NCBI GenBank assembly: GCA_025890175.1
Contig: JANPYM010000010.1
Coordinates: 1,766,427-1,830,426 of the forward strand
Length of the DNA stretch: 64,000 nucleotides
DNA from: Ciborinia camelliae
Lineage: Eukaryota; Ascomycota; Leotiomycetes; Helotiales; Sclerotiniaceae
Reading direction: 5' to 3'
In this document: piece by piece, positions 1 through 64,000 of the stretch
Numbering within the stretch: the first letter of the stretch is position 1
Layout of the letters: each line of letters begins with the position of its first letter
Position numbers and translations under genes: made by a program
Notes under the pieces: model-generated
The model's database searches: none
Seen by the model: the letters and a program-made list of their open reading frames with translations, nothing else
What the model was told of the DNA's origin: nothing

Positions 1-1850
1 ATATTTTAATAAATTATCCATAATTAATAATTATATATTATTAAAAATTTATATTTATTTAGTTAAATTGTTTAAATTATTATATTATAAGATCTTCCAA
101 ATTTATAATATATAGAATATTATAATTTATCTCAAAAACTTTCTTAAAAGCTATAAAAAATGAATTTGAAATATTAGAATTTTTTGATGTGATTAAAAAT
201 TTCTAATTTTTAGATATAAATTATAATACAATTTTTTACAAAATTATAATCTTTATATATATTTTGTTATTTATATATCTTAAAAAAATATTTTTATTTT
301 TTTTTAATTTATCTTTAATTAATATTAAATTTCTAAATAATTAAAAATAAAATTATTCTAATTTTATAATAAAATTAATAATATTTATATATATAATTTT
401 AAATAATTTATTTAATATAAGAAAAATAAATATTTTTTAGTTTTTTTAAAAAAAAAATATTTTTTTAATAAAGCGATTATTTAAGTTTAATATTCAAATC
501 TTAAAGATTCTAATAATTTAATAATTAAAATAATTTTTTTTTAAAAATATAAGAATTATTTATTTTATTTATATTTAGCTTTTTTTATAAATATATTATA
601 ATTAAATATTATTTTATATAATATAATTAATTTAAATAAATAAACTTTTTAATAAAAATTTGGTTTTAATAATTAATTAATAAAATTTTTGATTATTTTA
701 AATCCAAAAAATATTATAATAAATTAGATTATTTAATTTATTTATTTTTAAAATTTATTTATATTTTTACCCAATATATTTTAAATTTTATTAAAAGGAT
801 TTTTGTTTTGTTTTAAATTAAATAATAAAAATGTGGGAAATAAATATTTAATTATATTAATAAAACTTTTACTATATATTTTTTTATATAATTAAATTAT
901 AAATAAATAAAGCAAATTAAATATATAATAATTATATCTTATAATTTCCCCAATTTAATTTTTATTTTTTATTATAATATTAGGTATAATTATTATAGAA
1001 ATTGATTTAATTAAAATTAAATATATATATATAATTATCTTAATTATATTTAATTTTAATTTTTTTATTATTTATTTAAATTCTTATTTTATTATAATAT
1101 AAAAAAATCTTTTAATAAATTATTTTATTAATCAATATTTTAAAAAAAAAAATATGAATATGATAGCCCAACCATATTCCTATATCGATTATAATTTTAA
1201 ATAATAGATTAAATTTTGTATATATTCTTAATTTGAAAAAAATAAAAATATTTTTAATTTTAAAGTGTATCCTTATTTTTTATTTTTATTCAAAATAATA
1301 ATAAAAAATAATACCTAAAAAAATTTTTTTATACCCGAAAATTCCGAATATATTGGATTTACGGGGTAATTATAAATTATATTTAATATAAAAAAAAATT
1401 AAATAAAAAAAAATTCTTTTTTGGTTATATCCATCTTTTTTAAAAAAATATTAGATTTAATTTTATTTAAAAAAAAATAATGTTTTTTTATATAATATTA
1501 ATAATAATATATTTTTTCTATTTTTATAATATTAAAATATAAATTTATTTTTTAATTTTAATTAATAATATATATCCAATACCCCTAATTAATATTTTAT
1601 CTTATTATTCCAGAGTTTTTATTATTTTAAGATATATTATTAATATATATTAATATAAAAATTATAATTAAAGTCTTTTTATTATTTATTATAAATTCTA
1701 TTTCTTTATTAAACTTCATTAATCCATTAATATATATTATAATATTACCAAAATTGAAATTATAAGACCCCTAAAAAAAATATAAATATATTATTATTCA
1801 TATATTTTAAATAAATATTAAATCCAGCTGATTAAATATATATTTTTATT

Positions 1851-3576
1851 AATAAATAATATATATTATAATAAAGATTAAATATATTAATAAAGTATAA
1901 TAATGATATAGATAATATTTTATTATCTTTTAATTTTATTTTAAAAAAATATATTTTTTTAAATTATTTGATTTTCAATTTATTAATTGGGGAATTATAT
2001 ATAATAATTAGTCTAATTTTGGATTATTTAAAATTAATTATTTATTTAATATATTTATTACTTTAAAAAAGAATTATTATTTTAAAGTTTAGAATATTTA
2101 TTTTAAAAATATAATATATTAATAATTTTAATTAATAATTAATAATATTTTTTTTTAAAATATAATAGATTAAATTTTTAATAAATATAATTTTATTTTT
2201 AATTAATAAAATTATTAAATTATTAATTATATTGGTAAATATTAAAAAGAATATTTTGTATTTTATATATTATTTGATTTATAAAATAATAACTTTTGAA
2301 AAGTTATAATTAAATCTAAAATTTTTATCTATAAATTAAATTTTATTTAAATATATTTTAAAATATTTTTTATTATTATAAAAATAAATTATAAAATTGG
2401 ATAGGAAAAAAAATTTTTTTTATATTAAATATATATATTTTTATTTATAGTTTTAATAAAAAAATTTTAAATCTTTTTATAATATAATTTATTTAGTATA
2501 TTAATAAAATATATTATATTAATATATATTTAAGATTTTAAGTTTTCTTTTAATATAAAAAAAAAAAAATAAAATTAAATTAAATTAATATATTTTCAAT
2601 TTAATTATTATTTTGATTTTAAATATTTTTTTAATTTTTATAAATAAAAAAAATTGTTTTTTAATAAAAATAATAATTTTTTGTTTTTTTAATAATAATA
2701 TTAATATATAAATAATAATTTATTATTTTAATATATTAATAATTTTAAATAATAATTATATATTATTAAAATTTGTTATTAATATAAATATTTTTAATAA
2801 AAATATATATATATTATAAAATATACTTTTTCTTTTTATTTAATTTTTAAATATAAATTTAAATATATTTAATTTATTATTTTTATATTAGAATTTATAT
2901 TTTATCTTTTCAAACTTAATTTTAAAAAAATTAATAATAAATATTAATAATAAATATTTTAAAAATAAAAAAATTATATTTAATATTAATAAAGATTAAT
3001 TATAATCAATAATAAATTTTTTTAAAATATTTATTTTTTAAAAATCTTTTTTAATAATTTCTTTATTATTTTTAAATTCCTAATTTGAATTATTTAATTT
3101 TAAATTTTTTTTAAAAATCTTTTTAATAATTAATAATAAATTTATAATATTAAAAATATTAAATAAACTTAAATCCAAATTTTTATTTAAATATTTATTC
3201 AATTTATTATTATTAAATATTATTTAATTTTTTTTATCCAGATTTTTTATTATTAAAAACTTTTTTATTTTAATTTCTTTTTTATCTCATTAATCGATAA
3301 TTTTAAACTTAAGATTATTTGTTAATCGTTATAATTAGATTTACTATTATATATAATATTATATATTAATTTTTTATATCTAATAAAATATAATTATGTC
3401 CAAAAAAAGTTTATTATACTTTATATTTAATTTAAATAAATTTTTAAGGTTAATAAAGACTAAATAATAATTAAGTTTTTTAATAAATAAATAATCAAAA
3501 TTTTCGAAATTTTTAATAAGTTCAAAATTATATATATAATAATTATTATTATATATCAAGATTTATATTTTGGAAA
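1851..3576 (+). repeat. Left copy of a 1.73-kb duplicated block abutting an assembly gap
   Basis: This 1726-bp block ends exactly at the last base before the run of Ns. It reappears from the first base after the gap (3587-5313). At every anchor I compared (near 1985/3721, the region near 2401/4137, and the end at 3576/5313) the two copies match, with a single T-homopolymer difference near 2440/4176. A repeat whose two copies meet precisely at a gap is the signature of two contigs with an unmerged overlap, so this is probably one genomic segment represented twice. Confidence 0.9.
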
Positions 3577-3586
3577 NNNNNNNNNN
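3577..3586. other. Assembly gap (10 Ns)
   Basis: A run of ten N marks a scaffold join. Because the flanks are the same sequence, the true gap length is probably negative (overlap), and the Ns do not stand for missing bases. Confidence 0.98.
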
Positions 3587-5313
3587 AATAAATAATATAT
3601 ATTATAATAAAGATTAAATATATTAATAAAGTATAATAATGATATAGATAATATTTTATTATCTTTTAATTTTATTTTAAAAAAATATATTTTTTTAAAT
3701 TATTTGATTTTCAATTTATTAATTGGGGAATTATATATAATAATTAGTCTAATTTTGGATTATTTAAAATTAATTATTTATTTAATATATTTATTACTTT
3801 AAAAAAGAATTATTATTTTAAAGTTTAGAATATTTATTTTAAAAATATAATATATTAATAATTTTAATTAATAATTAATAATATTTTTTTTTAAAATATA
3901 ATAGATTAAATTTTTAATAAATATAATTTTATTTTTAATTAATAAAATTATTAAATTATTAATTATATTGGTAAATATTAAAAAGAATATTTTGTATTTT
4001 ATATATTATTTGATTTATAAAATAATAACTTTTGAAAAGTTATAATTAAATCTAAAATTTTTATCTATAAATTAAATTTTATTTAAATATATTTTAAAAT
4101 ATTTTTTATTATTATAAAAATAAATTATAAAATTGGATAGGAAAAAAAATTTTTTTTATATTAAATATATATATTTTTTATTTATAGTTTTAATAAAAAA
4201 ATTTTAAATCTTTTTATAATATAATTTATTTAGTATATTAATAAAATATATTATATTAATATATATTTAAGATTTTAAGTTTTCTTTTAATATAAAAAAA
4301 AAAAAATAAAATTAAATTAAATTAATATATTTTCAATTTAATTATTATTTTGATTTTAAATATTTTTTTAATTTTTATAAATAAAAAAAATTGTTTTTTA
4401 ATAAAAATAATAATTTTTTGTTTTTTTAATAATAATATTAATATATAAATAATAATTTATTATTTTAATATATTAATAATTTTAAATAATAATTATATAT
4501 TATTAAAATTTGTTATTAATATAAATATTTTTAATAAAAATATATATATATTATAAAATATACTTTTTCTTTTTATTTAATTTTTAAATATAAATTTAAA
4601 TATATTTAATTTATTATTTTTATATTAGAATTTATATTTTATCTTTTCAAACTTAATTTTAAAAAAATTAATAATAAATATTAATAATAAATATTTTAAA
4701 AATAAAAAAATTATATTTAATATTAATAAAGATTAATTATAATCAATAATAAATTTTTTTAAAATATTTATTTTTTAAAAATCTTTTTTAATAATTTCTT
4801 TATTATTTTTAAATTCCTAATTTGAATTATTTAATTTTAAATTTTTTTTAAAAATCTTTTTAATAATTAATAATAAATTTATAATATTAAAAATATTAAA
4901 TAAACTTAAATCCAAATTTTTATTTAAATATTTATTCAATTTATTATTATTAAATATTATTTAATTTTTTTTATCCAGATTTTTTATTATTAAAAACTTT
5001 TTTATTTTAATTTCTTTTTTATCTCATTAATCGATAATTTTAAACTTAAGATTATTTGTTAATCGTTATAATTAGATTTACTATTATATATAATATTATA
5101 TATTAATTTTTTATATCTAATAAAATATAATTATGTCCAAAAAAAGTTTATTATACTTTATATTTAATTTAAATAAATTTTTAAGGTTAATAAAGACTAA
5201 ATAATAATTAAGTTTTTTAATAAATAAATAATCAAAATTTTCGAAATTTTTAATAAGTTCAAAATTATATATATAATAATTATTATTATATATCAAGATT
5301 TATATTTTGGAAA
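3587..5313 (+). repeat. Right copy of the duplicated block
   Basis: This 1727-bp block starts directly after the N run and repeats 1851-3576 in direct orientation, one base longer in a T run. RIP would be expected to make old genomic duplicates diverge, so near-identity in RIP-type sequence argues against a genuine ancient duplication. Confidence 0.9.
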
Positions 5314-6339
5314 TATAAAATAATATATAATAAATATTATATTTTAAAAATTTAAAAAATAATTTTTATTTAAAATAAAAGTTTATTATAATATATAAAA
5401 ATTTTTTTTAATTTATTTAATAAATATTAAAAAGCTTTATATTATTTTTATAAATTATTAAATTAATTTTGAATATAAAAATCCGAATTATAGATTTTAT
5501 ATTTTAAAATATTAAATAAAAAATAATATAAATAAAACAAAATATAATATTTTTCAAAATAATATTACAAAATTTTAAAAAATATATATTATTTATTATA
5601 AAAAATATTATAAAATTATAAAAAATAAAAATATTATTAATTAATATATATTTTTAATTCTATAAAATTATTTAATAAATTAAAATATTTAAGAATATAA
5701 AAATTATATTTTAAAAATATAAATAATATTTAATTATATAGAATATAAAATAAATTTTAATAAATCTTAATATTGATATATAAAATATAATATAAAATAA
5801 TCCGAAAATATAAGAATATATACAAAATAATTGGTTTATTTAATAATTATTAAATAATAAACTTTAAATTCAAAAAATATTTATAAATTTTGAGATAAAA
5901 AAATAATTATTTAAAAAAAATTAAAATAAAAAGTTTTAAAGGTTTTTTTAATATTATAATAATATTTTTTTATATTAAATATATTATATTAATAATAAAT
6001 TTATTTTTTATATTAATATTAAATATAATATAATTAATAATAAAAAAAAATATTTCTTAATAATATTTTATAATATTTAATAAATTAAATAATAATTTTT
6101 TTATAATTAAATATAATTAATTAAAAAATCTTTAATATTATTATATAAATATTAAATTATATTAGGAATTAAAATAAGGATTATAATAAATAAATATTTA
6201 TATAAAAATACAATAATTTACTAATAAATTTAATATTAAATAATTTATATTTATTTAATTCGGGAAATATTTATTTATTTTTAATATAGAATATTCAATT
6301 ATATTAAATAATCCTATAAGATTTAATATTAAACTATTA

Positions 6340-6344
6340 GAATT
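6340..6344 (+). repeat. Target site duplication (left), GAATT
   Basis: GAATT directly precedes the TGTCA start of the element, and the same five bases directly follow its TGACA end at 6790-6794. Five-base duplications are typical of integrases of Ty3/gypsy-type retrotransposons. Confidence 0.85.
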
Positions 6345-6481
6345 TGTCACGGTGTGGATCCACTGGGTGGGTCCTGATCCCCATCGTGACAGGGTTTATA
6401 TAGTAGAACAACTATTCCAGATCCCAATCTGGAATACTCCACGCTTTTGTGGCGCAGTGGTAAAGTTGTTCACCCCTGACA
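6345..6481 (+). repeat. Left LTR of the TRIM
   Basis: A 137-bp terminal repeat with TG...CA ends. The first 46 nt can fold back (GTCACG at 6346-6351 with CGTGAC at 6385-6390). A perfect 10-bp inverted repeat (TATTCCAGAT at 6413-6422 and ATCTGGAATA at 6427-6436, four-base spacer) lies near the middle. If the transcript begins at about 6426, its first bases would be those that pair with the primer site, so I place the U3/R boundary there by inference. Confidence 0.85.
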
Positions 6482-6483
6482 CT

Positions 6484-6495
6484 GTATTCCAGATT
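6484..6495 (+). promoter_or_regulatory. Putative self-priming primer-binding site of the TRIM
   Basis: The 12 bases GTATTCCAGATT start two bases after the LTR and are the exact reverse complement of AATCTGGAATAC at 6426-6437 inside the LTR. In Tf1 and sushi-type elements the 5' end of the mRNA folds back on such a site to prime reverse transcription, replacing a tRNA. I see no tRNA-type site here. Function is inferred from position and complementarity. Confidence 0.65.
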
Positions 6496-6640
6496 AATTG
6501 GTCGGTATGTTCTGAGATCAGTTCTTGGCGAGGATATACCACTTCGAATTAATTTATTTTAATTCAGCTGCAACTATAAATGCTTCCCACTCTTGTCGTG
6601 TGGGCTTACCCTTGTCTTGAACCCGGGGGGTTCACGCTAA

Positions 6641-6652
6641 GACGGGGGTGAG
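6641..6652 (+). promoter_or_regulatory. Putative polypurine tract of the TRIM
   Basis: GACGGGGGTGAG directly abuts the right LTR, the position where plus-strand DNA synthesis is primed in LTR retrotransposons. It is purine-rich with two pyrimidine interruptions. Confidence 0.6.
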
Positions 6653-6789
6653 TGTCACGGTGTGGATCCACTGGGTGGGTCCTGATCCCCATCGTGACAG
6701 GGTTTATATAGTAGAACAACTATTCCAGATCCCAATCTGGAATACTCCACGCTTTTGTGGCGCAGTGGTAAAGTTGTTCACCCCTGACA
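6653..6789 (+). repeat. Right LTR of the TRIM
   Basis: Identical over all 137 bp to 6345-6481. Identity of the two LTRs indicates little time since integration. Confidence 0.85.
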
Positions 6790-6794
6790 GAATT
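6790..6794 (+). repeat. Target site duplication (right), GAATT
   Basis: Same five bases as at 6340-6344, directly after the terminal TGACA. Confidence 0.85.
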
Positions 6795-9700
6795 ATATTT
6801 ATATTATATATTTCATAATTTTATTCTAATCCCATATCCTTATTTTTATATTTACAATTTATTAAATTTTTTATATTAATTTAAAAATATAGGATTTAAG
6901 ATATTTTTTATATAAGAATTATATATAAAGAAAATAAATAATTATTTTTTATTATTTATTTTATATTTTATTATTTGGATTTAATAAAAACAAATGGTTG
7001 ATTATAATAATATAAAAAAGTAAAGGCAGATTTTTAATATTATTATAATAGTAGATAATTAAAGTATAACAAAAATGAAAGCGAAAACAAAATTATACTT
7101 AAAAATGTTAAAAGAATTCCTTACATAAATCTAGGATTAATTAATATATAAATATTAATAAAATTGTTAATATAACTTAATAATCTAATTAATCTATTTT
7201 TATATTAAAAAATCTTTTCTATGTAATAAAGGTAATAAAATTAAGGTCCAAAAAATAAATAACTATTTTTTAGAAAAATATTATTTTGATATTAAATTTG
7301 CAAAATATTAATTTACAATTATTTAATATTAATAATTAAATTAATTTTAAAAAATATTAAAAATATATTAATATTATTATAAAAATAAACTTTAAAAAAA
7401 ATAAAATTATTATTAATAAAAATAATTATTTTAATATTTTATTAGAATTTTGGTAAAAAATAATTTGTTATATTAATTATCAATCCAAATAAATGTTTTT
7501 ATTAATTCTAAAACATAATATCAATAAAAGTTTAAAATATCCTAACAAAGATATTATTATAATAAAATTATTAATAAATAATATAGATTTATTATTACAG
7601 GAAGTCTAAAATTTTTAAAAAATAATTATAACAAAAATTAAATATATAAAAATGAAATTAATAAATCTTTTTATTATAAATAATTATAATTATTTTTAAA
7701 AATATAATTTTAATCAAGTTTTTATAAAGTTATATACATAATCATTTAATTATAAATAAAACTAACAATAATTAACTAATTTATATCAATAATACATTTC
7801 AAAATATAATATTTTTTTTTGCTCAATATTATATAAAAAAAAACTTTTTTTATATTTTTTGATTTATTAAAAATATTATAAAATAAAAAAAATTAATAAA
7901 AAAAAAAAAATAATATTAAACTATATTATACTTAAATTTATATTATAAATATTTTCTTTATATAAAAACTATAAAATAAAAAAATATAAATAATTTGAAA
8001 AATTAATCCAAATTTTTTATATATATCTATAATTTTATTAATAATTTAAAATAAATAATATAACAATTAAATTTTAAAAAAATATAAATATTATTATTCA
8101 AACTTGGGAATCCTTCCAAAATAATAAAAAAAAAGCCCCTTATTAAAGATATAAACTTTATATTTATAATATAATTATCCATTAAAATTCAAAATATTAA
8201 TTTCATTAAAACTCAAGATATCGATTTTGCTAATATTGCCAAAATAAATAATATTACAAATTATCTAGATTTTTTTAATAATAACAAAAAGGATAGGATT
8301 TAATATAAAAATATAAATTATATAAAATTTTAAAAATATTTAAATTAATAATTTATAACTTAATTCTTTTTTTTATATTAAAAAATTGCTTTTTATTATA
8401 CAAATATAAAAAATTTGTTTTTTTTTAATTTAATTTTAAGATATCCGATTTATTTATATTATTAATTATTATAAATGATAATTATTTTGATATAAAAAAA
8501 AGTTATAATATTTATTAATAATAATTAATTTTTTTTATATATTTATAAAATATATTTTGAAACTAATTTTTTTTAATATAATTATTTTATATTTATTTAA
8601 TATTTAATTATAAAAATATTAAATAAGATTATATTTTTTAAAAAAATATTTTTTTAAAATATTAAAATAATTTTTTTATAGATTATATTTAGTAATTCTA
8701 ATTTTAAATATATAATATATATAAAATAATAAACTATCAGATTTTATATTTAAAAAATTAATTATATTTAAATAAATTATAATAATAATCTAATACAATA
8801 AAATATTTTTTATTATTTATTATAATATTTTGTTTATTTTTATAATACTATATTTATAATTTTAATAATTAATATAATTAATATTATATTTATTTCAAAA
8901 ATATATTAAATAAATTAAACTAAAAATTTACTTTCATTTAAATTATAATTAAAAGAAATATTATTAAATTTAACATTAATATTAAAAATTTTAATTTTAT
9001 ATAAAAAATAATTTAATAATAAATATACCAAACAATTAATAATATTATTTACAACAATTTTAAAAAATTATAATCAGGCTATCGTATTATTATCAATATA
9101 TTAAATTATCATATTATTTAATAAAAAAAAATTTAATAAAATAAAATATATTATATTATTTATATATATTTATTATATTTAATATTAATTGTTTTATATA
9201 AATCTAATATTATATTTTAAAAATATCCTTATAAATTATTATTTTTATTTATAAATATATTTTTTTATAATAAACTAAATCTATTATTTTAAATTATATA
9301 AAGCCATTTATAATCCTATTAAATTCGGTATATTAATTTTATTAAATAATAATAAAAATTATATTATTTATTATAATTGAATTAAAAAAATTGTTAATAA
9401 TAATTTAAATCTTATAATTTTAATATATTTTAAAATCAATTATATTATAAAATTTTAAATTAAAAAAATATATTATATTTATATTAATATTAATAATTAA
9501 TATATATTTATATTTTAAAATAAAATCGATTTAATTTAATAAACTTTATTATTAAATATTACAAAAAATATAATATATAATAATATATTTAATAAAAATA
9601 AAGATTAATATTAATAAATAACAAATATATTTGATATTATAAATATTATATAAAAAATATTTTTTAAATATATATTTAACAAATATAATTAAATATAAAA

Positions 9701-10230
9701 TTAATAATAAAAACAAAAAATATTAAATAATATATAGAAAATAATTTAATAATAAATATAATATATATTAAATATAAATTTATAAAAAATATAAAAAAAT
9801 ATTGGATATTATAAAAAAAACGATTTAATAATAAATATAATATATATTAAATATAAACTTATAATAAATATAAAAAAATATTAAATATTATAAAAAAAAC
9901 GATTTAATAATAAATATAATATATATTGAATATAAATCTATAATAAATATAAAAAATATTGAATATTATAAAAAAAACAGTTTAATAATAAATATAATAT
10001 ATATTGGATATAAAATTAATAATAAATATATAAAACATTAAATATAATAATTACATTTAATTTAATACAAATCTATATTTTAATAAAAATCTAATACAAA
10101 ATAAATTGATAATACTTTAAATTTTGTAAAAGCAATAATAATAATTATCGTTTTTAATAAATATATTTTTTGATATAATTTATATTCAATTTTAAAGAAA
10201 ATTCTATCCCATAATTATTTTTATTAGTAT
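6795..10230. other. AT-rich gene desert, right part
   Basis: Continues the RIP-like composition to a sharp boundary near 10230, where balanced sequence begins. No gene-like frame is visible. One tandem array (next entry) stands out. Confidence 0.85.
9740..10045 (+). repeat. Tandem array of about 79 bp, about four units, in the AT desert
   Basis: A motif reading TTTAATAATAAATATAATAT recurs at roughly 9745, 9825, 9904 and 9981, so the period is 78-80 bp. Units differ by a few substitutions and single-base indels. It could be a minisatellite, or a satellite remnant of the heterochromatic block. Confidence 0.75.
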
Positions 10231-11273
10231 CGGTTATACATCCACTATATATCGGACCTGATTATCCCCCATTTTCTATACGGTAGATTGAATCAAGGAA
10301 GGCCGAGGAAGGGAGCTACTTTAGGTAGATAGGTAGGTAGGTATCTAAGTAAATAAATATAAAACTCAAATTTTCTTTATAATTATATATATATATATAT
10401 ATCTACCTACGCATTCTAAATTATTTTATCTTATTTTATCTTATTTTATTTTGTCTTATCATTAGGTTTACGCGTGTACGAGGAACATATTTATAATAAC
10501 CGCAGTATCATGACCTCAGTACAACCAAACAACAGTACCTAAGCTCCAACCAAGCCCCAAAGCTCCAAGCACCAAGCTCGAGGTCCGCATAGCTTCACAT
10601 CATCACTTCATGGTAACTTCGGCCTATAGGTATAGGTATGGGTATAGGTATGGAATCCCACTTATTCATTTATTAATTTTATACGGTTCACACGCTTTAT
10701 ACGGTTTATACGGTTCACATCAATATCATCTACCTAGGTACCTTTCAAACTGTCTCTTAAGTTTGTTCATGAATATGTATATATTCACCAATAGCAAGTC
10801 CAAGACAAGACAAGACAAGACGAGATAAGATATGATAAGACGAGACGAGACAAATTCCTTGACGCGCATCATGATGTATGCGATGGGATGCGATGCCCTG
10901 TGATGCCCTGTGATGCGATGTGATGCAGGTGAATCATGATGCCACTTCAATCTGCATATCTAGGTACTTTACCTACTCCTTGGGGTAGAAAATGATGAAT
11001 GATGAATGAATAATGAATAATAAACCGGAGATATATATATGATATAGTACGTACATATCTTGTTTACTGTAAATCTATCCTTCCATCTTCCATCCTTCTA
11101 TCCTCTGGGATTTTCTTAGTTTTATATTTGATTATATAGGTAGGTAGATATGATTATACCTATAGATAGATAAATATTTAGGTAGCTGGAGATACCGAAT
11201 ACAGCTAGAGTAGCCTCACTTGATGTAATTGGAAACTGGAGATAACCTACCTAGTAGTAGGTACCTACCTTAC

Positions 11274-11340
11274 TATGAAGTCCGATAGAACCTATAAAGT
11301 CCAGTAGAACCTATGAAGTCCAGTAGAATCTATGAAGTGA
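11274..11340 (+). repeat. 19-bp tandem repeat, 3.5 copies
   Basis: Units of the form TATGAAGTCCAGTAGAACC occupy 11274-11292, 11293-11311 and 11312-11330, with a partial fourth. They differ by one to three bases each. Confidence 0.85.
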
Positions 11341-12624
11341 CGAAGACTGAAGACTGAAGATGGTATTCAGAAGGTTGGCTGCTCTTTATTTCTCGAATCT
11401 CGAATCTCGAATCTTGAGAGTCGAGATAAGGGGGACTTCAAAGTTAAGGTTGATTGATGAATATAATATGTACTTAAGGTAGGTAGGTACGTAGGTATGT
11501 ATTTGTCCAAAAATGATACTGTACCTCCCTATCGTACCTACCTACTAGGTACCTACTTACTACCTACACTACCTAGGTACCTACCTATCTATAATAGAAT
11601 ACAGTATTTTCCTCAAGATCCCATTATTATGAGTTTATTTTCCGATCACACGGCATAAAAAGAATGCAGATAGATAATCATATCTACCTACCTACCTATC
11701 TACCCACCTACAGAAATGAGGTTGAAGACATCCAGGGCCGTGAGTGAAAATGATACGTACAATGAAACCCGACTGGTATGAAGCAAGCAAGCAAGCAAGC
11801 AAGTATTAAAGAGGTGAGGTGGTTGGTGGCTGAACCTTTCCAAAAGTCTTGTTTGATGGATGTTTGAGAATGGATATGCTATATCTACCTAGGTAGGTAG
11901 GTATCTATACGAATTGTGAATTGTGAATGCAAAGGACTGTTGGATAATCTTTAGAAAATAATAAGGATTATGATGAATGATGAATGTTCTTGAAATGATG
12001 ATGATTATTATTATTAAAATTATAAGTTTGACATCAAAAGTAGAGAATCAGATAGAAAGTTGAGACTACCTAGGTAAGGTATAAGGTAGGTAAGGTAGAT
12101 AGGTACCTAGGTATGAACCCAACCAAGCTTGGTATTCGTGCGCAGTGAGTAAGTGAGTGAGTAAGTGAGTGAGTGGATAGGAAGGTTTTTTCTTTGTTCA
12201 GAGCTTCACGCGGGCGGGTAAATCCATTTGTAAGAGAGAGAAGAGAGGAGAGGAGTCCTTGGTAATCTCGCATGCAGCTCAGCTCAAAACAATCTGTGTT
12301 GAATCTTGATGAACCTACAGCTGGAGTTCTGTACGGTACTGTACCTACATAGCCCTGGAGTACGTACATAGGTACATACATATATGCACAAAATGTACCT
12401 TGTAGATATAATTTTAACATCCCTAGGTCTCCAGCATCCATTCATCTTCTGAGTTCGTTCTTGCGCCGCATTCATCTATTCATCCATTCGTACCTAATAA
12501 GTTCCGGAATCCGTAGCAACCCACAAACCATAACCCACCTTGAACATCCATCCATCCATCCATCCACGGGTAACGGGTACTCCGTACTGTTTTATCATTG
12601 ATTTATCAAGACCCAGGTATGCAG

Positions 12625-12659
12625 ATAGGATAGGATAGGATAGGATAGGATAGGATAGG
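12625..12659 (+). repeat. Microsatellite (ATAGG)7
   Basis: Seven uninterrupted copies of the pentanucleotide. Confidence 0.9.
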
Positions 12660-14160
12660 TGATAAATTATAATTGATTATTAGGTATTATTATAAGGACC
12701 TGGTCGGACTCGGATAGCTCGCATAGGTACCTAGGTAGGGAACCACGTACCGATTGGATGAAGCGATTGATCTGGGAATAATAATACCTGTAATAAAATC
12801 CATCTCATCTCGGTCACCTGCTTGCTGGGTTTAAAACGCGTATTCAGAGCTATCCATGCATGCATGTTTCTTTCTCCAGCCACGGACGGTAGGTACTTTG
12901 ATTGTGTAAGGGTAAACTTAGTAAGGCTCACTTCACTTTAAACAACGGTCAACCACTCACTTCCAGATTACTTTTCGACGGATGAGCTTTATTCCCGTCC
13001 CGACCGTTTTCGTTTGGGCTATGGTTCCGAGTCTGAGGTGATTTTTTATATTCATATTTATATTGTATTCATAGGTATCCATATTATATTCACGCTTATA
13101 TGATACTGTAATACTATAGGTAGGTAATCAATAGAAATCTAAATGATAATACGGTAAATCATAAATGTCTACCGATATAGTAATGGGACGAACTGTATAG
13201 ACAAGTAGGTAGAGAGGCTACCTACCCTTCCCTTACAAAACTTACCTCCCTCCTCCTTCAACGAAAAGTTAATTTGCTGTGCCATCCATCCAGATGATCC
13301 AATATTGCTTGATTGCTTCCCATCAAATTTATACTCCCGGTATGAAGGTTAGTTTTATCCCATGGTAGTTCTGCCAAGACTTGTACTATTGTCATTTCCT
13401 TGCCAAGATCCAGTCTTTCTTTTTTCTTTTTTCTCTTAGCTGACATAATATAACCCAGACTTTTTTCACTTCACGCATTTGATAGGACAGGATAGGACAC
13501 ATTATTTAAAAGAACTCCGGTCTCTCTCTCACACCTTCAAACGGATCCCGGCTCATTTGATTAGAAAGAGAAAAGAGGGAAAAGAGGGAAAAAAAGAGAG
13601 ACCTTGACTCCTCTTTTCCATTCATTTTCATTATTACTAAAAAGTCAGATCTTACCTAAACCGCCATATCCATCCTTCCAAATCCGATTCTCGCTCGCTG
13701 CTTCCATCCCATCAACATCCTATTACATCCGCCTCTTCCCTTCCCTTCCCTTCCTCATCAATACCTTCATCCTACCTATCATCCTATTTACCTACCTACC
13801 TACCTACCTACCTAATAATAAGGTACCCTTTTTTTTTATGGTTTTGTTTTTCTTACACGACAATTCTATGATTCGATAAAATCACAAATCAACCAACAAA
13901 TAACATCTTCTCATCTTCTCAATAAAATAAAACATTATCGATCATTCTCACTCATGAGACAATCATAGATTCCGATAGTTTATAAAACCAACATCCTTTC
14001 CTCAACTCCGCCATCTTCCCTTTTTTGCGCGCATCCGCCAATCCCGTTGAAACGCCTTAACCCTCCCTCACCGCGATCCAAAATTCGAACGGTTCAACCT
14101 CAACCTCAACCTCTACCTCTTCCTCTTCATACCTACTTTCATACCTTCCCATAATTTGCG

Positions 14161-15601
14161 ATGCAGGAACCAAATTATTATTCGCCAACCTCACCAACAT
14201 TTACAAAAGCCAAGATGCCATTCTCATGGCCGTCGATACCTAATCCTATTCCTCGCAGAGTTAGACGGAGGTTAAGGTCCAAGTTCCGTTCGAATACATC
14301 TCCGGCTTCATCGATAGCTTCAGTTCAGACGTCGTTCAACCCCAAAGATACATTACGAGCTTTAAGATCGCATAGATGGTCGGTTTATGATGGTCAATAT
14401 TTGATATTAATCATTATTGCAATATTCTCCCTTTCAATCAGTCAAGCTCCTGGACCTCTGATGAAGACTGGAGCTGCAACCCTTTTGATGCTTGCACTTT
14501 TAATGCCCGTAACGAGGCAATTCTTCTTACCAGTTCTCCCAATCTTCACCTGGCTGGTTTTCTTTTTCAATGCTCGGTATGCTACCCCTCTGACTTTCCT
14601 TGTAATTTTACCCAAGCGCTGGCTCTGAGCGGTGAACGAGCTCCTCTTTCAACATGATATACTTTCCAGACCGATTTGTTTCTAACGAATGTTATAGATT
14701 TATTCCTGCTGAATATCGACCACATATCTGGGTTAAAGTCCTACCCGCACTCGAAAACATCTTTTATGGAGCAAATATTAGCAACATTCTCTCGGCACAC
14801 CAATATGTAGTTCTCGATGTCCTCGCATGGTTACCTTATGGTATTTTACACTTTGGAGGTCCATTCGTCTGGGCTGCTCTGATGTTCCTCTTCGGTCCTC
14901 CCGGTACTGTACCAGTATTTGCACGAACATTTGGTTATTTAAACATCATTGGAGTTGCGATTCAATTGATCTTCCCATGTTCACCCCCATGGTATGAGAA
15001 TATGTATGGTCTTGCACCTGCCAACTATTCCATGGAAGGATCACCAGCAGGACTTGCACGAATTGATATGCTATTTGGTATAGATATGTATACCACGAAC
15101 TTCACTGCATCACCGCTAGTGTTTGGCGCTTTCCCATCGTTGCATTCTGGCAATGCAGTTTTGGAGGCTCTTTTCATGAGTCACTGCTTCCCAAAACTAC
15201 GACCATTTGTTGTTGCATACGCTATGTGGATGTGGTGGGCAACAATGTACCTATCTCATCATTACGCTGTCGATCTTGTAGCGGGTGGTTTCCTTGCCGC
15301 CATCGCCTTCTATATCTCCAAGACCAACTTTCTACCAAGAATCCAATCGGACAAGACATTCCGCTGGGATTATGATTACGTTGAGAGAGGCGATGCACCA
15401 ACTGGTATTTATGAATATGGACTTGCGGTCCTCGACGAAGATTTCCGTCATGATAGCAGTGACGAATGGACCATGGGTTCCTCTTCTTCATTTTCTTCTG
15501 GTTCAAGAAGTCCAACTGATGAGAATGGATCAGCATGGGAAGGTGATACATTGGCATCGCAAACTTCAGATAGTGAACTTAGCGAGGTCATTGTTAAGTG
15601 A
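14161..15601 (+). CDS. AUR1: Inositol phosphorylceramide synthase catalytic subunit
   Basis: Transfers phosphoinositol from phosphatidylinositol to (phyto)ceramide in the Golgi, the fungal sphingolipid step inhibited by aureobasidin A. Exons 14161-14576 and 14698-15601 (121-bp intron, GTATGC...TATAG) give 439 residues. The junction restores the family sequence NAR-FIPAEYRPHIWV. The conserved block GANISNILSAHQ follows. The PAP2-type catalytic motifs GAFPSLHSG (about 282-290) and SHHYAVDLVAG (about 325-335) carry the two histidines and the aspartate. Several membrane segments surround them, and the C-terminal tail of about 90 residues is acidic and serine-rich. Length is slightly above yeast Aur1 (401). 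A second in-frame ATG at 14215 (MPFSWPS) is an alternative start. A short upstream ORF at 13838-13879 lies in the probable leader. Confidence 0.95.
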
Positions 15602-16541
15602 TCTTTTTACGTCTGCAATCGTATTGCACTCGACAGGAGCAATTTCTCTCAACTTCTCAAGTTGAGATTTATTCTCATCATGATTTTACGGCATTACCAT
15701 GTTACGGCGTTAGCATATGAGCGACTTCTATCATAATTCGACCCCAATTCCGACTTTACCAGGATCACTGAACGGTTCGAAAATTTGTACATATACCTCT
15801 TTTTACTACATTCGGGACCATTCAATTCGAAGATTTGGATACAGGAGTTCCTTACAGTATATATTAATGATAATACTGCCGGAGTCGATAAACCATGCCG
15901 ATCTGCTGTTCCATTTCGACATGGCAAGCGATTCTTGGCTACCTTTAACGATTCTACTTTCACTTCTTATTGTCCATAAGACACCTTTAAAGGTTGATCA
16001 TGGATACGGGCATTTTTATTATTTATTCGCCCACTTTGTGTGAATAAAAACGTCCCAACTATCGCTAGAGTTACCGCCGCTTTTACCTCTTCTCTTGGGG
16101 AGTGTTATAGAGAAAAGTTTGTGCTGGGCTCGCTATGTATATTCTCTATCTTTATGAGAATTCTTTTATAAAGTCTCTCGCTGAATATAGATTCTTCGAT
16201 TCTTCGATTCTTTTTTTTTTTTTTTTACTTCTTTGTGAATTGTGATGATGATGTGGGGGTGTATGGAAGGAAGCAGGATTTTTAATGTCATGGATGGGAT
16301 GTAATGAAGGTGCCCGGGAAATGGATGATAGAAGGGAAAATCCGGGAAATGGCATCACAGAACTTGCCCAGTTGTCTTGAGGTTTTGGGATTACATTCTG
16401 TCTGTCGTTATAGACTTGATTTCGAATTGAATTGGTTCGAATTGGATCGGATCGGATCGGATCGGATTGAAAAAGATGTGGTAATCTTATAGTTTTTTGT
16501 TTTGGATTTGGAATGAATGACTGATTGATCTGATCCTTTTT

Positions 16542-16602
16542 GGGATGGGGATGGGGATGGGGATGGGGGGTGGGGATGGGGGTGGGGATGGGGATGGGGA
16601 GG
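16542..16602 (+). repeat. G-rich (GGGGAT)n array, G-quadruplex-capable
   Basis: At least eight runs of three to six G separated by one to three bases on the plus strand. This spacing satisfies the usual G-quadruplex pattern several times over. Confidence 0.85.
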
Positions 16603-16973
16603 TTGAGGTTGAGGTTGAGGTTGATGTTGAGGTTGAGGTTGAGGTGATGCAGGTGTGATGTGATGGATGGGGTGGATGGATGGGGTGGATGGGGGTGAAG
16701 TGGGTGGATAGATAGAGAGATGAAAGGTGATTTGATTTGATTTGTTGATTTCCCTCGAGGGGGAGAGTATGGAGGAGAGGAGAGGAGAGGGGAGGGGAGG
16801 ATGGCGGAGGGAGGAGGAGGAGGGAGGGAGGATGTAGATGTGGATGTGGATGTGTAATTGAAAGTCATGAAATGCAAATGAAAATGAAAATGCAAATGGA
16901 ATACCAAAGATTAAGATTATGAATATAATGATGATGATGATGTTGATGGTGATGATGATGATGATGGTTTTTT

Positions 16974-17091
16974 TGTATGTATGTATGTATGTATGTATGT
17001 ATGTATGTATGTATGTATGTATGTATGTATGTATGTATGTATGTATGTATGTATGTATGTATGTATGTATGTATGTATGTATGTATGTATA
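16974..17091 (+). repeat. Microsatellite (GTAT)n, about 29 copies
   Basis: Nearly 118 bp of uninterrupted tetranucleotide repeat. Perfect arrays of this length are usually hypervariable. Confidence 0.95.
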
Positions 17092-19492
17092 TTAGGATAA
17101 AATATCAAAAATAGAATGTAATTTGGATATATACTAGTTAATTAGTGATTACATTACCGAGGAGCGGGAGGGGGGGTGAATAATGACAAGTTATAGGAAA
17201 AAAGATAACGAGTTTGTATGTCAATTGATACCTATACATAGCGACGTATAAACAGCGAGATATAAACAAATCTTTCTCATATATAAATGCTAATTATAAT
17301 GAATAGCCAATACAAACCCATCGATCAGAAGCGAAGAAATTGATAATCAAGTTCCCTACCTAGGTAATCTCATAGAAAATAATGAAATTTCAAATGAGAT
17401 TTAGATTTCTGGATTAGATTTCTGGAACTGGACCTGGATTATATTGGGAATTTGTTATAAGGTTAATATAATAATTATCTATTAGAATTATTAACATTGG
17501 ATGGATGGATGGAATATACTTGATTAGGATTGATTGAACCTAGCTGGAGAGACTCGATTTGATTTTATTCCAATTCCAACCTAGCCACCTCACCTCAACC
17601 CATAAACTATAAACCATAAACAAGAACTCTGAGTAAAATGAAAAGAAATGAAATGAAAGTTATTACAATAGTAAATAGTAAGTACCCAAGATACAAAACA
17701 ACGAACCCTCCACGCCATTCCGCTCTTGACATATCCATCACATGGATTCTCCCAATGATCAATAATGGGAACCAACCACCAACCACCATACCCGAAAATC
17801 CACGTTACGTACGTACCTACTATACTATACAGAACATGAAGGACGCTCTTCCTTCCCGCAACGTGTGATTCGTGAACGGGATTGCACACCATAAGCGATG
17901 AATGAATGCCGACGGTCGGCCTGCAAGCTAGCTATATATAGATACGCTCTAAAGACCTATGGTAGACGTAGATGCGAGAAGGGAATGGAATGGAATGTGG
18001 GTTGAAAAATAGAAAATACCTAGGGAGATGGATGGGTGTGAGATTTGGGGGGGGGGAGGGGAATTCGGGGGTGGAGGGTTTTGAAAAAAAAAAAATGATG
18101 GTCTTTTAAGTTGGTAAGAGGAGGGATTTCGTATTTTAAATGTCTATATGGATGGCAATATGGCAATATGGCAATATGGATATTCAAAATCTTGGGAATA
18201 TACTAGGTAAGCAAATGCCAAATGGAGAAAATCAATCAATCTATGAAACGCGATTGAAAATGGGTTTTCATATTCCCATTCGAGATATCGATGATTCATG
18301 AATCTCTCATCATCTAATGTCGACATGGTGTATGATGTGCTAATCATGCATGTGATTTTTCCCCATCCAGCTATGCGAAGTGACGAAACTTCCCGAGTAA
18401 TAGCGTGAGTATTCCTCGCCACCTCTTCCCTCTTCCCAGTCTCGTAAATTCATCCGCACACCTGGACGTGCGGATGCGAAATTCCCTTTTTTCCGTTCGG
18501 CGCGATGCGATGCGATCGTGAGTATGAATGAGACTGCGTCTTTGCGCTCGAGTCTCGCCATATGTGTTTTACAAGGCCTCCGCCTTCTTCTTCTTCTTTA
18601 ATTCTGGATGGATCTTTTAGATGGATCTTATGGAGGGCGTGCCAGTTCCCGTTCCCGTCGATGACGGATGCTCATGGGCTACGTGTATCACCCGATGATC
18701 GATAATCATGATGTTCCAGACATATATTTCTTTCTCTTCGATACTACCTACCATGCATATCTGCCATAAGTTATCCTCGAGATATCCATATCCATATCCA
18801 TATCCGTTGGACCCTTGGGATTCTTTGGTATACATGGATGGACATGCGAATCTTGTCTTGGATTATGTGTTGCATTGCTTTTGAGAAGCTTTTCAAAGGG
18901 TATTTAATCGTCACTTTTGATTTGGGTTTTTATGACTATTAGGTGTGTGTGGTCGAAAAGAAGAAAGGGATCTGCCTGTCGATTTTGGCTTGATTTCTCT
19001 TTATGTCTGAGGATTGAAAGTGGTACCACCTATGGAGAACTCTGAAATCCTCAAGTTTTGTTGCGTATTGCCTTTGTAATTGTTGACTTACAGAAGGCTC
19101 ATTCACCAGTAGGGACCTAAATGTAGGTATCACTTGACGAAACGTTGTTCATTATTGATTCATTGATGAATTGTAGTTTCTTCAGAGAACCTAGATGAAA
19201 ACTAGCTATTTATCTTTCAACCCCACATCAGTTCACATTGGTGGCTGAGACATGGGGTACTATACCTGATGTAGTGTAACCACACCTGATTTGTTCCTCA
19301 TGCATGATAACATGAATGGTTTGTGAGAAATTAAGAAGTCACATCCGACACTAATGTACAAATCTTGCCCTGAAGGAATTGAAATATGATACATATATGC
19401 TTCCTTGCATGGTGAACCACTTTGGATTGTACTCTGTGAACTCTTGAAAGATAGCTGAACATTTCAAAAGATAAACGTGCAATAAACCCATT

Positions 19493-20607
19493 TCAAAAGT
19501 CTCCACCACCTTTGCCGCCGCTTCTAGACCTCTTTTTATCCCCATGCTGCTTTTTCATTTTCAGTCTCGCTATATTGGCCGAAGTTTGTCTGTGGTGAAA
19601 CATGTTAGCGAATTCTAGTGAAGTCTAAAGGTGGTAGCACCTCAACGCCATCCAATTACACCCCTATCATAAAGCGCTCCAGACCTAGACCCCAAAGTTC
19701 ACTTGCTTTTACCCCTTCTGGACCGATTGGCTTCAGCAACAAACTCCTGTTGAATTCGCCTTTTCTCTTCTTTGTCCCTCCTGAGCTGCTCGAGGTAGTG
19801 CTTGATCTCCTTCCCACCCATGTGGTTTGCCGTGAAGAACTTCTTGAACCCCTCTTTGGGAGATTTCAGCCTGTATGTGAAGGATAAACCTCATGGATGG
19901 ATATTGATTGAAGTTGCATAGAGTACGAAAATCAATGACTTACAAATGCTTCACTCTTTGTTGCTGCTCAATCGAGGTTTTACCGGGAACTGTTGTTCTG
20001 TATATATTTTTGATTTCTTCATGTAACCTTCGATGCGTCTCCTCCTGATTATCAGTCCGATTACGACTACTATCGCATTGAATCTGAATTCCATCAGTAT
20101 TCTTAACATAATGTGTGCCGCGTCGTAATCCTTTCGATATTATTGATGGTAAAATGGCTTCGAGATTCTTCATCGGCCAGACCGTATTCGCTTTTGAAGC
20201 CGTTCTAGAGGCAATCAGTACATAAGTTTTTTTCTTCTACGGAGTTCAGGAAGCTCGACGTACTTGTTTGTCTTTTGACCACCAGCACCTCCGGAGTGTG
20301 TATAGGTGGTCGTGGCTATCTTTCTGGGGATAGTGGAATCATTAAACTCGGAATACCACTTTCTGGCAACCTCATATTCAGCCTCATCTGTAGATTGAAC
20401 AGAGTAGGACTTGCAACCCCGAAGATCTAAGTTTGAAAGTAGAGGTCGTGTTTGAAAAGATGAGGTATAAGCTGGCCTGGCAACTTGAAATGATGATTGC
20501 AGCAGCTTAGCTGTGAGCTTCACGAAAGCACTTGGATAACGCATATTGGAAAATTTGATGTGTAAAACTTGTACATGTATGAATGCTGAGGAGGGGGCCT
20601 GCACCAA
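19493..20607 (-). CDS. PTH4: Mitochondrial class-I release-factor-like peptidyl-tRNA hydrolase (ICT1/PTH4 type)
   Basis: Hydrolyses peptidyl-tRNA on stalled mitochondrial ribosomes (known for ICT1; yeast relative YOL114C). Exons on the minus strand are 20607-20264, 20204-19944 and 19589-19493, giving 233 residues. A start at 20544 (MRYPSAFVKLTAKLLQ, a good mitochondrial presequence) gives 212 and is my preferred start. The motif HSGGAGGQKTNK (GGQ at about 88-90 from that start) continues across intron 1 as TASKANTVWP. The last exon supplies the basic tail NIARLKMKKQHGDKKRSRS, which matches the ICT1 pattern NxxRLxxK. Intron 2 is 354 bp against 59 for intron 1, and it holds a 168-nt in-frame segment (19703-19870) that may be a cassette exon. 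Divergent from the NAB3-like gene. Confidence 0.85.
19699..19870 (-). other. Candidate alternative exon inside intron 2 of the PTH4-like gene
   Basis: An acceptor (TTCACATACAG) at 19881-19871 precedes 56 open codons encoding a charged helical segment (starts LKSPKEGFKKFF; later HYLEQLRRDKEEK) before TGA at 19701-19699. Joined to the upstream donor it makes an alternative basic C terminus. If a weak donor GTGAAC (from 19702) is used, 19703-19870 is an in-frame cassette between exons 2 and 3, flanked by introns of 73 and 113 bp. I do not recognise the segment, and relatives known to me lack an insert at this place. Confidence 0.4.
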
Positions 20608-21478
20608 TATATGTAGGAATTGTTACTTCGACAGCCTCCACAGGTTCAAGGTTTCACCTGCCTAGAGGTTCACATGAAAATGGTAAACAAACTACTCGAG
20701 TGAATTCTGCACCCCACCACCCATGAGGAATCAATCAAACTGCCAAACAGAAAACTTTCCGTTCCAGCCTCCGCAATATGCATCCGACTGCTGTGTTAAC
20801 AGTACATTCGTTTGGATAAATGAACGAGGTTGCAATGGGAGGGGGGGAAGGGGGGTAAATGTAACACTACCTACCTACCTACCCAGTCGATATGGAGAAT
20901 ACTCTCAGGGTTATTACATAAGCAGTGTTACAAGATTGATTTTTAGATCCGAATTTTATCCGAACTCTATCTAGCAAAGAGCTCCGACTAGCGCGAAATG
21001 TCTTTCAAGATTTCTTGGCATGACCAAATTAATTCAATTCTTCTTTTCTCAAGACATCAAAAGATACAGCATTGTGGTATTGAAGTATTGCGACAACCTT
21101 TTGACTTCAACAAAACATACTCAAAGATCATCAACTTGACTCCGGCAAACACCCAAAAACATCTTCTGTATTTACTTCAGAGGACCCTTTTACCTACATA
21201 GAAATACTTTGAGATTGATAACATTTCTTTGATTGCAGTTTCCCCCCAAGTTCTCAATCAAGCAAGCAGTCAAATCTTGCCTAGATCTGCCAGCTCTTGA
21301 TTGAGATCCTTTTGCATCGCTTTTGCTTGCCTATCAAATTGTCTACAAACTCTTCTAGTTTCCATATCTACCACTTGCGATCAGTTTGTATCTTCTCCTA
21401 ACGCGGGACGTTGTCAAAAACCAGGTTCATTTAACTTTGGTACTTGGTGTGCATTCCACACTCATAACAAAGACATTT
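20608..21478. other. Divergent promoter region (PTH4-like / NAB3-like)
   Basis: This spacer separates two divergent genes. It has a G run at 20839-20856 and a CTAC run at 20871-20882. I see no further gene, and the short open frames are not protein-like. Confidence 0.6.
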
Positions 21479-24054
21479 ATGACTTCGGAAGCACCTGAGT
21501 TTCATACAAAAATCCATTCTCCATTCTCTCCACGTCCGGTTCACATCCCGAATCCATTCGACATTCCCATTCTTCAAAATCAAACTGATCCGACTTTCAA
21601 CATGACAACAACCCACGAACTACCCATGGTTTCCTTGGTGGTTCCTGAGACTATTGAGTCTCCTACCTCCGACACTCGATTTTCAGATGCATATGATGAG
21701 AAGGATGAGGATACAACAGAAGCAAAAGTTGAGGAGGCAGATGAAAGCGATGATTATGCCATGACATTTGACTCTGATGGGGAAGAACATTCAGATAGTC
21801 ACGATCAATCACAGGCAGTTGACCAAGAGTCCAACAGTCTTTCTAACACAGTGCCAACGAGCGAATTGTCTGCTTCTCTTTCCAACGATCGATCTGCCAC
21901 ATTAGATTCCCAAAATGGCCCAGAAGCCCAATCCGCCCCTACCATTCCTTCTCTTACTGTCCCCTCGAGTCCTCAGTCTACAGCTGCCCAAAGCTCTGAT
22001 AATTCTCAAAATCCCACCATCAAAAGGAACCCACAAGCTCTGAGGATACCAACGGAGAAATAGACATTCAGCAGCTTTTGGACAATATTACTGCAAATGC
22101 CGAGATTAATGCACTAGCTGCCCGCCCAAACTCTTCCTCTTCTAGCAATGCCCCTCCCAAAGGTAGCTCAAGTCTGCCCACCCATGCAAGCCTTCCCCCC
22201 CCGCCCACAAATTACACAAATCCCAAAACGCCCCAATTATACTTCTTTCGATGATCCCCATAAGTACAATGTTGGAGGTTCAGGTTATTCACACCAGCCT
22301 AGTTCCTATAACCATTCTGGTGTAACACCATCATTAGTTGCAGTCGGTGCTCCTGGTACCGCTACTGATCCCCGATTTGGACTTCCCCCACCCCCTTCTG
22401 TTTCCTTCAATCATTCCCATCAAGACGCGAACAGCCCAAAACATTACCTACAATCCCATCGCATGCCATCTGCTCAATCCTCTGATGGACATGATAATGA
22501 TGACAGACCTTGGGGACCAGTAGTTCAGAAAAAGTATGATGAATTTCTTGACAGGGAACGAACATGTGTCACAGAAGGGCTTTGGGAACGATTTCCAAAA
22601 GGCTCACGATTGTTTATAGGTAAGAAAGACATATGCGGTGACCTTCAACATCAAATATCTAACATATCTTCAGGTAACCTTCCATCAGAAAAACTTACCA
22701 AACGAGATTTGTTCCATGTATTTCACAAATATGGTGAAATAGCCCAGATATCAATCAAACAAGCATTTGGCTTTATCCAGTTTCATGATGCTGCAGCTTG
22801 TTATAAAGCTCTCGAGATGGAGCAAGGCAAGGAAGTCCGAGGCCGTCAAATGCGTAAGTCATTCCATTCCGCTTCCCGAATCTAGGCTAATATTTTTTTG
22901 GTTCAGATCTCGAAGTCTCCAAGGTGCAGAAGAACACACGAAAGGACCAGCCTTCCGGTCAATCCTGGAGACGATCTCAATCCCCCGAACATACAAGAGG
23001 AAACACATCAGGTCGTAATCGGAATTCCCATTTTGAAGCCCGCGGTTCTGGCTACAACCATAATGATCGCCATAGATCGCAACAACAGCATGGTAACCAG
23101 CGTGCACACGATGGTTATCGACCAACCAGATCGCCATCGCCAAGTCGAGGTTATAGAGGCAGAGATGAATATAGGTCTTCTCGTGGCAATGACTTGTATG
23201 ATGGTAGAGATAGACGCCGTTCACGATCTCCATTTTCAGGCGCACAACGTGGCAGCTATCGAGACCGAAGCCCAAGTCCTAGAACTCGTGAAGCCAATGA
23301 AGACGGTACACTTCAAATCCCCCGACGTGATCCCTCAATGGTTCCCGATGTTCAAATCATTCTTATGGCGGAGCTAGACCGAGGATTTGTCTCCTGGGTT
23401 GAAGGAGAACTTCGTGGACGAGGTGTGAAGACTGAAGTGATGTTCCTTAGCCCTCGACTCGCTCTTCAAGCTGTCGTTCGTAGACAGATTCTTGAAGGTG
23501 TCATCGCCGTTTCTCAACTCGATATGAGATCCCAAAACGCCAGCAAAATACCTCTCCAAGTATTTGATCGCTCAGGAGGCATCAATGCCGCCGTTCGATT
23601 CGATGAATACCAAGATCTGGAACCTAAGATTGCTGCCGAGCTTGTTGTACGTGCGAAATCCACAGCTCAAAGACAGCACCCACCAAATCCAACTCCAATA
23701 TACCAAGCACCAATAGCACAACCGAATCCAAATCTTGCAAATATTATGGGGCAGTTGGACAATACCACTTTGCAAAAGTTGCTCGGTACGTTAAACAATA
23801 TACCCCAGCAACAAAATGCACCCTCTGTGGCAACGAACTCGGCAATCGACATTGTCGGCTTGTTGGGTGGTTTGGCATCACAACAGCAAGTACCTCAACA
23901 AATTTATCAGCAAGTGATGCCACAAACAGCAACCGACCCTTATGGTGGCTATAAAAACAACGTTGTATATGAACAACCAGCTGCACAACAAAATGGACAA
24001 GACGCACAGCAGGTTCAGGCTATTATGGCTCAATTGGCCAGATATAGACAGTAA
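21479..24054 (+). CDS. NAB3: NAB3-like nuclear RNA-binding protein (apparent 1-nt frameshift)
   Basis: Yeast Nab3 binds nascent RNA and, with Nrd1 and Sen1, terminates non-coding transcription in the nucleus. Exons are 21479-22619, 22674-22853 and 22907-24054, with introns of 54 and 53 bp. The order is an acidic Ser-rich N terminus, a conserved EIDIQQLLDNITANAE segment, a Pro-rich stretch, and an RRM spanning intron 1 (RLFIGNLP = RNP2, AFGFIQF = RNP1-like). Then come an RS/RG-rich region, a globular C-terminal domain (VPDVQIILMAELDRGFVSWV...) and a Gln-rich tail. The reading frame breaks near 22022-22027: upstream codons run into a stop at 22061, while the conserved EIDIQQLL block lies in the -1 frame. 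One missing A in the AAAA run at 22022-22025 would explain it. Start uncertain: 21386 and 21602 are in-frame alternatives. Confidence 0.85.
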
Positions 24055-24607
24055 ATAGTGGATTCAGGATTGATGTTTAGTTTTCTCGTCTGGGAGGACA
24101 TAGTTTCACTTGCATATGGGAGCGGCGTTCTAATAGTATTACGCGATGAATCATGGTTAGTCTTTATTGGATTTGCATTAAGGGTGGTTGCGGCATGACA
24201 TGGTATGGGCGTTATTATGATGTTAGAGGTGGTGTTTTTACCACTTGTATGATGTGTATGATGCATGCAGTTTCAAGGAGATTTTGAGATGAGAGCATAT
24301 CAGGGGATAAAACAGAGCACGAGAAATTGCTTGTTGCGCGCCTAGGTACATTATACATCAATACTCTTTACAAATAATAATACATAATGCAGAGACTTTT
24401 CTATTTCTATGTCTGTATATATTGAGGGAGGTCTATTTATCGAGTGGAGGGGGTTGATTGCCCTTTCTCGTATCCTACAATTGCTGTACATGGATGGAGA
24501 AGATCCTGCGAATGAATATGAAATAGAAAGGAAGTGTGTCTAGACATGAAGTTCGTGTGTTGTTGTACAAGTCGTGGTGGTAAGTCGTGGTGGTTGATCG
24601 TAAGTAT
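24055..24607. other. Convergent 3' flanks of NAB3-like and LETM1-like genes
   Basis: AT-leaning sequence without gene-like frames. It contains a short direct repeat of AAGTCGTGGTGG at 24571-24595 on the plus strand. Confidence 0.6.
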
Positions 24608-25684
24608 TTAGAGCATCTTAGGCTTAGAAGGCCATGCTGCTGGTCTTATGAATTGGTCAGTCAAATAGTCCCAGGTGCTTCAAACGCATGCGTCAACTCA
24701 CCGGGTCAAGAGTAAATTTTCCACCGCAGTCTTTTCCCTCGACCTCAACCAAGCATTCATATGCATCCGCAACATATGAACATCCCTTCCCATAACATTA
24801 ATACCCCTTTCTACACACGCCATCCTCAACTCCTCCTCCTCCATCGCCTTCACACCCCCATCCTTCTGAATCAACATATCATCCAACTCCAAATATTCCA
24901 CCCGCCTCGCCACCTTCCTCCTTAAAATCCCATTCGGCAATCCTGGTAATCTTCCTCCTATATAATCCCATACACTACTGCTCAACCCCAAACTCCAACT
25001 GATATGCAACAACTGCATACGTTTTAAATCCTGCACACCCTTCCCAGCCGGCGGAGTCTTCATCGTCAAATTCCTAAAACTAATCGCCCTCCTCTCTTCC
25101 AATTTCTTCCGATCCGCATTAATCTGCCTCGGAATCCGACATGTCCACGGCACCACATTACTAATAGCAATCACCACCAACGGGGTAAACTCTCCACAAA
25201 CCAAGAACACCAGCGCGAATATCGGCACCCGTTTCACATCATGGCGACTTCGAGTTAGTAACTGGAAATCCGAGCGCGAGAGCGATTCTCCTTTGACGGC
25301 AGATGCAATGGACGATTTGTATTTTTCGTCGATGATATTCTGGATACTGCGCGAGGCGACGAAGTTGTAGTAGATGTTCTTGACGCCCGTTTTGTAGAAT
25401 TTGGCGTACGCTTTTCCGAGCGCCAAAGCGTATTTGAAGACTAAGGGTTGGTTGGGTTCGCGGATGGGGAGATCGAGGCGGGCGGGGAGGGTCGAGGCCG
25501 GTCCGTTGACGTTTGGGTTGGGGATTGTTGATGAGCTGAGATATATTTGTGTGTTTGTTTGGAGTAAGCGTTGGGTGGAGGGACATGTGAGGGATAGGCG
25601 CTTGGAAGGTTGGAATTGGGATTTGAAGGTTGATTGAAAGAGGATTGATGAGGTGCGCATACTGCGCATTGTGGTTGTATTCAT
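24608..25684 (-). CDS. Mitochondrial LETM1-domain inner-membrane protein
   Basis: LETM1/Mdm38-family proteins sit in the inner mitochondrial membrane, bind mitoribosomes and affect K+/H+ exchange. The N terminus (MNTTTMRSMRTSSILFQS) is a basic, hydroxylated presequence. A membrane segment lies at about 153-177 (PIFALVFLVCGEFTPLVV), preceded by basic RSRHDVKR, and the C-terminal half has the helical LETM1 ribosome-binding-like region ending HMNAWLRSREKTAVENLLL. The simple frame ends at 24698, but the stop overlaps a perfect donor (GTGAGT, 24701-24696). A branch-like CTGAC and an acceptor at 24646-24645 follow, so I model exons 25684-24702 and 24644-24608 (339 aa, tail PAAWPSKPKML). At about 330-340 aa it is shorter than Mdm38, so it is a LETM1-like paralog. 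Divergent from the reductase gene. Confidence 0.85.
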
Positions 25685-26125
25685 TGCATTGGTGGTATAT
25701 CTTCAATTCGTCCCGTTGAATGTGAAGATAGATGTGGTGATGTTTGAATCCAGATGGAGATTCACCTTAGTGGCATTTTACTTTACTATTCTGACGTTCC
25801 TGGGGTCGTACAGGGATATCGATTAGAATGCATCCGTGCACTCATGCTAGTCCAATATCTGAGCTAGCGTTATTCTGACTCCAGCCATTCGTTGTATAGT
25901 GCTTACCAATTATTGGAAAGCCGAAAGGAAGAGGACTATAAGATAACAGCAACACCCATACTCCATACAATTTTACTTGCCATAAAATGTATGGGTCTTC
26001 TTGGGAATGAATATATAGTCGTGTGCTGTCCTGAATTAAAATCTAGAGATTCATTCATTCATTTGACAGTAAACTCGAAGGGAGTCCAACCTCCATCATC
26101 TTCGATATCATAAACATTCCTCATC
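25685..26125. other. Divergent promoter region (LETM1-like / ferric-reductase-like)
   Basis: A 441-bp spacer between divergent starts. No further gene or convincing site seen. Confidence 0.6.
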
Positions 26126-28281
26126 ATGTCCTGGCCCTATCGTATCTATTTCAACCACACAGAAGAGGAGAAAGCCCAAAGACGTTTGCTCCTCGACCGT
26201 TATGGCGTCTATTCTCAACTCTCAATTTTCATCCCAATTATTCTCTATAATCTCTACCGTTTAGCATTATGGGTATATTCCGAGCGCCAACGATCCAAGG
26301 TTGATTATTCAGCTGTTCCCAGCTCTCCTACGTTAAAGAAGAGGAAGAACTCGAAGAGAGCCGCATGGGGAAGAAAGAGTAGAAGTCTGGTTTGGTGGTT
26401 AGGGGACGAAGTTAGGAGGGGTTGGGGAGAGAGGGGTCATTGGATCGCCGCAGGGGTTTGGGGAGCTTGGCTGGGTTTTTTATGTGTGCACAATACTGGA
26501 GATGGTAGGTGTATTTTATGTTTATGGTCATGGGTATATTGAGTATACTGGTCAGAGTAAAGTTACTATGATCATTTGTGTTACTAGAGTTGGATTTTCT
26601 GGAGAACTTTCAAAAGGACGTCCTCATATACGCCAACAGGGTGCCCAGTATCTAATAGTCCACACTATCATCATATCTTCAAGCTTTCAATGTTCAAAAA
26701 TCTACAGTAGAATCTTTTGGACAGGATTGAATGCACCAACTAGTTTTATCATATGAAATGGTTTCAATATATGGAACCAATTTAAGAAATCAATCATATC
26801 TCACTGGCGTACTGCAGTCCGGACTATTGGAAACCCCGGATGGTATTGAAGTGTATTATGGAACACCATGGCTAATGATATATCCAGATTACTTCCACAT
26901 AACTAAACGTTTTGGAATAGTTGCAGCGTCACAACTTCCTACCCATTATGCACTATCCATGAAGTCTTTATATTCACCACTATCCGTACTATTTGGATCG
27001 TCCCATGAGCAACTGAACACCTGGCACCGAATATCCGGTCGGGTCATTTGGACGCTTCTTCTCTGTCATGCCAGTTGGTATTTGAATGCTTTCATCCAGA
27101 TTGGAAATTTATCCCAGAAACTCAGAACACCAGTAGTCATCTTAGGAGTAGTTTCATTACTGCTCATTGACCTCCTCATTATTACGAGTTCAAAAGCTGT
27201 CCGTCGCTGGTCTTATCGTGTATTTTTTGTCGTCCATCTTTTTGTCGCCTTCGCCATAGTTCCACTTCTATTCTTCCACGCCGCCCCTCTTCGCATCTAC
27301 ATAATCGAAGCAGTTACCCTTTTCATAATCGATCTTGCCATTCGCAAACTTAGCACTTTTACTGCCTTCACCACCATTCAAACAGTTCCAGAAACCTCTC
27401 TTCTCAGGGTTACTATTCCAGTCACCCCCTCTAAACTCTCTCACTTCCAGTATGCACCAGGTCAACACATCTACCTATCTATTCCTCCGTCTTCCGTCCC
27501 CACAACCGCCGAATACAACCGTCATCTCCACGAACTCATGTACAATCCATTTACTATCGCTTCCGTTTCAGATACCCCCTCACCACACGTCACTTTGACT
27601 CTCCGCACCCTCAATGGCCCCACTACATCTGCGCTCTCCTCACTCTCTCGCCTCAGCAAAGCCCGGCCCCCACTTAACATCGAAGGTCCCTATGGAACTT
27701 CTCGCAAATTTCCCAATCTAGCCGAGAAATTCGACAGAGTATTACTTGTAGCGGGTGGCGTAGGCGCTACCTTCACTCTCCCCATCTACCGAGCCTTGAA
27801 AGAAGGAATGGAAAATGAAAGCAGACCAAGCGCCAACGTAAGAATGATTTGGGTCATGAGAGACGCAACCGAATCTTCATGGGCACTATCCTCAGCTAAA
27901 TTAAGCACCTCCGAGAGCGAAGACTCCTCAAACAAGGTCAAAGAAGAAGACGAAACAAAAGCCGAGAACACCGATGATGATGGTATTGAAATATACATCA
28001 CCAGTCCCCAAACCTCCAACCAAAACTCCACTTCTACCCCCGAATCCAGCAGCGTCGAAATGCAAAACATGGCAGCATCCCGCAATCAATCCAAAACAAC
28101 CTATTCACGACCCGACTTGCGCTCTGTCGTCGACGCGACATTCACTCAGGGACTAGAAGAAAGAGTAGCGATATTAGTATGTGGTCCTCCTGGGATGGCA
28201 GCAGATTTAAGAACACACGTGGGGAAATGGGTCGAGAAGGGTCGATATGTGTGGTGGCATAATGAGGGGTTTGGATGGTAG
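26126..28281 (+). CDS. Ferric-chelate reductase / AIM14-like transmembrane flavocytochrome
   Basis: Family members pass electrons from NADPH through FAD and two b hemes across a membrane to metal chelates or oxygen. Exons 26126-26504 and 26888-28281 give 590 residues. The junction reads HNTGD-DYFHITKRFG. The ferric-reductase transmembrane domain carries haem-ligand-type histidines (LPTHYALS, WHRISGR, LCHASWY). It is followed by an FAD-binding region (YAPGQHIYLS, NPFTIAS) and an NAD-binding region (VLLVAGGVGATFTLP, and CGPPGM near the C terminus). An acidic low-complexity insert of roughly 100 residues (about 380-480) splits the NAD domain. The 383-bp intron is several times longer than others here. 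No signal peptide is seen, which fits the AIM14/NOX-like branch better than secreted-type Fre proteins. Substrate cannot be read from sequence. Confidence 0.88.
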
Positions 28282-29214
28282 AAGTCAGAACTTAGGTAGC
28301 CTAAGATAGGTAGGTAGCGAACTGGGGAGTTGGTAGCGTGTCCACATGCATAGTCTAGACTGCAATTCAAAAATAGATAGAGAATATTTGATTCTTGAAT
28401 TCGTTTACTTAAAAGATTGATATAGTTTGGAAACTTGAAATTGTTTAGAACATGAAATCTATTTGAAATAATAAAATCTATTCAAGTGATCAAGCCATTT
28501 TCATATTTTCAAAATTTTTCAAATATCATTTGAAAGCTTGGTTGGTCCTATCTCATCTAGGTATCCTCCCAATGAGGTAGGTATTATTTTGGAAAAGAAA
28601 GGTTTTATATCTTCATATCGAATGATCGAATTCCCCAGGAGGAGAATTTCATAGTTCGTTAGATTAATAGCGTATGGCACAGGGAATCGATCATGGATTC
28701 AGCAAATTTGCAAATGGGAAGAACCAGTTGGCTCCTGTTATTTCTAGATACTTCATCACTCCATCGGTCATTCAAAGTTAGGTACACTATGCGCTTTCGA
28801 ATTCAACAGACCCGATTTTGTTGCCCCCCTTTCAATATGAAGCTCGATGTACGCTAGAATACCACCCCTGCAGCACCACCCTTCAAGACACGCTGGTATT
28901 GCTTCACACAATACAAAATATCGAATCTTCGACAGCCCCCCATCGAAACTTTATCCACGAATACAACTTGTGACTCGGCATATTAAACATACTCAGTCCT
29001 TGTCCCTCAAAATAACATCTCTCTCCATTGCCCCGCCCAGTGAAATAAGCGAGTCGAACAGATGCTTACGCAGTACGCTCCATTGATACATCTTCATGTT
29101 GTAGTACCCGTTTCGTTACAGTTACAGACTGAATCCGAATCTAAAAATGTAGCAAGTTAGCTGAGATCATTTTAATTCAGAAAAGTCGCCCAAAGATGAT
29201 TCCTCACATAGTTA
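28282..29214. other. Convergent intergenic spacer
   Basis: AT-leaning sequence with a TAGGTAGG motif at about 28306-28316. I see no supportable gene. Confidence 0.6.
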
Positions 29215-30213
29215 CTAAGAGAAGTCGAATCTTTGTAATCTTCCAACGAAGGCACTCAACCTCATAGCTGTGCTGGTAGTTGCAATCTGTTTACGTCCAT
29301 CTGACTCTTCTGTTGAAGCCAGACGCCTGTAGGTCTGGTCCAGACCTACAGGCGTGTTCTTTTTATCGCTCCTCGTATGTTCTTTCAACACTTCACCTTT
29401 GTGGTATTTCCTAGTACGCACAAGTTCAACGACATAGTCCCTGCGATTTATCAGAGTTAATAGTTTCGATTTTTTGCCGGTCGCCTCATTGTAGTACCAA
29501 TTAATCTCTGCCCAAGACAAGGAAAGATCCACAAGCCGGAAGAGAACTTGATCCGTATAACTAAGTTCTGTGAGGTCGATGAATACAATTGTCGGGGCTG
29601 TCTTTGGATCATCCTTAGCCTCAACCGGTACGACGGAAGAAGGTGTTTGGGCAGGTGGTATATTGAAAAGGACCTCCTTGGTTCCCTCTGCATTCTCAAC
29701 CAAATCCGATGCATTCGAAGAAGGTGCTTGCTTAAGAGATGAGCTACTCCAGTCTTCCTCCTCTTTGACATCATCAATAGGCCAAACCTGTACCCCATGA
29801 CCACCTCTCAGCACCAAATAGTCCGCCCAAGATCCCGAATCATCCCGAGACACCCATCCTTCTCCATTAGCACATGTAAAATAATATTCCTTGCCATTGT
29901 CCTGTCTCAACAATTTGCCATAATACCGCCCCTGTGGACAGTTGGGCCACTGTTCTTCATTAACAAATTTTTCTATTTCCCAAATCGCCTTTTCGTTGGG
30001 CTCAACTCCAAAATGGGCGCAAGCTTCTTCAAAAAACCTCCCTTCCATGTATCTTCGTCTGAATTTCCATACGATGGCTGCCCCATCCACAGATCTTAGG
30101 GGCGTTTTGTATGATAAATTATGAACGAAAGCTGTATTTTTGGAATACACACAAGAATCTTTTCCGCTAGAGCATGTGGCAGGAGATGGGGTGTTAATTG
30201 GCGTGAACTCCAT
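29215..30213 (-). CDS. Hypothetical protein, 332 aa, no recognised domain
   Basis: A single uninterrupted frame from ATG at 30213 to TAG. The N-terminal half is globular-looking and rich in aromatic residues (WKFRRRYMEGRFFEEACAHF, then GRYYGKLLRQDNGKEYYF and GSWADYLVLRGGHGVQVWP). A Ser/Pro/acidic linker (about 150-205) leads to a second structured part (TIVFIDLTELSYTDQVLF, WAEINWYYNEATGKK). No signal peptide or membrane segment. Codon use and low-complexity content look like a real gene, but I recognise no family. A 33-nt near-perfect palindrome lies inside the coding sequence (29323-29355). Confidence 0.65.
   Translation of the reverse strand: MEFTPINTPSPATCSSGKDSCVYSKNTAFVHNLSYKTPLRSVDGAAIVWKFRRRYMEGRFFEEACAHFGVEPNEKAIWEIEKFVNEEQWPNCPQGRYYGKLLRQDNGKEYYFTCANGEGWVSRDDSGSWADYLVLRGGHGVQVWPIDDVKEEEDWSSSSLKQAPSSNASDLVENAEGTKEVLFNIPPAQTPSSVVPVEAKDDPKTAPTIVFIDLTELSYTDQVLFRLVDLSLSWAEINWYYNEATGKKSKLLTLINRRDYVVELVRTRKYHKGEVLKEHTRSDKKNTPVGLDQTYRRLASTEESDGRKQIATTSTAMRLSAFVGRLQRFDFS
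29323..29355. repeat. Perfect inverted repeat, 16-bp arms, 1-bp spacer, within the 332-aa gene
   Basis: ACGCCTGTAGGTCTGG (29323-29338) and its exact complement (29340-29355) flank one T. The RNA of either strand would form a very tight hairpin. Confidence 0.95.
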
Positions 30214-30976
30214 TGTGTGGAAATACTATTGAATGTTGTGGTTTCGACCAACTAGGGAGGTGATAATGATTTAAATACCTTGGTCAGAGTAAGATAAAAG
30301 AATGGAGACAAAATGCTATTTCTCGGAGCAGTATAGAACGAATGTGAATGTTAAGCATGTAAGAACAATAAGCAAATATAGTGTGTTGAGTGGGTTGAGT
30401 GGGTTGAGGACGAAGCAGGTAATTATCAGCTTCATCGAAGGCCGCTACGTCCTTTCTAGTTCTAGTAAATAGCTCATCACCACAAGGACAATCGCAACTT
30501 CCTCATTTGTAGAGACAAGACCGCACAATTGTTGCTTCCGTTTTGTTTGATATGCGGCGCAGGTACGAGTTTTGAAGTTCAAAATCGAATTTGATAAATG
30601 CCATTTATCTAAAGCCTCAACAACATTGGCAGTATGTCCAAATAGAGAATGATTAGCCCAGTGGCCATAGATAGGTACTTTGAAAATAAGATGCCGGAAT
30701 AATTGCAAGATCGAATCTGCTTGAGAGCCCCAGGCCCACAAGGGACCTTACGAAGCCCATTTAGCTGATTAGATGATGTATGCAATTCCGGTGTTCTATA
30801 TACACTTGCAGACTCTTTACACCCCATGTCATACATCGTATAATTCGAACACGAGAAAAGACGTTATGCAGCACAAGCTATAAAAGTTTCTGTAGTTTCT
30901 GTGTCCATTTACTCGCATTTTTGAATAATCGCCTCTGGTATGTACAATTTCCCACCTCGCAATAATAAAAATATGG
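30214..30976. other. Intergenic spacer upstream of the 332-aa gene and downstream of NDUFS8
   Basis: About 760 bp without a supportable gene. A short GTTGAGTGG repeat lies near 30384-30410. Confidence 0.6.
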
Positions 30977-31881
30977 TTATCTATATGGCGCATCAGCTCT
31001 TGCAGCTGCGGCCAACTCCGGCTCCCATTTGTCTCCATTAGCCAGTAACTATAGAATAATTAGTAAGTGATGAATTGACCCCTAGATGTTATCTATGTGT
31101 AGACATACCTTCTCCTTGTTGTACAATAATTCCTCTCTCGTCTCGGTGGCGTATTCAGCGTTTGGTGATTCCACAATAGCATCAACTGGGCAACTCTCCT
31201 GGCAGAAACCACAGTAGATACACTTGGTCATATCGATATCGTAGCGGGTTGTTCTGCGGCTTCCATCTTCACGCTCCTCAGCTTCGATCGTAATAGCTTG
31301 TGCGGGACAGATCTAAATGATATTAGGGCTGGTCAATTTTCGCAAGAATAGAATAACATACAGCCTCGCAAAGCTTACAGGCAATGCATCGCTCTTCTCC
31401 CGAAGGGTATCTTCGTAGAGCGTGCTCGCCTCTGAATCGTGGAGAAATCGGACCCTAAACACTATAAGCACTCGTCGCAACCTTGATATAATCTGAATTG
31501 TATACCTTCTCGAAAGGATAATAAATTGTATATCTGCAAGATGTTAACTACTGCAATAAAGAGGTTGAGACTCAATGGCAGAACTTACGGAGGTCTAAAG
31601 AATTGTTCCAGTACCACGTACATACCCCGGAACATCTCCGACATGAGAAAGTATTTCCCCGCCTGATCCATCGTACTCTCCTTCCTCTGGTCCCATCTTA
31701 CAGGTTTTGGTAGTCTGAAGCCTGGCGGCGGAGGTCCAGCCGGGGTGGCGCCTCGGAATTGAGAAGTCGAGAAAGTTGCTCTAGGTGCGAGGGGTGTGAA
31801 TGTGCGGATTGATGAAGCTGTGAAAGTAGATGCTGGACGACTGCGCGCCACGAGCATAGTTATGGGCTTTGTCGTTGCCAT
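30977..31881 (-). CDS. NDUFS8: NADH:ubiquinone oxidoreductase 23-kDa subunit (TYKY), mitochondrial complex I
   Basis: Carries iron-sulfur clusters N6a and N6b in the peripheral arm of complex I. Five exons: 31881-31589, 31533-31506 (28 nt), 31454-31362, 31312-31109 and 31048-30977; all junctions close in frame, giving 229 residues. A mitochondrial presequence ([19 protein letters not shown]) precedes the mature chain ([28 protein letters not shown]). The two 4Fe-4S motifs are [12 protein letters not shown] (Cys130, 133, 136, 140) and [12 protein letters not shown] (Cys169, 172, 175, 179), all eight cysteines present. The C terminus ends ARADAPYR, as in other fungal TYKY proteins. Divergent from the mitochondrial acyl carrier protein gene, itself a complex I component, across a 398-bp shared promoter. 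Confidence 0.97.
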
Positions 31882-32279
31882 CGTGAGGGGTTGCTCGTGG
31901 CAGAATTGTTGGAGATCTGTATCTAGCTTGATATTCTTTGAGGATGGGTTGATGGAACTTTAAGAGTTGATTTCGAAATGACTTCCTGTGATTGGCCGAG
32001 AGTCGAAGGCTTCTATTGTACGCCACCACTTTGTTTTATATCTTAAAAGGTTGGAATGGATGAATTCAGTCCTTGGAATACCATTTATTATCCCAAACCG
32101 AATTTCTACCAATCAAACTTACTCTACATAACTCTCAAAAACTCGTCGTCGCATCTCCAGTCACGTGCAATCAAAATACGCTAAAGCTAAACATTCTGGG
32201 TAGCATCTCCATAAACAAAATAATATCTACCACCCGCATTATTCACCGACGTCCTTTGTAATACTCTCCGCATATCAAA
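31882..32279. promoter_or_regulatory. Shared divergent promoter of NDUFS8 and ACP with CCAAT boxes
   Basis: The 398 bp between the two start codons contain ATTGG at 31991-31995 (CCAAT on the minus strand, 110 bp upstream of NDUFS8), CCAAT at 32109-32113 (167 bp upstream of ACP) and CACGTG at 32162-32167. CCAAT boxes are bound by the HAP complex, a known activator of respiratory genes; binding here is inferred. Confidence 0.6.
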
Positions 32280-32962
32280 ATGTTCAGAACCGCTCTTCTC
32301 AGATCAGCCCGCAGCGCTGCTACCAAAGCTGTCCAAAGACCTGCAGCAATTGGTCGTCCTATCGCCCCAAGTTCTTTCGTCACAAAATCTCAATTCGCCC
32401 CATCAGCTTTCCAAGCTGCAAGGTGCTACTCCGCAGCCGCCGGTCTTGACAAGGCAGAAGTCGAGGGCAGAATCCTTTCTTTACTGACCAACTTCGACAA
32501 AGTGAGTGCGCTAGATGAACCTTTCGCTGGGAGAGTACTAACATGATCTTCAGGTTTCGGACCCAACGAAGGTATGATATTCGATAGAGCCGAGGATCGG
32601 GACATTTTGATTGACAACGGATAGCTTTCGGCAAGTGCGCACTTCTCGAATGATCTTGGGTTAGATAGCCTGGACACTGTAGAGGTTGTTATGGCTATCG
32701 AGGAGGTTTGTACAAGAGAATCACTACAGAAGACTGGAGACTGATGCGGTTACAGGAATTCAGCATTGAGATCCCAGATAAGGATGCGGATTCTATCCTC
32801 AGTGGTATGTTTTCTTGGTGGAAATGTCAAAGGGAATGATAATCTAACAAATCTCAATAGTTGACCAAGCTGTCGAATATATCCTCCACCAACCAGATGG
32901 TTAGTTTATGACAGCATTTCATGAGGAAGACATAAGAGCTAACAGCTTTCACAGCTCACTAG
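32280..32962 (+). CDS. ACP1: Mitochondrial acyl carrier protein (complex I subunit)
   Basis: Carries acyl chains on 4'-phosphopantetheine for mitochondrial fatty acid and lipoate synthesis, supports Fe-S assembly and is a structural part of complex I. Six exons: 32280-32501, 32554-32571 (an 18-nt micro-exon, VSDPTK), 32625-32705, 32756-32804, 32861-32899 and 32955-32962 (8 nt including the stop). Together they encode 138 residues with every junction in frame. The presequence ends near RCYSAAAG. The prosthetic-group serine is Ser95 in DLGLDSLDTVEVVMAIEE, followed by the conserved EFSIEIPDKDAD helix. Exon density is very high for so short a gene. Divergent from NDUFS8. Confidence 0.97.
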
Positions 32963-33656
32963 ATTATGGAATTGTATAATATGAGGACGGTCGAGATGAC
33001 AAAAAGACAATGGCTGGTTCATGGGTCATGAATGAGATATAACTCGTGAATGGGCGGCAATACAAGGGAGGGGGGCACTTGTACAAGCTTCGATGCGTTC
33101 ATAGAAGTGATATGATTCAATGCGCCTGTAAAAATGTTTAGACCATCTTGCTCAAAAATCCTCGTTTCCCTCCTCATGTGAATCATCATGTGAAAAGCAT
33201 GAAGATGAAGATATATTAGGTTTAAAGTCCATCATATTCCTTTTGTTAAGAACTTTTTCCCTATGAGCCCTTGTAATTTAATTGTCCACTTCCCCGGTTC
33301 AAAGAAGTTCTCTAATAAAATCTTAGCGTGGTTCAATTGGGCCATCCCTGTTCTTCCACGCACCTCAAAGCTCTACATAACAATTCGAAGTTTCGAACCC
33401 TCATACATGATACCACCCATTTGCCCCGCCCACTTTTTAACTATTGATACCAAAAAAAGACGAATTCAAGAATCTAGAACCTCGAGATCAATTCATCCAT
33501 CAACAAAAGGAAATATAAACTACTGGCGGAATTGCTTTTGTGAGCGGTAACGCCGCTGTCTCACTGCAAAGAGGACAAAAATCCATCCCCCTTTGCTTAA
33601 TTTCTCACGACAACCCATACATTTACATCAAATACTACACATACAATCGACGACCA
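32963..33656. other. Spacer between ACP and VPS74
   Basis: Includes the ACP 3' flank and the VPS74 promoter/leader. I see no additional gene. The open frame running into VPS74 from 33540 has its better start at 33657. Confidence 0.6.
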
Positions 33657-34845
33657 ATGTCTTCTGGACTCACACGCAGAAGAGGCGGCGGAGGAGGGGC
33701 TGGCGATACGGAAAATGGAGAGTCGAGTCGTGTTGCATCACCGGCGCCCAAGGCCGGCAATTCACGCGATACCAGCGGTCCCGAGACGTCATATGAGAGC
33801 GGCGAAAATGGACACAAGATTGCCTTTGACCCTAGAGATATTAGCGAAAGTGCTGAACGAAGCAAACAACCTAAATTGACGTTGATGGAGGAGGTCTTGC
33901 TGCTGGGATTGAAGGATAAGCAAGTAGGTGGCTTGATCTGAACAGGTGGTGGTTTGAGGATCTGCGACGAATACTAATGATGTTTTCTAGGGATACCTTT
34001 CGTTCTGGAATGATAATATTTCTTATGCGCTTCGTGGATGTATTGTCATTGAGCTGGCGTTCAGAGGGCGCGTGAGCATGCAGAAGGATTCTTCGAGGAG
34101 GCGATTTCCCCTAGCGGACAGAGTAATTGAGGTTATTGATGATACTTTGACTGGGGAGGTACTTTTAGATGAAGCGCTGAAAATGATGAAAGCAAGTGAG
34201 AAGATGAGTGTCAGTTCATGGATTGATTTGATGAGTGGTAAGAATTCGATATTTCGCACATTGTGAAAGCCTCAACATTGACATCATTTACCAGGAGAGA
34301 CATGGAATCTTATGAAAATCGGATATCAATTGAAACAAGTCCGAGAACGATTAGCTAAAGGATTAGTCGACAAGGGAATTTTAAGGACCGAGAAGAGAAA
34401 CTTCCTTTTGTTCGATATGGCGACACATCCCGTAGCAGATGGTGGAGCAAAGGAAGAGATTAGAAGAAGGGTCCGAAATGTCCTCACACAACGAACAGTT
34501 GTCCTTCCTGGCAGTCAATTCCTCCCCGAAAACCTCGAATTCAGATACGTCAGAACAATTGCCATGGTATGTGCTGCATATGCAGCCAACGTATTAGAGA
34601 ATGCTCTCGCATCACTCGGTCACGAATCCAGAGAACGAGCATTCGCCCAAGTGGATGAGTTATTGGCAGAGTATAGTCAATGGCCATTTGGAAAGAGAGC
34701 GGGAGGCTCAGCAGGCATCGGTGCAAATTTGGGACAGGTCATCACAGATGTATGTACCATTCTCAATTTACCCATTACCCCTGTCGATCCTATCAAAATG
34801 GCAAGTACTAATCCGCAAATAGGAGGTGAACAATGGAAAGGATAA
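33657..34845 (+). CDS. VPS74: GOLPH3/Vps74 family PI4P-binding Golgi adaptor
   Basis: Vps74 binds PI4P on Golgi membranes and retains glycosyltransferases by linking them to COPI. Exons 33657-33923, 33991-34237 and 34295-34845 give 354 residues. The N-terminal 70 residues are basic, Gly-rich and disordered ([11 protein letters not shown]). The GOLPH3 domain follows: [43 protein letters not shown], a [13 protein letters not shown] segment, and [13 protein letters not shown] across intron 2. Next are [20 protein letters not shown] and the helix [21 protein letters not shown], ending [10 protein letters not shown]. All domain blocks are present and in order. ATG at 33657 is preferred because upstream in-frame sequence from 33540 has no Met and is not family-like. 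Confidence 0.95.
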
Positions 34846-36132
34846 AGAGCTACAACTCGAAGTTGTAGCCGCATGTCTAAGTGTCTTTACTCGTTTGGAC
34901 TCTTTGCTATAATCGCTTCACGCACATACAATTCAATATCATATTAGCACGGCTTGTGGAGTAGGCTCATCTCGATCACTTTTACGATGATGAAGAAAAA
35001 ATTACAAATAAAACAAACACACGAGATCTCTTGCTGTGCTAGCGATCACATCATTCATTTTCATTCCATTGGAGGGCGGAGGGGGGCATTAGACTATCTA
35101 CCTAGTTCCGCACAGGAAAGGGGGGCATCATGCGGAGGGAGGGAAGGAAGGAGGGAAAAGTCTAGGTATGTAGTCTCACGCATCTGGCCTGGGGGCATCA
35201 GGTACCTAAGGTACTCGAAGATACCAAGGAACCTTGATATGAAGGAAATGGGGCACGCAAGACAGGAAAGGAACGGGTCTCATCAGCGGAACAAATGATC
35301 TAGATAGGATGGATGGATGGATGGATGGATGAATGAATGGATGATGGGATGGGAGCTCTTTTTTTCTCTTCTTCTTCCTTCTTCTTCTTCCATCATCAAT
35401 CGAATCGGATCAGATCAGCCATACAAAAGAAAATCTTTTTACACTTCTTTTCTAACTCTGTTGTAATAATGAAATTTGAAATTTGAAAATTTGAAATTAA
35501 AATTTTTAATCTTGGATTTGTCTGTTTGTTTGTTTGTCTCTTGTTTTCTTTCTTGCTCTCTCTTACATACCTATACACACATACACACACACATACATAC
35601 ACTTTCTCTCCTCCCCATCCTCCCCATCCTCTCCCCTCTCCCCTCTCCCTCCTCTCCCTCCTCTCTCCCCATCCTTCTCCCTTTATCTCCTCACCACCCC
35701 CCTCTCCCCTCCCATCATATCTCCTCACCAACTCTCATCTTAATAGCTGGTAGCTAGTAGCTAGGAGATTAGAGGAGATTAAAAGAAATCAATTCATTCA
35801 TTCATTCATTACCTACCTATCAACAGTATGTATCTATGTATGTATATATGTATATACATACATATATCTATTATACCCATAGACAAACTAAGTTAAGTTC
35901 ACCAACCACCAACCTACCACCTACCTACCCATCTACCTCTAGCTAGACTACCTAACTACCTAGGTAACTACAGATAGATAGATACCTACCTATATAATCA
36001 ATCAATCAATCAACAGTGCAGTGCCTTAATCCACCTTAGGTAATGTAATATAAACATAATGCCACATAATTTAAAGTATTATAAACGTAATATAAAATGG
36101 TATTCTTCCTTTTTTCTCTCTCTTTCTTTCTT

Positions 36133-36170
<38 letters not shown>

Positions 36171-36571
36171 AACCAATCAATGATATATACCTATCTATAT
36201 AACGTAGCAAGACTGGACATCCATCCATCCATACATCTTAATCTGAATCTGGATATGAATAGTTCATCTCCATAGCATACTACTACTACCACTACGACTA
36301 CTACTAGCTAGACATGAAGATACCAACCAGTAAAGACCCAAGTACTTTGATTCTCCTTTCTTTTCCTTTCTTTTCCTTTTCCTTTCCTTCCTTTCCTTTT
36401 CCATCCCATCCCTTCCTATCCCCACCACTACAAACAACCACAACCACAACTACAACCAGCCAGCCATCCACCACAATTAAATTTTTTCCCATCCTCACTC
36501 CTTAACACCTAGGTAGGTAGTCCCCACCATCACATTCCATCACATCCCATCCCATCACAACCCATCACAAC
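34846..36571. other. Repeat-rich spacer between convergent VPS74 and SURF6
   Basis: Contains GGAT runs (35309-35333), a long polypyrimidine stretch (35600-35740), CTTT/TTTC runs (36109-36175 and 36354-36410), TAGG/CCTA motifs and ATTC repeats (35790-35810). Open frames here are low-complexity artefacts. Confidence 0.7.
35600..35740 (+). repeat. Polypyrimidine tract (CTCC/CCAT-rich)
   Basis: About 140 bp almost free of purines on the plus strand, mainly CTCCCCATC, CTCTCCC and CCTCC units. Confidence 0.8.
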
Positions 36572-38351
36572 CTACTTTTTCTTCCCCCCACCCCCAAAGC
36601 TCCCCTCAAAACCCGGCCGACTCTTCTTCTTTGCACCACCAGCCGGCTTCCCCCCTTTTCCACCCTTCTTCCCCTTTCCACCCTTCCCATCCCGCCTAGC
36701 CTTTAAGTTCTCCTCTCTCTTCTTTTGCTTCATGGCACCAGCTTTCTTGACTCCGTCTATCCTCTCCGTCCATTCCTTCTCGCTCTTCTTCTTTTGCTTC
36801 TCCTTTCTCTTGAGAGTCTTCTTCAATAATGAACTATCGTCTCGGACTTTCTCGCCATTGACGCGCTTTTTCGCGATTAACCAACGTTCTTTTTCTTCAA
36901 TGTCCTCGCGCTTGTCAGCGTCCATGCCTTCTAATCGGGATTGTTTCTTGGCTGCTGCGGCGAGTGCGCTATTGACATCTTGTGGTCCCTTTTTCTTGGG
37001 TATCGATTTCAATGCAGTCAAATCTTCGTTGAGACCTTGCCCATCCCCAAATGCGACTCTCCCGAAAGCGAAATTATTTTCGGGTGAGCGGATTAGAGGG
37101 CTAAGCAAGCTTCCCGCTGGACTACTTCTTGCCGATACTAATGCGGCTTCGCGTCGAGCATCTTCGTCAATCTTGGCTTGAAGTCGGAGTTCTTTCTTGT
37201 GGGCTCTTCGTTGCTCTTCCTTTTTGCGACGTTGTTCCATGAGTTCTTGGCGGTTGCGAACGGGGGTACCATCAGAGTTGGATGCTTTACGCGCGGCTCG
37301 TAAAGCTTCGATACGAGCTGCTAATCTGGAACGGAGAATTTCGGGATCGGCTGGGAGGGTAATTTGCTTAGGGGGGGCGGTAGGAGGTATGGTGGAGGAT
37401 GTGGATGTACCTCCGCTGGCTGTATCTTCGTTGGGTGCCGAGAAAGTAGATGAGGGCGGCGAGGATTTGGTAGATTCAGGTTCTTCTAGACCTTCGGCTT
37501 CAAAATGACCAATTTCGTCATCATGTTCTGGTTCCTCGTCTGCAGCAATTTCATGCTCGTTGGACTTCTTGGTAGAGGCTTTAGTAGGGACTTTGGAAGT
37601 GGCAGCTTTCTTGCTAGATTCTTCATCGGCCACTTTATCCTTTGTGGTGGACTCACTGGCAGGAATGTCTTCCGTGGGTAATTCGACAACTTGTTTAGCG
37701 GCTTCCTCCCTCTTCGCCTTCTGCTTGGCTGTCTTCTTGGCTGCTTTTGCCTTTTTCTGTTCTTCTTTCTGATTTCTCTTTTCCAATCTTGCTGCCTCTT
37801 CTTCGGGTGTCAAACCCTTCTTAGGCGTTGAGTCCTTCTTCTGGGTCGCAGCTTTGCCTGTGTCTTTGGTGGGTTCGGCATCGGTCTTCAGTTTCTTTGC
37901 TGGCTTCTCCACTGACTTTTTTAATCCTTGTTTCGGTAATTCTTTCTCGATACCCTCTACCTCGGATCCATCCTCAACATCCTCAGCCTCTTCCAATTTT
38001 CTCTTCTTTGCTCGCTCATCCATGACATCCTTTGCGGTCTTTGCAGAATCCGGGTCAAGTTTTGCGCGCCTTGCCGCAGCAGCTTGTTGCTTAGTTTGCT
38101 TCTTCTTTTTCCATTGATCCTATATAGAAAAAAATAGGCAATCAGCATTGTGGCACTAGCAATTGAACCCAAGAGGTGAACTTTTCACATACACTGGTAT
38201 CTTCAGCATAGTAGTATTTCGCTGGAATCAAGGATAGCAATCCATCAAATGCTTCTGCATGCTCTCGCAATCGGTCCTGGGGGGAAAAAAGTCAATGGAT
38301 AAACTGGAAAGCGGGGAAAGGAAGACAAACTTGAAGAGTACTCTCAGCCAT
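36572..38351 (-). CDS. RRP14: SURF6/Rrp14 nucleolar ribosome-biogenesis protein
   Basis: Rrp14/SURF6 acts in the nucleolus in early 40S and 60S assembly. Exons on the minus strand are 38351-38331 (7 codons, MAESTLQ), 38276-38193 and 38119-36572, giving 550 residues. The N-terminal domain (DRLREHAEAFDGLLSLIPAKYYY) matches the Rrp14 N-terminal motif. A long Lys/Glu/Ala-rich coiled region follows. The SURF6 C-terminal block includes RSRLAARIEALRAARKA, NRQELMEQRRKKEEQRRAHK, the NFAFGRVAFGDG motif and WTERIDGVKKAGAMKQKKREE. A Gly/Lys-rich tail (GGKGKKGGKGGKPAGG) ends the protein, typical of nucleolar factors. Divergent from the 612-aa gene at 39898. Confidence 0.95.
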
Positions 38352-39897
38352 CTTTTACCAACAGCAAAAGAATTACAATGGGAATACCAGGAAGCTAAAA
38401 CTTGAATTAAAAGAATGTAAAGAGATCTGATTCCACAATAGGATCAAAATAACATAATCGTAATAAAAGTTGTGCGGTATTGTAGGTGATGGTACAATAT
38501 GTTGAAATTGTGAAGCTTTTCTTTTTCTCCCTCGCCCTCTGTACGATAAACTGAGCCAAAATTAATTTTTCGAGATTTCTTAGCTCCTAGTGCAAGTGCG
38601 AGTGCGCGAACTTTTGGTGAACTTTGATTGGTTGGTTGGTTAAAATTGATTGAATGGGGACTCTTTTTTTGTGGGTAAAAAAACGCGACTTATTTTAGCG
38701 GGAAAGTGAGCAAGTGAAAAAAAAAGCGTAGGGAATACTAGGTACTTAGCGGGGCTGGAGGTATCAACAATCTAGCGTGAGTAGTCATAGCCTTGCCAAG
38801 TACTAGCTCAGCCTTGTTAATATCTCGTTTTAGCCGTATATCATAATTGTACGGTTACTATAGAGGTCCCTAGGTAGTTACCTATCCTTATCGTAATCAG
38901 CATCACCCACGCACCAGCCACACCAACCCATCCTCACTCGGAAATGACCTCGACAGAAGTTCGTACATTATTGCGTGGCTGTGCAAGTGAAATTTTATCA
39001 TGGTTATGGTGATGGTTATGTTTGTGGTTGGGATTTTCCCAGTGACCATCGTCCACCTGGCACCCGCCAACACAATGATCAACCTCACAAAAGACTTCAT
39101 TATCATAAAGTTAATCTGAAAAGTCTCATTTAAACATTTCATCCCTCTTTCACGTTATTTGATTTGATTTGGATTTGGATTGATTTTATTCACACCTGGG
39201 TAGCCCAAGAAACATGTGGATCAAAATAAAACATAAACATATGAATCCATGGATGATGTCGTGGCCAATCCATTATCACGGCTAGATGGCTATGGCTATC
39301 GCTACAGCTTCGACAAGTTTCTCATCACCTGCAATCATTATAAGTTCTACAATTCCTTGTTGCCATCCCTTCATATCCCATCCTATCCCATCCTATCCCA
39401 TCCTATCCTATCCCACCTCATCGTCGTATCATACCTCCCTTACCTTTTCGCCATATGATACGATGCATTGATACAGTACGGTACCCCATCTCCACCCAGT
39501 TTAAGATACAGTACCCCATCATCTCTCCCTGATATGTCCGGGGTATATTTTCATTCGCATTTCCATTTTTGCTGCCCAACCCAACATTACCTAATTACAT
39601 TCACATAAGGGAAAGGGAAAGGGAAAGGTCAAATTGAAGAACTTCGTCAAAACAATTCAAAAGAAAACTTTTCCTCAAGTTGGCTGAGAATTTTGAATCA
39701 TAGGCTTAGCTTGTTCTTATTGATTTATTTTTAGCCTAGCCAACGCGTTGCTTGCTTTGCCATCTAGGCTGAATATTATTCACTTAGAGAGGGACAAACA
39801 CAAACACGAGTGTAAAAAGAAGAGCTTTCTTCTTTCCATACTTCCCTCGTTTTAATCTCAATACATACATAACCCATTTCAAAACGCCCCAAGAAAC
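38352..39897. other. Divergent promoter region (SURF6 / 612-aa gene)
   Basis: About 1.5 kb with CATCCTATCC repeats (39368-39413) and a GGGAAA triplication (39609-39627). No gene seen. Confidence 0.6.
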
Positions 39898-41793
39898 ATG
39901 TCTCCTCAGGACTTTGTTGAAGCAAACTCACTTTCTGGTCTCACCCAACTTGCTGGGAACCCTCCGAAATATCCACGAAACCCAACCGAGCGGAGGAGGG
40001 CCAATCTGGTGCTCTATATCGCTCGAGTACCGGGTACTAATGGTGCGTTTAATTAATATTGGGGGGCTTGATTATGATAACTGATTCTTTTCCCGATAGA
40101 TATCATTCTTACTACTTTGAAGCCACAACTCAAGAATGTCACCTCCGAGGATATCGCAAGCTCATTATATTACTTGCATCTAAACTCGGATGAGGACGCC
40201 CAGCTCTTACCCGAAGAGCATACGGTTCCTTCTCGGGCACTGTCCAAGAGGACTTTACCTAGAAAACCCCTTCCCGATGACTCTAGGAGCCAGTCCTTTG
40301 ATATTGATAGGCAAAGTATATTGAACTCAGAGCGCCCACGACAACAAGTACCAGCGCTAGATATTTGGAAGGAAGATACTTCGGGACAAGATGTCATCGT
40401 GACCCCCCGTGATAACCTCAGCCAGACGCCCACGGCAACAGAAGCAGGTATGTCCCGGCGGTCTGTAGGTCAGCAATATCCTATGCGTGCCAATACCATC
40501 AACAGAAAGCCTCTCCCGAAAGGAACGCCTCAGAGTTCAATGTTCACTCCAGAGTCGTCTCCGATTGGCAGTTCTAATCATAATGACCTGGAAACATCAC
40601 TCCAGCCTCAAAGTAGCCATGCGATGTCCGAAAAGCCCAAACCAATAGACGATTTTGCAAAGGCATTTTCGATAACTATCATTCGACGAGATCCAACTTC
40701 TGGCGGGCAATGGAATGTTGGTATAGTTGAAGGAAAATCAAACCCTCCCACAGGAGGAATGATGGCAACTAAAAAGCCTTACTATGACATTTCTGTACAT
40801 ATCACAACGCCAGGCTACAATTATTTTCGCCATTACACCCCTCACCCGATAAACAATATTAAGCTCGGTGGTACAAATCAAAGTCGGGAGTCACAAAGAG
40901 CTCATTCTAACCCTCCGGGAAATGAAGGATCCACACCAGTGACACAAAAGGCTGGGGTGACTGGATCAGGTTTTCACCGTCAAGTCTCGATGGAGTGGGC
41001 TAGTTCATGGAATAAAACCTTTAAGCAACATAGAAGGGCAATATCTGAATTCTCGGCAAATCACAGCCGGAACAGCAGCTGTAGCTCGGACGGCCCGCAA
41101 CAATCAGACCCAGACAATCGGTCCACGGAAGGATCCGAAAATTCTCGTGCCAAGGGTTACACATTCTTGAGTCCTTGGGGAGGTACCTGCGCATTCTTCA
41201 CCGGCGGGGCGGGCCGCTCCTTGCGTTGTCAACACAGATTGCCAGCCCCAGTATCCGCAGACGCTCCCCCCTCCTCGTCGACCTCCGTGACTGTAAGCGA
41301 ACTTCGTTTCAATCTACCAACTTCGGATTTATTCGATAGAGAGAAAATGGACTTGGCTGCAGCTCAAGTCAAGAGTGGGTCGTCTAAACTCACACAAAAA
41401 CTAGGAAGTTTCCGCAAAAGACTATCTCAGCATAGCCCCCAACATTCATCTGAAACTCAGCCGCATCAAACGTCTCATGCTACCGCATATGCAAGTAATG
41501 GGGAAGATCTTCCGCCACTACCACCAAGACCTTCCTCAATCAGCTCGTCATATGAAGAAGAATCTCCACCCCTAACACAAAGATTACATAAATTTCTAGG
41601 CGAGTTGACAATATCCAACGATAACGACGATCGAATGGACCTTAGTATTGGGCAGGAGAAAGCTGGGGGTGGAAATAGAGGCAAACGTGCAAAACTTGGA
41701 AAGCTAATTATACATGACGAGGGTTTGAAGATGTTAGATTTGATCGTAGCTGCCAACATTGGCGTTTGGTGGACTGTTTGGAGTCCAAATTAG
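39898..41793 (+). CDS. Conserved-looking protein of unknown function, 612 aa
   Basis: Exons 39898-40042 and 40100-41793 (57-bp intron) join in frame across VPGTN-DIILTT. The N terminus (ERRRANLVLYIARVPGTNDIILTTLKPQLKNVTSEDIASSL... through SLYYLHLNSDEDAQLL) looks like a small folded domain. The middle is Ser/Pro/Thr-rich and disordered. A second ordered part (DFAKAFSITIIRRDPTSGGQWNVG, then YYDISVHITTPGYNYFRHY) precedes a basic serine-rich linker. A GYTFLSPWGGTCAFFTGGAGRSLRCQH segment and an LRFNLP motif follow. A Pro-rich stretch (LPPLPPRPSS) could bind SH3 domains. The C terminus (LDLIVAANIGVWWTVWSPN) is hydrophobic and may be a tail anchor. I do not recognise a named family; I would expect orthologs across Pezizomycotina. 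Confidence 0.8.
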
Positions 41794-42887
41794 GGTCATA
41801 TTGACAACAGCTACTTCACATTCATTCTTCGCACACATGGGTTTGGAAAATCACAGGCGAGGTTTACATAACTTTTGAGTATTTAGGTATTATATGAGAA
41901 CTTCTCTCTTGCCAAATTTTAAGTGTCAGTGCCAGTGGCACATGGACTATGTTCAATCTGAAATCGGATGTTTGGAGTTATTCTGGTATGACTTACTTGC
42001 CGGACAATAGTGGCAATTGAGCGTCACACGCTCTCCATGGTTTCAGACGCGTAAACATATTTATTTTCTCCGTCACCATGTACCGAAATATTGCCTCAAA
42101 CCACTGTCTAAAAAGTACAATTTGAGGTTAATTTGCCGGGGACCTATGAAGACTCCGAATATCTATTGTTCTTGGCTCCTGCAAGTTTCTCTTTCGAGCT
42201 TTTCTTGCCAAGTATATGCAATGTCACAACATGGCAAAAATATCTCGTCCCAAAGTTCAGGTTTGACGTGGTGCATCGTCACAATGGAAAGCGCTTTGAT
42301 ATGACCCCTCTCTACGTCGTTTAACCAACTGCGGAGTTTTGTACACACTATGGTCACGTTTGCCACGATGGTTCCTTCCCTCTGTCTGTTTAAGAAACAC
42401 CCTCATTTAAATGATTCACATGAAGATTGAGGATGGGAATACTCGGTTCCGCAAGAGCGCGGTATAACAGGCAACAAGAAAGGACAATGGGCGTTTTTCT
42501 AGTGACGTGAAGGTTTTTTTCCTCCTCCTCCGGAGTGCAAATGTACAGTTTCATCTTATTTTTTTGATCGTGACGAATTTGCACACCTACCACTTTCAAT
42601 ATTTCGGCCTCTTGGCGTTCTGTTAGCCTCCTTTTCGGTGCGCGATGGCGATTGCCTCGACTTTTTGGTGTTGCCATTTCGTGAGGAGCGATTGTATATA
42701 AGGTTGAGATCTTCCACTCTACATCTCATCTTCTCATCCTCTCATCAACCATCAACTCATCAACTCACATTTGCTTGCTTGCTTGACATTCGCTGAACAA
42801 TCTCGCCTCAAAAACACTCTCTAGCTCATCTTCTATTCGCTCTTGATTCAAGTACCTAAAGTCAATATCATCCTCCTTACACTCAAA
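41794..42887. other. Spacer and hydrophobin promoter
   Basis: About 1.1 kb. Short frames at 42390-42677 (minus) and 42130-42324 (plus) are too short and unsupported to call genes. A CT/CATC-rich leader lies directly upstream of the hydrophobin start. Confidence 0.55.
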
Positions 42888-43388
42888 ATGCGTTTCACTC
42901 TCGCTACTGCTGTTCTCTCGTTGGCTGCGATGGTCATTGCAGTTCCCACTGAAAACGGACTACGGGCTCGAACCGGACAACAATGTAATCAAGGACAAAC
43001 AGTTCATTGCTGTAATGCTGCCGGAGCAGACGGTGGTGGAGGATTATTAAACAATCTGTTGGATTTGGATTTGCAATGTAAGTCACGACATACTCCTCTC
43101 GACATTGAGCCATCTCTCATCTGGGCTCGACGGGAATTCCCTGCTCACGACTGGAATAGGCGCGAATCTCAATGTTCCCATCGTCTCTGCCCTCATTCAA
43201 TCCCAATGCAAGGGCAGTCTGGCCTGCTGTGACACGGGCGCGTCCAGCGTAAGTCTTCCCTCTCCTCATCGTGGATCTTCGTTGTCTTACTTGGTTAGCC
43301 GGATTGCGATGATGATTCTAATAATGCGGGTGCACAGGGAATCAACATCCTCACCAATATTGATCTTTGCAATTTCATCACGCTCTAA
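42888..43388 (+). CDS. Class I hydrophobin (secreted)
   Basis: Hydrophobins self-assemble at air-water interfaces to coat hyphae and spores. Exons 42888-43077, 43160-43248 and 43338-43388 give 109 residues. A signal peptide (MRFTLATAVLSLAAMVIAVP) is followed by all eight cysteines in the order C-CC-C-C-CC-C (QQC, HCC, LQC, SQC, ACC, LC). Inter-cysteine spacings of 7, 21, 15, 5 and 16 fit class I better than class II, which needs 11 between CC and the fourth cysteine. The fourth cysteine codon is split by intron 1 (T|GC), a good check on the splice site. Both introns (82 and 89 bp) are longer than most in this window. An earlier in-frame ATG at 42843 would spoil the signal peptide. Confidence 0.95.
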
Positions 43389-43750
43389 TTCATCTCCTGA
43401 TGAGTGGCGAATCCTCCTTGTCTTGGAGTATTGCTGATCTCTCGATCACTTCATACCCTCCCTCCCTCCCTCTTTCCTCCCTTCTCTGTCTTCCACCGTC
43501 ATCTTCCACCGTCATCTCATCTCAGCAACCGGAATTCTTTTCGACGATATCTATCAAATATGCACCTGGTGGCGTTGTTCATGGGTGACGGTCCTTACGT
43601 ACATGTTTCTCTCTCTCTATCCCTCTCTATCCCCCCATCTCTCTCTCGATCGAGACACGAGGACTCAGTATTATCTTAGTCTTTGCGCGTCTCCGAGTTC
43701 GATTCTCACGTCTCATTCAACATCAGACTTTCTTTCTTCTTTCCCGCTCA

Positions 43751-43816
43751 TCTCTTATCATATCTTATCATATCATATTGTCTCTTATCACATCATCTCT
43801 TATCACATCATATCAT
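43751..43816 (+). repeat. TCTTATCA-type repeats (clustered GATA cores on the minus strand)
   Basis: CTTATC (GATAAG on the other strand) recurs at least four times in 66 bp. GATA factors bind such cores, but location 3' of the hydrophobin makes a regulatory role speculative. Confidence 0.6.
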
Positions 43817-46136
43817 ACATGGATTGGATGGATAGGTCTGAAGGAATCATATGTTGTCGGATTGTATGGTTCGGTTCGATTCGATTCGGTTTGGTTTGGT
43901 TTGGTGTGCTGGGATTATTAGGCATATAGGTATAGGTAATAAAATACAATACCTCTTTACCTGTGACCTGACTGAGTCTTTCAAAGGGCTTCTGTGTAAT
44001 GTCTTGTCTTGTCTTGTCTTGTCTTGTCGAGAAATTATATTAATGTGGATGGTCTATCCGATACGATACGATACGATGTAATACGAAAAATCTTGGCCTT
44101 GATTTTTCCTCAACTTGGCCTTGAATTTCTTTCCATATCCATATCCATCTACCTACCTATATCCATCTACATACCTACCATACCTACCTACCATACCTAC
44201 ATATATATATAACTCGATAATATAATATAATATAATACCTAAAACATCATTATCATTACAAACATAAAATAAAATTATAACAGTGCAAAAGTTTTGCAAT
44301 ATTTTATTTATATATAGCATATACATATATAGCATATACTCAGAGTGATTTGTGCGTCTTATTTTATTTTATTTCATCTTATCTCATGGCATGGCATGGC
44401 ATGGCATGTACCTCGCGCTATAGGTAATCTATATATATATATACTTGGGTACTTGGGTACTTGGGTACTTGGGTTGGTAGGTTGGTTAGTGGGTAAGTAG
44501 GTTGGTAGATGGATTGGTTGGTAGGTTGGTACTAGGTAGATAGGTATATATTTCATTCAAATTGAAGTCAAAGTGGGAGGTGGGATCATATGAATAATAT
44601 AATTCGCTTACAGTATACGATAGAGATAGAATCTGGAATATATAGGTATGTATACATGTATATGCATATGCCAGTTTTCTGGGGTTTCCTGTATGGGGTA
44701 AGGTGCGCGATGAAGTGCGCGATGAGGTACATGATGAGGTACACGATAAGGTACATGATGAAGTATGTAAGGTGTATATATAAGGTGTAAGGTTACTCGT
44801 AGTGCAAATAGGAATTTTATTTTTGATAAAACACACCTAGATACTGTACCTACCCGTTCCCCGTCTTACTGCACCATCACCATCCTACCTTCTCCATCCT
44901 ACTACACCATCAAACCACCATCAAACCACCATCCTACCTTCTCCATCACCATAATACCAAACCAAACCATCGGACCAAGCCATCCTACCTTCCCCATCCC
45001 ACACAACACACAACACACAATACCAAACCAAACCAAACCATCGGATGTAACCATCACACTTACAGTTCCACTTCCAGTTCCACGATATAAGATATGAGAT
45101 GGGACTTATTTTTTCCTTTTTTTTTCCTTTTTTTCCTAGGTACTACTCATAGGGTACTACAAATCAAAACTAAATAAATCAGTGTTGTATTGTGTGGGTT
45201 GGGTTGGGTTGGGTTGGTGTTTGGTACTTGGATTTTGGTGCTTGGGGGCGAAAGTTGGGGGGGGGAAGCGAGGCGTTGTGGATGGGGATAGTTACCTATT
45301 ATGGAGTACTACTAGTGGAGATGGAAAGTTATATGTAATATACAATATATAATATATAATTATAATGTGATATGGTGATATGATATGGTATAGTGAAAGC
45401 AAGTGGACTAGAGGAGAGAGGTAAAGAATCGAGATATAGATATCTATATCTTATTGATATAAAATAGTTCTATATACACTAGCTCGATACACAATAATAA
45501 CAATATATCTATATCTATATCTATCTTAAGATCATTGTACAGATGGCTGAATACCGAATTAATCAAACACCTCAAAATTCTCCTCCTTACATTAGATTCA
45601 ACTTAATATAAACATATATACATATATCTATATACCTTAACTATCTTTCTGTAAATAAAACTATTAGAAAGAAAAACACCAGTATATATACAAATAATCA
45701 ATTCAGCATTCTTTGATTTTTTAATCACATCTCATCACATTTCAATTTAATGTGATTTTTCCAATATCTCAAGGGTATAGATATAATGGATGACAGATTT
45801 CAATTTCATATATCCTCTTACTCTAATAGTATTTGATAGTCTACAAGTAGCAAGTAGCAAATAGAAGTAAGTAGCAATTAGCAAGTAGCAATAATATCAC
45901 CCACATATAAATATCATAAAAACTCAAAAAATCGACTATACGTTGCCTCCTGGAACACAGGCAGGCTGGCTTCAAATTGCTAGAGCTAGCTAAACCCAGT
46001 CTCAGACTTTGTTTTTGGGAAAGAAGGGAAGGGGAGTTGGAACATATAATGCGGGATAACATTTTTAAGGAAGTGGATGGGTGATATATAAATTTAAGAG
46101 AGTAACACAAGCAGCACTATAAGATAGCCCCAGGGA

Positions 46137-46163
46137 ATATATATATATATATATATATATATA
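46137..46163 (+). repeat. (AT)n microsatellite
   Basis: About 13 uninterrupted AT dinucleotides. Confidence 0.9.
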
Positions 46164-46673
46164 ATCCACAGCAGTACCGCACGAGCTAATAGCTATAGAC
46201 TCGAACGATACGATTAGGTACATATCCAGCGGAGTGCAATGATTCTATGATAGAATTGAATTTACGGAGTATTCTTTTTTACTATCGCTGAAATTATATA
46301 GAAAAGGTAAATCATTTGCCTATCTAGGTATTTATAGAAGGAGGAAAAAAAGTAAAGTAAAGTAGCAATCTTGGGAATCAAAAATCAAAAATCAAAAATC
46401 AGAAAATCAAAATTAAATAACCTCTTTCTTTCTTTCTTTCTTTCTATATCAGATAATCAATCGCTTCTATCATTACCTCATGTCAAAACGCCCGCTTGGA
46501 GAGTCTCTTTAAGGAGCTCAATCCCTTCCTTCCATTTCATAACACCCTCCCCCAAACATCAAAAACAAAAACAAAAAGATAACAAGATAATGCTTCCTTC
46601 CAATCCCATTCATCAAAAACTATCCCGGTCCCCAGTTTTCCCCTATTTTCATCTCCTCTCCAGCTTTACCTCC

Positions 46674-49250
46674 CTAATGACTAATATACTGAAACACCGC
46701 ACTAACATTCTCATCCCCACACTCTTGCCTCAATAACAAGTCCTGAATCGTTCCTAGCCCACTATTCACAAAATGATTCCACGTACTGGTATCGCCATAC
46801 ATCATAGCCTGGGCCTTCAAAAATTGTTTCCCGTCCGGCTTACACCTTTTACATTTAAATGTATCATGTGTATCACTCGTGGTATCCTTTCTATATTGAA
46901 ATAATTCTCTCAACGAATCCAAACTAAAATGTCTCTCGACATCTTCCGCAGAATCGACAACACAGGATGAGAGTGATTGTTTATGAGATTGACGTTGAAA
47001 GATTTTTTCTTCGATGGTGCCTGTGGCGATGAAGCGGTATACGAAACAATCTTTCTTTTGACCATCACGCCATACTCGAGCGAGGGCTTGTTGATCGGCG
47101 GCAGGATTCCAATCGGGGTCGAAGAGGACGAGACGATTGGCTCCGATGAGATTGAGACCACAACCACCGGCTTTACTACTTAGCAAGAAAACAAATTCTT
47201 GACCATCTGGGTCGTTGAATTTATCGACGAGCTTTTGACGCTTGGTGACGTTCATGGTGCCATCGAGACGTAAGGAGCCATAGCCACGGTTTCGACACAG
47301 TTTATCGAACATGTCGAGGGTTTGTGTGTAATTGGAGATTAGCACGATTTTGTCATTCGTATCTTGACGGATGCGCGCGAGCATACGGTCTAGGACTTGC
47401 ATTTTTCCTGAATACCAAGGTTTGATATCGCGATCGCGGCCACGTCCGTCTTTGGGAACGTAATCCTCAGGCCAGTACTGTTCACAACCGGGGAGGTCGT
47501 CAGAAAGATTTAGAAGATCGGGATGATTGCAAAGTTTCTTAAGCATGCCGATAGCTTTGAGAGGTTGACTTCCTTTTCCTCTCAGCAGGGCTTTGATATC
47601 TGGGCTGGTGATAAAATGATTATATAGATCGAGTTGAAAGGGTGCGAGGCTGCAAAATACAACGTGCTCGTATTTGACAGGCAGGTATTTGGAGAGAATA
47701 TCGTTTGTTCGGCGAATGATGAATTTGTTGACGACATTAAGGAGATCTTTGATACATTCATCTCCCTTTTGTCTATCTTTATCGCTACCAGCCGCATCTC
47801 GTCCACGTTGAATCGGCAATTCGTACTTCTTCCGAAACTCCATTCGAGTGCCTAGAAGACCAGGATTGGCGAAACTGACAAGAGAGAAATATTCCGTCAA
47901 ATCATTTTGAATTGGTGTTCCAGATAGAATGACTCTTCTAGTGACATTAAGACTGTTTAATGCCACAAATGTTTGGCTGTCTCCATTCTTCAATCGATGA
48001 CCTTCATCACATAACATCAGTCCAATTTGAGTATGCTTGAGCTCATCAACGTAAAGTCTTAAAGTTTCATAAGAAACAATAATAACGGGCCTAGTAATGG
48101 ATCGACCACTCGCTATAGCCCATTGTCGTAATTGCTGGATGAGCTCCTCTTTTGAAGCTTTACCGTCAATTGCGAATGGTTGAATAGCATCCGGACCTAA
48201 CCATTTGACCAACTCGTTTGCCCAATTCTTGACCAAACTCGATGGACAGGCGATGATGGCCTTATTGATAGTGGGTTTCCCAGCATCGGTAGATTGCTTC
48301 AACATTGTCCACATAAGAGTAATGCATTGCAACGTCTTTCCCAATCCCATCTCATCTGCCATTATACATCCGTTTGCCCTGTCATCCACCATACCAGTAA
48401 CGCATCTGTACATAAATTTCACACCTTCAATTTGATGAGGTCGTAGAACCTTCGCAAGTCGAGGATCAATCACAACCGGGACCTTGGGTCGTTCGCCTTC
48501 CACAACCTTCTTTATACCTAATATCTCCGCCAAACTTTTATGTGCCAATGGGGCGTCCAGCTTTACTACAGGTTTCTCGGGCTCATCGTCCTTATTTTCG
48601 TTTTCCTTCTTAGTTTCTTCTTCCTTTTTGGCCTGTTCAATACTCCTCGGCTTCTCATCAATCGTGGGATCGTAAAGAACAATCGCAAACTCGCCACTGG
48701 GATCATGTAAAGCCTTCGCAATGAATACCGCTCCCTGCCTCAGTCCAAGTGTTGGCGGTGGTCGATTAGGATTATATCCTCCTCCATCTTTGTTTATCAA
48801 TGGCACAGAAAACCGTTTCCTGAACATAGTATCCTTATCCTTAACCTGGAAAACAGGAAACTTATTCGCATCTCTATTCGCAAGAGCCAATCGATCCTCA
48901 TTCGTCCAAGGTTTATCCCCATCTTCCTGTTCGCCATCTGCGCCTCCATAATCAACCTTACGCCTTTTTCGAGCAGGTTTTACGGAGGCTCGAGTTATTG
49001 TTGCGGAACCGGGACATCGGAATGGTTTGACTAATTTGTCGACAGATTGAGGGGTTCCGCCATATAATCTTCCTCTCTGGGTCGCAGGAGGAGCATTCTC
49101 CTTATCTTCGCCTGATGTGATGTGAAAAGGCTGTTTGAGTCGATTCGTCGATTGAGGAGTTCCAGCTGCGAGTCCAATTCTCTTTTTGCCCGCGAGTGGA
49201 ATTGGTGTTTGTGGATTCACACTCTCGTTCTCACTCGGTGGCGTTATCAT
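46674..49250 (-). CDS. RAD54: DNA repair and recombination ATPase Rad54
   Basis: A Swi2/Snf2 dsDNA translocase that remodels chromatin and stimulates Rad51 strand invasion in homologous recombination. A single exon gives 858 residues from ATG at 49250 (MITPPSENES). The frame stays open to 49286, but without another ATG. N terminus: repeated GTPQS motifs, a basic RKRRKVDYGG signal and PWTNEDRLALANRDANKFPVF. Helicase motifs appear in order: Q/I (LRPHQIEGVKFMYRCVTG, then DEMGLGKTLQ at about 299-308), Ia (IIACPSSLVKNWANE), II (CDEGHRLKN), III (ILSGTPIQND), IV (KIVLISNYTQTLDMF), V (LLSSKAGGCGLNLIGA) and VI (QQALARVWRDGQKK). The C terminus ends VFQYISH, as in other Rad54 proteins, so it is complete. 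Confidence 0.96.
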   Translation of the reverse strand: MITPPSENESVNPQTPIPLAGKKRIGLAAGTPQSTNRLKQPFHITSGEDKENAPPATQRGRLYGGTPQSVDKLVKPFRCPGSATITRASVKPARKRRKVDYGGADGEQEDGDKPWTNEDRLALANRDANKFPVFQVKDKDTMFRKRFSVPLINKDGGGYNPNRPPPTLGLRQGAVFIAKALHDPSGEFAIVLYDPTIDEKPRSIEQAKKEEETKKENENKDDEPEKPVVKLDAPLAHKSLAEILGIKKVVEGERPKVPVVIDPRLAKVLRPHQIEGVKFMYRCVTGMVDDRANGCIMADEMGLGKTLQCITLMWTMLKQSTDAGKPTINKAIIACPSSLVKNWANELVKWLGPDAIQPFAIDGKASKEELIQQLRQWAIASGRSITRPVIIVSYETLRLYVDELKHTQIGLMLCDEGHRLKNGDSQTFVALNSLNVTRRVILSGTPIQNDLTEYFSLVSFANPGLLGTRMEFRKKYELPIQRGRDAAGSDKDRQKGDECIKDLLNVVNKFIIRRTNDILSKYLPVKYEHVVFCSLAPFQLDLYNHFITSPDIKALLRGKGSQPLKAIGMLKKLCNHPDLLNLSDDLPGCEQYWPEDYVPKDGRGRDRDIKPWYSGKMQVLDRMLARIRQDTNDKIVLISNYTQTLDMFDKLCRNRGYGSLRLDGTMNVTKRQKLVDKFNDPDGQEFVFLLSSKAGGCGLNLIGANRLVLFDPDWNPAADQQALARVWRDGQKKDCFVYRFIATGTIEEKIFQRQSHKQSLSSCVVDSAEDVERHFSLDSLRELFQYRKDTTSDTHDTFKCKRCKPDGKQFLKAQAMMYGDTSTWNHFVNSGLGTIQDLLLRQECGDENVSAVFQYISH

Positions 49251-51131
49251 AATGTCGTCAATTAATTTTTCCTGTTTCCTTTCCACTTTAAGTTTCTGAC
49301 ACCTTCAAATGTGCCAAGTCGTTACTGTTTCGATCGGCTTGTAGTCGCGATTTGATATTGTTAATGTTCATGATGTGGCGTGGCGAGAGAAAGTCATGAT
49401 AACATCTTGACGCGCGACGCGAAAACACGTGATGAAGGTTATGCCTAAAAATGCACGGTTGGTTCCTTCCGTTTCGTTTTATTTTATTTTTATTCTACTT
49501 TATGCTAGGCACCTTCAAATGTTAATGTTAGGTATGTTCATTTTGTACTCTTGCAGCGAATCAATTAACATCTCGAGTTTCGTCCACGATGTCAAAATAA
49601 AGTTTCAATAAGCGGATGTATTTTCGTCCGAATTTCCCGGAATACTGCACCTTAAAGCGTCGTTCCGAACGATGCATATTACGGTCACAATGCCATGAGA
49701 GTCTGAAGATTCGGAACGCAATGTCACTGCAGCTCAATCATGGTTCGCTAGCTTCTTAGAAGGTTGGAAATCTTGTACAAAAACTTTTGAAGGTGCATCA
49801 TCGTGAGGTAGTAAGACTGCACACTTGTCTCTGATCGGAGAAAACTCTTCCCCAGCATAGCACTATCATTCACACTGTGAATGTGGGATACAAGAGAGCA
49901 TAGTACTGGTGCTGAAGGCTTCAAACTCCAATTTAAAAGTCTCTTCTGAAACGTTTCACATGGCCAATCTTGGAGATTGTATGTTATATCGCAGCAGTGT
50001 TCCAATATCTCCTTTTTGTGAAATATATTTGAATGATTTGAACATTCGAAGATTACAAATGGCTGAAATGAAAATAACTTTAGATATTTCCTCTGCGTCG
50101 GAATATCAGAAAATTTTATTACGGTACAATGCCTCGATTTCCTTTTGTTGAAGTTAGAGAGACCCCTTTTCGTGTAACCTCTTTCGAATACGCGAAGGGC
50201 TTCATTGGAGGATATTCGAGGCATTAGAGATGAGTTTTCTCGAGAATATTTGGTGTATTTTACAAGTCAAGGTAAAGGATTAATTCGTTGTTCAAAATGA
50301 TTTTTGTTTGGGGAAGGGGGGGTAGTGCGGCCATACATTTCTTGAAATACATTCTTTATCTAGTAGATATCTATTTATCGGTAATAGCCCTGGAGTTGTC
50401 TAAATCCTCGCTTAAGGGTTATTAAGATTATCTAGATATTTATTAAATCTAGAAGTCTCTACTTAGTGTATATTTAAACCCCGAACTAGTACTAGTTGTT
50501 AATTATGTATTGCAGCCTTTAGTTAGACATTGAGTAAGTAGCTAGCTGATTTTCTTTTATAAACAAAATAACATCCATTTTTTATATTAGGTGCTAGGAG
50601 GTTAGATCTATTAGGTACCTAGACATTTCTCCCTATCTCCGGCAAAACCGTTATTCCGCCCCGGAAAGCTAACGTCCCCACCCCCACTAAAGAATGACCC
50701 CGCCAACCCACCTTTTTCGGTCAATTCCTTTGACCCGAAGATTGAGCAGAGCACATGCAAATAGAGCAACTGACTTGATTTGTCTTTTTGTTTGGGAAAG
50801 TTCATAGCAGTTCAGAGGAATTGCCTGCTTCAAGGTTTAGGAGCGTACGTCCGCCATCACATATCGCCAACCATGATAACTCGCTTTTCGTTTTAGATAA
50901 AGTCTTTAGCGGAAGAACAGTCCAATAGTGTACTGTACAGCCGGCGGTGAGAATCATACAAAGCTCTTGAAGAAAGGTGCAAGTCACCTTGGAAAGGGGG
51001 GTTAAATCCGCCATATATACACAAGATTTATCTTTCGGATTTCAATCAACATACCATTCCGTTGGTCCGAGGCATGATCCCGCGATAAGAACATCTTTCC
51101 GAACATCCTCACCATTCATTCAGGGTGGAAA
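49251..51131. other. Divergent spacer RAD54 / mitochondrial carrier
   Basis: About 1.9 kb. MBF/SBF-like boxes lie near RAD54 (separate entry). A 158-codon minus-strand frame at 49748-50224 has no family resemblance and is not called. The region near 50330-50620 is AT-rich. Confidence 0.6.
49410..49431. promoter_or_regulatory. MBF/SBF-like and CACGTG boxes upstream of RAD54
   Basis: Two ACGCG cores (49410-49414 and 49417-49421), an overlapping CGCGAAA (49418-49424) and CACGTG (49426-49431) lie within 22 bp, about 160-180 bp upstream of the RAD54 start. ACGCG and CNCGAAA are the MBF and SBF core sites controlling G1/S and DNA-repair genes in yeasts. Binding here is inferred. Confidence 0.5.
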
Positions 51132-52130
51132 ATGTCGGCCGATCTCTGGGCTGGCTATATCAGTGGTGCTATCAGTATTATCATCGGCAACCCTCTCGAT
51201 CTCCTCAAAGTTCGTCTTCAAGCCACAAGTTCATCACGTGGTCATGGCCCCTCACCAAATCTCGCACCCATTACTTCTACCCAACCCACTGCCACCTTTC
51301 CCACTCCCAGTTCCCTCATCCGTGGAACTGCAGCCCCAATTCTCACAACTGGTGCTCTCAACGCTCTCCTTTTCGTAACTTATAACCGAACCCTCTCTCT
51401 CCTTCACCCTACCTATACCCCCTCTCATCCCGAATCCGTTCCACTATCCTCCACTTTCCTCGCCGGCACTATCGGTGGTCTCTGTTCTTCGATTATTTCC
51501 ACCCCGACTGAACTGATAAAATGTCGCACCCAGCTTTCTGTACCCCCTATGTCCTCGGTGGCTATTGCTCGCTCCATCTTATCGACTACCGGTATCCGAG
51601 GCTTGTATTTTGGAGGCGTGGTTACCGCATTGAGGGATAGTGTGGGATACGGATTTTATTTCTGGAGCTATGAATTATCTTCTCGTCTTTATTCTTCTTA
51701 TTTACTTTCATCGTCTCCAGCTTCGTCAGCGATGGAGAATGACACGAGCTCGCGCAATGAAGCAATTAAAATTCTCCTCTGTGGAGGTGTCGCTGGTGTA
51801 ATAACATGGGCTAGTGTTTTCCCACTTGATGTCATAAAGACACGACTTCAAGCGCAAACTCTTCCCCCTGCATCAACTTCAGAAACAACATCACTTCTTC
51901 CAGGGTCATCACCACAAAAACGTAAAGGAGCGCTGGAAATAGCAAAACTAGCATATCGCAATGAAGGCATGGGTGTATTTTTCAGAGGTTTAGGTGTGTG
52001 TAGTTTGAGAGCTTTTGTTGTAAATGCAGCTCAGTGGGCAGCGTATGAGTGGATTATGAGGGAATTGAGTGCTAAGGGGGGAGGCGATGTTGGTGTTAAG
52101 GATAGAGTGAAGAGTGAGATTTTGGTTTAG
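51132..52130 (+). CDS. Mitochondrial carrier (SLC25) family transporter
   Basis: Exchanges small metabolites across the inner mitochondrial membrane. An intronless frame of 332 residues, close to the family norm of about 300. The three PX[DE]XX[KR] signatures are PLDLLKVRLQ (Pro21), PTELIKCRTQ (Pro125) and PLDVIKTRLQ (Pro231), each starting an odd-numbered helix, so the three repeats are complete. Between the last signature and helix 6 there is a Ser/Thr-rich matrix loop. The second signature (ELIKCR) resembles the carnitine/ornithine branch (Crc1, Ort1, Ymc1), but the substrate cannot be fixed without alignment. No cleavable presequence, as expected. Convergent with the receptor gene. Confidence 0.9.
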   Translation: MSADLWAGYISGAISIIIGNPLDLLKVRLQATSSSRGHGPSPNLAPITSTQPTATFPTPSSLIRGTAAPILTTGALNALLFVTYNRTLSLLHPTYTPSHPESVPLSSTFLAGTIGGLCSSIISTPTELIKCRTQLSVPPMSSVAIARSILSTTGIRGLYFGGVVTALRDSVGYGFYFWSYELSSRLYSSYLLSSSPASSAMENDTSSRNEAIKILLCGGVAGVITWASVFPLDVIKTRLQAQTLPPASTSETTSLLPGSSPQKRKGALEIAKLAYRNEGMGVFFRGLGVCSLRAFVVNAAQWAAYEWIMRELSAKGGGDVGVKDRVKSEILV

Positions 52131-52545
52131 AGGTTGATGACTTGGCTTGGGAATTACAAGTTTTTGGGGATGGTTTGTAGGAGAGGGGTATATACATAGA
52201 GGGGAGGTCGAAGTGGAAGCCCGGATAGTGAATACAGCACGAGGTCGAATGTGGAATATTTGGGCAAAGATTATAGATTTAAACTGAGAACTAGACGTAT
52301 AGTTTAAAACTAGACGAGGTACTAGACGAGGCACTTTTAGAAATTATATCCGTTCTAGATTGTTCGCTAATTTTGTTATCAGCTAATACTACCTACCTAG
52401 GTACTTATCTATCAACTTAATCCAACCAGTACTCTAGAATAACATGAGGAGAGATACGATATGAGATATCTAACCCTCCGCCACTCTGAAAACGCCTAGC
52501 CATTACGCCTCATTGATAGAATAAAAGAAAAGGTTCCTCCTCTCC
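52131..52545. other. Convergent spacer carrier / receptor
   Basis: 415 bp of 3' flank. An AACTAGACG-type repeat (52288-52332) is the only visible pattern. Confidence 0.6.
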
Positions 52546-54020
52546 CTATTGCGAAGATCCATCATCGGCTAGCTCCCTCGTCGATTCCGAACGATGTTCA
52601 TGTTTCGGCGACTTTGTCGATTCTAACTGATAAGTATAATCTGTGCGAATCCCATGCTCAGGATTTATTACTTCCAAATTGTGATCGGAATCCCCGTCCT
52701 GCAGTTTGCTCCAATCCCCGTCTCCATATGCGTGCACTGTGCCGAAAGTCGTGCCGGTATCAGTCGGGTTGCGGAAGCCTCGAGATTTCGAATTTTTTCG
52801 GCCACTGATCGGTGCGCTACCAAATGTCACTAAATCTTTGGCGCCATGTGGGTTTGGGCCGGAATTCGTCTGGGCGCTGTTGGATTGAAAAAAGCGAAAG
52901 ACGGTAGGGATTGAGCTCGCGATGCATCCAATGGCAGTTTCTATGTTGGATAGGAGAACGATGAAGCCGGTATAGTCTAGAGAGGTGTAAGTACTGTGGT
53001 CTGTTGCTACTAAAGCAACTATACAAAATTACTTACAGAGCAGGTTGTCTGTGGGTTTCCAATAGTGTTGGATGTACGGTGCTCGGATCATGGTGGATAT
53101 CGAAGCACTAATCGGAATACTCTTGTTAGCGACACAAGTGAAGAATGGGGAACTGGCTTACACAGAAGCAAAAGACAAAAGCAAGCCCACAGATATCTTC
53201 CTACCCAATGGCATCTGCGTCCTATACAGCATTACACCGGGAAACACCGCACAAGCCAAGTCGGTCAAAATGGTACAGGCTGTCGAGGTATAACTCAATG
53301 CAATCATTGAACCCATGCCCGAACACGTCCCTTTTCCTTCTGCTACCAATGTCGTATCCCAATTTGCAGCCACAGGTCTACATAGAAGCAGAATCCCAAT
53401 GAAAGTCACAAAGAAATTAGCGATAGTGAGGCCAAGCAAGCCCAGTACAAACGTCCGGTACGTGTTTTTTGTACTAGCAATACGCAAGAGAGTCACGCAG
53501 ATGGAGCTTTTGATGATTGCCAGGCCTAGAACATAGATCAACATCCAGAGCATGAGGTATTTCATGCCTTCTTCTTCAAAGTACACATTGAGTCTACTAT
53601 TGTGTGAACCAAGGCCGACTCGAGTGCCATGACAAGCCAGGCTAACATCGATAATGTATACAATCTAGCAAAAGTTAATATCAATCGGTTGAAGGGCCGA
53701 AGAAAATAATGTACCAATCCAACCACTATCAAGCTATCGTCCCAACCAAATACACCGTCGCTGACCCTGACATATGCTCTCACTGCTATAGTGATTATCG
53801 AGATAGAAAGACAGACGATTGACACGACGAATATTGTGAGCGGGAAGCTTTCGAGAGGAAGGGTAGTGGCGTCGACGCCAGCCATATCTGCGTTGACTTG
53901 AGTTTGGTTTGTAGAGTAGCGTACTCTTTGTGAAAATTCTTTTGCTGAACCCGTGGCTAACGACATAGAATCCCCTTCAAAGTCTAAAGGAGTGCCATGA
54001 GCAGAGATTGGTCGGTCCAT
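52546..54020 (-). CDS. PTH11/SAT4-type (fungal rhodopsin-fold) membrane protein
   Basis: Relatives include Magnaporthe Pth11, a surface-sensing receptor, and many uncharacterised fungal seven-helix proteins. Exons on the minus strand are 54020-53715, 53664-53162, 53107-53037 and 52976-52546, giving 436 residues. TM1 is FPLTIFVVSIVCLSISIITI. The family hallmarks RAYVRV, WDDSLIVVGLIVYI and GLGSH (exon 1/2 junction) follow. Then come LWMLIYVLGLAIIKSSICVTLLRI, LTIANFFVTFIGILLLCRPV, an SYTSTACTILTDLACAVFP helix, and RKISVGLLLSFASVASISTMIR across intron 2. The last helix is IVLLSNIETAIGCIASSIP, and a polar cytosolic tail of about 100 residues ends the protein. No CFEM domain. ATG at residue 46 (MAGVDATTLP) could be the true start. 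Divergent from the dehydrogenase. Confidence 0.88.
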
Positions 54021-55219
54021 AGCTCTTTTTCCCCATGGTTCCAGTCTTGGGAACCCAATATCCTCAATCCACTGATCCTCCTCGTTTATTCCAATTCTGG
54101 AGCTCTACAGTAGACAATTCTGTTCATGAGATTCGAGTCTTTTCTTTTTGTTACAATAGCACCCTGCGCGCCAGGTTTATCAGAAAGATCTGCTGTAACT
54201 GCACTTCCGCCCGCCCCTTGTCAGCGCCCCACTGCCCCACTGGTCCTCGTCTAGGCTCAATAGAGAATTTCCCCTTGACATACATGTACGCTAGTGGGGC
54301 TCATTCCACTTATTTGTTGTCGTAAGAGATTTTCCGGTGGCTAGTATATTGATGTTGTTGGAAAGATTTGGACAACGAATTACTCGTACTTTTGGACCAA
54401 CCGTTGGACCAACCGTTGGATGTTGTCAATATTACCAGCTACCTGGTATTTGAACTACCAAGCGAACGTTATCACCCATTTGCTACGGGTAGCCAGATAC
54501 AGTAGCATTATCATTTGTGTAAAAGACTTAAAGCCCAATTCTAGGTGAAACTTTTGTATGGTGCAAAAAATGGAGGTCCAGGATGGGCTCTCAAACACCA
54601 TTACTCACCAATGACGACTTATTGCACTTAATAGGGTTGGCGCGATGCGGGTAGCATTATTCGAAATGCATTGTTGCTTCAGTTCATTCAAGGATGCTCA
54701 GGTGTTGCGTCTCAAGTATATCTAATCAATCAAACGATTTCCCAATTAGGTAATTCCCGTTTGGAGTGCCTAGACAAAGATATCCGTATGGATCTCAATG
54801 GATACAGCCCCTGTCACTTGACGCACTTGACTGGGTCTGTAAATGGTCTTTTTGATGAACCCCCAGGACCCCTCATGGGCTTCATCCACATCTATGCAGG
54901 AGACTGTGCATAGGCTCTGAGCTTTTACCTCCCCGGCCGGAGATTATTTTCTAAAAACTCACAAATGCGTTTTGGGATCGACGACATCCGCCATTCAACT
55001 GCTTCTTTAGTAAACCTTCGCTCCACTATCGTGTATCAACTTTACACAGGCTTTTACTATGTATTGGTATGCAAACGTGGGGGGTTGATATTTTCTCCTC
55101 TTATCCCAAATAACGTCGCATTTGCTTCGTCTCCTGACGCGTGTTCTAAACTTTTGCCAGCATTAAAGTCTCAGCACCAAGAAATCTCACAGCAACATTC
55201 CCAATAGTCGTTAATCAAG
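54021..55219. other. Divergent promoter region (receptor / dehydrogenase)
   Basis: 1.2 kb with two tandem copies of an inverted-repeat motif at 54397-54419 (see findings). Short frames at 54671-54913 and 54965-55207 have no support. Confidence 0.55.
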
Positions 55220-56164
55220 ATGGGCTCCAACGGACAAATCACAGACATGAACCGAGTCCATGAGGGCAAGGTTGCAATTGTAACCGGTTCAGCACGAAGT
55301 ACGTCCTAAGGATTGATAAACCCGTCGCATTTTGTGACGTCTTGACTAATCTTGTTCTTAGGCATTGGTGCTGGTATTGCTAGAAACCTCGCCTCCAAAG
55401 GTGCCAACATCTTAATCAGCTACCTAACCGAAGGTTCAGACAGCTCTGCCGCCGAGTTAGCGGAAGAGCTTAACAGACAACATGGCGTGATTGCCGTACC
55501 ATGCCGCTCTGACATTTCCACGCCTGAAGGTTGTGCCGCCATCATCGAGGCATGTAAATCAAAGATGCCACCAAATGCCAAAACTAGAAGATTGCAAATC
55601 GACATTCTAGTCAACTGCGCTGCTATTATGATAGGCATTGGCCCACTTGAATCAGTTACGCATGCGGATTTTCTCAAGTCATACGAGACCAACGTTCTAG
55701 CACCTATCTTGCTCACAGGAGCATGCAAGCCATACCTACCGACTGATCGATCGGGAAGAATTGTGAACGTTTCCAGCATCGGACAAAAGGTCGGCACTCC
55801 ATATTTGACGCTTTATAATGGAACGAAGGGAGCGCTTGAGGCTATGACAAGAACTTGGTCGAGAGAATTGGCTGAACACGCCACGGTCAACACTATTAAC
55901 CCTGGTTCGGTTCTCACTGATATGTTCCGTCAATGTAGCGACGATGTGCTTGCAGCCCAAGCGCAGTGGAGTCCGTTGATCCCATTATCAGGTGTACGTG
56001 AGTGGGACACCGAGGAAGTCAAGGCAGTGGGCAAGAGGTGGGGTGGTCGTCCGGCATATGTTGAAGAAATCGCTAGCATTGTTGCTATCGTTTGTAATCC
56101 AGAGAGTGCATGGATGACTGGTAGTGTTGTTAGTGCCAATGGGGGCCAATGTTTTAGCACGTAG
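55220..56164 (+). CDS. Short-chain dehydrogenase/reductase (classical SDR)
   Basis: An NAD(P)(H)-dependent oxidoreductase; the substrate cannot be read from sequence. Exons 55220-55298 and 55362-56164 (63-bp intron) give 293 residues. The intron splits the cofactor motif, and the spliced product restores TGSARSIGAGIA (about 22-33). Other classical SDR marks are NCAA (about 111), the catalytic serine in NVSSIG (about 164), YNGTK (Tyr178, Lys182) and INPGSVLTDMF after the active site. The C terminus ends TGSVVSANGGQ, as in ketoacyl-ACP reductase and versicolorin-reductase-like enzymes. An Arg shortly after the first strand leans toward NADPH use, by inference. Upstream ATG 55220 is supported by the cofactor motif lying 20 residues in. 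Confidence 0.92.
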
Positions 56165-57235
56165 ATGTTTGGTATTTGTTAAATATCAACACTTTGTAGA
56201 TTTGTTTTGAGATGAAGCATTGTGCTTTGGTGAGCATGTAAATGACATACAGGTTGCCTATAAGGATTGATTGGCAGGTTTTCTTACCTGGACTAAAACG
56301 CTACCATGGCGCTAGTACCATTTTTAAACTTAAAATATAACCGAGCAAGTGCTATTTCGAACACATTCAAAAATCATGAATGAAATTTCCTCTTGTTTCT
56401 TTATAGAATCTCATAATTCTCGCCTTTATCTAGGTATTTTTTTATCCTGCAAAGTTTGATTCATGAGAACTGTAGTCTTCAGTCTGCTACCAAATTTCGA
56501 AACGGTTTTCGCCTATTACTCTTGAACCGAGTCCTGGATGGTAGATAAAATCTGATGAGACTTCACTAGCATGATACAATACTAAGAGCCACGGAAACAC
56601 TCATCCATAATATCGCAGTCAATAACATCCCACGATTAGCTCCCCATGATTTTCAAAATTCGTAATCTTGTGATCAATGTTGCAATGGGAAATGTTTGTG
56701 ATGAAATCATTTTCAGAAACTTCTCGCGAGATATAGGAATGTTCCAACAAAATTAGAGATATCTGACTTCTTTGCTTCGAGCCTGATTTCATTAACGAGT
56801 ATCGTAAATTTTCTATTTCAGTTACTTTCTTTGAGTTTAGTCTGGGCGCTTGCATAGATCGTATCTCTTCTACGTCTTTGAGAAAGCTAAGTTGCCTATA
56901 AGCATGCCTAGACTTGCCTTTCTCTTCTGGTATAATTTGTTAGTGGACGAAAGATTTTTGCGTAGAATGCCATCCATCATATGCATTAATGCCAACCATG
57001 AATCGCGACTATCTGGATACTTCCATTTCGACGATGAAACGCGCATGATTGAGAATGAATATGCATACGTTATAAAGGCAATGAGATACCAAAGAAAGTG
57101 AAATCTTGTAGATCTCCAAGGTTCCAGGTCCTCCCAGAGAAACGAATATATATCACGACCACTTCCCCACGTGAAGAAGTTGAACTGAGATATTTGAAAA
57201 AACTTCTTCATTCGATCTAATTATCCCAAGCTAGA
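56165..57235. other. Spacer between dehydrogenase and the 641-aa orphan
   Basis: About 1.07 kb of AT-leaning sequence. Short frames on both strands near 56850-57211 mirror each other and are not called. Confidence 0.6.
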
Positions 57236-59161
57236 ATGAAGTCCACTGTGACCCTCGCATTGTGGCCTGAATACCATGGTCAGCCTACTATACCCGAAGG
57301 TGCACAACTATGGACCGTGATAATAAACCCCATCAATCATGGTCACGCTTACAATTTTACCGCCAGTGAGTCAAAATCTGTCAGCTATCCCAACTTCAAA
57401 CATAGTGGTTTGAGATGCGTTTTCAACTGCAAAAGTCTTGGTTCCTACACAAACTCAATAGATATCGACGGACATGTCACCTTTATCGCCAACTCACTTT
57501 GTGTAGCCCTTCGAAGATTCATGCTTTACGAGAGCTATGGCATGCAAGGCGCGAGTCTGCCAGTTCACATTGCCATCAAATTTAGCGACGGTCCATTGGT
57601 TTCTTTCGATACCTCTTTAGTTGTTGAAAAAGAAAGCATCGGGTTTTTTCTACGTCCTGGGCCTTCCCCCACTCCTTTACATCGCTTCATCGATTTGGCA
57701 TCCTTTTTCGTGGAGATTGGACCACCATATCCTTCTGAAGTCGAACCCGCTGATCAAACTACAGCGCTTGCCCAAGTTGCTACCAAGACTCAATGCGTAA
57801 ATGTTGCTCCCATTGATAACGGAGCATATCGAGCTGCGCCCCCCTGGTCTCCCCTTTTTGATTCATGCCCTGGTGTCCATTGGAGTCAAAGGGAAAGACG
57901 CAATGCAATCGTTCGCGTCATTCTCCATGGAAAACGACTCCATGGTGGTGTGTCGAAAACCCTCGTGATTGGTGATGCTGGTTCTGCTGATATTGTTTCC
58001 ACCTTGCGGGAACATAAAGTTGAGGTGTTGTTTCAAAAGTGTCGTGAAAACACCTCCAGCGGCTCCGACGACGAAGAAACGTTTCACTATTCCAATACCG
58101 GAAGATATACATTTGACAATGAAAAGTTTGATGTGGTTTTCATCGACACGCCCAGCAATGGAGATCTCGCAGTAGATACCCGTCAGAAGTGTGAGCTCGC
58201 CACTGCTTTTCGCGACGTTGGTAAGGTTAACGAATCGATTATTGTATCTGTTAGTTCGATGCCTACGATAGTGGGCACATATGACATTCTCGACATTCCT
58301 AGTCGGAGCGCGACCGATACCGAGGCCATACTTCGTCTCCGGAACACGCCTGGAAGAATACTCAATGACGATGATCCACTCCATTGTGTGATTTTAAGCA
58401 CCTTTGAGATTTTAGTCAATGGCGAAGGTACGGTTGGTAAATTTCATTTGCCCAATCATCCAATATACTCGAACTTCTTCCCTACGTTCCCCGATGAGCC
58501 TGGTGTTTTTATATGTAAACAACACGAATGGAACCATGTACTTCTGGGACGCTCATATCTCGTGACCGCTTCGCAACCACCATTACTTCGTCATATCGGA
58601 GGGGCAACAAACCCACTAGAGTGCTACGCTGCTTTGAAATCTGGCACCCCTTTTCCGCTTTCGACCAGTTTGGAAGAAACTTTCAGCCCTCCGGTCAACA
58701 ATATCCGTATTCTGTCATCAACCTTCTTCTCTCATAATCCCCGATTCCTCAAAATGGTTGCCGCGCGTTACGATGAACTGTTAGAGATATGTAACACGAG
58801 TGGTATTGATGCCCCCGAAGAAGTTATCTCTGTATTTTCAAGCCCTGCGACCGCGGTACTTTTGAACAATTTTTCCGAATTCCGGAGTTCTTTGTATGAG
58901 GAGGATGAAGACAATGAGAAGTATTACGCAACGGACTATGATAGGGTCTTACCATTCGAAGCCATGGCCATAATATGCTCGATCCAATTCTTCTGCATCA
59001 TCCGCATGTATTTATACGCCCATAATGATATCCTTGAATATGAAAACGATGCATGGGATCTTCAGGAGTTGCTCTGGAGACTGACAGCATTTGGAACTTG
59101 GGAAGAGAAACGCTGGTACATGGTGTTGAAATTCCAGAAACTCTTCGATGGAAAGCATTAA
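57236..59161 (+). CDS. Intronless 641-aa orphan with a Rossmann-like (possible methyltransferase) core
   Basis: One uninterrupted frame from ATG to TAA; I recognise no family. The N-terminal 200 residues contain alternating strands (ESIGFFLRPGPSP; LRRFMLYESYG). Residues 242-254 (TLVIGDAGSADIV) followed by KVEVLFQ, and 298-307 (FDVVFIDTPS), have the layout of motifs I, II and IV of a class I SAM-dependent methyltransferase. The glycine pattern is only partly standard, however. The C-terminal third has acidic ELLEICNTSGIDAPEEV and EEDEDNEKYY stretches and a hydrophobic segment (FEAMAIICSIQFFCIIRMYLY). Intronless state is unusual here for a gene this long, though RAD54 and the carrier share it. 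It could be a lineage-specific gene or a captured gene; viral origin is only a hypothesis. Confidence 0.7.
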   Translation: MKSTVTLALWPEYHGQPTIPEGAQLWTVIINPINHGHAYNFTASESKSVSYPNFKHSGLRCVFNCKSLGSYTNSIDIDGHVTFIANSLCVALRRFMLYESYGMQGASLPVHIAIKFSDGPLVSFDTSLVVEKESIGFFLRPGPSPTPLHRFIDLASFFVEIGPPYPSEVEPADQTTALAQVATKTQCVNVAPIDNGAYRAAPPWSPLFDSCPGVHWSQRERRNAIVRVILHGKRLHGGVSKTLVIGDAGSADIVSTLREHKVEVLFQKCRENTSSGSDDEETFHYSNTGRYTFDNEKFDVVFIDTPSNGDLAVDTRQKCELATAFRDVGKVNESIIVSVSSMPTIVGTYDILDIPSRSATDTEAILRLRNTPGRILNDDDPLHCVILSTFEILVNGEGTVGKFHLPNHPIYSNFFPTFPDEPGVFICKQHEWNHVLLGRSYLVTASQPPLLRHIGGATNPLECYAALKSGTPFPLSTSLEETFSPPVNNIRILSSTFFSHNPRFLKMVAARYDELLEICNTSGIDAPEEVISVFSSPATAVLLNNFSEFRSSLYEEDEDNEKYYATDYDRVLPFEAMAIICSIQFFCIIRMYLYAHNDILEYENDAWDLQELLWRLTAFGTWEEKRWYMVLKFQKLFDGKH

Positions 59162-59519
59162 GATGATGAATAGATTAGAGGTGCATCATTGTCTAGGTGT
59201 TCTGAGGCTTGTGGACTAGAGTTTAGTGATTCCGAGGTGGCAGAAATGAATTGAGAGAAATGAAAGTGGGGACAGAAATGGGAAAGAAAAAGGGAACGAA
59301 GGAGAAATTGTGATACGAACTGGGGAGTGCACCTGAGCTAGTGATGGCACTAGAGACTTTTATTGCCGAACAAGGAAGTAACTCTATCTTTCTTTCTTCG
59401 TTCAGTACCTAACGAAACATACAAAGACCCACCCCGTGATTGTGAGAAGATCTTTGCATCAATATCGCGGTAACCAGACCACGACCTGTGAAAACAATAT
59501 TCAAATTAAATACATACAT
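59162..59519. other. Convergent spacer orphan / MFS transporter
   Basis: 358 bp of 3' flanks with nothing recognisable. Confidence 0.6.
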
Positions 59520-61258
59520 TCAGACGGAATGAATCACCTTCTCGTCCTCAACAACCTGGTGTTCACTTTTCAGACTCTCTTCATGCGCTCCCTTCTCCAT
59601 CACACACTCGCCCTCCTCATCACAGCCCACTCCCCCAACCTTCCACTGTCTAATCTCATGTCCCTTCCACATCAAAGCGACCACAAACCCAAAACTAGCC
59701 ACCTGTAAAAAAGCCATCAATCCATATGTCCACCTAAACCCTAGAGCCTCCACCCAAGGGTTAATATAAAAAGCCACCGAGAGCCCAAAACCGACTCGGT
59801 AATTATTCATCACGATGGCCGTCTCGGCAGGTTCTTGGGTGAATAGTTCACAAGCGTAGTTGACGGTTATAGGGGTCATGGCGAGGGATCCAAAGGTTAC
59901 CATTATTTGGGCCCAGATGAGAATACCCCAACTCCAATGGTTTTGGAGTGTAGCGCCAAAGAGACCTAGACCGATTGGGTTGCAGATTAGGGCGGGGAGA
60001 ATGAGGGAATAGAGACGGTATTCGGGTTTCCAAATACCGTGGTTGCGGGCACAGATCCAGAGGGGAAGACGATCGCTAACGAAGTGACCATATATGAGCG
60101 CTATTATTATCCCGGCCCAATGGCCAAGTGAGACTAGACATTGTTAGGGGTCGTTACAAGCATTCTTATTCGGGATTTGGAAAGTGAAGGGAAACATACA
60201 CAAGGCATTTTCCTTGGAATTGAATCCATAACCCCCCATATTCACAGGCTTCTGTAACCAAATAGGAGTGATTGCATTCATAGCAATATAAAACCCAAAA
60301 CTAATAAGTACAAAAATAGCCAAAAATATCATTGGCGGATAAGCCATGATCAAAAATGGATTTGCTGCAACCCTCAAAACCTGTTTCGCACTGACCGGCT
60401 TCGTTACTTTTGTTCCTGGGAGAAAAGTCGCAATTTTACTCGCAATAAACCCTTCTGGGGTAGCAATCGCGGAGTTATTAGCCCCTTCCGATCGATCCCA
60501 AGAAGTTTCATACACAAACAGAAAGACCATAATCGCTGCCAAAGCTGCCAAACCCGCTGTCCACCAAAATGCATAAGTCCATGAACCCTTCCCAGCTGTC
60601 GATATGAATGCGGAAAGTGTTGGACCAGCTACTAAACCGAAATCGAATGCCCAGTAAAAGTATGTAAATACACGGCCTCTTTGATGTAAGAAGAACAGAT
60701 CAAAGAGGATACGTGGACCAAGGATACCGGCTATGATTCCGAAGAATCCGGCCATCACCCTGGAGGCTAGGAAAGGGGCATATTGCGTAGGATGTGTCAT
60801 GCACGCAGCCCATACTTGCGTGACAAAGGCTCCCACAGTAGACCAGAAAATTACCGAGGAACGGCCAAATTTGTGAGAAAGCGGAAAGAGGATTAGGGAT
60901 CCTGCTATCATACCGGCATTAGAACAGGACGCCTAAATACTTTTTTGTCAATTGAACTCTTGACTGACTAATCCTTTCTCCAGAATAAATTCACGCACTT
61001 GATAAGCCATCTTCGTCCTCTCAACTCCATATAATTTCGCCTGCGGTGATGGAATCAATTGCCCAGCGAGAATACCAGCACAACCTGCGAATGTCGCGAG
61101 ACATAGAGCGGCCACAATAGGTATTTTCTTTTTCATTCGCCAATTCTGGTAATTATTGTTAAATCCTTGATCTTTGAAAACAAAAAGGCACTTACCAATG
61201 GATCACGAGGGTCATCACTCGGATGAGGAATGAGAGTGATTGTACTTTCAACGCGCAT
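59520..61258 (-). CDS. Major facilitator superfamily transporter (12-TM, DHA1-like)
   Basis: A secondary transporter of the plasma membrane, probably a drug or metabolite H+ antiporter. Exons on the minus strand are 61258-61196, 61145-60999, 60932-60200 and 60133-59520; all frames close, giving 518 residues. The start motif DPRDPLNW across intron 1 is the usual N-terminal signature of fungal MFS drug transporters. TM1 is IPIVAALCLATFAGCAGIL. The TM2-3 loop reads PLSHKFGRSSVIFWS, a weak form of motif A (usually GxLaDrxGrr). TM5 region GPTLSAFISTAGKGSWTYAFWW. The central cytosolic loop carries SWDRSEGANN; helices 7-12 run from MAYPPMIFLAIFVLISFGF to GLMAFLQVASFGFVVALMW. The C-terminal tail is acidic. 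A substrate cannot be assigned. Confidence 0.92.
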
Positions 61259-62806
61259 ATTGGCTATAGTATATTTCAAATGGTTTGCAAGCTTGTTATA
61301 AATACCAGTCAATTGAGAGTCTGGCGTCTCTCTTGTGCAACAATGCGTCTAAATCGACGATAGCTTTTGAAAGGTCTCGACCGGTAGTAAAGATCGTGAC
61401 CGTGATCGTAATGACACAAATGAGAGCGTTCCACAGAGAAAGGAAAACCAAAAAAGGAAAACAAAATTCATTATTCAAATTCAAAACTGTTTCAAGTAGG
61501 TATATGCATATATTAACTCCCCACCTCTCCTCATAAAACGTCTTAAATAAAACTTACATTCATCCGTACCACCCACACCTTACTTGTGCGGCCAGAAAGA
61601 ATGATATGAAACTCGCAGGCTAAAAGACATGAGCGTGGGAGGACCCACAGAGCCTGAAACGAAACGCTTCTACTTCGTTTCAGAATCACGTGAGGCTCAA
61701 AAAAATCACGTGAACCGACCGCAGTAAAATGAATGAAGAGGTCGGTTTTTGGCTCCTGCCCCGAAACCCTTCCGTTTTGTTTCAGGCATTCCTTCCTCTT
61801 GTAGGTAGTTCACCATCCTGTGGAACGTGCTAAAACATTGTAGAGTACATGTAAACCTTATCGGAGTTACATATTGGCCGCACGACCGTTAAAGAAACGT
61901 TTGATCATCAGATTTCCCCCGGAATGCGTGCATGTAGTGATCATCATTCTAGAATCTAGATGCAACCAAAATATGGCTTCGGCAATTCAGCTGAGGAAAA
62001 CATATTAATGTGCCCACTCAGAGGTCCACTTTCAACTGCTGGACAGGAAGGGAGTGCACATTGTGAACCAAAAGTTAATTGGACCTCTCATGGCGACGCA
62101 TGTTTTTGCACTATTATTGAAAGAAGAAATGATACCCATGATGATGCTGTAATCGTACTCGTTGAGAAGTTTTGGGAATTTGGATGGGAAAGGGATGGGA
62201 AAACTCTAGGGAAGGGAAGATGAAAATCATGAAATGAAGGTTGATGTCGGAGAAACGGAACCTTTCATCCGAAGATCGTTTGATCCGATTTGATCACGTT
62301 TTCAATATATACACCATGCAACATACTTATTAGATGAATTAAGATTGGTTGGAATTGAAGTTTATGATGGCTCAGATGGTTCAGATGAATTTCTTGGAGC
62401 TAACCCCGACGTTTCTGCAGCATTAGGTTGACAGTCACATGACCCTCTGATAGTTGAACTCCAACCGTTCACTCAGGGTTATTCATTAGTCCGGATCTAG
62501 ACGAGATATGAAAGTTTTCATCAATCCGTTCAAAATTCAAATGACTCCCATATCTGAAATGAATAGAGTATATAAAAGTATTTCGGTAACCAAGACGCTC
62601 CTATTGTTAGGCGGCAATTCATTTGGGACAATTGGGAACCCTACTTTTATTTTATCATACAAAATAATCACCACGTCAAGGGTTAGATATATATAAAAAA
62701 GCCTAGATACTCTAGACTAACATATAATAACATGAAAATGATTACGAAAGCAAACCCAACGTTAACCTCATAAAACCTCACTACAAACAGTAAATCATTC
62801 CATCAC
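61259..62806. other. Spacer upstream of the MFS gene and 3' of the GH71 gene
   Basis: About 1.55 kb. Contains a 10-bp perfect inverted repeat and two CACGTG boxes (next entry). The frame at 61960-62223 is not convincing. Confidence 0.55.
61654..61714. promoter_or_regulatory. Inverted repeat plus paired ATCACGTGA boxes upstream of the MFS gene
   Basis: CTGAAACGAA (61654-61663) and TTCGTTTCAG (61674-61683) form perfect 10-bp arms around a 10-bp spacer. ATCACGTGA follows at 61686-61694 and again at 61706-61714, two turns apart. CACGTG is bound by bHLH factors. The cluster is about 400 bp upstream of the transporter start. Role inferred from arrangement only. Confidence 0.45.
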
Positions 62807-64000
62807 CTAACCCAAATCGACATAATCCCTCCACCCCCTAATCCATTCCCACCCCCCGGGCAAACCCCAAGATCTCTTTTGAGTCGTATTACTACTACTC
62901 GTGCTAGTCCCCGAACTCGAACTCCCATCCCCATCATCACCCACCTCCACACCACTCCCGGCAACAGCCACACACTGATCAACCGGGACCCTAATGCCCT
63001 TAGTCAACAACGCGGTGCCCGCCGGCGGCAACTCATCTTTCCCTTTCGCAGCCGGAAGACGTCCGACATAAGCATTAAAATTATAATTTCCACACCCACA
63101 AATCTGCGTTACATTTCTGGGACTCGGTTCCTGCAAGACAATTTTCCCACCTCTCCAGAGTCCAAATATCTGATGCCCAACTCCCATCGGCACGGTAAAG
63201 GCATTGAGACCCTGCACGCCGTTGAATTGGAACGCGCCAGAGCCGGAAACCACCGTGATGTTTCCAGGAGATGTGAGCAGAGCGGTGACGAAGATGGAAT
63301 CGCTTTCGGTTTGCCAGCCGTTGGGTTTCCCGTGGAAATATTCACCCGAGGAGTTGGAGGCATCGAGCATCGTGGTATCTGTGGCGTCGCAGTCGAGGGA
63401 GAGGGGGTTGGGTCGGTACCAGTAGATTACGACGTCTTTGTTTATGTAGTGGGAGGGTGAGGAGGCGCCGTCGTGGAAGGCGCGGATGAAGGGGGTGGCG
63501 AGCGTGAGCCATGCTCCATGGGGCCTGTTCTTCTGTTAGTCATTATACTTTGAAGATGGATGGATGGATGCCAAAGAAAAGATATTCATACATATCATTT
63601 GTCCATTTCGAGTTCCCATCATCGGTATGTGGTGAAGATAGCGGACCAACATAATGACTTTCACCTACACCAAATTAGCATTCAATCCACTTCACACAAC
63701 ATCAGATGTTCAAAATCTAGCTCACCATAATCATTCCAACTAACAATCTCGACAAATCTCGGCCCCAACGCCAACAAATCCTGCCACCTCTGCACCCACT
63801 GTCCCTCAGCAGGGAAAACCCAATTCTTACTATACGACACCTCAGCACCATAGTGCGTGAAAAACCACGGACTGGCAGGCGCCACATAAGGTTTACCGGC
63901 CAATGCATTGATATACGCGACATCGCCATCACGAACTGTAAAATTTGCCGACGCGGTAGGTGCCTGATTAGCACCATTATTAGGCCACCCCATCCAATTA
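62807..64000 (-). CDS. GH71 alpha-1,3-glucanase (mutanase), 3' part, cut by the window end
   Basis: GH71 enzymes hydrolyse alpha-1,3-glucan in fungal cell walls during remodelling, septum cleavage or mycoparasitism. Visible exons on the minus strand are at least 64000-63726, 63664-63592 and 63524-62807. The family motif SWNDYGESHYVGPL is rebuilt across the first visible intron, followed by TNDMPHGAWLTLATPFIRAF. Upstream, the visible part of the catalytic domain includes SPWFFTHYGAEVSYSKNWVF and WQDLLALGPRFVEIVSWNDY. After it comes a C-terminal beta-type region (ITVVSGSGAFQFNG) with NVTQICGCGNYNF. A Ser-rich linker (GSSSSGTSTSSSN) precedes the end. No GPI-type hydrophobic tail is seen. The 5' half, including any signal peptide, lies beyond position 64000. 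Confidence 0.93.

Follow-up and report, generated by a model that had tools for sequence, protein, structure and literature searches.

The window, a 64,000-nucleotide stretch of a Ciborinia camelliae contig, contains a RAD54 gene that is 97% identical at the protein level to a protein attributed to Botrytis porri, which places the host in or near Botrytis, and an AT-rich block in which comparison in purine/pyrimidine code reveals a 1.7-kb direct repeat (1851-3576 and 3588-5313). A 445-bp miniature LTR retrotransposon (TRIM) of 48% G+C lies at 6345-6789, between flanks that have 7% G+C over 2 kb. Its 5' and 3' LTRs (6345-6481 and 6653-6789; forward strand, as are all features of the element given below) have the form TG...CA and are identical at 137/137 positions, and the window sequence shows a GAATT target site duplication (TSD) on the left (6340-6344) and on the right (6790-6794). 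The 171-bp internal region (6482-6652) has no long ORF: among ORFs of at least 30 aa, the longest one overlapping the TRIM encodes 66 aa from a GTG start. A polypurine tract, GACGGGGGTGAG (6641-6652), adjoins the right LTR and is kept in the family alignment. These LTRs, the TSD, the purine tract and the interior had all been described in an earlier note on this DNA and lie where it had placed them. With two short LTRs, a total length below 1 kb, no coding sequence, a polypurine tract and a TSD, the element resembles known TRIMs, which have these features together with LTRs of 100-250 bp and a primer-binding site. Rfam gave no match in 6300-6850 (E up to 1), and a tRNA gene search of the window found none.

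The LTR opens with a U3 start module, TGTCACG...GTGACA (6345-6391), whose length and sequence vary among copies, as seen in an alignment of 19 TRIM copies and in LTR-only copies. It is followed by a TATA-box-like TATATAG (6397-6403), a putative promoter element that is kept in the alignment. The predicted self-primer, AATCTGGAATAC (6426-6437), begins 29 bp downstream of the T that opens this box and would also mark the start of R, a placement that rests on the TATA spacing and on complementarity. Two bases past the left LTR lies the primer-binding site (PBS), GTATTCCAGATT (6484-6495), which matches the reverse complement of 6426-6437 at every base, as the earlier note had observed.

The TRIM belongs to a family. 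At least 38 BLAST matches to the 445-bp element were found in its own genome (46.2 Mb, 27 contigs), with at least 43 for the LTR and at least 13 for the internal part; the single-copy outcome that the earlier note had set against its own reading is thus absent. For comparison, 17 further two-LTR loci, 17 LTR-only copies and the locus L108 were taken. A perfect 5-bp TSD flanks 16 of the 17 two-LTR copies checked (window copy included) and 12 of the 17 LTR-only copies, after the boundaries of L025, L031, L043, L040 and L044 had been corrected by eye; L108 and L023, whose flank contains an N, were left unscored. The TSD of L027 matches at 4/5 bases, and the LTR-only copies L036, L042, L047, L048 and L049 have no perfect one. 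Several of the family's TSDs consist of A and T only and are weak as single cases.

The alignment omits two copies: L024, which is compound, and the one in reverse orientation in L043. Among its 19 members the window copy alone has an identical LTR pair, which supports the recent insertion proposed in the earlier note. Differences between the LTRs of a pair are mostly transitions, with zero transversions in 13 of the 19 copies, and such transition-dominated change is a mark of RIP. G+C content is at or below 37% in 13/19 aligned copies; thus, shortness does not protect this family, and the suggestion that the element had escaped RIP through its short length finds no support. Insertion flanks (n = 35) have less than 20% G+C in 23 cases, 20-35% in 10 and more in two. 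That 33 of the 35 flanks lie below 35% G+C fits the targeting to heterochromatin that had been suspected, and it also fits a selective loss of copies elsewhere.

Some copies have a more complex structure. In L018, L026, L027 and L030, the 5' and 3' LTRs of one element differ in the U3 module or in a hairpin loop described below, which is not expected of a fresh insertion and suggests that copies have recombined or undergone gene conversion with one another. The copy at L022:1041-1842 is a tandem LTR-internal-LTR-internal-LTR arrangement within one AACTT duplication pair. About 0.4 kb separates the L021 copy from a Copia reverse transcriptase (RT) match upstream of it on the same strand (C25:720321-721001 and C25:721417-721881).

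The complementarity between LTR and PBS is improbable as a chance feature and is kept in the family. Of 20,000 dinucleotide-shuffled LTRs, one contained a 12-nt complement to a stretch of the 16 bases that follow the LTR. Primer and site pair at 12/12 positions by Watson-Crick rules in all seven copies that have at least 37% G+C and keep both sites; L026 has lost its PBS. Of the 18 copies keeping both, 11 show no mismatch when G:U is allowed, and the remaining seven, all at or below 32% G+C, show one to four. In L022b primer and site both differ from those of other copies and yet pair, which RIP acting on both could bring about by chance. A RIP-tolerant pattern combining the LTR end and the primer site occurs at 19 places, and its control at none. 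In predicted folds, the window RNA 6426-6653 (228 nt) has a z score of -4.6 against 200 shuffles with the primer helix closed, and the primer:PBS helix is part of the minimum-energy structure in 7/7 copies folded. The 'pretzel' of Tf1 requires two further duplexes beside the primer, according to the available text of PMC10085805; in the predicted TRIM folds the central duplex forms, and the flanking ones are weak or absent, a single weak one on the LTR side appearing in part of the folds.

Published TRIMs are defined with a tRNA primer site (PMC6934838, available text) and the fungal Helenus TRIMs use tRNAs (PMC10886601, available text), so a tRNA-primed element, or one primed by half-tRNAs as in Helenus, with an incidental LTR complement, has precedent on its side. 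The LTR also contains a tRNA-like box A, TGGCGCAGTGGTAA (6450-6463), a 14-nt identity to three host tRNA loci read as tRNA-Thr (TGT). However, no tRNA 3'-end signature directly follows the LTR, and the longest exact complement to host tRNAs is 9 nt and antisense, against 12 nt in the element's own LTR; this comparison covered 54 loci out of 61 tRNA matches, themselves among the best 62 of 2182 candidates scored, so that the set may be incomplete. A tRNA-complementary PBS, by which TRIMs are usually recognised, is thus lacking among the 54 loci compared, and the shuffling result argues against an incidental complement. Priming by a tRNA was rejected on this basis and is considered very unlikely. 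A post-LTR hairpin of the kind known from fungal GalEa (Copia) elements was rejected as well: the Conserved Hairpin Site of GalEa is a palindromic CTGATCAGT/CTAATTAGT directly after the LTR (PMC5445492, available text), and the TRIM reads CTGTATTCCAGATT there.

The same geometry recurs with another sequence in a gypsy family of this genome. Self-comparison in purine/pyrimidine code, which RIP leaves unchanged, revealed gypsy LTRs, among them a pair in L051 that is spaced by 6515 bp and encloses a gypsy RT/RNase H match. The corresponding family of 188-bp LTRs is little mutated and 94-100% identical among the best 40 of 225 candidates scored. One little-mutated copy (L044:2975-3162) starts with TGTCACG and ends with TGACA, as does the TRIM LTR. 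After the L051 LTR come two bases and then AAAAACTATATT, which complements AATATAGTTTTT of the same LTR; by chance, 34 of 6300 positions tested within L051 have a comparable 12-nt complement. The L044 LTR carries AGTATAGTTTTT, and six of 16 exact sites in the genome read AAAAACTATACT, its exact complement.

These 16 sites are the exact matches to a pattern of gypsy LTR end plus primer site that was read from L051. Twelve of them have an RT match on the same strand 3.2-5.3 kb downstream (11/15 when L051 itself is left out) and four have none, and wrong-side or wrong-strand pairings number 0 among 45 RT matches. Sites with one mismatch have an RT match in 5/40 cases and none in 35/40. Because allowing one mismatch yielded 56 matches for the pattern and 39 for its reversed control, only the RT-linked sites carry weight. 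The TRIM and gypsy primers misfit each other's sites, with 5/12 Watson-Crick pairs; therefore, primer and site have changed together. It is hard to see what other than self-priming in both families would account for two different sequences in one geometry. The Tf1-type priming proposed in the earlier note is thus well supported at the sequence level for the TRIM, by a pair kept in the family, by the absence of a good match among the 54 tRNA loci and by the same geometry with a different sequence in gypsy elements; the tRNA-primed relatives that the note had named as contrary evidence did not turn up among the elements compared.

The gypsy elements (L051, L044, L029) resemble the TRIM in their TGTCACG...TGACA ends and in the two-base spacer followed by a 12-nt self-complementary site, and the L029 and L044 LTRs are flanked by 5-bp TSDs, as in the TRIM. 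The purine tract before the 3' LTR of L051, AAAAATGA, resembles its TRIM counterpart, GGGGGTGAG, the two differing mainly by G/A. By contrast, the LTR body and the 12-nt sequence are unrelated to those of the TRIM, and the gypsy element has an RT and is about 6.7 kb long (L051). No full-length copy with the LTR body of the TRIM was found. The gypsy element with 188-bp LTRs is the likely helper of the TRIM, given the LTR ends and site geometry common to both and the similarity of their purine tracts. Of the chromovirus parasitism suggested earlier, dependence on a self-primed gypsy element is accordingly likely. As for the chromodomain, the match nearest to any of the 45 RT matches is 20 kb away and none falls within 10 kb, but the gypsy copies are too heavily mutated for this absence to carry weight.

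Two other loci are of related interest. A 1.6-kb element with an LTR pair (L028:7608-9207) has a post-LTR site, AGAATTATACT, that nearly complements its own LTR, and is perhaps another non-autonomous self-primed element. In L050 (C11:294000-302500), little-mutated gypsy-like frames, including an open RT/RNase H frame of 237 aa, are present in this RIP-prone genome, with no LTR pair in the stretch examined.

A Copia element could have mobilised the TRIM instead, as proposed for fungal Helenus. The genome contains 26 Copia RT matches, of which one retains an open frame of 555 aa, and 5-bp TSDs suit Copia and gypsy alike. Self-priming, however, has been described for Ty3/gypsy elements in the literature as available, fungal GalEa Copia elements have a different post-LTR hairpin (PMC5445492, available text), and the common ends, the purine tract and the primer geometry all point to gypsy. 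A Copia helper is therefore rather improbable.

The LTR contains an inverted repeat of nine bases (6413-6421 and 6428-6436), unmentioned in the earlier note, that spans the predicted U3/R border and reads TATTCCAGA - loop - TCTGGAATA. The U3 arm, TATTCCAGA (6413-6421), has the letters of the core of the PBS; the post-LTR site thus resembles one arm of the LTR hairpin and complements the other, with nine bases in common. A perfect stem is present in 13 of the 17 LTR-only copies and, among the 19 aligned copies, in both LTRs of five (L001, L017, L018, L020, L026); the loop sequence differs between copies (TCCCAA, TACCCAA, ACAA, CCAA, AGCAA and others). In the window copy the 3' palindrome (6721-6744) is predicted to form a hairpin in which the 3' primer copy is bound up, with a mean pairing probability of 0.94.

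Folds running from the R start to the 3' LTR suggest a role for this hairpin. In seven copies the probability that the PBS is paired is 0.39-0.97 for the 5' copy of R and 0-0.07 for the 3' copy. When the U3 arm is barred from pairing, the 3' copy takes the PBS at 0.38 in L001, 0.49 in L017 and 0.58 in L022b, at 0.18 in L019, and at no more than 0.03 in L018, L020 and L022a. The hairpin may thus keep the 3' primer copy off the PBS, an effect that in these models is clear in three of the seven copies, weak in one and absent in three. A supposed compensatory change in a hairpin beside the purine tract was dropped, as the folds do not bear it out.

The palindrome also offers another origin for the complement, which could be its relic, left by fold-back cDNA synthesis or by a function of the LTR hairpin at the DNA level, with priming achieved otherwise. 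The nine bases common to U3 arm and PBS agree with this, as does the LTR-only copy L047:4838-4967 (minus strand), in which the loop of the U3/R hairpin reads TTGGGA instead of TCCCAA, an inversion that could be expected from template switching between the hairpin arms. However, the 12-nt fit to R exceeds the 9-bp arm, and the gypsy LTR of L044, which has the same geometry, has no such palindrome at the start of R. Such an origin is very unlikely.

The box A-like stretch bears on how the RNA would be made. It sits in the well-kept 3' part of the LTR and equals the box A of the three tRNA-Thr loci, an identity of at least 14 nt that occurred in 7/2000 shuffled LTRs; a further 9-10-nt sharing between an LTR arm and the tRNA locus L065 was discarded as chance level (at least 10 nt in 925/2000 shuffled LTRs). 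A TATA box at -29 and a box A at +25 resemble the arrangement of the yeast U6 gene. Furthermore, 6426-6789 has no T run longer than 4, in contrast to the gypsy LTR with its run of seven T in R. The TRIM could thus be a self-primed element transcribed by pol III from 6426 through TATA and internal box A, akin to TRIMp3 and Helenus. Against this, the LTR has no box B at normal tRNA spacing, Rfam gave no match, the host U6 gene offered no clear yardstick, and T runs of five or more occur in 13/19 copies, mostly mutated ones. Pol III transcription is accordingly a minority reading and is regarded as unlikely.

Anatomy, family, TSDs, both complementary pairs and the association of gypsy sites with RT are all observed, and they are probably best explained by a young, self-primed TRIM copy that was replicated through RNA with the proteins of another element, likely gypsy. 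Transcription would probably start at 6426, so that the RNA begins with AATCTGGAATAC. These 12 bases at the 5' end would fold back onto 6484-6495, two bases past the LTR, and the helper's RNase H would cut behind base 12, as in Tf1, freeing a 12-mer that primes minus-strand cDNA. The proteins would be supplied in trans by the genome's self-primed Ty3/gypsy family, whose 12-nt sequence is its own. Since that pair differs from the pair of the TRIM, the helper would recognise the duplex and its place rather than its sequence. Several points stand against this explanation: the LTR complement could be a by-product of the palindrome, the flanking duplexes of the Tf1 'pretzel' are weak or absent in the folds, primer and site mismatch in seven of 18 copies, some gypsy sites have no RT match, no full-length relative carrying the LTR body of the TRIM turned up, and the 26 Copia RT matches could represent alternative helpers.

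A more specific version is held only tentatively and is somewhat unlikely: a self-primed TRIM whose primer pair has fully diverged from that of its gypsy helper and is controlled by a decoy in U3. The U3 arm, which copies the PBS, would fold onto the 3' copy of R. Since U3 is missing from the 5' end of the RNA, that end alone would stay free to prime. In its boldest form, pol III would make the RNA from the tRNA-derived box A and the TATA box, uniting TRIMp3 with self-priming.

Compared with known systems, the element is a TRIM by anatomy that would work like a Tf1-type element. As in Tf1/sushi elements such as Tf1 and Tf2, the LTR ends in CA and the predicted 5' end of the RNA complements a site just past the 5' LTR, over 12 nt in the TRIM and 11 nt in Tf1 (PMC7175516, available text); unlike them, the TRIM is 445 bp long, has no coding sequence, encodes no chromodomain proteins and has a U3/R palindrome. 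The available text of PMC6934838, citing Lin and Levin 1997, counts Boty, Maggy, Skippy and other fungal gypsy elements among the self-primed ones. Known TRIMs have a tRNA primer site, whereas the site of this one complements its own LTR. Helenus/TRIMp3, whose fungal hosts are Pucciniales and Agaricomycetes, has tRNA-like LTR sequences and, in fungi, tRNA sites that are mostly of the anticodon-loop kind (PMC10886601, available text). It shares with the 445-bp TRIM a fungal host, 5-bp TSDs and a tRNA-like box A in the LTR, but its LTR has boxes A and B, while only box A and no tRNA site were found here, and the host is an ascomycete rather than a basidiomycete, with a likely gypsy rather than Copia helper. 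The biv-TRIM of bivalves likewise lacks a canonical tRNA site and has inverted repeats in its internal part, and its authors point to self-primed elements as further examples of this lack of a tRNA site; unlike for the TRIM described here, the available text of PMC6934838 reports no LTR-complementary site and proposes no mechanism.

No self-primed TRIM was found in the open-access literature searched, as far as its available text goes, the primary Tf1 papers being known through papers that cite them. If the explanation favoured here is true, TRIMs need no borrowed tRNA. Two unrelated 12-nt pairs in one geometry within one genome would then form a natural test of RT recognition, in which recognition of duplex and position rather than of sequence is at stake. 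A TRIM RNA of about 350 nt would be a small in vitro system for self-priming, and copies of differing mutation load would allow the upkeep of complementarity to be followed.
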